Source: Heterobilharzia americana (taxonomy: Eukaryota > Platyhelminthes > Trematoda > Strigeidida > Schistosomatidae). From it: a stretch of DNA of 64,000 bases. The translations under genes were made by a program, and so were the position numbers. The notes beneath the pieces are model-generated. The model saw nothing but the letters and a program-made list of their open reading frames with translations. It did not search any database and had not been told where the DNA came from. The stretch's first letter is position 1, and every line of letters begins with the position of its first letter. The stretch covers positions 37,865,920 to 37,929,919 of the forward strand of contig OX104128.1 of the NCBI GenBank assembly GCA_944470555.2, read 5' to 3'. Of this stretch, positions 1-64,000 are shown one piece after another.

Positions 1-2190
1 ATGTAATATATCCAATGTCAACTTTTTACTTTGTATCCAGTATTTTCTTAACTCTGGTCAAATCTGGACTGAGATTGATACACAACAAGATTACCTATCA
101 GTACTGCGTTACAAGAAACCATTACTTCATCGGACAATACAACGACTTAGCATGTTTTATTTCCTAAGGTCATACGGCCAGATAAAATGTCTGCGAAAAC
201 AGTAACTGTAAAGTGAAGAATGTTGGGTTATCAAGTTACAGGTTCGCATCGACCAGTCTTTATGGCATTCCTGTGTCTCCCACCTCCTTTTAAGTTAACA
301 TTAAAGGCACTTCATTTTAATCATATATACTTTGTGTACTACAAATTCTGATCAGCTTACAATTGAATAAGGTGTTCACTTCCTACCTAGACTTGCTTAT
401 GGGTGCTCGACTTGTGAAGCTTTTGGAAAAAATAAAACTAACTCCGCAGCAGCATGTAGCGTATCTTCCACTTTCTTGTATTACATGCATCTACAAATCT
501 AACTACAGAAATGGTCGAAAAAATGCAACTAATAGTGTTGTAGGAGGATTACTTATTTGATGCTTTTTTATCGTCCTCTATAAATAAGTATACCTAGCTT
601 TAACTTCTAGAACAATGGCGGTCTGTGTCATTAGTCGCAGCAGTTCTAATACTGCAACCGACGAAATGTGATAATCCGAAAATTCGGTAGGTGGATAAAT
701 AAACTGTCTACATAGCCATCACCTCCATATCAATGTTGTTAAAGTAGTTGGAGTCCTCGGTTTTGTTTTCTAATACACGTATACGCATATAGAAACACCA
801 CCTCATCTTAGTAGAAGCAAGTAAACTGTAATCATCCTAACCTATCTCTTCGTCATAGTGTCTAAAAGTGGGTAGTACGGGTATCATTTTGCATGCTTTT
901 GTGAGTGACGCTCCATTGATAAACCTCGTGCTGAATTTTGTGACATTCTACCATCTTGTAGTTTGCTTTCATGCCTGTTTACTCTTGTAGTCGCAGCATA
1001 CCCATCTGGGTGAATGAATGCAAATGCCGAGGAAACTACTCGAGTGCTTGACACCGCTTGCAAGCACTCCTCCTGTATATCAACTAATGCACAATGAGTT
1101 TTGAAAAACTGAAACTTGAAGCAGCTTAGATATGAATCACTGCCGCAGATAACCAAATAAATATGATAGTGTCTTGAGATTCGTTTGCACTATATAAAAG
1201 TTAAGTGTTGCTGTTCCCGAATCTTGAAAAACGTCAATTCCACTTCATCAAACTAGGGAGGTGGTTCATCAATGTGCATATTTTTCATACCTGACGCTTT
1301 GATTATATAAGTATGGAACAAAAGAGTCCGTTTCAGGTTTTATTAAGATGCTTACGGCAATCATATGGAGTTCTTTATAGTAAATAGTATTGGCATTTCC
1401 TAGGTCTCAGTAATGTGATAAAGTTACAAAGTAAATAAGAATTTTTTTAGTTACATCTGACAGGTAAACTAAAATGAAGTTACACTACCGGAGTGCCGAG
1501 ATTTTAAGCGTAAAACGTAATTACTGTATAAAGTACTAGAGTTATGACTATTTAGATCTGTTTTCCCATTCAACAATGCAGATACTGAAAATTCCAGTGT
1601 CCACTTCGATGCTGTTTTGATGAACTGTAACTATTACAGTTTAGACTGGGATTTTCTAAACCAACTACATGTATTTACAAAGTGAGAAGGGGTTTGTTTG
1701 GTAGTAAGAAAATCTTATTTATAAAGGTATGAATTCCGTCTGTTCCTTATTACCACTTTCCTGAAACCTGGTCTTCCCAATTTAAATAAACACGGGATTC
1801 AATTGTAGAATTGATATTTCCGAAGAATATCTGGTTTACTAAAAAGTGAACAGGGTAAACTTAGCTATACAGCTCAAGTTCTGATTATATATAATTCTTT
1901 CAGATTTACCGCTAAAAGCATTGAACGAAGTTTCTTTGATGGTTTCTGCTTGCCGTTCATGGCCATGCAAACTTTTTTTCATGACGTATTCCTTAGACAA
2001 TACTAAGATATGACAGGTTTGTTTTGTAGAAATGATTAGTTGCAGATTTTTTACATTTCATTTATGGTACTATTCTTCGTAACCCTAGAAGTAATTATGG
2101 AAACCACTGCAGCTTTTGTACTTCACTAAACTATGGTTTTTATTATTTTTTTTATAGCACCTATCCACACTTTCGTGTTGATATTTTAAT
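1..2190. other. Unassigned AT-rich non-coding DNA
   Basis: No recognisable exon, repeat family or RNA gene was found. The longest open frame is 90 codons on the minus strand (884-1156); it matches no family I know and lacks a clear splice acceptor. Earlier exons of the ESCO-type gene may lie here or to the left, but its N-terminal region is poorly conserved in the family and I could not pick it out. Confidence 0.4.
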
Positions 2191-2213
2191 TCTGTAATGA
2201 AATTCCGTACTCA

Positions 2214-2367
2214 GCAAAAGGGTTTCCAGCTAACTCTTGACTGCGGACAAAAGGAATTTGGAAGTACCAAATGTCTCCAGTGTCACATGGTTTACACACC
2301 TGGGGATAAGGAAGATATAAAGGCTCACAAGAAGTATCATCAGTTCAAATTATTTCCATTTGTTCGG
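2214..2367 (+). CDS. ESCO-type cohesin acetyltransferase, zinc-finger exon (partial gene)
   Basis: This exon encodes the PIP-like lead-in and C2H2-type zinc finger found just before the acetyltransferase domain in Eco1/ESCO proteins, which acetylate the SMC3 head to establish sister-chromatid cohesion in S phase. Visible residues are QLTLDCGQKEFG, then C-x2-C (CLQC), then the spaced His pair in KAHKKYH, the family order and spacing. The right end is a good donor: GTAAGG starts at 2368 after an Arg codon, phase 0. The left edge is less certain. An acceptor CAG ends at 2213, but an in-frame ATG at 2197 with a stop just upstream is also possible. The phase-0 donor fits the phase-0 acceptor at 11573, giving a 9.2 kb intron. 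N-terminal exons are not identified. Confidence 0.9.
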
Positions 2368-2409
2368 GTAAGGTGTAGAGCTATTAGCCCAAATTCATTT
2401 GTTCATTAG

Positions 2410-4199
2410 TTATTAACTTTTCGTAACTTAGTGGAAAAGCTGTTCATAATATTCTAAGATGAACTCAAATAATGGCTAGCTCTAATTATTTTCAGCGACT
2501 CCATTTTTAATTTATATCTACAGATTCTCTAAGACGTTTTCTTGTATTAATTAAAGATGCAAAATGTGAAATAGTAGAGGTACCATAGGAAGCTAAACAA
2601 GTAAATTAACTAATAAATATAGAAGAAAATCAGAAACTATAAAAGTATTGAAAGAGCATATAAACAAATCAAAAGGACTACATATTTCGTCTGCCTTTCT
2701 AAAGTTCATCTTTCTGTCTTTCTCGAAAATATTAATAAAGCGTGGTGAGATACTTATTTACCTCCAATTTACACCGTATGATAGCGCGTCATTCTATGAA
2801 GTCACGTGATTTACGAGATAACTTCAGATCATGAATAAACAACTCTCCCTCATTGTACGATATCACTTCGTAAACTGACTTTTGATCTTGTTTTAACCCA
2901 GCTCTAGCTTGAGCGGATAGGGATTCACGTAAAAAGCAAGTTGCTTAGGCTGTTGTTTTAACCCAACTACTAGTTAAAAACCAATCTTCACTACCTAAAT
3001 ACGGTTGACTGTTGCATTATTTATAATGGAACACAAAAGACTAGGTTTCGCAAGCTTGGGGCAGAACTTCAGTCGCTAAAGTGTTTTACACTAGATGTTT
3101 TACAACCAGATAAACTTTGGGATAGCTTCAAACATAGTTCAACTCAAAAACATACTGGTTTGGATTTCCCTTTACGTAGATCATTCTCATAAAAATGTTT
3201 ATCCAGGCACAAGGACTTTCCCATCATATCGAATGGTTTACCACCAAAAGTGAGTTCAAGAATATACACATTCTTTTTAATAGGTATAATTAAAGTGAAG
3301 TATTGTCAAAAAGATCAAAGGGATCTATGGAGTTAAAAAAAATAACATTTGTTACCTGCTATGGTAGTGGTGATGTTCAAGTACACTAATTGATTACTGG
3401 AATGTAACTAACTTCATGTTGTCTAGTTCTAAGTGCTGACCGAATCTTATCGATCATTTTGCAGGCTGACCATCAAGCTAGGAGATTCACTACTGCAATG
3501 CATTGAAACAGATGTTAGTTGGATTGAGGTAACTGGCAGGAAGCCCTTAACCTTGGTTTCATGCTTTTTTAGCAGGCCGAAAGATGGATATGTAGTCACT
3601 GGATCTGGGATGTGAATGAAATGCTTAATATTCACGATTCATCCCATAATTTCAGATATCTCTGTAGTTTGATAGCGACCAAAACTTTGGAATTCACTGG
3701 TAGTAGACCTATATCTCGGTGATTTCAGGGTACATTATTTAGTCTTTTTTAAAGCTTTGTACAGAGATGTTCTCACTTCAGAGTTACAGAGCACTTCCAT
3801 TATGTTGCATTTTTATAAACAAATTAGCGGATGTTACAGCCAGAAAAGTCCACGAGTCAGTCTTATGAGTTGTGTTCTAATTTCGCATTTCTAGTTTTTA
3901 ACAAAATTCTAGTCGTTTGGTGGGTCATTGCGGACTAAAGACGGTTCACAAGCCACTGGTTGGACTTGCTGTGGCAATAGTTCAACGCTACTGTCTAACA
4001 TTTTAGATGCTTTCAGAGGTTTTTGCTGAGTTTGGTGTACCCAGGTTGCATCAGTGACAGCAGGTTTGTTGCTGATGACTGTTTGGAGAATAGATGGAGG
4101 ATGCTTTAGTCAGCTCATTTAATTTTTAGTGTGGGATTTCACTGCCACACACACACTTTCCTGTTTTACTTGTACTTTGTAGTGTGCCTACTTTGATGA
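2410..4199. other. Intronic DNA, unassigned
   Basis: Left part of the ESCO-type intron. Two short opposing open frames at 3433-3635 overlap each other and match nothing I know. The stretch 3900-4140 has higher GC content and looks like decayed repeat, but I cannot name the family. Confidence 0.35.
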
Positions 4200-5750
4200 A
4201 CCGTGAGACTGATTTTAATTAGTATTAAAGTTTTACTTTTTTCAGGGTGACTGAACAAAGTTGAACCTTTTTACTAGCATCAGAAACGAATAAAAAACAA
4301 TTGCAATATTGACAACGATAATAGAATTTATACGGTTTGTTAAGCGAACCGCTTATACAAAAGTTTTGACTTGCAAATGGTCTACTCATTGAAAACAGTA
4401 TGTTCTTTGTAGCCCTATAATTGAGCCTGAGATTGTCTACTGGCTCAAAGGAAGGATTTTAAAATTCTCTTTCCACGGGCTGTTTTGTGGTTTTTCGTTT
4501 CTTTTCAATTCTGAATTTTTTGAGGCCTCCTTCTTTAGTGATCGGTGTAGAACTACAGCGTTGACTGCATTTCGATTCTGACCGCTTCATTGCGAAGACT
4601 GTAAGTTAACTTACGTTTGAGTTGCTTTCGCTTCTTATTTTGGTTGGAGCCAACTGTAATGAGTCTTCTCTTATGAATCAGTTTGAATGGCGTTTCGGAA
4701 ATCCAATGGTTTTTGCTAGCCTTTAGATCTTGATTGCCAACTTTCTTCACTGCTGTTTCTACAGAAGACTTTATATCACGTCAGGTTTCCTCAGGATGCG
4801 GATTGTTATCACGTTCAGATAAATGCTTAGCTATCTCCCGAAATACATACCTGACGTTCTTATCTCCTTGTCTCGCTTACAACAACTTCACCGTTGTCTG
4901 TTTTCTATGCGCAACAAGGTGTAAGTTAACATGTGCCTTTACTTACGCGTGATCGGAGTCCAAACACATACTTCAAAAATAGCGGCAATACGTTCTGTAT
5001 CCATCACTAGTTTGGTATCGATGGATGCTAAGTCAAATAGTGTCTGTGCGTATGATCGCAGTTACTGCTAGCCAGAAACAAGTGATTATCAGAAAAAAAA
5101 CCAATAATCACTGTTGTCAGTACCTTAGATAGGATAGATAGCCCCAAGGTGTCTTTCTGATTGGCTCAGCTTCCTTACTTGAACACTGAAGTTGTTTACT
5201 ACCATGACTATGTCTAAAAGTTTTGCTTTATGTTGCGAAATTGACAGCTTCTGATAGAGTTCATTTTTTGTATCATCTGAACTACATTTTGTGGGCACGT
5301 AGGCAGATACTACGAATAGGCATCGGCGAGTGTCACAATCCTTCTCAATTCACACAAGTTCGTTCGGTCGGACAGTCCATAGATGTCTATTGACTGGTAC
5401 CCAGTTTAGAAGTGCGATTTCTGTCTACAACTTGATGTCATGCTTATAGCAGCGAGTTAATGGAAGCTAACCATTAAATCCGTGGTCACTTGTGAAGTTA
5501 ATTTTGCAGATTCACCTCATTGGCTTGTTTAGGTCAAGTGAATAACCAAACTTGGATCCTATAGCAAATCTTTAAAACACAACATACATTTACATCTCGA
5601 GATTCTGCAGTTTTACCTAGAGACACTTGATGTTTGATTTGGGACAGGTTCCAGGCATGAAAAGCTATAATATGAAGTCAACAGCGTTTTTTTGGGTGAT
5701 AGAAAATGTTTTTTCGTCGCTTAAATCAGTACGGAGGGTCGCAGGATTGG
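4200..5750 (-). mobile_element. RTE subfamily B (SR2-like) fragment, endonuclease to linker
   Basis: Translating the minus strand in shifting frames gives a decayed APE-type endonuclease end (about 5300-5000: APT..SSDD, then VSQSERHLGA and a DNSDY-like stretch) followed by the basic linker (about 4750-4550) with WISETPFKLIHKRR and KQLKRKLTYSLRNEAVRIE. This order and wording match the linker of RTE-clade elements of schistosomes. Several stops and frameshifts make it inactive, and the reverse transcriptase portion is missing. It is antisense to the ESCO-type gene. Confidence 0.75.
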
Positions 5751-7389
5751 AAGTTGAGAAAGTTTTGAGAGGTTTATTTTTCATATCAGAAAGTGGAGGC
5801 AATAGAGGTGAATGAGGTCGATTATAGTTGGTTAGGTGTTATATGCTGTCGGAAGCATATGGGCGGTTGATACTTTCCTGTTGCCCGTATCTTGCAAATT
5901 GTTGCTGTATGATAACTTGAAAAAGGATTTGTTTTGCGTAATTGCAGGGCTTATGCGAGATCTGCCTGAGTCTGGTCATTTATGGCCTTTTTGGAAGTCT
6001 AAGATTTGAATAATAATGGTATTAGAGAACTCAGAAAAGGAGGAGAAGGAATACAAATATGGCATATGTTATAATTTATCAAGAAAAAGTATAGGTTTTT
6101 AGAATCGCAATTCGTTAACGCATCCATATCACAGGTCCATTTTGAACCAAACTACCTGAAGTTCCAAAGTATCATTAGGGAGTTTCATGTCTTATTGTAG
6201 TCCTAATCAAACCTTGACGTTTCTATATATTCTAATGGGTTAAAATGCCTTCAAGTTATCTGTTGTCCAGCTAGTGTAACACTCTTCAGCTGTTAGTGAA
6301 GGTCAGTCTGGATTGGGTTGCTTTCCTAACATAACATTCTACACTATATCTCATCCTTGTTCACTAATAAGCTTCACTGCATGCTATCATGGCTACAAGA
6401 ATCAAATATTCATACTCTTCGCACTTATTTCAACTTGAATGCCCATATATCAGGTATATTATAGGACAGTGAGTATAAAAAATCTTTCGAAGCCATTCAG
6501 ATATCTTGTGGGTATCAATAGTGATTAACTTTTTCAATGCCTGAACAGGCCCTCAGTATTCATGTCCACATTTCGTCGAATACAGACTCATTAGAGTTTT
6601 AAAGCTGTTCTCAAATACGTGAAATATCCAACTTACTCAACTCCTCTGTTAAGCTAGGTGCCCGTTCATTCGGAATTTGCTGAGATTGAATAAAATGCAA
6701 AATTAACATTCTTGACGGACATTGTTTGACGTGATCAAATCTTGCGAGTGTCAGGAGTTGATCCAATGAGTATTAACTAGGATTTCATTGACGAAAATCA
6801 CAGTTTTGCTTATGTGTTCATCTATTCAGCATTTACGGTGTCAAATACTCATGAGACTTCAGTAGTACTTCAAACTTCTGGTTATTATCAACCCTATTTC
6901 ACCTCGTCTCTTCCTGCTAAAAAATATATATCCTCAACTTCTTCCTGTTCTGAAACTCTTGCTAACTTTTCAAGCTTAGAAAGGAACACCTATGATCTCC
7001 TGAAAACGCTCTCCAAACTACACACCACATTATTCGAGGTTCACATTCTCAGTCAAACCAAGCAACAACCCTTATTGGCCAGAATTGAACCTTAAATATA
7101 TGCTGCACTTATGGAAAACACATATATTCGATTTTCGCCTGTGCCAGTTGGAATTTGTTGTGGTAATGGCTTTCATTAAAAGGGTTACCTGCCAGGTACA
7201 TTACTTGATTAACGGCTCTATGGTCGTACGCTTGTAAGAACCTGTGATAAGCTGTCTTTCATGGTGTCTGTTTCACGTAATACTTATCAGTGATGTCTGT
7301 TGTCTCCATTTAAGCTTAAATTCATCATAGATGTACTCAAAATTTTAAAAAGATTGGTCTCCTCACTAGCACAATCTAGCTCGGTGGTG
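5751..7389. other. Intronic DNA, unassigned
   Basis: No recognisable element. A 93-codon open frame on + (6814-7095) is Ser/Thr-rich, matches nothing known to me and is probably chance. Confidence 0.35.

Positions 7390-7475
<86 letters not shown>
7390..7475. repeat. (TA)n microsatellite, 86 bp
   Basis: Uninterrupted TA dinucleotide run. The open frames that cross it on both strands (YIYIYI) are artefacts of the repeat. Confidence 0.99.
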
Positions 7476-7479
<4 letters not shown>

Positions 7480-7761
7480 AATACTAACTTCTGTTTCAGC
7501 ACTGGTTTTTATCAGTATCTGATCTACCAACTGAGAGTAAAGTAGTCAAAGACGTTTGCCTGCAAAATATAGGTCAGTCCTGGTGGATTATTGGTTTGCA
7601 AAATCTTAACAGAGTCTGATTACCAGCCATCAACGTACACTACTTGTGATGACTGTGTGATACCTGAATCTCTAGTAAAAACTGAGTTTACTAGATAACA
7701 CTGCCCTCTACTTCACTAAAGGTTGATTAAAAATTCTAGGTATTTCATTGTCGTTGCCTTA

Positions 7762-10700
7762 TTATTATTATTATTATTAGTCCCTTGGGTTCCTAATGGA
7801 ACGTAGGGCTTCAGTAGCGCGTCTCCAGTGAACTCTGTTCTCTGAAATCTTTTGAACCTGGCTCCACGACAGCCCAGAAGCCCTCATTTCCTCCTCGCAC
7901 GATCTCCTCCATGTCACCCTCGACACCGACGCCCAACTCGTCGCTTCCCATGGGGATTCCACTCGAGGGCTTGGCCTGCTGCGTGATGTCCCCAGTCGGC
8001 CTTCTCAGTGTATGCCCAATCCATCGCCACTTCCTTCCAGTGCATATTTGTTGGGTGATAGGTTCTTGGTTGATTCGTTGCCCGTCCAGAGCTCCTTGTT
8101 GCATATTCTCATTATTCTCGCCATCTGATCTTCAGTAGCGAGCGTAAGCAGTTGTTGATGAATGTCTGTAGTTTGTTGGAAATGCCTTTCGTAACGCGTC
8201 GAGTCCCCAAACCATACAGGAGCACTGACTTGACATTGGTATTGAAAATTCGGATCTTGTTCACGCTTTATGCTGAGTGCAGTGCAGTAGATCTCCACAC
8301 TGGTTTCAGGCTAATGAACACCTGTCTTGCTTTTCCGATCCTGGTTTTGACATCCTCGTCTGTGCCACCGCCTGCAGTTGAAACAGTGCTGCCTAGATAG
8401 GTGAAGGAGGTTACTTCCTTTAAGTTTCTCCCGTTGATGGTGATTGGAGTTTGTTGTTGGTGCGGTATGTTCATCACCTCTGTCTTATTTATATTCACCT
8501 GAAGTCCGGTCTTCGCTGCCCTGCCTCTTCTGCCAACTTGTTGGTTTTCGCATGTAGATCTTGAAGTTTGTGTGACATTAAACACAAGCCATCGGCGAAA
8601 TCCAAATCTTCTAGGGTCTTTTCATCCGTCAAACAGCTTATGCCCGTCTTCTCACTGCTCATGGTTTGCTACATGATCCAGCCCACCACAGTTAGAAAGA
8701 TCATGGGTGCTAGTAGACAGCCTTGTTTCACTCCTGTCTTCACTTCGCTTCAAAGGCATCACTGAGCTGTCCATTGTGAATTACTTGGCATGTGGCGTCT
8801 TCATATAGTTGTTGAATGAGGTTGACAAAGGTTTGTGGTATTCCATGGCGTTGGAGCAGTTTCCAAATTACCTCTCGGTCGACGCTGTCAAAGGCCTTCT
8901 CAAAGTCGATGAAGTTGAGGTAAGGTAGAGGGTTGACTGCCATCCTATACTCTGTTCTATGATGATGCTTAGTGTAGCGTTACAGTTTGGTGCGCACATG
9001 ATTTGTACTTCCTGAATCCAGCCAGCCAGCCTGTTCTGGTGGTAGTTTTGAATCCAGTGCATCTTTATTCTCTGCAGGATGATGCGGCCTAATATTTTGC
9101 TTGCTCTGAGTGGACAGGAGAGTGATTCATTGCCAGTTCTTGCAAAGACTTAGGTCTCCCTTCTTCGGAATTTGACAAGGTAACCCTTCTTCCAATCAGT
9201 GGCCAGGTACCTTTACTTCCTTCCACACCTTCTGCAATAGTGGTGTGAGCATGTCCGCTGTTGTCTCTGTGTCTGTTCTCAGTGCTTCTGGCTGGATTCC
9301 GTCTGGTCCTGCTGCTTTCCCATATTTCAGTAGCTTTATGGCATTCAGGACTTCCATTTTCGTTGGAGGATTTATGTTCACTTGTAGTTCTGTGGCTGGG
9401 CTGTAGGTGGTATTTGTAGACGAAGTGCAGGTGGTGGTCGATTCAAGAGCTTCTTGAAGTGGTCGGCCCATTGTTTTCTCTGTTTCTCTTCTTTCGTAAT
9501 TAAATTTCCGTCATCATCTTTTATTGGTTTCGTCTGCGTTGATCTCTTCCCCCCCCAGAAAGTAACCTGGTTATTTGATACAATGTTGTTAGGTCTGTCT
9601 GTCCTACCTGCAGCCTGTTCTGCTTCACTTGCCAGTGTTTCGTAGAAGTGTCTTTTGTCTTTCCGTGCACTCTTCTTCACTTCTTTGTCCAGTGTATCGT
9701 TTTATACATTGTACTCAGTTCCTCTTGTCGTTGAGCATCCATGCACTGGTTTATCTTCTGCTTCACCATCACCATCCTCCTCTCCTTGCTCTATCAGCTT
9801 CCATGTATCCGTCGAGATCCATTCCTACCTTGTCTTGCCTTGTTTCCTCTTCCTTCCTAATACGGTTGTGCAGGTTTCTTTCCACATAGCTTTCAAAGAC
9901 TTCCAGTGTTTTTCCACACAGGTTTCTTCAGGGATGTTCTTCGATATCTCCCATTTTGTCTTTATGGCTGAAGTGAAGATTTCCTTTGTAGTTTCATCCT
10001 TCAGTTTCCGGGTGTTGTACTTGAACTGCGGTCTATCACCAGCTTCCTTGAAGGCTTTTAACTTGATTTGGAAGGTTCCTTGCACTAGATACTGGTATGA
10101 GTGGTGTGAACCTACATCTGCTCCTCTTCTTGACCTTGTGTTAAGTAGGCTGCGTCTCCACTTTCTTCACATTAAGATGAAGTCGATCTAACTTTTAGTG
10201 TTTCCATCTGGTGAATGGTGAAATCCATGTCGCTTTGTGGATATCCTTGTGCTTGAACACACTGCCTCACTGCAATCACCAGATGGTTGAATGCACAGAA
10301 TTCTGCAAACAATTCTCCATTCTCTTTCATCACCTCACCGAGTGCTTCTCGACCTGTGGTTAGTTCTCTTCCTGTGTTGTCCCCTCCCAATTTGGCATTC
10401 ATGTCGCCCATTAGAATTTTGATATCGCCAACTTGAGTGGTGTCTTGTCCAGTGTTGATTGAAGTTGTCTGTAGAAATCCTCCTTTTTCTCTTGCTCTGC
10501 ATTATTTGTAGGTGCGTAGTGTAGCGTAGCATTGTATGATTGTGACTTTCCTTCCTTTTGAGTTGAACCTCGCTGTCATGATCCTGCAGGAGGAGATTGG
10601 TTCCCACTGCATGAGGGCCTTCAATGCTGTTGGGGACATCATGATAGCCACTCCATAACTCAGTGTGCTCGTGGTTGTCTTCTGGGTGACAATATCGGGG

Positions 10701-11119
10701 TAGATCATTGATTCTCCAGTTGACAGTTTGGAGAGTCCACTCCCATTCCATCTGCTTTCGCAAATTCCAAACACTTCAATGTGATACCTCTTCATCTCGT
10801 TTGCAATCTAGGCTGCCTTGCTGGGTTCAAACATTGTGCGGACATTCCATGTCCCCACATTTACTTTCGCTTTCATCGAGAGAAAACACATCGGCCAATT
10901 GGCTTCCCGAAGGCCTTCACCAACTGGCTTCATTTCGCCTCTCCGATTCCAGCTGGGAATAATTTTGTTTTTATTTTTTATATATCGTTTGTGCTTTGAA
11001 GTTTTTTTAGCGGTTAGATTTGTTTTAGGGGGTAGGTTTGGTAGCCGTATGCCCAACCTTCCCTCTTTATGAGGGCTTAGGATCGGCCAGTAACTAGTGA
11101 ACTAGTTAACCAGACCAGG
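7762..11119 (-). mobile_element. Near full-length RTE subfamily A non-LTR retrotransposon with target-site duplication
   Basis: A 3.36 kb element, read on the minus strand. It starts near 11119 and carries an APE-type endonuclease (VGTWNVRTM about 10860; FGICESRW about 10760; MGDMNAKLG about 10400). A linker follows (10085-9480), then reverse transcriptase with GKAAGPDGIQPEAL (about 9310), NFIDFEKAFDSVDR (about 8900), a FADGL-type catalytic region (about 8590) and SFTYLGSTVS (about 8410). The end is WRRATEALRSIRNPRD (7830-7780) followed by a (TAA)n tail. The flanks repeat TTGTCGTTGCCTTA at 7748-7761 and 11120-11133, a perfect 14-bp target-site duplication. Coding is broken: for example a CAG-to-TAG change near 10806 and frameshifts near 10510 and 10430. 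It lies antisense in the ESCO-type intron. Confidence 0.93.
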
Positions 11120-11133
11120 TTGTCGTTGCCTTA

Positions 11134-11572
11134 GCAGCATCGCTTACTTGTGAGACAATCACTTTGTAAATAATATGAAAGTTAAGCTCAGAGTATTGAG
11201 CAAAATAAGTAAGTTTTTGATAAGACTATATCTTCTGCTAAGATGTTTAAGACGTGTATTCCTCATGTAAAGCCGTCATCTACTCTATCATTCATTGTTA
11301 GGTGAAGTACGATTGGTTTCGAAAATTCCTGATTTTGGACAAGTAAACAGATGGCATCAATCCAGAATATATTTTATTTGCCTGTTCGTAACAGACACAG
11401 TATAATGATTAGATTATTCTAGTACACGAGAATATTTCACAAAACGATGGTAGTAGCTTTCATTGTGAAAAGTCATTTCTTGTTAAGGACTGTTGAAGTG
11501 AACGGTTTTGAGTAGATATTTTTGTGTATAATGTATAGGGGATTCCTTTACTTTGTATTTGATTTGTTGTAG
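11134..11572. other. Intronic DNA before the ESCO acetyltransferase exon
   Basis: AT-rich, with no element recognised. It ends in a T-rich tract and the acceptor AG at 11571-11572. Confidence 0.6.
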
Positions 11573-12211
11573 CTACCAAGGGGACGACATCAACAAGTTA
11601 TTCAAGAGAATTTAAATGGTTCACGTGTTGTGGAACTACTGACTGATTGTCGACTTGGACAAGGTTTCTATGAACGGATATCATCCCTTTTGAATAAGGA
11701 ATTTGGCTATGACCAACCTTTACGGAAGAGTAACTCTTCTTGCGTTAATGGCTCTGGTATGAGTTTATGTCCCGACTGGCGTGTTTTCGTTCATGTCATC
11801 GATCGGACACAACAAGTGGTAGGCTGCTGTGTTGTCGAAGAGCTAACTACAAAGAAAATATTAACAAAGGGTTACAAATTAAATCGTCTGATCGGTGGAC
11901 GGAAAGCTCTTTTATCTTGGAGTATTCAGAGTGCTGACCAAAACCAAACTAATCATAATTCAATTCCCTTACATTTTGAGGACACATTATGTACAGACAT
12001 TAGCGGACCAATATGTGGTGTTCGGCGGTTATGGGTGGAACGGGACCACCGTCGGAGGGGGATAGCTACGAGTTTATTGGATGCTGTCTTACAGAACTTA
12101 GTATATAGTCTTCCACTTCCCCGTACACAGATAGCTTTTGCTGAACCAACTGCAGATGGTGCGGATTTCGCTGTATCTTACGTGGGCCGTGAAGATATTT
12201 TAATCTATTAG
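11573..12211 (+). CDS. ESCO-type cohesin acetyltransferase, terminal acetyltransferase exon
   Basis: This is the GNAT-like C-terminal domain of an Eco1/ESCO acetyltransferase, expected in the nucleus on replicating chromatin. The acceptor AG is at 11571-11572 after a T-rich stretch, and phase 0 continues from the zinc-finger exon. Order of features: IQENLNGSRVVEL, a helix resembling ESCO NELGF (NKEFGYDQPL), the VVGCCVVEE strand, then CGVRRLWVERDHRRRGIA (about 12015-12070), which holds the acetyl-CoA binding turn RRRGIA. IAFAEPTADG and FAVSYVGREDILIY close the domain before the TAA. In human ESCO1 the IAFSDPTPDG segment carries a catalytic Asp; here the position is Glu (yeast, as I recall, has Gln), so the domain still looks functional. 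A roughly 45-residue Asn/Ser-rich loop between the strands is longer than in vertebrates. Confidence 0.93.
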   Translation, partial: LPRGRHQQVIQENLNGSRVVELLTDCRLGQGFYERISSLLNKEFGYDQPLRKSNSSCVNGSGMSLCPDWRVFVHVIDRTQQVVGCCVVEELTTKKILTKGYKLNRLIGGRKALLSWSIQSADQNQTNHNSIPLHFEDTLCTDISGPICGVRRLWVERDHRRRGIATSLLDAVLQNLVYSLPLPRTQIAFAEPTADGADFAVSYVGREDILIY

Positions 12212-12489
12212 TTTTATATTTCCATAACAAATATTGTACACCGATAATTTGAGATGATCAATAATAGCGGTGAAATTATTTATTTACTTTTATTTTCTAA
12301 CTGTTTAGTCATTTTTTGAGCACACTCCATTACTTTCCTGAATGAAGTTAATTCACGATACTGTAAACTCAACTGTGTTTTTCTAATCGGAAAACCTAGA
12401 AGTTTACTGTTGAAGTGCTAACAATGCTGGTATGTGATGTATTACTCGAGATAATAGCCCGTTGTATCCTGTGAGATATAACCGTTTAA

Positions 12490-12850
12490 GGTAGAAGACA
12501 TGAAGCAGTTAAAGGATTTTGATCATAGGTGTCTTTGTAGTACTGCTCGCGTTTGATATGAGAAATGTTGAGGTCAGGCGAAGAGTACAAGGCAATACAG
12601 GCAAGTCAACTGAGATGGCTTGGACAAATACTACGCATGCTGAGCCACCCCTACCTCGATATGCCATGCTAGGAAAAGTTGGAATAGGGTTCAGAGTGAC
12701 CAGAACAAGACGTAGCACCAATCGATGAGCGGTGTTTTGAGGTTCAAACCACGTCCCAGGGGTCTCCGAATCAATAGTTGGGGGTTTTGATGACATGACT
12801 GAAAATTGGTCACAGTTGTATCCACTTTTTGACGTCTTCTTAAGCTTCAG
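12490..12850 (+). mobile_element. RTE subfamily B 3' fragment
   Basis: Across frames the plus strand keeps the C-terminal signature of schistosome RTE elements: FDHRCL near 12520, an RWLGH/LPR..ML-like stretch (about 12610-12670), HQSMS about 12715, then GLRIN and D.KLVTVVSTF. Stops interrupt every frame. It lies about 280 bp downstream of the ESCO-type stop codon, so the 3' UTR may run into it. Confidence 0.65.
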
Positions 12851-14880
12851 TATTTGCACTAACTTTGATCTTCGGATTGTTTATTCTCTCATACTACTTT
12901 ATCTTCTTTGATATCTATGTTTTTTAATCCACCAGCTCTTTGTATACTACTGTGAAGTGTGGAAATCTGAACTGATGCACTTGTGTGTGAAGTCCTATTT
13001 TGATTGTCTGTTTGACTCAAAATAACAGTTGAAAAGTCAGAATTCCGGGTCGATAACCATTTAATTCAGATTTCAGTAGTTGGTATCCTAGATTTCCTAG
13101 TTAACATATTGTTCATATTAATGCGCCACTGGATAATAACTAATATCATGTTGTCTTCAATGCTAGGTGTATTATGTTAATGATGTTTGTATTGAATCTA
13201 TTATCCTCAATAATTTAATATCTCTATGAAACTAATTTGATTTTTGGAAGTTAGAGGATGTTCGCTGGAAATCTGTTTGCTGATCTTACTCTGTTTGATT
13301 GCTCATCAGCATGATGAATTAACAGGTCTGAAAAAACCTGAGGTTTTCTTTTGAATTATTTCGCAATCAGAGACATTATCACTAGATTACTTACACCTTA
13401 GCTGTTCGACTGATGTACTACTTGAGAGTGCAGCAGCAATTTCCTATCGTGTATTTCCATCTTCGTAACATCATATTACCACTTACTAACTTTTCAAATA
13501 TATAGGTACCAATCATTAGTTCGTAAACTGGTCATTGTTAGCCTATGGTTCCATACTCTTACAGTCTGAGTACATCTAGTATGAATATTTTACCCTCATA
13601 TGTTAGTCAGGAGTTAATTTCATTCCAGTTTATAAAATCGAAAAACTACATTGAGAACACGTTTTTGTCGGTAACTAATTTGCACCATTTTTCCCCTAGT
13701 GAATGCTTTGAGTAAAATCTGTAAAGTGATAACCATAGAAATCAGATTCGGATGAAAGGGATGAGTGCTCTCAAAGGGAAAATAGTCAAGCCCTATGGTC
13801 ATATACGTCTTGTAAATATGAATGCGACGTCGGACAAAATTCAATATACTCAAATCGTTATTGTGAGCGATGTTAACTATGTGAATTCAACCTTATGACT
13901 AAAGTAAAACAAACTGTTAAATGGCAGTAATCAAATGTGCTGAGAAGTTAAGAACAACAAAAAAACAAAGTGGGTTTGAAGTTAGTTGTGATAAACTACC
14001 AGGTATACGAACTCGACCTAGTTGGGGTACCTGAGAGGAAAAAGGAATAATTATGAACTGGAGCAAAATAACACCATAAAAACTAACTTCTTCATGTGAT
14101 CTGGTCTCATAGTTAGTCCTACCATTTCCGATATGATTATACATGTAAATAGCAGTGACCCAGTGGTACCGTACTGAAGTTCAATAATATATTGTGATAG
14201 AAGAATTGTGACAGCGTTTTGAAACAGGAAAATCAATGTAACTAAGGTAATTAAAGACACTGTAAACATCGAGCACAATATACAGTAAGGAACCGAATGA
14301 TCAGTCTAATCTGAAATACTGACTTCCTTTTTAGTCATACAAGGATGTAAATGGAACCTTGTCTAGCTTGTGATAATACTACTACTACTATCAAAATAAT
14401 GGTCACAGTAGTTGTAAATCTATTAAAGTGCATCTCAATCCAAATAACAGCCCGTTGATTTAAGAACCTGTATTATTAAAAAAATATACAGTAACAATAT
14501 TTCGTTTGTATTCTCAAAACACATCCAGCCGCTTTCCAGAATAGTATAGTCCACAGTTTAAATCAGTGATCTATTGGTTTGAGCTCAGAATTTCAGCTAT
14601 CGGATCACAAATGTAAGCTGTGTATTTGCTGTGGTGTTATTTACCACTTAATCAGTCTTTGAACTGTTGTGAAATGTAATATCTTGACAATACGTATTTC
14701 TATCCAAACATGAGATCAGCATAGGAATAACCATTACTGCGTAACGGTCAAAGTTACCACACCTCATATCAGCACTATAAGCAGGAAACCACTAAGACAA
14801 ATCAAGAAGAATGCAGTCAAAAGTGGTAAAAAAAATAACCGTGGTAAGGCAACGAGGAGTAAAAAAAAGTGCTGAATTCA
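12851..14880. other. Intergenic DNA, unassigned
   Basis: AT-rich DNA. The minus-strand open frames at 13620-13853 and 13917-14278 show no family resemblance, and no splice or repeat structure was recognised. Confidence 0.35.
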
Positions 14881-17345
14881 GATAATAAGTGGATAAACTA
14901 TGCCACAGAGATCGATCCCGAGGCATATCGACTACAGTTTCTAACCACCAGTTTCTGTTGCCATGTGGACTTCATCCGGGAAGGTTGACAACCGACTCCA
15001 CTCTTCTCCCAGAAACCCTCCAAACAAATGACGCGGTGACACCGCGACACGCAACGAAGGCGGCGCCCGTTAAACATCTGAAGGCTTCTGAAATCTACTA
15101 TTTATGGTTATGTTTCACAACCATATAGTAGGACAAAGCGAACTGTAGTTCAGTACATTCGGTGCTTAATAGGCAATCGGACATGACTGTACCGCCACGT
15201 GGTGGATAACAAAAAAGACTTGCATCCGTGCAAAGGTTTCAACGATCCAATAAGGCTGGTCCGAATTCTGATACAAGTGGAGTGATCAACGCGCTCGACC
15301 ACTTCACTTCCTGGTGTCAGACAATGCATAAGAATGGAGAGAGTGGATATTCCTGACGGACACCACTCGATGTGCGCAACTCCATAGCTCGCCGATGAGT
15401 GGTCGAGTAAAGAGCCTTCAGAGGAGTGATGTAGTTACTCGGCACCAGTTTTCAGTGAGAGACATTCCTATAAGACCTGTCGATCAACGAAGTCGAACGC
15501 TGCATTCAGGTTGAGAAATATAGCCATTGTCGGTTGCGGGTGGTTGTGCCTGTCCCAGAACCTGGTGGATGGTAGATATCTGGTTGATACACCCACGAAC
15601 GGGACTGAGACCTGTCTAGTTTCCTTATTTTTGCTGTTCCCGGGCTCCACTCAGAGGTCTCGTAATTATAGAAACCAGGATCTTAGACAATATGTTCGTT
15701 GGGTTGATTTCCCTGCAATTATCACAAAAGGGCTTCTCACCTTTCTTGAAGACTGGGACCAGTCAGAGGGAATCATAGACTAGGAAACACTTCAGTCAAC
15801 TTGACCAGCAATCCTCGACCACCGTCGTGAAACATCTCTGGTACTAGTCCCTTTATCGTTTCAGGTTATCTACTGTCTTCTCGACTTCTGCAAATGTTGC
15901 AAGCCTAATCTCATTGTTTTTACTCAGGACCCAACCCGATAGTAAGTGGATGCAATTTGAAGCGAACGCCCATCGTTCCTGTCGTGTCTCCTGAGAGAGA
16001 ATCTCAGACCCATCCTTCCTTACTACAGTCTCGTTAAACATTAAACTGTTTGCTCTAGTTTCCTTAACAATTTTGAATAGTTGCCTACCATTACTTAAGA
16101 CCGTCACCTTTGTCATATTATCTTTCCCTGCCTACCACTGATCGCGGTCATTGGGTATGCGCAATTTGTCAGTCATTTGTGTTGCTTCCGCACCTTATTG
16201 TGCTCAGAGCCCGCGATGATTATTTCGCGTGCATCTGTTAGTTCAGAAAAAGCAGCAGATATCCACTTTTTAAGAGTCAGCTGCGTTCGACAACGTTTTC
16301 TCATTATCAAGCAGACCTTGCAAGTCTCGCTGCTGTAATGTTTCTACGAAAATTTAGGCGCAACGATACCCGCTCTCCAACCAACGCGTGGTCATTGTTC
16401 AAGCATTAGCTCCAGAAGGAATAGAAACTTTCCACTGACTCTTTCCCTTGACAAGTGATTTCACTGTGGTCTATGTCCACCACTGAGCTGAGGTCAGCGA
16501 AGACCCCTTTGAAAAACAAACCGGTTTCTGTTTAAAGTTCGTGCTAACCAGAAATGGATGGCAGTGTGAGCAAATCTGCAGCAGGTGATCGGCATATTCC
16601 GTTCCTTCGCCTGAGATTCCAAGTGTCACCTAGACGCTTTTCTGCCTGATCTACCCTACCCACTTGTGCAGTGAAATCTTCTGCTAAGACAACCATATAT
16701 GAGTGTTAAGCTTTCCATAGAAGGCTTCATTCTTCAGTAAAATTCACCCTTCACTTCATCCGAGCTGCAGTACCTGTTCGCGTAAGTAGGAAATATAAAA
16801 GAGATTGATGGTTTTCTCTATTCTTTTTAGTCGGTACTGTGCTGTTTTTGTTAAACGTCTTACAGATAGGTGACTGACTAGTAGGATCTAGTCGAGCAAT
16901 GGGCTTTCTGCCTTTACTGAACGTTATTCTTCCACCTGCAATACCGCGAGAACTAGTCATCAAATCTCAAGAAACTCAAAGGGTGAGCTTTGTAGATTCA
17001 CCATATTGGCCAGGTGAATTTGGGGGAATAACTGTACTTGAGTCTTGTATGCGTGTCTTAGAAACACAGCACACTTCCATGGCGTAAAATGCTACAGTTT
17101 TGGTTAACAGAGCTTATTTGTCGATTTGACTGAAGGTGCGTACATTGAAAGCTCGAGTCTGTAATTTGTAGCGCGGTTTCTGGGAACCAGATAACTTGGG
17201 AATGTTGGCCGATAGGAATGAAGGAAAATTAAAATTTAAGGATGAGAAAGGTGAGTATTTCAGTGAGGTGCTTAACGTGTCGACCTTGAGCATTAATTCT
17301 CCCGTCATGATTGTCCTCAAATGGCTGCATTGTAATAGTATCATA
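14881..17345 (-). mobile_element. RTE subfamily B (SR2-like) copy, decayed
   Basis: Minus-strand order: AFNVRTFSQIDKQ endonuclease start (about 17150-17110), the endonuclease core spread over frames (17000-16520), a linker with NGRQLFKIVKETRAN (about 16090-16030), and a reverse transcriptase block FLNLNAAFDFVDRQVL (about 15520-15470). The C-terminal region continues to about 14890. Many stops and frameshifts are present. The segment 16528-17018 is almost identical, inverted, to 40917-41408. Confidence 0.85.
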
Positions 17346-18116
17346 TGATTAGTGACTAAGAATTTAATTTGTCTGCATGATGTTCATAAATTTAAAGCAG
17401 AACATTATCAATCTTATTATTCTTCGGAAAATACATTTCTCTCATTCTGGATAGTCTTGTCCCATAAACCATAAAACACGTATCATTGAAACTAGGATTC
17501 ACACTTTTATTAGATAAGTCGTAGGAAATCTCGTTGATCCATCAAATAGATACTCTGTAACCGAATGACCAAGAAAATTTGATACACCTTATTGTTCAAC
17601 TGTAACTGGAATGCTTGCATCTAACTTCACGGCTATCAACTGTAAATGGCTCATTTGTGCCTTAACGAGCAATCAATTACGTATTTCTGCATTCATGTAC
17701 CAGTTAGTTCTTTGACTGACTACTGCCGTTTACGTTCCCTCTGTGTATTACTGCGAGGTGTGGTAACCTAAGCAATTGAACTTCTACATGACCTTATACT
17801 TTTGTTCGTATAAATAAAGCTCGTTCTACAACTCGTTTATATTCTATCCGACTTGTATTTTTAGGAGTTAAAGACAAATGAGTGATAATTACACAATAAA
17901 TACAAGATGAAGTTTATCTGAACAATCTCCTGTATTTTGCATAATACATTGTGAACAATCTTACCACACATTTAGTTGTCCAGTTAATTTATATTAAATC
18001 AAAGAGTGGGAGGACAAATACAACAATTAACATAATAGGGGATTAAAATTAAGAAAGACGAGAACAAAAACTGGAACAGCCGCGTTGTTTGATCCTAATC
18101 TTGGTAAGAAAACAAA
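17346..18116. other. Unassigned AT-rich DNA
   Basis: No element, exon or RNA gene recognised between the RTE copy and the first Penelope-like fragment. Confidence 0.4.
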
Positions 18117-18885
18117 GTTTACCAAGGTAGATGTTGTGTAAAAACAAATCGTTTTTGTTTACATTTGTGTTTGGCTATCGCTTCCACAAATCTCAGTATA
18201 CATCCCTGAATGTTACTATATGAAACTTTGAAAGCTGTTTGAACATTAATTTTGTGACCTGTTTCTACAATATGTCTAACTATAAATGAAGAGGGTCGTC
18301 TCTCACCAGCATTTATCAAGATTTTACACCCCATTTGTTTTTGAAGCCATTTAGGTACATGTTCTCCCACCCTCAAATGCATGATTGAATTACTTACTCC
18401 TCCCTATGTATCTATGACCACACACAAAGATACAATGGGATCTGACGTAATCATTGATGCAGTGTTTAGGTTTGTGGTGAAGCGTATGTTTTGTTCTTTC
18501 CACAATGATAAGATTAGCTGTGTTATATGTTTTCCTAATGGCTGTTGTAAGCCCACGTCTCAAAATTACACTACTCAACTCTCTCATGTATGATAGAGTG
18601 ATATGGAGGCTTTTCTTAGTAACCGTGTTTAGAGTTGGCTTCGGTGCTACTTGACCTCTAAAACGGTTATAAACTTCAAAGGATATCCGTTTCCCATAAG
18701 TGTTTTAGTCAGTAATTTGATGTCTTCATCTATCGTATCTATTCTACTGATACGATAGATCCTACTAAAAAGGCATTTTACTAAGTCTCGCTTGGATTGG
18801 GTTGGACGAAAACTGTGAAAATTCAGGTATTGTCCTGTCCATGTAGGCTTTGTGTAAACTTTTTCTGAAATGCTATACATTTAGT
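18117..18885 (-). mobile_element. Penelope-like element, C-terminal GIY-YIG fragment
   Basis: The minus strand encodes the linker after the reverse transcriptase (18880-18650), then RRGLTTAIRKTY and a Cys/His-rich lead into CGHRYIGRS (about 18410), the YIG half of a GIY-YIG nuclease. LRVGEHVPKWL follows (about 18370-18340) and a conserved tail ends near 18119. This order is diagnostic of Penelope-like retroelements. Frameshifts separate the pieces, so it is inactive. Confidence 0.9.
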
Positions 18886-18889
18886 TCCC

Positions 18890-19320
18890 TTGACAAATTC
18901 GAACATCGCAAGAACAAAGGCATTTGCAGAATAAACTGAGCTCATTTTATTTCATCAGCTGCAAACAGTTTACAACTGAAATGAATTATCAGTAGTAATT
19001 ATAATATAAACACGCAGAAATAAATAGAGATTTGAAATCCAGAATTAACAATATGGTAGTGAGTCAAGGAAACAGAGGATTAATGGTTACACATCTTCGT
19101 CAAAATCTATGGTTATTCATATCTGATGAGATGGAAAATTCTGGAGCTGTGAAGTGGGGCGATAACGAACGAAAATCAGTGTAAAAGGAGGGATTGTTTA
19201 AGGGCTAACAGGTTACGTAATAACATGAAAATCGTCAGGTGATTAATAGTCAATAAATAACTTATGAAGAGATGATGCAATCAAAGGAAAAGGGAAAACT
19301 ATATACATTCACATTTAAAA
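18890..19320 (-). repeat. Penelope pseudo-LTR, copy 1 (inverted partner at 20273-20700)
   Basis: Sequence directly downstream of a Penelope-like coding end. Its reverse complement matches 20273-20700 over most of its length, for example the stretches around 18935 / 20650 and 19070 / 20520. Such flanking repeats in direct or inverted order are a known trait of Penelope-like elements. Confidence 0.85.
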
Positions 19321-20212
19321 AATTATATACATTTACCAAGGTGAATCACAGTCTTCTTCTGAGTACATAGGTCGGGTTGTAAATGTTTGATAGCGAGATC
19401 TTCCGCAAACCGTGATAAACATGGTGTTCTTTGTTTGTTGATGATCCTGAAAGATTGAGAAACATCTATTTGGTATCCTGTTCCCATCAGATGCTTGGCT
19501 ATTGCGCTTTTAAAGACCTTGCTACCATTCAGACACATATTTATCGGAATATACTCATATAATCGAGTAGACACCCTTCTTTCAGTCCATCTTAATTACT
19601 TGCTACCACAAGCACAGGTGAATTGATATACGCAGTTGAAGGTGACGTGAGATTGGTATTTATCTACTTTCGACTGTTATTGAGCGTAATGTATTGTAAG
19701 GTAAGATCAGTCTGGAAGCAGGGAAGCTCCTTCTCAGTGCAGCTTTTATTCTTCTGTCTATTCTCTCAGATGTCTCATCACCTCTGAATGCTACGTGAAA
19801 GAAAACAAGATTTTTTTCAACAGTTGGGTGTTTTGGTCTCTCAATAAATTCTTTTCCCTGCTTCATAATGAATTTCTTCGGGTATCCATTCTCTATAAAA
19901 GCCTTCCCACTTATCTCGAATTCTTCTTATTTATCTTTAGATCACAGCCTTTTTTATTCTAGTGAATAGCATCCTGACTAAACCACATTATAGCTGACAG
20001 GACAGAAGCTATTGTAGTGAAGGTGCTGATCAATGCACGTGTCTTTTCTGTGGACAGTTTTCTCAACTGTACCATCACATCGCCTTATACTTAGATCCAG
20101 AAAATTAAATCCGTCCTCATTTTCATATCCCATTGTAAAATTAATATTTGGGTGAGCTTGATGGAGAGTGTCGAACAACTTTGACGCATGATTCATATTA
20201 TCACAAACAATG
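19321..20212 (-). mobile_element. Penelope-like element, late reverse transcriptase to GIY-YIG end
   Basis: The minus strand has NEDGFNFLDLSIRRCDGTVEKTVHRKDTCID in pieces (20110-20020), the post-catalytic block of Penelope reverse transcriptase, then the linker (19866-19660). The nuclease tail ends with LCTQKKTVIHLG near 19330. A few bases of the same tail in plus orientation (20213-20272) close the other side, so the two pseudo-LTRs face outward. Confidence 0.88.
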
Positions 20213-20700
20213 AAACTTTACCTATGTACTCAGAAGGAGACTGTGATTCACCTTGGTAAATGTATATAATTTTTTACATATGTATGTATATAGTCTTCCC
20301 TTTTCTTTCGATTGCATCATCGCTTCATTAATTACTTACTGGATGTAATTACGTAACCTATTAGCTCTTAAACAGTCCCTCCTTTTACACTGATTTTCGT
20401 TTGTTGTCACCCCCCCTCCCCCACTCTACAGCTTCAGAATTTTCCATCTCATCAGATATGAATAACCACAGATTTTAACTAAGATATGCAACTATTAATT
20501 CTGTGTTTCCTTGATTCACTACCATATTGTTAATTCTGGATTTTAAATCTCCAATTATTTCTGTGTTTAAAGTATGTTATGTTATTATTACTACTGATAA
20601 TTCATTTCAGTTGTAGGCTGTTTGCAGCTGATGAAAAGCCATGAAATAAAACGAGCTCGATTTATTCTGGGAATGTCTTTGTTCTTGCATTTCTGTAAAC
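20213..20700 (+). repeat. Penelope 3' tip plus pseudo-LTR, copy 2 (inverted)
   Basis: It begins with the last codons of a Penelope-like ORF in plus orientation (YLCTQKETVIHLGK, 20220-20268) and continues into the inverted match of 18890-19320. With copy 1 it makes an inverted repeat of about 0.45 kb arms and a 0.9 kb spacer. Confidence 0.85.
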
Positions 20701-20868
20701 TGACCGTTTTAGTGAACCATCATCTCGTCGACTCAGGAGTATATATCTAGGAATGGCAGTTGATTATAATTCTTTCTCACAACTCAGGTTGATATGAGTT
20801 TGTACAGTCCTAAGTCTTTTTAGTAGACAAGCCATATCCTCACATACCACCCACAAATTACTTTGATG

Positions 20869-21420
20869 TTACCTCTTGTAAAGAGAAACTTTAGAGATGA
20901 GATTACCAGCCAGTTTTTTGATATATGACATATAAGTATCAGCTAGTAGTGGTTCTAAGGGACTACCCATAGCTACACCGTCAACTTGTCGAAAGCGTTC
21001 AGCTTCAAATGTAAAGTGGACTTTGTCGGTACACAGCAATAATAGCTGCCTCTGAAAATTTGAAGTAATAGGAAATGGGAGGTTTCTAGGGGATATATAG
21101 TTATAGAGAATGCTAATAGTCTTAGACAATGGCACGTTAGTGAATAAACAATTTACATCGAAATAGTACATAATTTCGTTTTTTATATTCATGTTACTAA
21201 GACAGTTAACAATTTGAAAAGAATCTTTCAATGAAAACTTACAGAATTCATTTCGAACTGGATTCAATATTCTCATCAGCCATTTTGCCAGTTCATGTGT
21301 GGGGGAACGACACATAAACAATATAGAGCGTAAAGGATTATTAGCTTTATGAATCTTAGGTAATCCATATAAATTTAAAAACTCGGATTCCTACATCTTC
21401 AAATAATTAAAGTTGGTTAA
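20869..21420 (-). mobile_element. Penelope-like element, reverse transcriptase core
   Basis: A 150-codon open stretch (21321-20869) covers reverse transcriptase motifs: CRSPTHELAKWL, YFDVNCLFTNVPL (the Asp of motif A, residues 53-65) and DGVAMGSPLEPLLADTYMSY (motif B, residues 114-133). The LPKIHK-like block lies upstream at 21330-21365 behind a frame change. The catalytic YVDD block is missing because the pseudo-LTR copy at 20213-20700 interrupts the element. Confidence 0.92.
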
Positions 21421-21429
21421 AGGATTAAA

Positions 21430-22200
21430 TTAGTTGATATTGTTCATGAATTCCATAGTTCAGAAACACGACAAAGAAGCATTCTGAGTTCAAAGCACTT
21501 CAAATCTTTGAAAGAATTACAGAGCAGATCAGATATAATCATTCTTAGACCCGATAAGGTATCAAGTATTGTTGTGATAAACAAATCTGACTATAAAAAT
21601 AAAATGCTATCCATCCTCAGTGATAAAAGCAAATTTATAGCCAGTGTCTCACCAGAAGATATTAGAAAAATGGAAGGATAAGTAACTGCTTATTTATTTA
21701 GTAAAGCTTTTGAATATGAATATCATTAGCAAAGAGGAATTCAATTCATTGAAACGTATGGGATGCAGATTTTCAAATTTGTATATAGATTACCTAAGAT
21801 TTATGAAGCTAATAATCATTTACACTATCCAAATTCTTCAAAGGGAATAACTGTTTGAAATTTTATAATAGATTTCTTCATTCACAAATTTCTTTAAAAT
21901 TATATGCATAAAAAGTAACAAGTTAAAGGACTTGTAAGGATTCAAACAGAATAAAAAATATATATTTACATTATTACAGAGAAATGATTTAAGTTATTTA
22001 TTTGCACCTTTGAATCGGGACATAGCCAAGGCCAATTTATATTTCTATATAAAGATCAGAAAAAACCAAAATAATAACGGCTAAGAAACTACTTATTTTT
22101 AAAATATAAGTATACTGTTGATGAAGCTATGATCAAATTACCTACATTAAATATGCTATCACAGTTAAATTTAGTAACAGTGAAGATGGATATTAGTTAC
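21430..22200 (+). mobile_element. Penelope-like element, N-terminal fragment, head-to-head with the previous copy
   Basis: The plus strand reads RSDIIILRPDKVSSIVVINKSDY (21515-21590, in pieces), then KMLSILSDKSKF and an LPKIYEANN block near 21795. These are the N-terminal reverse transcriptase blocks of Penelope-like elements. It points away from the minus-strand copy ending at 21420. Stops are frequent. Confidence 0.8.
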
Positions 22201-22257
22201 AAAGTTCTGTGAATGAATTTGAGCAGAAATCCGAAGTGCTTATATAGATATATATAT

Positions 22258-22450
22258 ATGCTTCGTCTTATTGTAGGGCTCCTCAGTAGTACGCACTCAC
22301 GACCCGGCTACGGAACGAACTCAGGACTTTCAGGTGTTACGGCGAACGCGTTAACCATTCAGCCACTGGGTCGAAGTTCAATGGTTCATAATTTCCAACT
22401 TCTGTAAATTCGCGATACAGCGCGACTATCACCGAAGATCTTCAGTTGGC
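22258..22450 (-). mobile_element. Hammerhead SINE, 3'-truncated copy
   Basis: Minus strand: a leader shared with the 24.7 and 28.1 kb copies (to about 22450), a box A-like AGTGGCTGAATGGTTAAC (about 22378-22360), a box B-like GAGTTCGTTCC and then hammerhead bases CTGAGGAG. Stem II is degraded and GAAG replaces GAAA, near 22298-22260. It ends in a short AT run, so stem III and the cleavage site are lost. Confidence 0.75.
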
Positions 22451-22587
22451 ATTCGCTTTCTTTCCCGAATGGTCACGACCTCGTATTAGAACTTCGAGAT
22501 ATTCATCTGGGACTATGTTACTTAAGAGCACTATATAGCAATTTATTTTGAGGTTAAGGGGGATTTGTTTTTAAGATACCATTCATC

Positions 22588-22745
22588 ATGAACTGACATG
22601 AAACCTGAAGGTCCTGAGTTTGATCCCTAGTCGGGTCGTGGGTGCGTACTGACGAAGAGTCCTATACGAGGACTAAACAGCTGCCAAGTGCTTCCAGATT
22701 TTCAATGGTTCCCCAACTGATGTCAATCCATGATAGATCCCAGAC
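22588..22745 (+). mobile_element. Hammerhead SINE, 5'-truncated copy, divergent from the previous one
   Basis: The plus strand keeps the box B side (GAGTTTGATCCC, 22615-22626) and a damaged hammerhead (22645-22694). It has an insertion in the CUGANGA core, TAAA for GAAA, and GCC instead of GUC at the cleavage site. The 3' tail matches other copies. Box A is lost. Confidence 0.75.
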
Positions 22746-22890
22746 AAAATATATAACAAACAAAGTGTATAAATCTCCCATGTAGCCCATGAATACTGTG
22801 CCTTAGTTTAAACGTTGTATGACTATTGGATGCTATGTGAAATGTTTAAATTTTGATTGCTAGACTACATAAAACATCATTTTGACTTAC

Positions 22891-23066
22891 TTTTACAGCT
22901 GCTAAAATACGTTCAACATCTGATCGAATTTCTTTTTCAGGGATCTGATATATAAGTCTAGGAGTAGATGGTGACAAAGTAGCTGGTTTCTTTCGTGGTT
23001 CAAGATTTGGACTAGGTAAATAATTATCATATTCATCTGATAATTCTGGAAACTCTTTTTCTGAAT
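22891..23066 (-). CDS. BRMS1/BRMS1L/Sds3-type protein, exon 3
   Basis: The third recognised exon of the minus-strand gene. The acceptor AG lies at 23068-23067 and the exon opens in phase 1, matching the donor of exon 2. A strong donor GTAAGT (22890-22885) closes it in phase 0. It encodes an acidic stretch (SEKEFPELSDEYDNY), then RKKPATLSP and LIYQIPEKEIRSDVERILAAVK. This fits the C-terminal part of the Sds3-like domain of BRMS1 (RKK..-x-SGP-x-IVYML, E-I-x-x-D-x-x-x-I-x-x-A). At least one further coding exon is expected, but I did not find it. A (TA)25 run sits 19 bp upstream of the acceptor. Confidence 0.82.
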
Positions 23067-23083
23067 CTATAACATGCAAAAAC

Positions 23084-23085
<2 letters not shown>

Positions 23086-23135
<50 letters not shown>
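23086..23135. repeat. (TA)n microsatellite, 50 bp
   Basis: Pure TA run in intron 2 of the BRMS1-like gene. On the gene strand it ends 19 nt before exon 3. Confidence 0.99.
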
Positions 23136-23137
<2 letters not shown>

Positions 23138-23499
23138 AATCAGTGAGTATTTAATATCTTGTTTATGTGAAAATAAAGATAAAACAATGTTAACTTTATA
23201 GGAAAATTCTAGGGAGGATTTAGCGTATATACTCAGAAAAATCACATTTTCAAACGTTGTATTTATGCACTCATCGAAAATTGATTGAAATCACTCGAAT
23301 AATAATGGTGAATTCTAGAAAACTGTTATGTAATAAGAATGATCTGGGATGAAATAAAAATATAAGGCGCTAAAAGAAGACTGATTTTACAAGACGATAT
23401 CATTTCGTAGCTTCTCTAAAAACACACAACACCTAACATGGTTCACGATAATAAGTTATTCGTTAATATTTCTCTTCAGTTAGGTGAAGTCAAAGAAAA

Positions 23500-23925
23500 T
23501 ATTAATAGTCGGTGATGATTGAAAACGAAATGAAAATTTGGACCGCAACAGGATTCGAACCAGTGACCGTTGGGTTTCTGGTCCGATGCTCTACCAACTG
23601 AGCTACGAGGTTCAACTACTGACCAAATTTTTATTTCATTCCAATCACCAAGGGTTCAGTTAGTTCTGGATTGGGATGACAAGTCCTGACTGGGCAGCCA
23701 GTGTAAATACGATCAAGCGGTAGTAACGCATCACGAATTCACATGATAGTCGGGGAAAACCCGCCTTGGTGATTGAAGCGAAATAACAACCTGATCAGCA
23801 GTCGTATCTCTTAGCTCAGTTAGTAGAGCATCAGACCAGAAACATCGGTGGTCGCTGGTTCGAATCCGGTCGCGGTCCAAATTCTCATTTCACCTTCAAT
23901 CACACAGTATAAATACTAGTCTGCC
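23500..23925. mobile_element. Palindromic double-tRNA element, copy 1
   Basis: Two inverted arms each carry a tRNA-like Pol III head. The left arm is on - (23540-23612) with GCTCAGTTGGTAGAGC as D-arm/box A and GGTTCGAATCC as box B. The right arm is on + (about 23805-23878) with GCTCAGTTAGTAGAGC and GGTTCGAATCC. Outer ends mirror each other (GGTGATGATTGAA against TTCAATCACACAG), and so do the inner stretches around ATCACCAAGG. Both heads would transcribe outward. The acceptor stems do not pair, so neither arm is a working tRNA gene. Confidence 0.85.
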
Positions 23926-24679
23926 AAACCATGGTTATCTTAGATAGACAAGAAAGATAAAATATTGATAATCAGTCTTTATTATACTGAATCAAGTAGC
24001 CCAGGATAGATGAAGGGTCACATTCATTATATTCTGAACATACAATTTTAGGGTGAGCGTATTTGATTGATCCAAAGCGCTTGTAGCACATTTAATAATT
24101 TTAGATTGCGGTTATGTGAAACAATTGAAAGAGAATCATTAGTATTGATTTTTTTATCAGTTATCAATAAATCCCTGCATATAGATAATGCTGAACTTCT
24201 AATCTTGTTAAGTACATTTAGTTTAACCACTGAAGTGAATCTTCTTTCCCAAGGGTATTGTATCATTCTATTAGCTCTACGCATAAAAGTCTCCTGACAA
24301 CTGTAGGGTGAACTTGTAGATATAATGTATGGTAGAGTTGTTAGCACTGGGAGACAAGATATCCCTGAGGTTAAATGCAGAGAAGTAGCGTAGAAAATGC
24401 GTTTGATATCCGACTGAAACCTTTGATCTGTCAACTACATTATCTGGCCACCTTTGTATAGTAAGTTAACGAAGACTGTTTTCTTTGTTACCGTAACTTT
24501 CTTCTCCATGAGTAGTTGGTGTTTACTGTGGCATACAATGATTTTTTCCGTATAACTACTGCTCTGTAAAACTGAGTGTATAAATTGTATTTCACCATCT
24601 AGTGTATCGCTGGTACATATTCTACAAGGTCTTGAGAATTGACACTTAACAAAACAACGTTTCAAGTTGTTATTCATCG

Positions 24680-24940
24680 AAGACTGACATCAGTTCGAGG
24701 AACAAAGGGAACCTGAGAGCACTGGACAGCTGTTTCGTCCTAGTATGGGAGTCCTCAGCAGTGCGCACCCACGACCCCACACCGGCAGGGATCGAACCCG
24801 CGACCTTCAGGTTCCGCGGCCAGCGCGTTACCATTGAGCCACTGGGTCAGAATCCAATGCTCCATATTTCCAACTTCTGTTAGCTCACGATATAGCGCAA
24901 ACCGCCACCCAATGTCATCGTTGAGTATCTGTCCTCACGG
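24680..24940 (-). mobile_element. Hammerhead SINE, best-preserved copy
   Basis: On the minus strand it has a leader (24940-24865), box A-like TGGCTCAATGGTAACGCGC (about 24841-24823), box B-like GGGTTCGATCCCTG (about 24800-24786), a GC-rich linker and a hammerhead ribozyme (24764-24719). A conserved tail ends near 24680. The layout (tRNA-like Pol III promoter followed by a hammerhead) is that of the Sm-alpha retroposons of schistosomes, but with other stem sequences. It is inserted in a Penelope-like copy. Confidence 0.88.
24719..24764 (-). ncRNA. Type I hammerhead ribozyme, nearly intact
   Basis: 5' to 3' on -: stem I strand GCACUG (24764-24759), core CUGAGGA (24758-24752), stem II 24751-24737, GAAA (24736-24733), stem III CAGCUGU (24732-24726), cleavage C (24725), stem I partner CAGUGC (24724-24719). 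Stem I pairs perfectly over six bases. All conserved core bases and the GUC cleavage triplet are present. The only defect is the closing pair of stem II, which is C-C here where the 27.9 kb copy has G-C. Stem III with the last A of GAAA is the self-complementary ACAGCUGU with no loop, suggesting activity mainly as a dimer. Confidence 0.87.
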
Positions 24941-25511
24941 CCATCAGGCTATGACTCTACTGGTTTATCCAACGTTTATCCTGGATAACAACCTTCTGAT
25001 AGCTCCATCTGATGATTAAAATGTTCAGAAAACTCAATTAATCACTCCATTTTATATTCCGATGCCACATAAATATTTGGATGAACAATATTGAATAAGG
25101 TAGTACAGTCAATAATTGATTCATGATTTTCATCTATGACAAGAATATCATCCACATAACGTTTTTAGAAAGCAAAGTTTTGTAACATACTTTCCATTTG
25201 TTTTTCCAAGTACGTCAGCTAACAGGGGGTCCAAAAGAGATCCCTATCGATCTACTTGTTTGCTTTATTTTGAAAGTTGTATCTGAAGTTATGTGTACAC
25301 CACAGAATGAGGTTCATCATTAGAGAGACTAGTAACAGTAGTTGAATTTTATTAGGTTTACATAGTAAAAAAAATAAATACCGCTACTTCATATAAAGGA
25401 ACATTAGTAAAGAAATTTTACAGTGCTAGAGTATTTACAAGTTCTATGTTAGTTGCATGGAGGCATTCGGCAGGAAGTCTTTCACCTAGGTATCGTGCTT
25501 GTTGGCACTCC

Positions 25512-25802
25512 TTAGCAAAGCGTATCCGTAACCTCGATGGAACTGATGTCCCGCCTTAGATTCCAACACGCGTCACCCAGTACTTTAGTCAGAGATATTA
25601 CTATTGAGCAAATCGGACCACGACTAACCTCCTGTAGGACAAGTTCAAACGAGCTTTCTATAGAATGAATTGATAAACAATCTCTTACTGACTTGAGAAC
25701 TCCTGTAAACCACTTGTAAATTTTCGTCAGATAACCGAGCTGGTTATGAACTGCTTCATCTATCAATGTATGTATTAATGAGACTTGAAGCTGATACGAC
25801 AT
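25512..25802 (-). other. Unrecognised 96-codon open frame
   Basis: An open stretch in intron 2 of the BRMS1-like gene, lying just upstream of the Penelope fragment. The sequence (SYQLQVSLIHTLIDEAVHN at the start, IVISLTKVLGDACW later) has no motif I recognise. It could be part of an unknown repeat, an alternative exon, or chance. Confidence 0.25.
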
Positions 25803-26559
25803 ATCAACTAGTTTGACCCTAAACTAATCATGATTGTATTACAATAAAATTTTTAAAAATCTTTTTTCTAAATACGTAGACTTACGGAATTATATCATTA
25901 CAGAAGTTAGTGAATTTAATTCGACTTCCCATGGTAAAGTGAGTGTTTGTACACGTTTCTTTGCAATACACAATTAAGGTTTGAAGCTACTTATTAGCAG
26001 AGCTTTGGTTGTACATAAATGTTTAATTTTCATTTGTTTTCAACAGTTTGGTTAAACTTTGAACAAGGTTTCTAAAGGAGTCAGATGTTCGAAGTCTATG
26101 AAGTGTTCAAAGATCCAGTTGGATCAGCAATTAAGCTAAGTGATATTCACGAGCGTGGTTTGGCAAGCGGGCGCATAGTAACCTATCCTTGATGATAGTA
26201 AAGTGACAAGATTCTTCTTCATATTTAAAGAAAACCAGCTTCGAAAGTTGATCAATCGTTCATTCTAAATGGACTTCCTGTAGATGGATCTTTGAATCGA
26301 ATGGTCAGTTCTCCTTTGAAGTTTGACATGAAGAAAATGAAACATTGAGTTCCATATAACTTCTAGGTAGGTTTCTGTGTTTTCCCGTTAAAATTATAGG
26401 GGAGGACGTGAAAATTTGGGAGAATCTTCGGTGTAACGGTATCTCTTCCAATTCAATCAGTTTGAAAAGATATAATCTGAATCTTATCTTAGTGAAACTA
26501 ATCTTCATTGCTAGAACTAGAAAGTAATACATCACACATCATGCATTTCATTTGAATCA

Positions 26560-27227
26560 TCCACAAGGGAAAGGAATATATTCGAAGACTACTTTGGTAG
26601 CGTCATTTAGAAACGAGTTAGAAATGTTGACATGAAGCTAAGGAAAAGTTTAAGGTTCATTGCTGTTGAAGTATTGTTTCTTTAATAGCCTGAAAAGTAT
26701 AAATATATCTTTACCTTTACCTGTATGCACACCTTATCCCTTGAACCTAAGTTCTGTGGTTTCAAATCAAAGGATGATGAACTCGATACTGAATTTCACT
26801 TCGATCAATCAGACAAGAGGTCTGACTCTAACCTATAGTAGTTACTTTAATCATTTCAAATCTCTGGTAGCTCAAAAGTAAACCAAAACACTGTCTAAAG
26901 ATCGCTGTAGTCAATTGAAAGAACTTGATGACAATGATCCACCTAGATAAAGGTACTGGGATAGTATTAATGAATACGATTTTACTTATTTTAACAGATA
27001 AGAAGCCAATGAATCAGAAAGATCCAACTGAACAGATAGGAAAGCAACTCGATCATACTGTTCAAAATGGGTGGGGATTAGACACTTATGTACAGCCGAA
27101 GCCTTTGCGGTTCAGAGCTTCAAAGCTCAATTGTTCATTCAGAAAAATATACGAACACTATCTTTACCATGGCCTTAAACAAATACACAGCACCTCCATT
27201 TATGTTTTATCTTTCCATTCTATTTCA
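26560..27227 (+). mobile_element. Penelope-like element, N-terminal fragment
   Basis: The plus strand carries TLSKDRCSQLKEL (about 26890-26925), then IHLDKGTGIVLMN (26935-26975) and LLILTDKKPMNQKDPTEQIGKQLD (in pieces, 26985-27055), with RASKL leading toward the LPKIHK block. These are N-terminal Penelope blocks. The palindromic element at 27228 cuts it off. Confidence 0.78.
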
Positions 27228-27700
27228 TTTAGTTGATGATTGAAGTCGAAGTGAAAATCTGGGCCATGGTAAGATCCGAAACAGTAACCCCTGGGTTGTC
27301 AGCCTGCTACTTTTATCAACTGAGTTAAGAGATCCGACTGCTGACCAAATTTCCATTTCACCTCAATCATCAAGGGTTTTTCCTGACTGCCGTTAGAAGT
27401 TGTGATGCGTTACTGTCGTTTAATCGTACTCACATTGGATTTAAATTAGCATGAGAAGTCCTAACTGGCCAGCCAGCATGAGCACGACGAAGCGGTAGTA
27501 ACGCATCACGAATTCATATAGTAGTCGGGCAAAATCCTTGGTGATTGAAATGAAATAAAAAAACTGGTCAGCAATCACGTCTCGTAGCTCAGCTGTTAGA
27601 GCACCGGAGTGGTAACCCGGGCGTCGCCCGTTTGAAACCTGCAGCAACACAGATTTTCATTTCACCTAAATCACCACCCAGTATCAGTACACGTCTGCCA
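27228..27700. mobile_element. Palindromic double-tRNA element, copy 2
   Basis: Same family as 23500-23925, and the inverted match extends through most of its length. GTGATGCGTTACTGTCG near 27393 mirrors CGGTAGTAACGCATCAC near 27490, and the tRNA-like heads lie at about 27265-27340 (-, decayed) and 27575-27650 (+, with GCTCAGCTGTTAGAGC and a box B reading CGTTTGAAACC). A short asymmetric centre of about 50 bp separates the arms. Confidence 0.85.
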
Positions 27701-27884
27701 AACCATGGTTATCTTAGATACTCAAACTGATGTGTTCATATGATTATTTTCACCAAATCTTAACTTTCAATGCATTTTCATTAGTTGTATCAAACTTTTA
27801 TGACCGTTCCTTGTGTTACGTAATACTATTTCATTCCCTCTATATTGTGTCTACATTGTCATATTACTTACATTAAGTTAGAAT

Positions 27885-28060
27885 TCATCATGGACTGACA
27901 TCAGTTGGAGGAATACTGAAAACCTGGGAGTCCTGGACAGCTGTTCTGTCCTAGTATGGGACTCCACAGCAGTGCGTACCCAATACCCCGCCAACAATCG
28001 AACCCCGGACTTCAGGTCCCGTAACCAGCACATTACCATTGAGCCAGTGGAGTCAACCGA
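27885..28060 (-). mobile_element. Hammerhead SINE copy with damaged core
   Basis: Minus strand: tRNA-like box A remnant (28055-28030), box B region near 28000, hammerhead 27975-27930, tail to 27885. The core reads CUGUGGA (conserved A6 changed to U) and GAAA has become AGAA. Stem II GUCC...GGAC and the CAGCUGU stem III are intact. Predicted inactive. Confidence 0.83.
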
Positions 28061-28074
28061 GTAGAACATGAAGA

Positions 28075-28350
28075 CAGTTACTCTACGACAACATTGGATG
28101 TAGGTTGCGCTATATCGTCAACTGATAGAAGTTGGAAATATGAACCGTTGGATTCCTACCCAGTGGCTCAATGGTAACGTGCTGGCCTCGGAACCTGGAG
28201 GTCGGTATTGGGTTCAATCCCTGATGGGGCAGGGTCATGGGTGGCGCACTGCTGGGGAGTACCATACAAGTAGGACGAAACAGCTGTCCACTGCTCCCAA
28301 GTTCCCAGTGTTCCTCCAACTGATGTCAGTCCATGATGAATTCCAACCTA
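28075..28350 (+). mobile_element. Hammerhead SINE copy, divergent from the previous one
   Basis: The plus strand shows leader 28085-28140, box A-like AGTGGCTCAATGGTAAC (28162-28178), box B-like GGGTTCAATCCCTG (28210-28223), hammerhead 28246-28294, and a tail to about 28350. GAAA, stem III and the GUC site are kept. The core reads CUGGGGA (A6 to G), stem II has extra bases and stem I has one mismatch, so weak or no activity is expected. Confidence 0.85.
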
Positions 28351-28679
28351 AAATCAATTAATAAATCTCTACGAACCTCCAGATAGATATTACTTATTTA
28401 TTTACGGATACATAGCTACGGAAGTAAGTCATCGAAAAGATAACTATCTTCGCTGTGTCCCCTGTGACCTCTACAATCAATACTCAGTTGAGCTTTTAAA
28501 AATGTCTCCGATCATCTAATACATCAATCAAAGTGCACAGTGATGCTGAGTCTCCTAGCCTGATGACCACATTACAAAACTGATCAATATAAGTCGGTCA
28601 GCATGTAGTACTTAACAGCATGAAATTGGCTACTCTCCACTGAGCAAGCAACGTAGCTGATCCAGTCTTATAAGTGATC

Positions 28680-28860
28680 AATCCCAGTCCGAATAGCTCA
28701 GTGGTAACGTCTCTGACTGCAACATTGGGTGACACAGGTTCGAATCTCACAGCGGACATCCATTCATTCTAGGTTACAGGTACGCTTTGCTCATGAGTGC
28801 TGACAGGCACGAAACCTACATGCAGGACTTCCTGCAGATTACCTCTAACAGTCTAGCATC
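28680..28860 (+). mobile_element. Third tRNA-headed SINE with hammerhead-like motif
   Basis: Plus strand: box A-like AATAGCTCAGTGGTAACG (28692-28709), box B-like GGTTCGAATCTC (28738-28749), then at 28790-28814 a hammerhead-like core. CTCATGA stands for CUGAUGA (G5 changed), stem II is GUGC-UGACAG-GCAC, followed by GAAA. A CCU/AGG hairpin and a C cleavage position follow, and CAGG/CCUG and AGGU/ACCU can pair in the outer stem I. The stem sequences differ from the other two families. Confidence 0.6.
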
Positions 28861-28999
28861 AATAAACATTCGTATCTAACATTTCCAGGACCGCGAGCAT
28901 GATAGCTTCTGTTTTCGAGGAATGCAGACATCAAAAGTGAGGACTGAAGTTTATTACTCGAAGGGTTCATATGTATATTAGTGATATTTGTGATAGAAT

Positions 29000-29385
29000 T
29001 ATTAATACTGGGTGATGATTGAAGGTGAAGTGAAGATTTGGACCGCAGCCGGATTTGAACCAGCGACCAACGGGTTTCCGGCCCCATGCTCTACCAACTC
29101 ACCTATGAGGTACGACTGTTGACCACATTTTTATTTCACTTCAATCACCAAGGGTTTTGCCAGACTACCGTGTGAATTCGTGACGTGTTACTACCACTTG
29201 TTCGTATTCACACTGGCTGCCCAGTCAGGGCTTCTCATACCAATCCAAATCAAACTGAATTAGAAAGGGGGAGCATGATATTGATTACCATTTTGACCGG
29301 TAGTCACTGGTTTGAATCTGGCAGTGATCCAAAGTTTTTACTTCACCTTCAATCATCATCCAGTATCAATACTAGTCTGCCAAAC
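29000..29385. mobile_element. Palindromic double-tRNA element, copy 3
   Basis: Same outer ends as copies 1 and 2 (GGTGATGATTGAAGGTGAA on the left, TTCACCTTCAATCATCATCC on the right). The left arm head is on - at about 29040-29115. The right arm has lost most of box A but keeps a box B-like GGTTTGAATCTG near 29310. It lies just downstream, on the gene strand, of BRMS1-like exon 2. Confidence 0.82.
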
Positions 29386-29456
29386 TACAGCTTTCTCAGA
29401 TAGTCAAAATGACATAATTATAAGTAATATGTTACAAAGAATACTTATATACTCAC

Positions 29457-29646
29457 TTTCAGTAGTCCTGCGTCTACGAATAGCTAGTTCATATTCAAGC
29501 CTACACAAACCTTCTCCAAGACGTACACGAATCTGTTCTTCTGCTGCTCGAAGTCGTTCATCTGCGTCACATTGAATAATTTGCAACTCATTTTCCAACT
29601 CTTTATTGGCTATTTCCAAAGCAAACTCCATCCTATGCTTTGCCAC
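29457..29646 (-). CDS. BRMS1/BRMS1L/Sds3-type protein, exon 2
   Basis: Middle recognised exon. Acceptor AG at 29648-29647 opens in phase 0 (VAKHRMEFALEIANKE), directly continuing KIRLQ of exon 1 to give KIRLQVA, as in human BRMS1 KIRIQVAG. The donor GTGAGT (29456-29451) closes in phase 1. It encodes the second half of the family's long coiled coil, rich in Glu/Arg heptads (ELENELQIIQCDADERLRAAEEQ and on, read in pieces), through which BRMS1-type proteins dimerise and join the Sin3-HDAC corepressor complex. An RTE insertion begins only 48 bp upstream of the acceptor. Confidence 0.88.
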
Positions 29647-29694
29647 CTTGAAAAAGTAAAAAGAAGCTTATACATAGAACTGATTATCAAGAAC

Positions 29695-30081
29695 AGACAC
29701 TCATCAACAGCTGCCGCCTACACTCACTCGATACTGAAGATCAGACGGCCAGAAAGAATAAGCATTAGGGAACTTTGGGGACGTCCAGCTAAGAACCTAA
29801 CGCCTAACAAATGTGCAGAAGAAAGTGGAGATGGATTGGATTGGACATAAACTGAGAAGACGGTTCGGGTCATCACGTGCTGAACCAGGCCGTCGAGTGG
29901 AATCCAAAGGGAAAATGACGAGTTGGGTTCCGGAGGTGACATGTAGGAGGTGTGAGGAAGAAAAGAAAGTTTCTGGCCAGTCGTGGAGCCAGATTCAAAA
30001 GACTTCAGAGAACAGAGTAAGGTGGCGACGTACTACTGAAGCCCTATGTTCCACTAGGAACTCAAGGGACAAATAATAATA
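29695..30081 (+). mobile_element. RTE subfamily A, 5'-truncated copy with 9-bp target-site duplication
   Basis: The plus strand carries the family's C-terminal end (DWIGHKLRR about 29830, CRRCEEEKKVSGQSWSQIQ, RWRRTTEALCSTRNSRD to 30070) and a (TAA)n tail. ATCAAGAAC repeats at 29686-29694 and 30082-30090. It lies in intron 1 of the BRMS1-like gene, antisense to that gene. Confidence 0.88.
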
Positions 30082-30509
30082 ATCAAGAACTATCTACACT
30101 GCTCAGCTCCCAACTCCTTTAGACTAGAAATCAGAAAAACTACTTAAATTTGCCACTATACGATGAATAAAAATTTCCCACTTTCAAGCTGGAGTGCCAT
30201 TTATCATCACGAAACCAATGGGCTGGAAATATTATCAAATGCGACTGAGTCGGTGTCAATGATTATATCACAGTCATTTTATTTCATGTGAACAGTAGGA
30301 TAAACTTCAAAAGAATGGAAACATATGAGAAAAATTTCCCCTTGGAAACTTTTTGATTTGGTTCAAATCAAAATGACTAATTATGTTTGATTTTTCTTAT
30401 AAATATTATTATCATTTAAATTTGTGTGGAGTACATTTTAGTACCTCATTTTATCAAGCTTTTATGATCGGTAATTTAATAATTCCCATTATTTTCAAGC
30501 TGTGCAATC

Positions 30510-30510
<1 letters not shown>

Positions 30511-30566
<56 letters not shown>
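30511..30566. repeat. (TA)n microsatellite, 56 bp
   Basis: Pure TA run in intron 1 of the BRMS1-like gene, next to the 3' end of the RTE copy that follows. Confidence 0.99.
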
Positions 30567-30571
<5 letters not shown>

Positions 30572-30616
30572 TGAAAAATTATATCCCATGAGGAAAACTA
30601 AACAGTATATGATTAT

Positions 30617-31706
30617 CATTTGTCCTTTGGGTTCCTAGTGGAACGTAGGGCTTCAGTAGACGTCGCCACTTCACTCTGTTCTCTGTAGTCTCTGACTCAA
30701 CCTGGCTCCACAACTGCCCAGAAGCTTTCATCTCTTCCTCACATGATCTCCTACATGTCACCCTCGCATGCCCAACTCATCATTTCCCATTTGGCTTCCA
30801 CTCGACACCCTGGCCTGGCACATAATGTCCCCATACGGTCTTCTTAGTCTATGTTCAATCCAATCCATTCCTTTTTTCTTCCGCATATTTGTTGGGCGAT
30901 GGGTTCTTAGCTGGTTCGATCCCGAAGTTCCCTGTTGCTTATTCTTTCTGGCCTTCTGCTCTTGAGTGTCATTATCGAGTGCAGGCGGCAGCTGTTGAAG
31001 TATGTCTGCAGTTTGTTGGAAATGGTTTCAGTAACGCGCCAAGCCTCTCAACCATCACATAGAAGCACTGACTTGACTGACTTAGTGTTGAAAATCCGGA
31101 TCTTTTTCCTTATGCAGAGTTGAGTGTAGTAGATCTCCACACTGATTTTAGATTAATGAAGGCCCATCTTACTTTTCCGATCCTGCCTTTGACATCCTCG
31201 TCTGTGCCACCGCCGCCTGTAGTTGAAACGATGCTGCCTAGGCAGGTAAAAGAGGCGACCTCCTTTTGGTTTCTCCTGTTGATGGTGATTGGTACTTTTT
31301 ATTGTTGATCGGTTGGGTATCGTCATCACATCTGTCTTCTCTACGTTCACTTGAAGTCCTGACTTCGCTGCCTCGCTTCTTCTGCCAACTTGTTGGTTTT
31401 CGCCTGTAGATCTTCGAGTTTGTGCGACATTGGGCATAAATCATCATCGGCGAAATCCAAACCTTCTAGGGTCTTTTTATCCGTCAAACAGCGTATGTCC
31501 ATCTTCTCGCTCCTCACAGTTTGTTGCATGATCCAGTGCAATTGACCACAATCACGATGATGATCGGTGATAGTAGGCAACCTCGTCTTACTCCTGTGTC
31601 CTGTCTTCACTTCAAAGGCATCACTGAGCTTTCCACTGTGAATCACCTGGCATGTAGCATCCACATATAGTATATAGCTGTTGAACGAGGTTGAGAAAGG
31701 TTTGTG
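30617..31706 (-). mobile_element. RTE subfamily A, 5'-truncated copy
   Basis: Minus strand: reverse transcriptase from the DATCQVIHSGKLSDAFE block (about 31660-31610), through GLDFADDDLCPMSHKLEDLQ (about 31460-31400), to RRSCEEEMKASGQLWSQV and the 3' end near 30617. Frameshifts are frequent. Its 5' end sits against Penelope pseudo-LTR sequence at 31707, so it inserted into or beside that element. Confidence 0.88.
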
Positions 31707-31799
31707 GTAAGGATGATGCCATAGGTATTTGTGATTATGATAACAATTGAAATATGAATGACAGCAAAGTAGATTACGTAACACATGGAATGGTTCATA
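31707..31799 (-). repeat. Penelope pseudo-LTR fragment (inverted partner at 33042-33130)
   Basis: About 90 bp whose reverse complement matches 33042-33130 with only scattered differences. It directly follows the coding end of the Penelope-like copy at 31800-33060. Confidence 0.8.
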
Positions 31800-33060
31800 G
31801 AAGGTATATAAAGTAGGAGGTTTGGACGAATTCGATAAATAATTTTAAAGTCATTGTCTGGGTTTGTTGAGTGATGGAAATCAATCAAATGTTCTAGAAT
31901 CGAATTTCTAACAGACTTTCTCTCACCTTTATAAAACCAAGCAGGAACATGTTCTCGTATACATGTAGGAAGTATTCTCTGGCTACGGCCAATGTACCTT
32001 GCTCGACAACAGCAGATGAACTGGTAGATGCACACAGAGGTGGCTAAACGAGGAAGTTTATCTTTAACACAAATTGACAATAGTTTACGGTTGTGAAAAT
32101 TCAAATGAAGTCTTACTGCGAAGAAAGTTCTATTGATTGATCCACATGCACGATTCTTGGGTACATCTGATGCTTGGTCACCTTTAAATTCTAGACTCAG
32201 CAACAATATTTTATTTCAGACTGAGTAAATGACCAGTTTAGTGTTTCTTTCCCGCATATTTTTATCAATAAAACGGCTAGGGTAACCGTTTCCGATAAGT
32301 GTGCTTCCTAAAAAAGATAGCTATTCATCACTACAGATATTTCTGATTCGATAACGGTGTGTGTGTGTGAGACAGAGAGAGAGAGAGAGAGGGAGAGAAT
32401 GAATAAGACTTCTTTCTCCGTTGACAGCCACCCAACTACAAAAATTAGTTAGTTGTCCGTTCCATGTTGCTTTTCTACAGATAGATCTTTTGAGGCATCC
32501 ATTCAGACGTCGAGTGAGAAGCACATCAAGAAAAGGAATAGTTAGTTCTTATTCCTTCTCTATGGTAAACTTGAGGGTTTGATGACATTCATTAACTGAA
32601 CGAAGAACACCGTCCAGATCAACATTTTTGTCACAAGTAACAAACGTGTCGTACATTTGTCTTCTTTAAAATTCAAAGTTATTAAGAGTGTGATAAAGTT
32701 GAGAATTCTCTAGTTTCGACATCAAAAAGTTTGCTAACAATGGTCCCAATGGTGACCCCATCGCGATTCCATCTCTCTGTCTATAGATTTCATTAATGAA
32801 ACTAAATCAGGTATTAAATGTGCACCTCGACAAAAGCTCTTTCAAGCAGCCGGTTGGTAGTCCTATGTCTAAATTATGTGCATCATTATAGTCATACATA
32901 TTACAGACAGTCTCTGTGAGTGGCACACTCGCGAACAACGAAGTAACGTATAGTGAAAATATCATTTTGTCTAAAGCATTAAAATCTTAAACACCCTCAA
33001 CAAACTGAAATATATCACGCATAGAAGAACTTAACACCACCCATTCCATGTATTACGTAA
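31800..33060 (-). mobile_element. Penelope-like element, reverse transcriptase remnant to GIY-YIG end
   Basis: Minus strand: reverse transcriptase pieces (33000-32560, with a GVAMGSPLGPLLAN-like block near 32760), linker (32520-32210), and a 187-codon open stretch (32206-31643). That stretch holds CIYQFICCCRARYIGRS (YIG motif, about 32010) and REHVPAWFYKGERKSVRNSILEHLIDFHH (in pieces). The nuclease end is the best kept of all Penelope copies here. A (GT)(GA) run interrupts the linker. Confidence 0.9.
32358..32400. repeat. (GT)n(GA)n simple repeat
   Basis: Short GT then GA dinucleotide runs inside the Penelope linker; the Leu/Ser run in the minus frame is an artefact of it. Confidence 0.9.
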
Positions 33061-33130
33061 CCTACTACTTTGTTATCATTCATACTTCAATTGTTATCAT
33101 AATTACAAATACCTATGTCATCATCCTTTT
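33042..33130 (+). repeat. Penelope pseudo-LTR fragment (inverted partner at 31707-31799)
   Basis: Inverted match of the 31.7 kb fragment, placed at the upstream side of the same Penelope copy. Confidence 0.8.
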
Positions 33131-33299
33131 TATGGTCGAAACAAAACCGATCATGTTGCGGAAAGAAACACTCAATAGGTAGGTTGTTATTTCCCGTTGC
33201 TATACAGGGACAAAATTCCCGACCTCTGTTGACAGGCGGGCTCTTATGAGGGTGCCTCATTACTCCCGATCATTCATCATTTACATTGATCTTGGTCAC

Positions 33300-33470
33300 T
33301 CACAGAAAAATCCAGAGCACGCATCTCGTCCCAGTTGGGACTCGTCAACTGGATGTACCTGCATCCTAGTGAGGCTCGAACCCAGTACCAATCGCTTCAA
33401 ACGCCAGAGCGTCATCCATTAGACCACTCAGGCACGATAGCGATTCGGCCCTGTATAGCAACAGGAAATT
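33300..33470 (-). mobile_element. Sm-alpha-like hammerhead SINE, minus copy
   Basis: Minus strand: box A-like GTCTAATGGATGACGC (about 33424-33405), box B-like GGGTTCGAGCCTC (about 33385-33370), hammerhead 33354-33310. Stem I (AUCCAG/CUGGAU) and stem II (GUCCC-AACU-GGGAC) are perfect and resemble the S. mansoni Sm-alpha ribozyme. Three key bases are changed: UUGACGA for CUGANGA, GAGA for GAAA, and a U at the cleavage position. Predicted inactive. Confidence 0.85.
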
Positions 33471-33509
33471 ACAAATATCAGAATAGCAACTTATACTCGT
33501 TCCAAAAGA

Positions 33510-33692
33510 GGCGGCTATCGTGCACCAGTCGCTTAGTGGATAACGCTCTGGCATTTGAAGCAAAGAGTACTTGGTTCGAGCCCCGGCGGGAACAACATCA
33601 CTCCACACTGGGGTGCAGGTACGTCCCAGATGACGAGTCCCAAATAGGACCAAACGAGCGTTGTGGATCCCTCTGTTAGTCAGTAAGACCAA
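33510..33692 (+). mobile_element. Sm-alpha-like hammerhead SINE, plus copy
   Basis: Plus strand: box A-like AGTCGCTTAGTGGATAACGC (33525-33544), box B-like TGGTTCGAGCCCC (33572-33584), hammerhead about 33620-33671. Stem II GUCC/GGAC with loop CAAAUA equals that of Sm-alpha as I remember it. The core reads AUGACGA (C3 to A) and CAAA (G12 to C), so it should not cleave. It is head-to-head with the 33.3 kb copy. Confidence 0.85.
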
Positions 33693-34289
33693 TTGAATAG
33701 GTAGATTGTTGGTCTACTCACAATATAAACAAAGATAAATCATGATTCGTTTAACATTGCTCAGAAATTACTTCGACATACTTTGAAAAAGCTTTTTCAG
33801 ATTAACGCGATAACTACCAGTAGTTTAATTTCTTTGAAGACCTTCATTCCTTTGTAACTGAATACGTCTCAAAATAATCTTCGCAAAAAGATTCACGCGT
33901 AGAAAATTGTTAACTTAAATGAAATAAAACTAAAAGTTCACTTCAGAGGTGCCAATAACTTTTAAAAATTTTGTAAGCGATTCCGTTGAACACCATTTCT
34001 GAAACAACCAGCACTAACGACAACTTCCTAAAACGTTAGCTTCCTTAATGCTCACCCACCTTAATACAGATATAAGGTAGAAAAAAATCAACGTAAAACC
34101 TCTCACGGAAGTGCATCGCTTCAAGTTGTTACGCTTTACAGTAGGATACAAAGAACCAGTGGATATAAAAAGAAAGACATAAAAGTAGACAAAGGTTTTT
34201 GGGAGGAAAAGAAATTTGAAAATCAATATACACCAAACAACTTAGACCAAAAGTTAGAAACTTCATGGACAACTCCCAGGTCTTGATCT
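33693..34289. other. Intronic DNA, unassigned
   Basis: AT-rich intron 1 sequence of the BRMS1-like gene; no element recognised. Confidence 0.5.
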
Positions 34290-36160
34290 AGTATTCATGA
34301 GCTTTCTTCAAACCTAATCCAACTTTATCTAGCATTATACATCGAGACAGACGGTAGCTTAGCATGTGCAACACATATCGAAGCCATTTCATTCGAAGAT
34401 TTTACCATACGTGAGAAATGCCACGAAAACTTCTATGGTCAAAACCTGAAATTACTTCATATCATCTACATTCAACGGTAACACATGCCAGTCACCTGAG
34501 CTAGTTAACATTCACAGCCTTACCAACTGACTTCACTCTTCTTCCTAAAACTCCACACCTCACTTCTACATTGCTGACGTGGTGACAATAGCACACTGCA
34601 TATACCACAAGCACAACAGTGGTCGAACACGTGAAGCCTCACCACGTCCTCTACCTTGAATGGCTATGTCCAGCAGCCATACAGTAGAACAGGATGAACC
34701 ACAGTGCAGTAAACTCCACCCTAAATCGTTATCTGGATACCACAAAAGTGCCGAAAATGGATTAGATTGGTGAATGACAAGTGAGCTAGTTTTATCCGTG
34801 CAGAGATTCTATCGGTCAGTTAGCCAATATGACTGGTAAAAATTCCCATATAGGTGAAGTGATAAGCGCGTTCAACCACTTCTCTTGCAGTCGTCAGACA
34901 ACGCACCAATGCAGACTAGACCTGGAGCAACAATCTGCGGTTTGGTGATGACAAACTTATCCAATCATTTCCAAATAGTCATTCAAGGCTCTAGAAGTCA
35001 CCGCATCCTATAAGCGTTCTCACTATTTCATCTACGTGCTCTAGATCTACTAAGGATTCTCCTGTGACTAGATCAATCCCTGTGAAGTCAGACGACGAGA
35101 GGAAGACCTCCACATGTATGTCTGTGATAAAGTTGAATAAGTTGTGAGAAAGGATATAGTTGACGGAAACCACTCGACGCACGCAACTCACTTCATATCT
35201 CTCCATGCTCTCTAACACGCCCATGAGTGTTCGAGTATACAACCGTCAAAAGATTGATGTCGTTACTCGGTACCCGTTTTCAGTGAGAGACAATCGTTTA
35301 ACCTCTCGATCGGTGGAATTGAAAACCGCCTTCATGTTGAGAAATGAAGCTGTTGTCGGGCGTCGGTGAGTGTGCCGATGTTTCCGGGATCTGTTGGAAA
35401 GTGAAGATCTGGTCGATACACTTATAAGTAGGTCTAAAACCCTCACGGTTTTTTCAGGTTCGCTGTTCCCGAGCTCATAATTATAGGAACTAGAATCTCA
35501 GGCAATATGCTTGTCACACTGGTTCCTTTGCTGTAATCACAAGACGGCTTCTCACCTTTCTTGAAAACTGGGGCAATCCGTGATTGAAACCCACCAGAGG
35601 TGTTCGTATCTTACTCACATAGACTAGCTAACACGTCAGTTAGCCTGATCAGTAGTCGTTGACCACCGTCCCTAAATACCTCTGTCACTAGTCCACCTGG
35701 GGTGGTACCTTTCATTGTTGAGGACTACATAGAACTTTCTCGACTTCTGAAAATGTTGGAGGCCCTATCTTAATGTTTTTATCAAGGATCCTATTGAGTA
35801 GTGGGCAACGGAAGAGAAGATGGAGAGCATTTGAAGTTTTCCGTCCATTGTTCCATTCATCGTGTGTGGGTGAATCTAAAACCCGTCCTTCTCCGCTATG
35901 GTCTTACTAACCTCGGAACTTTCTGCCTCAGTTTTCTTAATAAATCTAAATAACTCTACTTTTACCTATCACAGTTGCCTTTCCCATCTGTTTAGCCTTC
36001 GCTGCCCATGAGTGTTCGCAGTCTACATCCGAGTAGTTCCTGCTCCTCGCTGGGCTTTTACAGGGATGCGTCTGTGTGCATCCGTTTATTCAGAAACTCA
36101 TGAGATCCACTGGTCCTTTTTAACCACTTTTTGAGTCAGTTGCAGTTTATCACACTGTTT
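34290..36160 (-). mobile_element. RTE subfamily B (SR2-like) copy, decayed
   Basis: Minus strand: linker (36160-35700), reverse transcriptase with KHRHTHRRPTTASFLNMKAVFNSTDREV (in pieces, about 35390-35300), SSSDFTGIDLVTGESLVDLEHVDEI (35120-35020; the catalytic ADD appears as VDE), and C-terminal region to about 34300. Many stops. The part 34484-35386 is nearly identical, inverted, to 41578-42476. Confidence 0.85.
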
Positions 36161-37324
36161 TATAGGGTCAAGCTATGAAAACTTGAAGACTGTCTAGTTC
36201 ACGTTGGCTTTCGACAGGTTGATATTTGAAGCAAACCAGCTGACTTTCTTTTCAGCAAAACATCTACTGACTGAAATTCCAAGTTATCCTCGGATTCTGA
36301 TGTCAGTTTGGTCGACTAATGACAATCACTAAGCATCTCTACTATGTATCATCTGTAGATCTCCTACGTAGACGAAAGATTCCAATAGTCTAGTTCAAAA
36401 CAGTCCCCTCTGTATTGCCTATTGAGGAATTAGACGGTAGAGGCTTAAATGATGACCCCAATAGCCATACCATCCTTCTGTCTGTATAATTAATTGTTAA
36501 ATTCCAAGTGAACTTTGAAAGTACACAACAGAACTTCTTTTCAATAACTTTTTTTATAAACGACAATGACCCACTACGTTAATTTTAGATATCAACAACT
36601 CACCATATCATGCTATCGCCAAGTGGCTCTCCGATTTCTTTCATCCAACCCAAGCTTTAACCTACGCGCCTAGCAAGAGGAGGATGCTAACGGATCAATA
36701 GTTCGATCCCTCAACACCTAGTCATTTATTGACATGTACCTTTACCGAATTCTGCCTTCGAAACTGTCTACAAAGTCAAGGTAAACAGTTCGAAAGGAGT
36801 ACCACTTCGCAACCTGTGTACGGTGAAAGCACTGACAATTCCAGACAAATTTATGTGAATGTGTCCCAACCTCTTATTCTGCAAATGGTCTTAATTACTC
36901 TTTGTTTTTCTGATTGATAATAACTAATTAGTTCACTATTATTACTGTCATTATGATCTCTTTCTTTTTCTCATATTTACACTTACTAAGAGGAATCTAC
37001 TCTATCCCGCTTCACATCTGCAAACAATTCTGACCTTGTCGAATTGCGTACCTTTCTTCACACCTGTACCAGCATTAATATCATTCAGTAAGCTCTTTTC
37101 GTCTCTAGAAACTAAATTAAACATGGTTGTAACGATGTAATTCTACCCTACTGTTTAATAATGTATTGTTATATGTTTGTTTTAGATATAAATACGACTG
37201 CATAGCACTAGGAGATAGCATCGCCACTAGAAAAGAAACTTTTGTCACTGATTTGCCTTTTTTTGCTTATTAACATATAAATGAATTTTGAAAATGCATA
37301 ATTATTAAAACAAAGATTCTATAC
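36161..37324. other. Intron 1 of the BRMS1-like gene, proximal part
   Basis: AT-rich. A weak tRNA-like remnant lies at about 36655-36715 (box B-like AGTTCGATCCC near 36700); nothing else recognised. Confidence 0.45.
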
Positions 37325-37657
37325 CTGTAATCTAATTTTGTATGTCTCTTCGACTAGAGATACTACATGAAGAAACTCTGATGCAGTACCCATTTTAGCT
37401 TGAATTAACTTGTTCTCCACTTGCATTATTCTCTCATTGTAGAGTGATTCTTTTGCTTGTTTAAATTCCCACTCCAACTCTGAAACCTCTGACTGTAATT
37501 CCTTTTTCAGTGATTCAATTTCTGCATCTGTGAGTTCTTCTCCAGTAGTTTCATTATGAAAATCTGGCTCTTGAAAATCTTCTTCATTAGAACGATCTTC
37601 ATCCATTTGAAAATCCTCGTTAGTTTTTGACTCTTTTAAACCTTCATCAGCCATCAT
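37325..37657 (-). CDS. BRMS1/BRMS1L/Sds3-type Sin3-HDAC complex subunit, exon 1
   Basis: N-terminal exon of a transcriptional corepressor subunit; BRMS1-family and Sds3 proteins act in the nucleus as part of Sin3-histone deacetylase complexes. The start is one of two adjacent ATGs (37657 or 37654); the open frame further upstream has no ATG. Residues 1-65 are acidic (MDEDRSNEEDFQEPDF), as in BRMS1. Then comes the coiled coil: EVSELEWEFKQAKESLYNERI, matching human LEKQFSELKEKLFRERL, and ASEFLHVVSLVEETYKIRLQ, matching EYTEPLGGLQRSLKIRIQ. The donor GT at 37324-37323 follows a Gln codon, phase 0, and joins exon 2 seamlessly. The three exons give about 233 residues, near the 246 of human BRMS1. 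Confidence 0.88.
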
Positions 37658-37684
37658 TAGATAAAAATCTAATGACCGAAACAA

Positions 37685-38990
37685 CTAACACTGTTAACAG
37701 AAACTTCCAAATAAGATAAGTTCTAATTAAAACCAAACTATATCAACTCCGGAAGTACAGACTCACTAAAATAAAAAAATAAGGTAATGAGTACTGTACA
37801 CATTGTGACTAAGACACTGAGGGTAGTTCCTGTGACGTGCATCTCTATGTGACACAAATTGTTTTATTATATGTTTACAGTAAGCTTCACTCCTAACAAT
37901 TTCTAGGATTGAAGAGATACAAAAGGTAATCGTATCCACTATAAAAAAAATGGTAGAAACTTCAATAATGACGTTATCCCTCGTGTTTAAAAGTATGATT
38001 CCTTAATCCTCTTTTGAAAAATTACCACTTCCGATAACCGACTTTGTTCATCAAGTCTTGTAGACTGTGAATAAAATATTCTGGTCACACATCAAACATT
38101 TTTACATTATTTGGTTGTAATGCATGCACTACAGATTACCGTTGCTTTCTTGTTATATCCTCATTAGTGATATTCATCAGAGAGTCATATATGCAAATTA
38201 GTCACGTAAAAAAATTGCGAAAACATGATACAATAAGCAAATATCAGGTTTAATACTCAATGGTAGAAAATGGTTAACTACTTAGTAACTTACTTTTGTT
38301 ACTGCATCTTTTGTAAATAAATAATAATCTTGTCTTATTGAATATACAACAATAAGTCAGCGGTCACTACCGATTCACTTTATTTTAGAGGTAACTCAAA
38401 AAAGCATCAACTTCCACAGTATCAAAAGTAGTGAGATATTAAACTCGGATAGCTTCCATGGGGAAAAACACCCATGTAACTATCATCTCTCCGTTCAATT
38501 ACCTGAGTTTCTTCAACTTCCTAAACGGAAGCCTTCACTAACGTCTCAAACCAAAGGAACACTAAGTCTAGTCTCTTGGAACAACAAAGTCGATTTCACA
38601 TTGGAGCTTCCAGCTTTTAAAACTAGAATATCAGGTGATTTTCGAGACATGCATGCAGGATAAATAAGCGTTGTTATCCATTTAAATTAACTTTGTAATT
38701 CACCCTGTAAATATTCAAAGATCATATGGCTAGTTCCTGTGAACTCAATGGTTTATGTAGGGCTGTGAGTTCTCGAACATAAAACAAACTTCGTAAATGA
38801 ACGCCAGAAGCTACGATATTTACTGGCTTCTATTTGTAGCCTTTGCCTAAGCGATCATTGACTACAGTTTCGACGATGTGACAAGTTAGTTTTACAGAAA
38901 ACTTTAGGCTTCACTACAAAAGGCAAAACACTAGAACACAGTTATAATGGTAGTGAAGCTGGATCAACCACAAAGGCATCTAAGGTAAAT
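37685..38990. other. Upstream of the BRMS1-like gene, unassigned
   Basis: Probably holds the BRMS1-like promoter and 5' UTR, but no specific element could be defined. The stretch 38400-38990 may be decayed repeat. Confidence 0.4.
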
Positions 38991-39059
38991 CCATGGAAAC
39001 TTGTATCGAGAAACAGGCAAAAGTGAACATCTTTGAATTTTTGTAGGCATAATTCCTTG

Positions 39060-39880
39060 TAACTAATCAGTGAAACCATTTTTCTTGACACGCAGGCGGC
39101 ATCCGATTCCGTCGACCAAGAGGTCTACTGAAGTGCCTCATGTTGTAGAGGATACCCTACAAATAATAATACTGTCCAAAAGTATTTGTATTAGAACATT
39201 TACAGTAGCATTAGAGCCCATGGTGGGGTATCAGGTGAATTGTATACGCCGTGATATCAATCAGTAATATCTACTCTTCAACTTTATTAAAATTTTCTAT
39301 AGACATACTTCTGAAGGCTTTCTTATGCTTGTCTGACTTGACGGATAGTGACTTTATTACAGGTGAATCCTTAGCAAACCTAGATTACGTATATGACAGT
39401 TCCTTTAAATGAGGACGCTGACAAGATACAGAACCTTCTGGACACCTTGACTGACAAATTTAGAATCTTTGACATGCGTGTTTCCATTCAGGCACAAATT
39501 TTTGTTTTGATTGACCTCCACCGATACCTTGTCTAACAATAGAGGATGTGGTTGAACACGCTGACCACTTCACTTACATAGGAAGTCGGATAAACCCTAA
39601 TAGGTCAGTGACGGACGAAATCCCTACCCAAATACAAAAAGCTTCTGTCAACCTGCGCTCTTTCGTGTCAGTTAGATATCCAATCACCTAATGAGCGTCG
39701 AAGGTAGTGCGCAGCGATACGTACCGTCCTACTAAAGGGTTGTGGAATAGTCATTTAAAGTAGAGGATATAAGACGGCTTCAGGTGCCCGACTAATGTTA
39801 TCACCATAGCACTAGTTACGTGTCATGGAAGCAACACGGGAATAATGTCTAGTGCAGTTCGAGTATCGCGCATCGTCTAG
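39060..39880 (+). mobile_element. RTE subfamily B fragment, reverse transcriptase
   Basis: Plus strand: a motif A remnant (FFLTRRRHPIPSTKRSTEV, 39080-39135), a GYQVNCIRRD remnant of the GVRQGC region (about 39225), GESLANLDY near 39370, and the C-terminal region to about 39880. Strongly decayed. Confidence 0.7.
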
Positions 39881-40104
39881 TTTTTCCCCATCGAAGTACA
39901 TACTGAATACAGCTTCAAAATCCAGACGATGGTTTCACCAGACTCATTTTTCCTACAAGAAGTTAAATATTCAAAATTAGTCTTGTCAGAGGGTGGCTTT
40001 TTTTCGATTACGAAGGTTGAACTTGGAAAAATGGTATACTTTAGACTATCGGAACTTCGTATAAAAACCCCGACCGTCAGCCACAACCCTGGTGGTGGTC
40101 ATCT

Positions 40105-40450
40105 CTGTATATCATAAATATCCAAGACTTATGCCGATGAAATGCTTGTCCGTACGAGGTCCTACCATACCAAAAAGGTTAGCTGCATAATAGTTAGATA
40201 GAAGGCGGCTACCTCTATAGTGTTCATTACTATGCCATGATGGGGCTCCGAGGGCGAAGTCGTATTGCTGGCTGGGTGGAGTGTAACAGCAGTAAGGTGG
40301 TTTCCGTGGATGACCAGCAACGCCATGCTGATACTGCTTTCCTCGTGGGAAGGGAGGGTCAGCACTAAAAATAGCACATGCTCCCCTACTTTCCAGCATA
40401 TCAGTGCCAACTATATGGGTTTGTATTTAAAGTAACAAAAACAAAGAAAC
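40105..40450 (-). other. Unrecognised open stretch, probably repeat-derived
   Basis: Two overlapping minus frames of 95 and 82 codons (40399-40112, 40410-40162). The first is rich in Pro, Tyr and His (HPRKPPYCCYTPPSQQYDF). GC content is higher than in the surroundings. I suspect a 5' portion of a retroelement because RTE subfamily B begins 400 bp to the right, but I recognise no domain. Confidence 0.3.
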
Positions 40451-40819
40451 AAAGACTCCGGAAACGCCATATGTGATCCACCTCGAGTAGTTTTCTCTTA
40501 AACTCTATGGTCACACACTAGCTCTTCTTTTCCAATTGCCTCAAGAAGAAACAGTCTCCCACAGTGTGAGTAGTCAGGAAGTTTCAACCGACCCCAAACC
40601 TCCGTCAACACTCAAATTCCTTCAGATCAGTATCAACTTCCTACGTTTTCACCTTCCAATATTTCTTCACGTCTCTCAGTCAATAATCCTACATCATCTT
40701 CAATTTCATGCAACTCTGAAGCTCTTGGTGACAGTTAGATTTCATGGAGTAACATCCCTGATCTTACACAAACCCACACCAAAATAAATATCATTGTCAA
40801 TGTTGGTGCCCTACGTTAT

Positions 40820-42500
40820 ATCGGCCATTAAGCTTTGCTAGCCAAAAGTCTGTCATCTCGAATCATGGATCTGAGTTCATGAGACATACAAACAAGTGAG
40901 GTTATTAACCTAACTTCACCTGGCCAATATGGTGAATCTACAAAGCTCACCCTTTGAGTTTCTTGAGATTTGATGACTAGTTCTCGCGGTATTGCAGGTG
41001 GAAGAATAACGTTCAGTAAAGGCAGAAAGCCCATTGCTCGACTAGATCCTACTAGTCAGTCACCTATCTGTAAGACGTTTAACAAAAACAGCACAGTACC
41101 GACTAAAAAGAATAGAGAAAACCATCAATCTCTTTTATATTTCCTACTTACGCGAACAGGTACTGCAGCTCGGATGAAGTGAAGGGTGAATTCTACTGAA
41201 GAATGAAGCCTTCTATGGAAAGCTTAACACTCATATATGGTTGTCTTAGCAGGTGATTTCACTGCACAAGTGGGTAGGGTAGATCAGGCAGAAAAGCGTC
41301 TAGGTGACACTTGAAATCTCAGGCGGAGGAACGGAATATGCCGACCACCTGCTGCAGATTTGCTCACACTGCCATCCATTTCTGGTTAGCACGAACTTTA
41401 AACAGAAACGTATGAATTTTCTGATGTGGTTTCCACCGACCTCGGCTCAGTAGTGGACACACAGACCAACAATTGTCGGTAGAGAAGGTCGATAGGAGTT
41501 TTGCCATGTTTTCTGGAGCACGTGTTTCGACAGCGATTACCCACTGGTTCGAGCACGCATATGCCTAGGCCTTGGAATATCGGCACACTCACCGACGCCC
41601 GACAACAGCTTCATTTCTCAACATGAAGGCGGTTTTCAATTCCACCGATCGAGAGGTTAAACGATTGTCTCTCACTGAAAACGGGTACCGAGTAACGACA
41701 TCAATCTTTTGACGGTTGTATACTCGAACACTCATGGGCGTGTTAGAGAGCATGGAGAGATATGAAGTGAGTTGCGTGCGTCGAGTGGTTTCCGTCAACT
41801 ATATCCTTTCTCACAACTTATTCAACTTTATCACAGACATACATGTGGAGGTCTTCCTCTCGTCGTCTGACTTCACAGGGATTGATCTAGTCACAGGAGA
41901 ATCCTTAGTAGATCTAGAGCACGTAGATGAAATAGTGAGAACGCTTATAGGATGCGGTGACTTCTAGAGCCTTGAATGACTATTTGGAAATGATTGGATA
42001 AGTTTGTCATCACCAAACCGCAGATTGTTGCTCCAGGTCTAGTCTGCATTGGTGCGTTGTCTGACGACTGCAAGAGAAGTGGTTGAACGCGCTTATCACT
42101 TCACCTATATGGGAATTTTTACCAGTCATATTGGCTAACTGACCGATAGAATCTCTGCACGGATAAAACTAGCTCACTTGTCATTCACCAATCTAATCCA
42201 TTTTCGGCACTTTTGTGGTATCCAGATAACGATTTAGGGTGGAGTTTACTGCACTGTGGTTCATCCTGTTCTACTGTATGGCTGCTGGACATAGCCATTC
42301 AAGGTAGAGGACGTGGTGAGGCTTCACGTGTTCGACCACTGTTGTGCTTGTGGTATATGCAGTGTGCTATTGTCACCACGTCAGCAATGTAGAAGTGAGG
42401 TGTGGAGTTTTAGGAAGAAGAGTGAAGTCAGTTGGTAAGGCTGTGAATGTTAACTAGCTCAGGTGACTGGCATGTGTCACATACGCGTAGTCACTATGTT
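40820..42500 (+). mobile_element. RTE subfamily B mosaic copy
   Basis: Plus strand: endonuclease pieces (40917-41408; frames together give a GVGIALS-like block and AGDFTAQVGRVDQAEKRLG near 41250-41310), a 170-bp junction region, then reverse transcriptase and C-terminal region (41578-42476). The first block is nearly identical, inverted, to 16528-17018 and the second to 34484-35386, including their inactivating stops. The reverse transcriptase N-terminal part is missing. Confidence 0.88.
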
Positions 42501-43985
42501 CCTCATCTGGCTGTTGATGGAATTAGGCTTAGGATAGAAAGAGTGTAGAGTCGGCCAGACTGAAACATGGTATGTTTATGAAGTTCTTGACTATCGGTTC
42601 TAGCAAAGCTGGGAAATGTTAACTTTCCGCTATAGGTCTGCCTGACAACAGAAATGAAGGGTTGGAGACTAGGCGACAAGCCTCACAATCGATCTGTGTG
42701 ACGCGAATGTATCCAAACCTTATGTTCTTCCTAATTCACATACTGAATTCAGGATTTTCTTATTCCTCCTTTCCTTTTACCTCTTTCCCCTACTTCGAGT
42801 GTTTCTTTCCTTATTTACCTGTCACTTTAGTGATTTCCTATTTGATGCACTGACATGAAGTGTGGCAACTGAGAGCGTTATGCAGTAGTGTCTGGTCTTA
42901 TTTCGATGGCGCTGGTGATGAACTTATGACGTTTCTGTCACCACCACGACGCGACTGTCTATTAAGCTTTGAGTGTACTGCGCATCAGTTCGCTAGGTTC
43001 TACTGTGTGGTTGTGAAAGATGGCCAATAACAGAAGAGAACAGAAGGCCGCCAATGCCTAAGTAGCACAATGCTTAATGTGATGCCACCACGCGGGTAAC
43101 ATAGAAGCTGGGGTTAATGTCGAGGAGATGATTGCGACTAGGTGACGTGGACTTTCGTCTCATATGGCTACAACAACAAGTGGACAACATTTGATCAGAC
43201 GAAAACCAAAATGTACAATCTCAATTTAATTTTAAACCATAACCTAAGACAGAGGGAATAGACTGACACCTATGGAGTAGTTAAATCATCTCAGCCAGAA
43301 AACACTCCAGGTAATTCCAGAAATCAAGTGTGGATGCACGCCGGAAATTTAGGGTGGATTTCCGGAACTAATTATATTTCACAAAATTCCAATCTCAGAA
43401 TGTCATTAAACAGTTACACCTTTCGTACCCTATGACTAGGTACCCGCAGATGCAAACGCTTGTACACTGCTTAGAAGCCAATGTACATTATTTCAAAACC
43501 TTCGAGTGCACTACAGAAAGTTTAGGCATTTTCTGTATATTTTAAAATTTTCTTAGTTTCTGGGAGAAATTTTTGACATTTATGGGAATATGAATGCACT
43601 GCCGCAGTGCAAACAAATATGCCCGGAACTGTACGGAATGAATGCTGAAAACATAATGACTTAAAATTTAGGCCATGTGTATTCTAATTACATGTGGTAA
43701 AGCATTGCGACCAATTGATCATAAAAGATCGTAATAAACTAGTTAATATTGACTTTGGTATAGTTGAACCTCAAAGTCCTAGCCATCCCCTGCGTACACA
43801 ATAACCAGGCCCTAATATCTACACAATCTAAAAGCCTGATGAAAGCAGAATTCAGGCATTCAAAACGATAAAAACTGAAGTAAAATACAACCATTAAACG
43901 AAGATAGTTCTCACTTCGAAACAGGTGTACCACACATTTTGAATGAGAAGCCTCGAAATACTATATTCAATATCCAGTTTCTTTT
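42501..43985. other. Intergenic DNA, partly RTE 3' sequence
   Basis: 42500-42850 probably continues the RTE 3' region, including a pyrimidine-rich tract at 42740-42820. The rest is unassigned. Confidence 0.35.
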
Positions 43986-43989
43986 CATG

Positions 43990-45900
43990 AGCTAGTGTAA
44001 AACAGCTGATTTCTTTGTCCTCACTTCTAGGTCTCTCAGAGAAGTTTCAGGTCTTTGGTGTATTCCGATACAGTAAGTTTACCCACTCGCCTGCTGTATT
44101 TCTGGTTAACCCGACGGGCGGTTGGCTGTTGATTAAATTTGCTTGAATTGTGTGGTTTTTGGAGGGACTGCAGTGTAGATGGGTTCTTCAAGTCCCATGC
44201 CAGCAGGTACTTTTTCTAAGTGGTTGTAAAAATAAGATAAAAAGATGTCTCCGGTGAAATCAACTGAGAAGATGGGCGAAGAAAAAGAAAAGACGACAAG
44301 GCGAGAGGAAGCGGAATGTGTGGGAAGTAGAAAGCTAGGTAGAGCCACCCAAGGTGAGTGTATGGGGAACTTTAATGAACATTGCGGGACCACAGAGCCA
44401 GAGGGAAGGGAAGAACCAGGGTTATAGGACGGGTTATGGGAATAGAGGTAGAAATACCGTTAGTAAGAGATGGTAACTGGAGGAGACGTCTACGAGTCAC
44501 GTTCACGATGATAACGCAGGCTCAAAAGATTCATTGTGGGGTTGGCTGAGCCAGGGTGTGGTGAGTTAGTAGGTTGTACCAACCTAGTCCGTCTCTCAGC
44601 TAGATGAGCACTAACCGTGCTTCATAACTTACCGTCCTTAGAGTAAACTAGAATCAGAGAGCTGCAATTTAATGGAAGGCCATTCACAAAAAATAAGGAA
44701 TAGAAGTGGACCTTGTGATACCCCGGATTATGATGTCCCGTAAGTCGAACAAACCCTGTTAACTCTTGTGCAGAATTCTCGGTAGTCTGAATAGTCCCAC
44801 GACCAGGAGAGCGCTTGACTGTTGATATTTTGCAAACGAGAATGCTGTGTGAGGCTTTATCAGGGGCTTTGGCAAAATCCAGAAAAATCGCATGAACAGG
44901 GACTTCGGGCTCCTAGCACGCCACTCATTTAATCCCGACTGCCAGAAAATTTGAGGCGTAGGATCCACCCTTTCTGAAACCATGTTAAGTATCACTTAAT
45001 GCTTCCTTCCTGTCCAAGTACTGCCTTACATGGCCGACTACCAGGCTCTCCGTTACTTTCGACAACATTCGTGGAAGTGCCTAGAACCGGAAGCACTTCT
45101 CGTTATACCCGTCCCCTCCTTTAAAGACTGGAAGCGGAACAGTACGATTCCACTCTGGTGGAAGCATTTGTTTGTCTAACGAGCGTTGAAACCGATTACG
45201 GGGTGGACCCCATGAAGCACCCACTTATTGTTTCAACGAGGACGGCCGGATTCAGTCGCCTTCCATTGATCTTCTTGTGAGGAGCTTTGACAGCTTCTGA
45301 CGACCATAGTGGGGGTTACCCTCATTGAATGCGACTTTAGTGCATTAAGTAGTGCTGAAGGTTGCTCAGGAAGTTGTCAGTTTCGGGTGGATGACGTTGC
45401 GTAACGAAGGAGAGGTTCGGAGAGGTTCGCTCCATTTGGTACCTTCATAACTCAGGCTCTTTGGCTGGTGAATGTTCTTTGCTCCATGAATCGATATGGG
45501 TTCTTGAGTTTCGCCTCAAGCTTCCAGGCAAAGTTCGTCTGGAACGACTCGCTTCCTACCCATACTTTGATGTTATATCGAGCCATGTACGTGCTATGAT
45601 CCAACTTTTTTCCGGAAACCCCCAGTTGTCCCATGCTTTTCGCTTTCTTCTCAGCAGACGTCCGATGCCTCGTTTCAGCCACGAGGTCCGCTTCTTCAGT
45701 ATTGTTGTGACCACCGAGACGTTTGCATAGGCAGCCCTCTGAACGATGTGGCTTGATAAGTTCCCGGCTTCGATCAATCGAAAAGATATTCCGCTCCCGG
45801 GGCCATGGTGCTGCCATCGGATATCGACTCGTCGCCACACGGTCCGCCTTGATGTAGCAAAGACAAGGGCGAGATCCTTGTCATGATAGTCACTCATGGA
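43990..45900 (-). mobile_element. CR1-like non-LTR retrotransposon, reverse transcriptase and 3' region
   Basis: Minus strand: linker with RTSWLKRGIGRLLRRKRKAWDN (about 45720-45650), an N-terminal reverse transcriptase block (VIPVFKGGDGYNEKCFRF about 45140-45080; RMLSKVTESLVV about 45065-45030), HGFRKGGS-like and motif A remnants (44980-44850), then a purine/pyrimidine-skewed 3' region to about 44000. The same blocks recur in plus orientation at 50.2-50.6 kb. Confidence 0.78.
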
Positions 45901-47149
45901 ATACCAGAGGGAACCCTGCCGTACTGTGATCGCTGATGTCTACTGGAGTTTGAAACAGAAGATGGTCACTGGCGGGAAGGTAGTTCAGTTTGGACAGCTT
46001 TCCGCTAGGATGTTATTGGGTCTCATCGCCATTACCCATTTTTTAATAATAACAACATTCATGAGTATTCACGGGTATACGGGCATGAATGAGTTACTGA
46101 AAAAATTACCTGTATTTTTATGGTAGGTAATCTCAGCCCCCTCCTATACTGTCGCCAGAAAATGTAATTGCTGCATATCCATGTAGTGGAACAACCCAGA
46201 AGAATATGGATGCAAAAATTCATAAGTTCGATAAGCGGGAGTGTTGTCCTCGAATTGACAAAAAACCGGGTTTTTTATCTCGACATTACATGTATCACCT
46301 GCAGAAAAATAAGGGTTGAAGCTGATACTTCCATCGTAACATGTTGTGCTTTCTGCTAAAGATGATGATGATAAGTAGTTCATGAGGGAATGCATACACA
46401 AAGTGTTTGTTTATTGTGCTTCGCTGACGATTCCAGAACTCTATAATTCATGTGTGTCGATACCATTTTGCATCAAAGATTCATAATCTTCCTGGATATT
46501 ACGACTGAGATCAACACATCTGCATTTTTCAACCCCAGCATCCAAAAGCAGTAGATTTGAGTGCGTCATGTGAACCACCAGAACATCTTTTCTGCCGTTT
46601 TCATGGGTCGTGACAGCCCTGTGGCGGGTAAGTGTTGGACTTTCCTGGTCACTTTTATGATCAATAGGCCCTGTTCCTCGGTAATTATGAAGCTCTGATC
46701 CCGTGAACCTTCTTTGTTTCTGTTTGTTGTAGTTGGGTATTGTGAACGCAGTGGCACCGGTTACCCTCCGTGGAAGGTAGTTTCAGCCAAGGTCTGTTCC
46801 CTAAGTACTTAATTTTCGATGACAACCAAGCCAACATTTACAACTGAGTTGCTTTTCTACAATGAAAAAATCAAAAACGGAGCAGCAGGCAGAGAAAGAA
46901 GCAAGAATTCCAGCAAGGAGCATGTTTCCTGTGTCGACGTTTCTCCTTACCTAACTTTCTTTGTTATGGCTTTTATTGTATATTTTCTGTACTTTATACG
47001 TAAGAATATAAATTTCATGCTATCATGTGGCTTATAACCTTTGTTTTGTTCACTGTGTCGGACAGAGCAGAATGCCCCATTGGTATGTGATGATAACTTA
47101 TTGAAGCCACTTCAGCGTTTCATAAAAAAGGCTGGTGCAGGTGTAGTGG
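45901..47149. other. Intergenic, unassigned
   Basis: No domain or repeat family recognised; probably decayed retroelement given both neighbours. Confidence 0.3.
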
Positions 47150-48470
47150 ATGTCTCATTAAACATTAAGAGGGGCATGTATATGAAATGTCGCAGAGGAT
47201 AGTGTTGGTGTACTTAGTTGGCAGAATAAGTTGCCAGATGGTAAGACGGTAATTAGTGATCGGCTAAATTCAGAGGTTGATTTGGAGGTCTTGACTTCAG
47301 TAGGAAGTCTAATCCACATCTGAGAGAATTTTAGAGTGAAGAAGTTTCCACGCAAAAAGGATTTAAACGATTTCATCCTGGGCTTTGGTACTCAGATCGT
47401 AACATCCTTTGTGTTAGAAATTAAACTCACCGATAGCCGTAGGAGTGAATTTGTGTGGCACATTGAAAGGGAGTGTCAGGTTGATTTTGTGCCGAAGGTG
47501 GTTCTAGACTTGTGGCTATGCACCTGGGGATGTAGCCCCGTGTGCAATCGTATCCTATTAACCTGACTGTAAAGGTACCTCCGAATACCCTACATTTTCA
47601 GTTTGCCTTTGGTGCAGATGCCACTCAATATAAATAGACAATATTCTATTGGTGAAAGCATGCAAGTTTTATAGAGCAGCAGCTTGGCGTCTTTAAAGTA
47701 AAATCTACTGACTAGTCAACCCATTAGGATCCTAAATTTGTGAGTTTGTGATGCCGCTTGTTCAGAAAATGTGAGGTCACCTGAGTATTTTGGCCCAAGG
47801 TCAAAGCAACCTTTAAGAACAGGTGGTTTCATAGACTGAAGATGTGGTTGCATGTTTACCGATGGAGCATCAAAACGTATCCAGACACATTTACTTGTAT
47901 TTAACTGAAGTCTGTCAGCAACAGATTATGAGGATGCGATATCAATCTCCTTTTATATTGGTGCTTGGAAGTCCAGACTCTTCGATAGTGTTCAGCAGGT
48001 TCCTGCCTAACCTCCGGCTTTTTAGGTTGTTCTGTTCCGATGAAGATTGAGAGTAAGGGCATAAAATCTCCTGATATAACCACCTAGTCATATCCCATAT
48101 GACGTAAATCCGCGCATTACTTGGGGTAGTTGCCGATTACGTTCCATCTAGCTAGTAGCGGTTTTAGATGCTCCTTTTGCCAGATACATGGTGTTTCCAA
48201 ATAAAAATGGCACCAGATGGAGTCTAAAGGCCCTTTTGAGATGGTCACTGATAAACACTGCCTCTCCATCACCACTCTCATGCTGCCTGCCTTCCCTGAA
48301 CGGACGCACAACATCCATGCAAGCCGCGACGTCGCTAGTATCCGGAATTAGCCAAGCTTCTGACAAAATTGCGGTCTCCAAAGCCAGGTAGGAATAAAGC
48401 GATTGTAATTTCCCAATCCTACCTCGAACTCCCCCCACAATGCTGTGAAATTACTTGAAAAAGCTCCCAA
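47150..48470 (-). mobile_element. CR1-like retrotransposon with internal deletion
   Basis: Minus strand: an endonuclease piece (48438-48148: LSEAWLIPDTSDVA then VFISDHLK), followed directly by the C-terminal reverse transcriptase region. That region shows SVADRLQLNTSKCVWIRF (about 47915-47865), LKYSGD-like GPKYSGDLTFSEQAASQTHKF (in pieces, 47800-47735), LLLYKTCMLSPIEYCLF (about 47690-47640) and NFFTLKFSQMWIRLPTEV (about 47340-47290). The central reverse transcriptase is missing. Confidence 0.8.
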
Positions 48471-48484
48471 AAACAAAGGGTGCT

Positions 48485-49674
48485 TAAGAGGTAGCACTTC
48501 ATATATCTTGCGTTTCTGCATAAAAATTATCATAACACAGTCCGTTGTATTCTCCTTCGTTTTGTATTTTCCCCTGTCAACGTTCTAAACTTTTTCAGTT
48601 TGTTCCCCAAGTTATTTGATATTAGCTTATTCGCTCTTACATGGGATTGACTTCTGCACAAAAATACTTTAGGATTTGTCCTGGTGCGAACTTGACAGGC
48701 GCAAAGACCAATCACTAATTATTCGTAATTGTTATATACCCATGAATACGAGACCAAGGAAGAACACGATAGCGTAGCCGGATGGAATAGTATATTTGGA
48801 TGGTTGTGCCAAAATACCGATGCGCTCCAACTAACTGGCTAGAGAGTCGAATACGAGCAGTGCAACGTAACACGACAGCGTGCCAAATGGCCAGGATGCT
48901 TGACCGGGTGCCTTCAGCTTAGCGAGTCCAGTTAAACTATCAAGGTCAGCATCAATGTCGAAGTCGTCAAACCCTAGGCTATTGATTTTGGGGAGGTGTT
49001 TGACGCTACGACACCTACAGAACTTTCTTCGCGTTGGACTATATATTTACGAATATACAAGTTGAAAAGTTCATCGAAAACGGGGTTCATCTTCGCTGTG
49101 ACTGCTTTTTTATTATTTATTATTATGGTGCAATATCGAATGAGAGACACTTTAATTGCCCGCAAAAATTCAAAGTCTATATGACCGATGAGTTAAGCAT
49201 GTAGACTGTTAGCCACGGGGAATCCAGTTCAACTCTTATCTTTCCACAATGGATTGTTTATGTGACATTGAGAACAGGAAAACAGTGTTATTTGTTCTCC
49301 AGTGAATGGCACGGTTTGACTGTGTGAAATATCAAACAAACCATGTAATATGAATTTATACACCACCACAGTGCATGTGTTCTACTATTATATGAATTTT
49401 TATCCTGTTAACTATGTATGGAAGTGTGAGTTTGTGGTTAGAGGTGAGTAAAACGACCAAAAAGGATGATTGGAAAAACTGGTTGGTGTTGCTCAGAATC
49501 AACCTTCGTGGCACAAATAAATTCACGCTGTCTTCATCGTAGAATTATGCACATATGCTTCAATCTGTCTTCTTTGGTTTTGTGGCTTTCGAAGACTTAT
49601 GATTATGTTGCTTTCACATCTGTATCTTTTGGCTTATTCACTCGTATCTTGATGATACTTGCATATTATGTTCA
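48485..49674. repeat. Long direct repeat, left copy (with 340-bp extra segment)
   Basis: 48485-48670 and about 49010-49674 are nearly identical, in the same order and orientation, to 56965-57795. The interval of about 340 bp between them is absent from the right copy. The copy lies just upstream of the CR1-like endonuclease piece, so it could be that element's 5' UTR; this is inference. Confidence 0.85.
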
Positions 49675-49739
49675 GTCTCAGTGACGACTTTTCGGCATGA
49701 CCAAGTCATCATGGTGTGGGGTTTCAATCCCCTAACTCT

Positions 49740-52150
49740 CAACCTGGCACAGAATAGGAGAATCTAAAAGCATGCATTAGATTGGGACGCACTGACCCCC
49801 TTCACAAATGCTGGGCTGCATGCATACATCAGCGAATCCACTCGTTGTAGCTGGAACGGAACAGCTTTCACGCTAGACTATCTTCTTAAGGGAAACCATC
49901 TGCTAACAGAAAGCGTTAAGGTGTAGACCCCTCTCCGAAGAGGTGTTCACGTTACGGCAGCGTTTACCTAGTAATTAGTGAACAAGTGTAGTGGGAGGGA
50001 TCTCACCCTGGGGCAACGCAGATTACGCCTCTATGAGCTGATTTATGTCGACAGCGTCGTGGCGTGAGAGTGGAGTTGCCCATTAACTGGCCAACCCTGG
50101 GGAGTAGGAGGAGACGTCAGTAACGGAGCTTTCTCCATAAAACATACCCGCAGCTACAGCAATACCTGAAAAGCGGACTTTACGGTCCTCGAAGTTAACC
50201 CCTGCCATGGTCGTCGAAAGCTGTCGAAGCTCCGCACGAGGAGGTCATTGGAAGGCAACTGCATACAACAGTCTGCGTTGAAACGACATGCAGGTGCCCT
50301 ATGGGGTCCACTCTGTAACCGGTTCCAACGCTCCTTAGATAAACACATGCTTCCACCAGAGTAGAACCATTCCATTCCGTTTCCAATCTCCAAAGGAAGA
50401 AACAGGCAGAACTGGAAATGCTGTCAAAAGTAGCAGAGAGCCCAGCAGATGATCACGTCAAAGAGTACTTGGACAAAAGGGAAGCGTTGGATGATGCTTA
50501 ACACATTTTTGAAGGGCCAACTCCTTCCCATCAAATATTCTGACAGCCGGTGATAACTGGATGGCGTGCTAGGACCTATGTATTGCTGTTTGTGGGATTT
50601 TCCTGGACTTTCCTGGGGCAACAGTCTCACATGCCGTTCTCGCAGGCGAAATAGCGAGGTTAGTAATTAACCTTTGGGTTCTACCCTAGCGGGAAAACTA
50701 TTAAGGCCGTAGAGAATTCCGCTCTAGCGTCGACAGAGTTTGATCGACCTATAGGACATCATCATCTGGTGTATCACAAGGAGGGATTCTGGGCCTGCCG
50801 CTGTTCCTCCTTTTTGTGAATATTCTCCCACTGAGTTCTAGTCATCTGATTCCACTTTCCACCGATTTTAGGTTGTGGAGAGGTGTGACGTGCGACACAG
50901 AATTAAGTGAGCCACAAAGTGGTCTTTTAGAGTGTGTGAATGATAAAAGACTAGTCTTTAGTTTGAATAAGTGCCAAACCGTGTTCCTTCACACTCTGAA
51001 CTTGTAAAAGTATCTTACTCTCTCCGTGGTGGGCATCTCCACGAGACCACGGAGAAAGCCCCTAAACTAATACTGGCTGACAAGCTAGACATCAGCCCCA
51101 GCCATCCAAGGCATGACTTCAGAGTTTACCTAGTACCGTACATCATGCTCAAGCAGCTGGGTTCACTCACCCCGAATCTCTTCCTGAAGATGAACATGAC
51201 CTGCATATGACCTCAATTACAGGTTCACAACATCACTGCATATCATGCCTGAAAGGTTGAAGTGCAAAGTCTTGCAACGAAGGGTAGTACGAGGGTGCGG
51301 CCGAAACCCTATGAAGACAGGCTGCAGGGACTGGAGCTAGACTGTCTCCGTTACCGCAAGCCACGTGGCAACTTGGTGGTGCCCTACGAACTAGTAAGCA
51401 ATCTGAGCCACCAAAACGGTGGAAATATACAGAACGGTCACTGTGGCAATCCTCGTGGTAATCCAACGGGAATGTCCCATCAAAGGGTGAAAACCCGTAT
51501 ACAGTCACACCTTTTCCCTCTTCGGGCTTCTGGCCACTGTAAAATATTACATGCCAAGACTATTACTGCTGTCTATCTACAGTTTCAAGATAAGATCGAA
51601 CAACTTCACAGCAGTACATGGCTCGCGTTCATCCAGCCGGACTGGGTTAATACAAGCAGCTGATGTAACACCACTGTAACACAGCCAACCACACACCGAA
51701 TCTTTAATACTGCCGCCGTTATCATGAACCTGATTCAAGCTCATACTCCACTGTTAGATGCTTCACGTCAAGCTACATACCTCCGCTAATAATGCAACTG
51801 TCTTTTGTTAACACTATCCTAACTTTAATCTTACCCGTTCCTTCTCCCTCTGACTCTATGTTCCCCCCTTTCATTTCGATTCTCCTTAACATGGTCTTCT
51901 TTCACCTCCACTCTGAATGTACCTAGGTTTCTCCACCCCTCGTTCTGCTTCTTTTCACTTTGATTTTTCCCATCTCCCCTCCCTTCCTTTCTCTGGAAAT
52001 CTTTTCGCCACTTTTGTCTTCTCTCTGCAACCAGTCTGAGTAACTTTTTGACGGCAGGAAGAACCCATCTACTCCGCAGTCCTAGGATAAGTCACCCAAC
52101 CCCTAGAAAATCAACCTACACCCAACCGCCCGTCAGATATACCTGTGCTA
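49740..52150 (+). mobile_element. CR1-like retrotransposon, plus copy
   Basis: Plus strand: same N-terminal reverse transcriptase blocks as at 45 kb (50200-50560), SGVSQGGILGLPLFLLFVNILP (in pieces, 50770-50835), then EDRLQGLELDCLRYRKPRGNLV (51317-51385), the C-terminal block typical of CR1 elements. A pyrimidine-rich 3' region (51830-52030) ends before the EHD-type gene. Decayed. Confidence 0.8.
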
Positions 52151-52497
52151 CGTCAGGTGAATGCGTAGACCTACAGCATTGAAATCCATCAAACACCTGG
52201 GACTCAATTATTTTATGCAAGCTCGAACAAGATCGCAGGAATCGGAATCTGAAGGCATCCAACCATGAAGCTACTACTACCTAATCAAAAAGGAAATTTC
52301 AAAGCTTAAGTTTTCCTAATGCAAAAGCGTTGGGAAGGATTTTCAGTTTTACAATTTAGAAAAACGGGATTGTTCGAAAACTGTCTTTGATTGTCTAAAA
52401 TATAACTAAATTTCCGAGCTTTCAAACCTCTGTGTTTTGTTACAGCACATTTTAACCTTGAAAAAATCTTTGACACTACTACTTTTTAAATTCCGAT

Positions 52498-53115
52498 ATG
52501 TTAAGTGCACTTAAGAACTCAAAGCCAAAAGATCAGGAAGCGTATGCAAGTGTGATCGATGGGCTTAGCAAACTGTACTTCAATAAACTGCTTCCCCTGG
52601 AGAATGCTTATAAATTTCATGATTTTCATTCACCTCCACTTGAGAAGAGTGATTTCGAGTCGAAACCAATGGTTTTGCTTATCGGACAATATTCTACTGG
52701 AAAGACAACTTTCATTCGCTATTTAATTGGAGAAGATTTTCCTGGGATTCGAATTGGCCCTGAGCCGACCACTGATAGTTTCATAGCTGTGATGAATGAC
52801 GTCAGAGCTGGTATTATTCCAGGGAATGCTCTTGTAATGGATCACAGGAAGCAGTTCAAACCTCTTTCAAAATTCGGAAATGGGTTCTTAAACCGTTTTC
52901 AGTGTGCACACATGCCAAATGGTGTTTTGGATGGGATAACGTTCATTGATACGCCTGGCATTTTGAGTGGAGAGAAACAACGTGTCGATAGAGGTTATGA
53001 CTTTTCAGGTGTCATTGAGTGGTTTGCCGAGCGAGCGGATCGAATTATCTTGCTTTTTGATGCCCATAAACTCGATATTTCAGATGAATTTAAACGAGTC
53101 ATTGAAGTCCTGAAG
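52498..53115 (+). CDS. EHD-family membrane-remodelling ATPase, exon 1
   Basis: Codes residues 1-206 of an EH-domain-containing protein (EHD1-4/RME-1 type), a dynamin-like ATPase that oligomerises on membranes and drives endocytic recycling. Seen in order: an N-terminal helix (LYFNKLLPLENAYKFHDFHSP in pieces), the P-loop GQYSTGKT at residues 63-70, EPTTDSFIAVM (switch I Thr), DTPG at 151-154, and RADRIILLFDAHKLDISDEF. Motif positions agree with human EHD1 to within about two residues, which supports this ATG. The donor GTAATT starts at 53116 after a Lys codon, phase 0. Open frame beyond 53115 is intron. A CR1-like 3' end lies 350-650 bp upstream, so the promoter is likely compact. Confidence 0.97.
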
Positions 53116-53320
53116 GTAATTTTTCCTATAATTTCATTCTGTGTAGTGAAATTTCATGAGGTCAAGTCGACTGTTACTATTCTTCTAGATGACACTGAAA
53201 TCTTCGCTGTCAGTTTTTTTAATTTCCAAAGTAGGTACCAGTTCCCAATAGGGTATATTTTTACATAACGGATAATATCTCGGCAATCAAAATTTTTAAC
53301 CGGTGTATTTCCACCATGCA

Positions 53321-53364
<44 letters not shown>

Positions 53365-56300
53365 ACAGTCAATATTGTCGCAAGATTGGGATGAGCAGCT
53401 AAGGAATAAGCATCCACATGAGTTGGTCGCAAGATGTTAACCTATAACACCCCTGTATGTGCAGTGCTTATTCACTTTTCCTGTTAAGCAAGAGTGACAG
53501 TTTGCTCGGACGTCATTCTGCATTTTAAGATACTAACCATCATCAAAATAACCTAACACAGATGCATTTAGCCACTTAGCCGTGCGAATTGGTTTAGAAC
53601 TGCATGTTTCATGAATTTTAGGTTTGCAGACATATGCTAGTGTTAACGAATGCGTAACGTTTGACAATGACTTCTCGACAGTTAAGTTTTGAACTTTTGA
53701 CATAAGTAGTATTAAACAATATGCAGAGGGTCTAGAATTCAAATTTAAAACGAAAGATAATACAAATTTGTTTAATTTTAGTTCACATGTTATTAAGTGG
53801 TTCTGGTTTGGTTGAAACTTTCAGGGTTGGCAAGATGATTTAACTTTGAATTGTGTAAATTGGTATAGACATAATTTCTTTCCCTCTAGTTCAAAAAATT
53901 GAATGTGTGATCATTCTAATCCTTTTCACTTAAGATGCTTCGTTTGTTATAGTTGCACATTTCTTTTTACTCTGATTATGATATGAAAATTTATTACCTG
54001 CTAAATGCAGCGTTCTGTTTACGGTGTTCTTTGTTATTTCACCTTATCACTCAGTTTACTACTAGTGACAAGTCTTAAGGCAGTTCTGTCCTGACATGTG
54101 ATTTAATAACACTGTAAGAAAGTAGGTAACCTGTTAACTATGATCGGATTTCTATTAAGCATTAACGCCCACGTGTAATTGCAGTATACCTATTTAAATC
54201 CCATTCTACATTAGATCAATATGAAATGATAAACATATGACTATATTGTCATCTTAAGTATTTTGGTATCGTTATTTATCTTTGTTAACGTGTGTCGTGT
54301 GTTATTTACATGTCAACTAATGTTCTGTACACGATTTTAACGCCCTAGCTGCCTAATTTAAAACAAGATGAGAAAAGTAGAAATAAACTCAATACCACGT
54401 GCACGTTCGTGTAGTAGGCAATTAACCAAGTCTTTTGTGAAAGTTTTTGATACTGTGCAGTTGTCAAAACCGTGCTAGGTGGAGTGGTATTTAATCTCTT
54501 GACGGACTGATAGAAAGTCGAGTGCCTAAACCAGTGAGCCACAGTATAGCAAATAACCACCTGATGGCGTTCACTGTCTGTGAACAACACCCCTAAATGC
54601 AGTCAAACTTTATAACAACATATCTCGTTCAAAATATTGTGTGGTAATGTTAGAGCGTAATTACCTTTTCTCCTAAATCACCTTACTATTAACAAGGTTT
54701 GTAATTTTAAACGGGGACATTTCAACTTTGTGTTGGTGACTATCATGAGATCTGATCCCAATAACGTCTTCATATGTAGCAACATAGACAGAGCCCTCAC
54801 TGCCTGTTTGCCTGGGTTAGAGCACCTCTTGTTCACACTTAATATGCAAGGATAAAAAGACCAAAATAATGCCATTTGTGTTCACTAAAGTTAAAAGTGA
54901 AAGATAAAGAATAAAGGGAGTTTAAGAATATAAGTGGAGACAAGATGTAGATGCATCTATATGACTGCTACTGATTAGGAACCATAGCGATACAAGTTTA
55001 TAATCGCCGGGCTTCCCTAGCTTGTTGACCCCAACAAGAAAGCGTATATTTTCATGTATGGCTCAAACTGACCGCCAGGAACACTGATTAAAACAAGACA
55101 TGACTTCTGTTCATAGTTTTATACTTCTCTCATCCTGTTCTTGTCTGTGCCTACATTGCGCACTGTGGTAGACAATAGTTAAGTGTAACAATTTCGTAAG
55201 GACTCAATGTCATACAGTTTATGATTTTTTTTAGTACCTCTGTGTTAATATCATTTATTCTTGTTTCATTACCACATGGTTAAAGAGCGTGCATTACTGC
55301 ATAGCACACTTCGGTCAATACACATGCACATATCCCTCTCACGTAACGGATAACATTATGCGGTGGAAGATAAATTTGTATTTCATATCCGCTCTGAGAC
55401 TTCGTCAACTATTAGTACTTCAGCTCTAGTACAGCTTTTTAAGTAATCGTAATATATGACGAGAATAACCACTTTCCCTTTTAATGCTAAACTAAGTTCA
55501 GGTTCAAATCTGTCCAGCAGCAACAATTTGGATTGAGGAATACATCTAAAACTTTTTCATATTGATACCTAAAAGACTGTGGCATTAACACGAGAGAATG
55601 CCTCATCTGCTTTCTTCGAATCTGCTGAGTAATGCGTAGAAAAAGACAGAAATGTGACTTTGTAAAAACTCTGATTAAAAGTATAAAAATATGACCATTC
55701 GGAACACATACTACTCAGTATTATCACTGCAAAAAACAGGCTCATAGAAGTTTTTAAGTCCAATCTTCAGAAATGTGATGTTTTTGCCTGCACCTTGTCC
55801 TGCCAACCAAACTTCCAGGAGACCTGGTCAACATAGTCAAACATGGCATTCAGGTTAATTTTCAGACAATGTTAAGTGTACTTGTGTTTCGTAATTTGAT
55901 AGGAGATAAAAATAAATTATTGCATCAACAAATAAACCTGAAACCCATATGTTTCTGTCAGATTTTATATTTGTAAGCTCCATTTTCACCACCTGCCAAC
56001 TGCGAATCTCAAAATCCTAGGAATTGTTTGTTCAATTCCTTCGTAGTTACCACAAAAGATTACTTTGATGCTGTCAGCGTATATTTATGCAGAATATCAG
56101 TGATAACGTCACCTTTGACTTCGAAGTTCAGTAGAAAGATTTGTTTTAGAGTTTGGTGGAGGGGCTTCTTGACCCTGCTTTCACATTTCGGTCCATAAAT
56201 CTGGATGAATAACCATCCTATGAGAGTCCTCCACAGGTTTCTTTTTTGTGCTTCATGGCGTCATTGTTAGACACGCTTTTCGAATCCTTGAAGATCGAAA

Positions 56301-56964
56301 GCATCTAAAATTTATTTTCTAATTTGAAACAACCAGACTTTCGAAGTTGGTCGACTACCCATCTCACGTGGGTTTTTTGTGAACGTATCTTCAGATCGAA
56401 TCGGCAGTCCTTCTTTAAGGTCTGACAGAATAACCCCATCGAAATCCGAAGGAGATATTCCGATTGGAATTCAAATTCTGAGTTGACATTGTCAGTGAAA
56501 CTCTGCGTAAATGCTTGTAGAGGTTAATAAGCAGAACTTTCTGTGCTGCAAGTCTTCGGATAACCCTTTCATTCCAGGAAATACTTCGTCAATATGTGAA
56601 TGAAAGTTGACGTATTAAGGTTCATCAGTTTATTCACAGGTTCAGTTGCTGCTGTAGAGCTAAATGTGTTGTTCTTAGTTGGATTCACTTGCGAAAAGCA
56701 ATCACCAGCTGATGACAGGCGAAGATAGGACTGTATTGTCGGGCATCTATTTAACCCAGGACGTTTAGCTCATCTCAGGACGTTGCCTTGGGCCCTGTAC
56801 AAGTCGGACCAAATCACCCAAAAGACGTGAGGCTGAGATATTTGTATGCAGCTGAAGTAAGTATTGGAAACCCTTAATTCCAAGTCAGCAGTATGTCCTA
56901 AAATAATGTAGGCAGTCAATTTTCTTGCTGTGGCCTTAAAATTATTTCATCTCATTCGTTTTTT
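53116..56964. other. EHD intron 1, left part
   Basis: Holds the (AT)n run at 53323-53360. The rest is AT-rich with no named element; 55790-56750 has the uneven composition of decayed repeat, but no domain could be read. Confidence 0.45.
53323..53360. repeat. (AT)n microsatellite, 38 bp
   Basis: Pure AT dinucleotide run in the EHD intron. Confidence 0.99.
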
Positions 56965-57795
56965 GGTGCCCCACCTATCTTGCGTTTCTCCATAAGAATT
57001 ATCATAACACAGTCCGTTGTATTCTCCTTCGTTTTGTATTTTCCCCCGTCAACGTTCTAAATTTTTTCAGTTTGTTCCCCAAGTTATTTGACATTCGCTT
57101 ATTCGCTCTTACATCGGTTTGACTTCTGAGCAAAAACACCTATAGAACTTTATTTGCGTTGGACTATATATTTACGAATATACAAGTTGAAAAGTTCATC
57201 GAAAACGGGGTTCATCTTCGCTGTGACTGCTTTTTTATTATTTATTATTATGGTGCAATATCGAATGAGAGACACTTTAATTGCCCGCAAAAATTCAAAG
57301 TCTATATGACCGATGAGTTAAGCATGTAGACTGTTAGCCACGGGGAATCCAGTTCAACTCTTATCTTTCCACAATGGATTGTTTATGTGACATTGAGAAC
57401 AGGAAAACAGTGTTATTTGTTCTCCAGTGAATGGCACGGTTTGACTGTGTGAAATATCAAACAAACCATGTAATATGAATTTATACACCACCACAGTGCA
57501 TGTGTTCTACTATTATATGAATTTTTATCCTGTTAACTATGTATGGAAGTGTGAGTTTGTGGTTAGAGGTGAGTAAAACGACCAAAAAGGATGATTGGAA
57601 AAACTGGTTGGTGTTGCTCAGAATCAACCTTCGTGGCACAAATAAATTCACGCTGTCTTCATCGTAGAATTATGCACATATGCTTCAATCTGTCTTCTTT
57701 GGTTTTGTGGCTTTCGAAGACTTATGATTATGTTGCTTTCACATCTGTATCTTTTGGCTTATTCACTTGTATTTTGATGGTATTTGTATATCAGT
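56965..57795. repeat. Long direct repeat, right copy
   Basis: Nearly identical to 48485-48670 plus 49010-49674. It lies inside the EHD intron about 8 kb from the left copy, which is outside the gene. The shared 60-codon frame near 57591 is repeat, not gene. Confidence 0.88.
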
Positions 57796-57868
57796 GTTGG
57801 CAGGTGGAATAGTTACAGAGTGAATTCCTTATATGGGTAATAATCGACTGAGTTTGATCGTAATCCCC

Positions 57869-57870
<2 letters not shown>

Positions 57871-57956
<86 letters not shown>

Positions 57957-58000
57957 GTGTCTCAGGTTCCTAATTGAACATGGGGCTTCAGTTGCATGGG
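57871..58000 (-). mobile_element. RTE subfamily A 3' tip with long (TAA)n tail
   Basis: Only about 45 bp of the element's 3' end remains (57957-58000, close to 7780-7820), followed on the minus strand by some 28 TAA units (57956-57871). Imperfect flanking repeats (AATCCCCTTT 57862-57871, AATTCCCTTT 58001-58010) fit a target-site duplication with one change. Confidence 0.8.
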
Positions 58001-58859
58001 AATTCCCTTTCATGTTTTGCAACTGTGCTTCGAACCTTAAAAAGAGTATCAGCCTTTGAAAGGCTGTAGTTTTGCTATATTTTGTGAGACACAAGCTTTC
58101 ATCCACAAGTTATTACTAATGACTGGAGAAACTTAGCAGTTCGTGTTTGTTGGTTTTGACCATTGGCTCAGGTTATCAACGCTAGATGCACATGCATGCA
58201 AACAGATAGTGTTATTAGCTTTCATACAAAAATATGATGAATAGTTTAATACGTATTTTATGCACATTTACTGAATCGCATATACTATTGACCGTCATTA
58301 ATGTAATTTTGGGAGTGTATTCTTCCAACCCCCTCCTGTAACTGATTTTTCTAGTGCAGTATGATATTCTATCATCCTCACTACTTTCGGCCCCAAGGGT
58401 TCGGAGTCGTTGGTCATGTATATTTCATTCGTTTCACCTTATGTAAGAGATTTACACCACCACTATTTTCTTGATGCAAATAAAACACCAAATGTGTGAA
58501 GCATTCTGTCTGTGCTTATACTTCCTATTGGCATTGTTGTTTGTAATTAGAATCCCATTTTTTTTATGAAGTAATCAATGCCGTGTTTCAGCAACACATC
58601 GATACATCATAGAGTCAATCATTCATATTGGTAATTATTTTTGGCCTTGTCACTAAGTCATTTTCTAAATGGGTTTGGGATAGTGTCATTTGGAGGTTTA
58701 CAATTTTTAGTAAAATATTGGCAATTTAACTAAATATTTTGAATGCGCTAAGATGTACTATGTATCCTTTTTTATTTCGGATGATTCATTTGGATGGTGG
58801 ATTTGTATATTTCAGCTGGTCGTGTTTTGTAACTATGATGAATTTTGGAGGTTTATGTG

Positions 58860-59065
58860 GTTATGCTGTATCACCATATGCCATGTCGAAACCAATCAGC
58901 AGCCTTCTGCACATTCCTGCAGTAGGATATGAGCCACACATTGTGTTGGGGCTAATGATAATACGTGGCTGCCCAAACCTCAGTCAGTGGAGCGGGGTTC
59001 GAACACATAACCCACTTGTTGAAAGTCATCTCCCTAAACCAATGAGCTACAACCCCAAAGATGGC
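58860..59065 (-). mobile_element. tRNA-headed SINE, another family
   Basis: Minus strand: box A-like TGTAGCTCATTGGTTTAGG (about 59057-59038) and box B-like GTGTTCGAACCCC (about 59005-58993), then a body to about 58870 without a hammerhead. The acceptor stem does not pair, so it is a tRNA-derived SINE, not a tRNA gene. Confidence 0.65.
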
Positions 59066-60780
59066 ATGTTGATGCTAACTGACTGAACAAGAATGAACTA
59101 AAAATTTGTGTACGATTTATGAGAAAAAAATTATGCACATACTGTTAAGCAGTTTAGTAATGAAGATTTGCCCTTATCGGATTCTTATTGTCTCTACAGG
59201 GAATCTCATGTCAGCAAACTAACGACTTATGTATGTGTTGATCAAACATTAGAAGTATGTGAGTAATGATCATTTGCTTCATCCGGTTTGAGCAGTCCTC
59301 ACTGCTGTTTATCAGTGACTTCTCCAAAGATGAACTCTGAGATGCTCAACAAACATTTACTGAGCACAAGGACATGCCATAATAAACTGGTATACGTCGC
59401 TTCGAAGTGAGAAAACTCGTAAGCAAGCACAACATAGATTCAAACACACTTCTTATTCACTCAGATGCTTAAATATTCAAATTCAACCCCCTCGCAACGT
59501 GGAGGATTTTACTAAAAGTATTCCATTCTATAGGGCATTCATTTGTTTGGTTCACTGCCAACATAGCATACCACTATCTAGGTATTTCAAAGTTTGGCAT
59601 GAAAATACGATTTGGAATAGTGATTTCTCAAACTTATGGTGTAAAACGTAAACTATTCTAGTTGTAACGCAAGTTTACGCGTGAAAAATTTGTACCACCG
59701 CTAGTGTTTCCTGTACCCAAAGTATTCATCATGTCTTCAATTCAGATTGAGGCTCTTCCTACAGCAACTGGTGAACCATTGCCTTTGCTTTACTATAAGA
59801 CGAGCGGTTCGTTCCTAACTTGGTAACTATTTTGTGTTCTCTGAGTTTCAATACTGGGTCATAGTTATTTAACCATTAGGCGTTCTGACACTATCAACCC
59901 GATAATGGAGATTTCGCAGTCAAAGCCTAAAAATATCAAACGATCGTCATTCCAAACTATAACTCTCCTCCATTATCGCAATTTCCAGTGTTCACTCTCT
60001 ATTTCCGAAATACGAAGTATACGTAGACTGCAAAGTTGTAATTTGTACAACATTAGTTTACAACGTCCATAGTCACACAGAACAACATAGAAAATGACCA
60101 AATATACAAATAAAAAACTGAAGTTTGTGAATTTATTGACCTTGAAAGACAGAAAAAGAGAGTGGGCTCAAATGAGCTACCGAATGTAACTCAAAGTTAC
60201 ATCCTTTATAATCACTAATGCATTGGTCATCTTGAAGATATGTTCCTTCTCTGTAGTTTAAAGTCCCCAGTTCATATTGAATGGGTATTCAAAACTGTTT
60301 GTTTATCGATCCACTGTTCTGAAATCGAATTATAAACTAATATTCGCATATCATACTAGCTCATGAGCTTGAAAAACATGATAATTAATGTAAAATTAAG
60401 TCAGTCTTATTAGCCGAGCGACCTCAACAGACTAGTTTAAGACTTTTTAGTTGGTACTATGCAAAACATTTAATCTGTAGTTGAACTTCATACCAACGAA
60501 AACTGTAGCAACCGGCATTTCGCGTAAACGTACCATTTTCCCTGATAAAATTTTCACAAATGTAAATGCCGGTATATTAGTGCTGAAAGATAGACGAAAT
60601 CAAGGTTAGAACCTCAATCAGAAATGCATTGGACCAAGTTCTCACATCTCACAGAAGCATGAAAAGAGCAAGTAGACAGAAAAAGTCATATCAAAGTAGA
60701 AAAAGGCGCTAACAAGGAAAAGGCATTTGAAAATCAAAGTTAGTGAAAATATTGAAGCGTTGGAAAACGTTAAAGACTGA
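59066..60780. other. EHD intron, unassigned
   Basis: AT-rich; no exon or element recognised. Confidence 0.45.
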
Positions 60781-60784
60781 TTAT

Positions 60785-62130
60785 GTATGCATCATTCTGA
60801 CCAATTTTCATCTGTTTCACCAAGAGTCCTCAACCAGTGATTCCTATCGTCTCGGAGACCCCAGCCAATTAATTTAATCCTCCATATAGAGCTTAAAACA
60901 ATATTCAAAGACTTTATGGACAGTTTCCACGTCTTGGTATGGCGACCCTGAGCCTTCTTCCAACCTAATTCAACTTCTAGCATAGCACGTCGAGGCATTC
61001 AGTGGTTCGATATGTGCAGTACTTGTCCCAGCCACCTCACTGGAATTAGGTTCACAATCTCATCGAATGACTTTCTTTCCTTGTCTATTACCCTTGGCCT
61101 AACCTCTCCGTCGTTCACATGGTGATTTCATCCTACGCGAACAATTCTGCGAAGACACCTGTGATCTAAACCTGTTACTTGTTCCTATCTTATAGGTTTA
61201 AAGGCCACCTACCACAGCCGTAAAACAGAACAGAACGGACCGCAGTGCAGTATACTCGTCCTTTGATAGGTAGTCAGATATCTCGCCAGTTGGTGCTGCA
61301 GATGACGCAAGCTTTCCATTAGCAAACGGGCATTTTGTATCCAATCTAAGATTTCATCAGCAACCATCCCGGTCGGGTTGATGCAACTTACCGAGTAAGT
61401 GAAGTTGTCGACACATCCCATCACTTCACTCTCTATCATTGAACTGAGAATAGCTGCAGACCAGTCCTGAAGCATCATCTTACATTTGAATGGTCCAAAA
61501 CTCATGCCAAACATACTCCGATTTCTGCTTAAGACGTTTGTAGACCCTGTGTTTTGTCAGCGTCTTTTATGGATAGTTCAATGTCGTTTTTATACTCCAA
61601 GTCAACCAGATACTCTTGAGAGAGTAGAACAATCCGTGTAAAGTCAGAGGTGCCTAAGGTTATGCCTATCATTTTATTTATAACAAAGTTGAACAGGGGT
61701 GGTAACACCAGACATCCTTAGCGGATACCTCTGGTTGTTGTCGATTCAGATAACAACTCTCCATAACCCTTTTTATGGCTTCGTAAGTTTGAGTAGAGAG
61801 CTCTGGTTAGCGGTATATATTTGTTCGTTACTTTCTTTACAGTCAGACACTGCCACAACACCTTAAGACCGACATAGTAGAATTCCGCCTCCAGACTAAG
61901 AAAAGTGCAAGTATACTTATGTTCCATAACCTTTTGAAGGGTGGGAATCTTACCGATGCACCGTCGTCCAATTCTGAAACCTGCCTGGTTTTCCTGAGTT
62001 TGCTGTTCTCGAGCTTCAGTTAGGCGTCGGTTAACGTTGGACCCTAGGATCTTGGATATGATGCTGGTCAAACTAATTCCCCTATGATTGTCACGTTTCT
62101 CGTTTCTTATAGACTGGAACATTTAGTGAA
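60785..62130 (-). mobile_element. RTE subfamily B (SR2-like), reverse transcriptase to 3' end
   Basis: Minus strand: NHRGISLTSIISKILGS (about 62090-62040), QENQAGFRIGRRCIGKI (about 62000-61950), ALYSNLRSHKKGYGELLSE (about 61805-61755), FGMSFGPFKCKMMLQDW (61510-61460), and the end block MPRRAMLEVELGWKKAQGR with GWGLRDDRNHWLRTLGE (in pieces, 60998-60800). The catalytic block is lost between the two frames. 5'-truncated, in the EHD intron. Confidence 0.9.
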
Positions 62131-62575
62131 GTAGACTAGTCTGACGCGACTTTCCCTGATTCTCGCATGCATCTCATAGCACTTTTTTCAGTCTGCTCAT
62201 CAATTTCCTACCCTCCTTAAGAATAATTAACTACCGATAAACGTATATATGTGGTTTTCTTCCTGTAAAATTCTCTGTATGTAGTTATTGCTTAATGAAA
62301 GTACGAAAATGTCACATTTTGAGTAAAAGAACTAAATTTTGGCAAATCACTACCACTTGTATCGGTTTGAATCGTCGAAACTTCTGTATGCTTTACTGTT
62401 TTGCTTATCAACAATGTCTATCGCCTAGGTATATGGGAAGGTTTAAGCTCATTCCAAGGGAACTGTCTCAATCTCGAAGGTGAAGAAAAATGCTCTGTAG
62501 TACTTGTATGGAAAGTAATATGAAATAACTGCTCTTAAGGTCCTGATTTCGGTGATTATTTAACGACTGACTGAT

Positions 62576-63293
62576 TTATATTTATTATTTATTTGTCACT
62601 TGGGTTCCTAATGGAACGTAGGGCCTCAGTAGCACGTCTCCAGTTAACTCTGTTCTCTGAAATCTTTCGAACCAGTCTCCACGATAGCCCACAAGCTCTC
62701 ATTTCCTCCTTGAATGATCTCCTCCATGTCACCCTCGACACCGACGCCCAACTCGTCATTTCCCATCGGGGTTCCACTCGAGGGCCTAACGCGTGATGTC
62801 CCCAGTCGGCCTTCTCAGTGTATGCCCAATCCATCTCCGCTTCCTTCCAGCGCATATTTGTCGGGTGATAGGTTCTTGGTTGGTTCGTTTCAAGCCAGAG
62901 TTCCTTGTTACTTATTATTATTATTCTGGCTATCTGATCTTCAGTAGCGAGCGTCAGCAGTTGTTGATCAATGTTTGTAGTTTGTTGGAAATGCCTTTCT
63001 TAACGTGCGAAGTCTCTGAACCATACAGAAGCACTGATTTGACGTTGGTGTTGAAAATCCGGATCTTGTTCACGCTTTATGCTGAGTGCAGTGCAGTAGA
63101 TCTGCACACTGGTTTCAGGCTAATGAACGCCTGTCTTGCTTTTACGATCCTGGTTTTGACGTCCTCGCCAGTGCCGCCATCTGTAGTTGAAACAGTGCTG
63201 CCTAGATAGGTGAAGGAGGCTACTTCCTTTAGGTTTCTCCCATTGATGGTGATTGGAGTTTGTTGTTGTTGGTGGTGGGGTATCTTCATCATG
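62576..63293 (-). mobile_element. RTE subfamily A, 5'-truncated copy with 13-bp target-site duplication
   Basis: Minus strand: TPITINGRNLKEVASFTYLGSTVS (in pieces, about 63270-63195) to WRRATEALRSIRNPSDK (about 62640-62590). The flanks repeat ACGACTGACTGAT exactly at 62563-62575 and 63294-63306. Very similar to the 3' part of the 7.8 kb element. Confidence 0.93.
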
Positions 63294-63763
63294 ACGACTG
63301 ACTGATATCTGCGAAAAACAATCCTGAGAAAATCGGAACTATCCAAGTCCTGAAAGGAGGTAGATCAAGAATATCTTCGGGTTCCAAAAACTAGTCTCAC
63401 TCCTACATTGATCATATTCTTCAATTCTTGGTTGAGAAGTACTCATGATAGACAGACTTACTCCTAGGAGTTATGCGTAAATGCTTCTATAGAGTTCTGG
63501 GATGTTTATCTTTTTTTTAGCAGTCCGACTTATTTCGACACAATGATAAATTATCTTCGAATTTCCATAGGCTGTTCTCATATACAACTTATTTGTTTTC
63601 AGAATTGCTAAATGCTCTGTGACTAGACAGAAGAATGCTCAGTGGTTCATCCTGTGAAATATTAATTCGTTATGTTGTTATTGACATTAATGACTGTACT
63701 ATTCAGCATAATGACATTTGTATAATATTAAGTTTATCTCATACATTTCTTTTTATAATTTAG

Positions 63764-64000
63764 TCAAATGAAGATAAAATACGGATTGTTTTGAACAAAG
63801 CAGATATGATTGATTCTCAACAACTTATGAGAGTGTATGGTGCTTTAATGTGGAGTTTAGGCAAAATCTTGAATACACCTGAAGTGGCACGTGTGTATAT
63901 TGGCAGCTTTTGGGATCGTCAACTAGTATTTGATACTAATCGAAAGTTATTTGAGTTGGAAAAAATGGATTTGTTTCGTGATCTTGCCACTCTTCCTGCC
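63764..64000 (+). CDS. EHD-family ATPase, exon 2 (continues past window)
   Basis: Acceptor AG at 63762-63763 after a T-rich tract; phase 0 continues exon 1 as VLK-SNEDKIRIVLNKAD. It holds the nucleotide-base motif NKAD (residues 217-220) and the EHD signature QQLMRVYGALMWSLGK, then TPEVARVYIGSFW. The frame is open to the window edge at about residue 285. The helical region and the C-terminal EH domain must lie to the right. Confidence 0.97.

Follow-up and report, generated by a model that had tools for sequence, protein, structure and literature searches.

Type I hammerheads in tRNA-headed repeats of the schistosomatid Heterobilharzia americana and their head-to-head pairing

The stretch considered here, hereafter the window, comprises 64,000 nucleotides of Heterobilharzia americana, a blood fluke of dog and raccoon (GenBank assembly GCA_944470555.2, contig OX104128.1, positions 37,865,920 to 37,929,919 of the forward strand). 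It contains an ESCO exon, the first 132 residues of which are identical to an H. americana protein (best other match in Trichobilharzia regenti, 68%), and an EHD reading frame. Two more reading frames, 20869-21390 and 31643-32215 (both on the minus strand), resemble, by their motifs, parts of a Penelope-like reverse transcriptase and of a GIY-YIG domain; Pfam gave no match for either, and inverted repeats at 18950-20636 adjoin the first. A further inverted repeat (34478-35382 and 41576-42480) has 905-nt arms, 100% complementary and 6.2 kb apart, and is either a recent inverted duplication or a set of long terminal inverted repeats. The subject of this work is a short repeat on the minus strand, named c1, with the following features:

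24663..24969, minus strand: element c1, made of an upstream region, a tRNA-like head, a hammerhead and a 3' region (edges from alignment to other copies)
24831..24841, minus strand: box A-like TGGCTCAATGG (from the sequence)
24789..24798, minus strand: box B-like GGTTCGATCC (from the sequence)
24719..24764, minus strand: type I hammerhead with palindromic stem III ACAGCUGU (RF00163, 37.1 bits)
24655..24662, no strand: left direct repeat CAACGTTT of c1, a possible target site duplication (8 of 8 positions identical; reached by 13 of 1000 random pairs and by 16 of 400 in a second null)
24970..24977, no strand: right direct repeat CAACGTTT of c1 (same tests as the left repeat)

The interval 24719-24764 is a type I hammerhead. 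A first-pass annotation, made from the letters of the window, had placed one there and proposed an Rfam search as a check; RF00163 matches exactly 24764-24719 with 37.1 bits, over the cut-off of 34 (E = 1e-5 for 64 kb and 4227 families). As annotated, the core is complete (CUGAGGA, GAA, A15.1-U16.1 and C17) and stem I is a perfect 6-bp helix, GCACUG/CAGUGC. Stem II has a C-C mismatch at its base, and the predicted cut lies between 24725 (C17) and 24724. Folding by energy gives another picture, the lowest-energy structure of the 46-mer (-10.4 kcal/mol) differing from the hammerhead (-5.2 kcal/mol), with z = -0.23 for the fold energy of 76 nt. With regard to a possible stem I-loop II tertiary contact, an outer UGGG/CYCA helix, separated from the inner stem I by an internal loop, can be drawn from the flanks, and the energy fold of c1 pairs UGGG with CUCA. 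In the family to which c1 belongs, stem III is the perfect palindrome ACAGCUGU; palindromic stems III of this kind occur in dimeric hammerheads, according to the passages drawn on from PMC3088659.

Four further copies of this family and a fragment lie in the window, together with two copies of a second family, denoted s:

27871..28055, minus strand: copy c3, short arm of the head-to-head pair c3/c2 (alignment; Rfam)
28041..28386, plus strand: copy c2, arm with a conserved 33-nt 3' tail (5' edge approximate, overlapping c3)
22255..22442, minus strand: copy c4, the 3' half of its hammerhead lost into an AT repeat (alignment)
22600..22745, plus strand: copy c5, degraded (alignment)
22545-22599, minus strand: tail-only arm between c4 and c5 (tail profile)
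33189..33445, minus strand: copy s1 of an Sm-alpha-like family (hammerhead 33310-33354, 36.3 bits)
33450..33695, plus strand: copy s2 of the same family (hammerhead 33624-33668, 40.0 bits)

The annotation had counted five c copies of one layout. The number is right, but c1 is the only one to pass the Rfam cut-off: relics in c3 (27930-27975) and c2 (28246-28294) score 27.8 and 17.6 bits, below it, and c4 and c5, the latter with several core changes, give no Rfam match at E up to 1. The head of c1 does lie upstream of the hammerhead, with a gap of 24 nt from box B in place of the 25-35 bp first estimated, and its two boxes and tRNA likeness bear out the reading as a tRNA-headed SINE. At a lowered threshold ARAGORN reads c1 as tRNA-Pro(tgg), c2 as tRNA-Pro(CGG), s2 as tRNA-Gln(ctg) and s1 as Ser(tga), the heads of c3-c5 being without isotype; at the default threshold it finds no tRNA among the heads of c1-c5, s1 and s2. 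The 3' edge of c1 is ..AACTTG, without the 33-nt tail, and several genomic copies have a longer upstream region. In several long c copies a conserved region of about 100-180 nt precedes box A, which is unexpected for a transcript starting at an internal tRNA-type promoter and speaks against the reading preferred below.

The hammerheads of s1 and s2 exceed the Rfam cut-off and belong to a family different from c; neither this second family nor the head-to-head pairing described below had been noticed in the annotation. They are of the type of the RF00163 consensus, which we take to be that of Sm-alpha; the top Rfam score is common to 12 places in the genome. The stem set of c was annotated as unlike Sm-alpha, and the comparison agrees: relative to the Rfam consensus, stem I is GCACUG/CAGUGC vs AUCCAG/CUGGAU, loop II CAUACUA vs CAAAUA and stem III ACAGCUGU vs ACGCGCGU. 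With these stems and a Pro-like head, c falls outside Sm-alpha.

The abundance of these repeats in the 665-Mb assembly was estimated from stretches at round coordinates (200 kb and a further 50 kb). The first 200 kb hold 30 c and 23 s copies, with 16 copies of a third tRNA-headed family, u; the held-out 50 kb hold 5 c and 1 s, so that the 250 kb total 35 c, 24 s and 16 u. Rfam, run on 15 of the first 20 stretches (150 kb), finds 15 hammerheads over the cut-off. Scaled to 665 Mb, with a wide error, c has about 9 x 10^4 copies and s about 6 x 10^4, and some 7 x 10^4 hammerheads exceed the cut-off; a c copy number of order 10^5 is shown. Among 207,358 first-look candidates from the H. americana genome, the best 74 were scored and all 74 exceed the cut-off, and none of the 14 control genomes matched in the hammerhead candidate search. 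Exact 21-base patterns match nothing in viral and prokaryotic contigs, as expected, and a loose regular-expression scan for hammerhead cores was dropped after returning hundreds of chance matches. No satellite array of c was seen in the sequence examined. One 10-kb stretch of the sample (C2:50000001-50010000) holds five matches to U6atac snRNA, each of 50.3 bits, at a spacing of about 1.98 kb, and is a tandem array of minor-spliceosome snRNA genes.

The u family is represented in the window by three units (23497-23951, 27234-27730 and 28997-29412) without Rfam hammerhead match, each a head-to-head palindrome with a differently truncated centre; ARAGORN reads one of the heads as Ser. A third hammerhead family, v1 (28687-28845, plus strand) and v2 (25618-25460, minus strand), was suspected from motif likeness and abandoned for lack of an Rfam match. 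These two copies are a tRNA-headed repeat with a hammerhead-like relic; v1 has CUCAUGA, GUGC..GCAC and GAAA.

Alignment of the c family joins the five window copies to 34 of the 35 sample copies (one, under 60 bp, was dropped). Of these 39, 31 cover the hammerhead, and the counts that follow are blind to insertions relative to c1. The canonical base is the majority at every core position, in keeping with the complete-core founder proposed in the annotation, and the core is intact in 9 of the 31. The C of c1 at 10.1 is private to it (1/31); G stands there in 4 of the 5 window copies and in 26 of the 31 from window and sample, which restores a G-C pair at the base of stem II as had been anticipated. 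We read this as functional founders of c, whose individual copies then decayed neutrally. The founder RNA probably cleaved itself.

The annotation had made covariation in the stems a test of its reading. Such covariation appears between c and s and is lacking among the 31 c copies. Between the families (window copies c1, c2, c3, c5, s1 and s2; c4, having lost its 3' half, is omitted), 6 of 14 stem pairs are altered on both sides, vs at most 2 in slid controls, and shuffles reach 6 in 6 of 500 trials; this is mostly one between-family difference, hence few events. Within c, paired cells amount to 0.831, equal to the shuffled mean of 0.831, and both-side changes number 6 vs 5.4 in shuffles, as is expected of copies that decay after insertion. 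That c is a chance or decayed repeat with no ribozyme history, as the energy fold of c1 might suggest, is a negligible possibility in view of the E value of 1e-5, the canonical majority of 31 copies and the between-family covariation.

In the window, all six close pairs of listed tRNA-headed SINEs (heads at most 300 bp apart) are head-to-head and same-family, an outcome reached by random placement in 0 of 20000 trials and by orientation alone in 43 of 200000. One of them, c4/c5, was dropped as a clean pair when the tail-only arm was found between its copies; it is still counted among these six and in the loose-edge, partner-identity and derived-state tests below, and is not among the judged pairs. 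In the 250-kb sample, 11 head-to-head same-family pairs (8 c, 3 s) lie within 150 bp, vs a mean of 0.61 and a maximum of 5 in 5000 random placements. At this distance the sample holds no mixed-family head-to-head pair, one same-family and one mixed tail-to-tail pair, and three same-family (all u) and two mixed tandem pairs; one c-c tandem neighbour pair (L021) is 209 bp apart. All 11 pairs come from the initial 200 kb; among the 6 copies of the held-out 50 kb there is no pair. Among eight loci fetched for their top scores (L001-L008), L006 and L008 carry two inverted hammerhead arms each and L001 and L004 an inverted arm starting inside the hammerhead, L002, L003 and L007 are without inverted arm, and L005 lies near a c copy. 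In L006 and L008, which are Sm-alpha-type palindromes, no tRNA head is visible between the arms, and a few bases beyond the tails are also inverted.

Two of the window pairs are flanked as wholes by direct repeats:

27861..27870, no strand: left direct repeat ATATTACTTA of pair c3/c2, target site duplication (edges from the tail model)
28387..28396, no strand: right direct repeat ATATTACTTA of pair c3/c2 (edges from the tail model)
33174..33188, no strand: left direct repeat AATAGGTAGGTTGTT of pair s1/s2, target site duplication (from the sequence)
33696..33710, no strand: right direct repeat AATAGGTAGATTGTT of pair s1/s2, with 1 mismatch (from the sequence)

The outer repeats of c3/c2 are identical at 10 of 10 positions (2/1000 in the null, 1/400 in the second null) and those of s1/s2 at 14 of 15 (0/1000 and 0/400). 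For c4/c5, the three u pairs, v1 and v2, direct repeats are no better than chance under the second null. When 14 pairs are taken with loose edges, direct repeats of at least 9 occur in 5, vs 7% expected; 8 pairs, including the three s pairs of the sample, score below 8, a value that 20% of the null reaches.

Sharper edges are provided by the 3' ends of the c copies. Some end in a conserved 33-nt tail (about AATCAATTAATAAATCTCCACAAACCTCCAAATT), and others stop just before it, at ..CCAACTTGA. Six c pairs could be judged with edges set by a tail profile (L009, L010, L011, L023, L025 and c3/c2), the second arm of L011 being the tail region alone and this pair not one of the 11 of the sample; L012, L018, two pairs in L021 and c4/c5 were left out (an arm running off the stretch, a missing tail match, fragmentation or an internal deletion). 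In all six, one arm has the 33-nt tail and the other is short, ending at or a few bases from ..CUUGA(AA). Direct repeats at these edges score 11, 4, 7, 10, 12 and 10, where the random fraction scoring at least 10 is 0.001. Repeats of 10-13 bp thus flank the whole palindrome in 4 of the 6 judged pairs, L010 and L011 having no convincing outer repeat. It should be noted that the profile was built partly from the judged loci and runs a few bases past the tail, and that the pattern was first seen in c3/c2, so that the test lacks full independence. Even so, four c pairs or more, as well as s1/s2, have the look of single insertions. As in tRNA-derived SINEs, target site duplications (4 of 6 judged c pairs, and s1/s2) go with a conserved 3' tail, and the c family is almost certainly a hammerhead-bearing SINE. 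A LINE sharing the 33-nt tail was absent from the sequence examined; 2 of 32 tail matches fall away from listed c copies, both to the part before the tail only.

The reading that we prefer, with a probability of roughly 0.7, is that of a tRNA-derived SINE with a self-cleaving hammerhead founder, inserted by twin priming. RNA polymerase III would make the c RNA, and the founder RNA would cleave at its C17, in stem I, either as a single molecule or in a dimer held by the palindromic stem III. The copies would arise from RNA that is uncut or re-joined: the 31 copies spanning the cut site, chosen because they cover it, are continuous across it and insertion ends do not fall there, which makes this state of the inserted RNAs probable. 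A LINE reverse transcriptase would insert c by target-primed reverse transcription, priming beginning either at the RNA 3' end or at the A-rich internal site CUUGAAA, 33 nt before it. In a pair, both cut target strands would prime, one at the end and one internally, and the two cDNAs, running through the hammerhead to the head, would join there at variable points. The product of such twin priming with overlap would be a palindrome whose heads lie in the middle and whose 3' regions lie at the flanks, with a single 33-nt tail and a single outer target site duplication. Copy c1, which stops at the same short edge, may be the product of internal priming alone. For the priming step taken by itself (RNA 3' end plus one fixed internal site), the balance tips only slightly in favour.

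Some properties of twin-primed insertions are found here: inverted and sense segments lie inside one target site duplication in 4 of the 6 judged c pairs and in s1/s2. The expectation of one RNA with little overlap fails, the arms overlapping over hammerhead and 3' region. Simple snap-back synthesis was rejected, as the flank inverted repeats that it predicts were no better than the null (2/14 at 9 or more, null 8%). A piggyBac-like TTAA element, considered from the tail ends, was dropped on the outer repeats and the 33-nt tail.

Concerning the identity of the family, c could be the H. americana form of Sj-alpha from Schistosoma japonicum, a serious candidate to which we nevertheless give rather less than even odds. 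In the passages drawn on from PMC2770079, Sj-alpha carries a hammerhead and S. japonicum has 951 tRNA pseudogenes, of which about 650 come from tRNA-Pro-CGG, the isotype read in c2 at the lowered threshold. Against this, the identity of these Pro pseudogenes with Sj-alpha is itself a deduction, which the same passages do not state.

A different question is how many RNAs enter at one site. Two different same-family SINE RNAs may have been inserted together by dual target-primed reverse transcription, perhaps as a hammerhead dimer. If one RNA made both arms, these should be alike at birth, and the partner counts speak against it: among 14 pairs, each arm has the other as its closest match by identity in 2, and in a further 2 this holds for one arm. 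The perfect palindrome of the c stem III, and the fact that all counted head-to-head pairs are same-family, also fit such joint insertion. Conversely, in 6 of 10 c pairs the two arms have more derived states in common than is usual, a level reached by 10% or fewer of the comparisons between non-partners (26-41% in the other 4), and the u family also pairs without an Rfam hammerhead match, which makes the hammerhead unnecessary for pairing. Two RNAs per pair are possible; joint insertion of this kind is a tentative alternative that we hold unlikely. More speculative still is a wider proposal, that the hammerhead SINEs of H. americana spread largely as fold-back palindromes, each made in one event from two overlapping cDNAs (one from the 3' end, one from the fixed A-rich site 33 nt upstream), with the palindromic stem III perhaps tethering two RNAs as a dimer, both copied at one site. 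We regard it as doubtful. If true, it would be an undescribed insertion mode linking ribozyme dimerisation to retrotransposition, seeding the genome with inverted ribozyme pairs.

The c repeats might also be metazoan retrozymes, the RNA being circularised by hammerhead cutting and ligation and copied from circles. The type I hammerhead with its very short palindromic stem III and the unit of about 300-400 bp would suit, and retrozyme-like repeats are reported from platyhelminths in the passages drawn on from PMC7229834. Moreover, the upstream-region start of s2 (33449-33474) recurs after the s1 tail (33184-33209), as if the s1 RNA were multimeric. This reading is nonetheless improbable, for the 250 kb show no tandem pair of two c or two s copies at up to 150 bp and one c-c pair (L021) within 300 bp, and the element ends off the cut site, with a tRNA head and a one-sided 3' tail. 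Slightly less probable again is nested insertion, in which a second SINE prefers the 5' edge of an earlier copy and faces the other way. Head-to-head pairs whose junctions vary would follow from it as well, and so would outer repeats where the younger copy lay inside the duplication of the older, though no result favours it over the others. The absence of mixed-family pairs beside 11 same-family ones within 150 bp, the one-tail rule in 6/6 judged pairs and the outer repeats abutting both arms in 4/6 stand against it.

On the preferred reading of a twin-primed hammerhead SINE, palindromes that carry a single tail and are enclosed by a single outer duplication would be a natural record of second-strand priming in a LINE/SINE system, and thousands of such loci are expected if the sample is representative. 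Independently of that reading, the results show abundant hammerhead SINEs, belonging to two or more families whose tRNA-like heads differ, in a schistosomatid of North America that lies outside Schistosoma. A PCR survey by Ferbeyre in 1998 reportedly found, by its abstract, no such repeats in H. americana. That survey was PCR-based, and its negative for S. japonicum was later overturned, as the passages drawn on from PMC8490949 relate. In the CC-licensed PMC literature nothing joins H. americana or Schistosomatium douthitti with a hammerhead, and none of the matches listed there, by title and abstract start, concerns hammerhead SINEs in palindromic or head-to-head arrangement. In Schistosoma, hammerhead SINEs have been described (PMC2770079, PMC8490949, in part), and Heterobilharzia is positioned outside that genus in the portion drawn on from PMC9321907. 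If s is Sm-alpha, its presence in both genera argues for an early origin.

Among known systems, the closest in layout include Sm-alpha, or W36.2, of Schistosoma mansoni (about 335 bp), which shares with c a tRNA-like head, a type I hammerhead, a short stem III and SINE-like dispersal. Its head is tRNA-Gln-like where that of c is Pro-like, and the source drawn on in part derives it from tRNA-Gln-TTG (PMC2770079). Sj-alpha (Laha et al. 2000) is, by description, alike as a hammerhead SINE. The W25.2, W26.2 and W27.2 repeats of S. mansoni, classed as W-element families in the passages of PMC8490949 and likened to c here by description, have type I hammerheads with very short stems III in repeats weakly like Sm-alpha; of five candidates that the same passages report as tested, taken from W25.2 and W36.2, three cleaved in vitro. 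Metazoan non-LTR retrozymes, as described in part of PMC7229834, likewise have type I hammerheads in repeats of 150-450 bp, with target site duplications of more than 4 bp. The c family differs from them in its tRNA head, its paired inverted copies and the lack of tandem c pairs within 150 bp in the sample. In the twin-primed L1 inversions that Ostertag and Kazazian are said to have described in 2001 (a work cited in PMC6895275), a single target site duplication encloses an inverted segment and, next to it, a sense 3' end. The c pairs resemble these in having an inverted and a sense 3' segment within one duplication, and differ in that both arms span the same region, which makes a palindrome, and in that the internal start lies at one fixed place.
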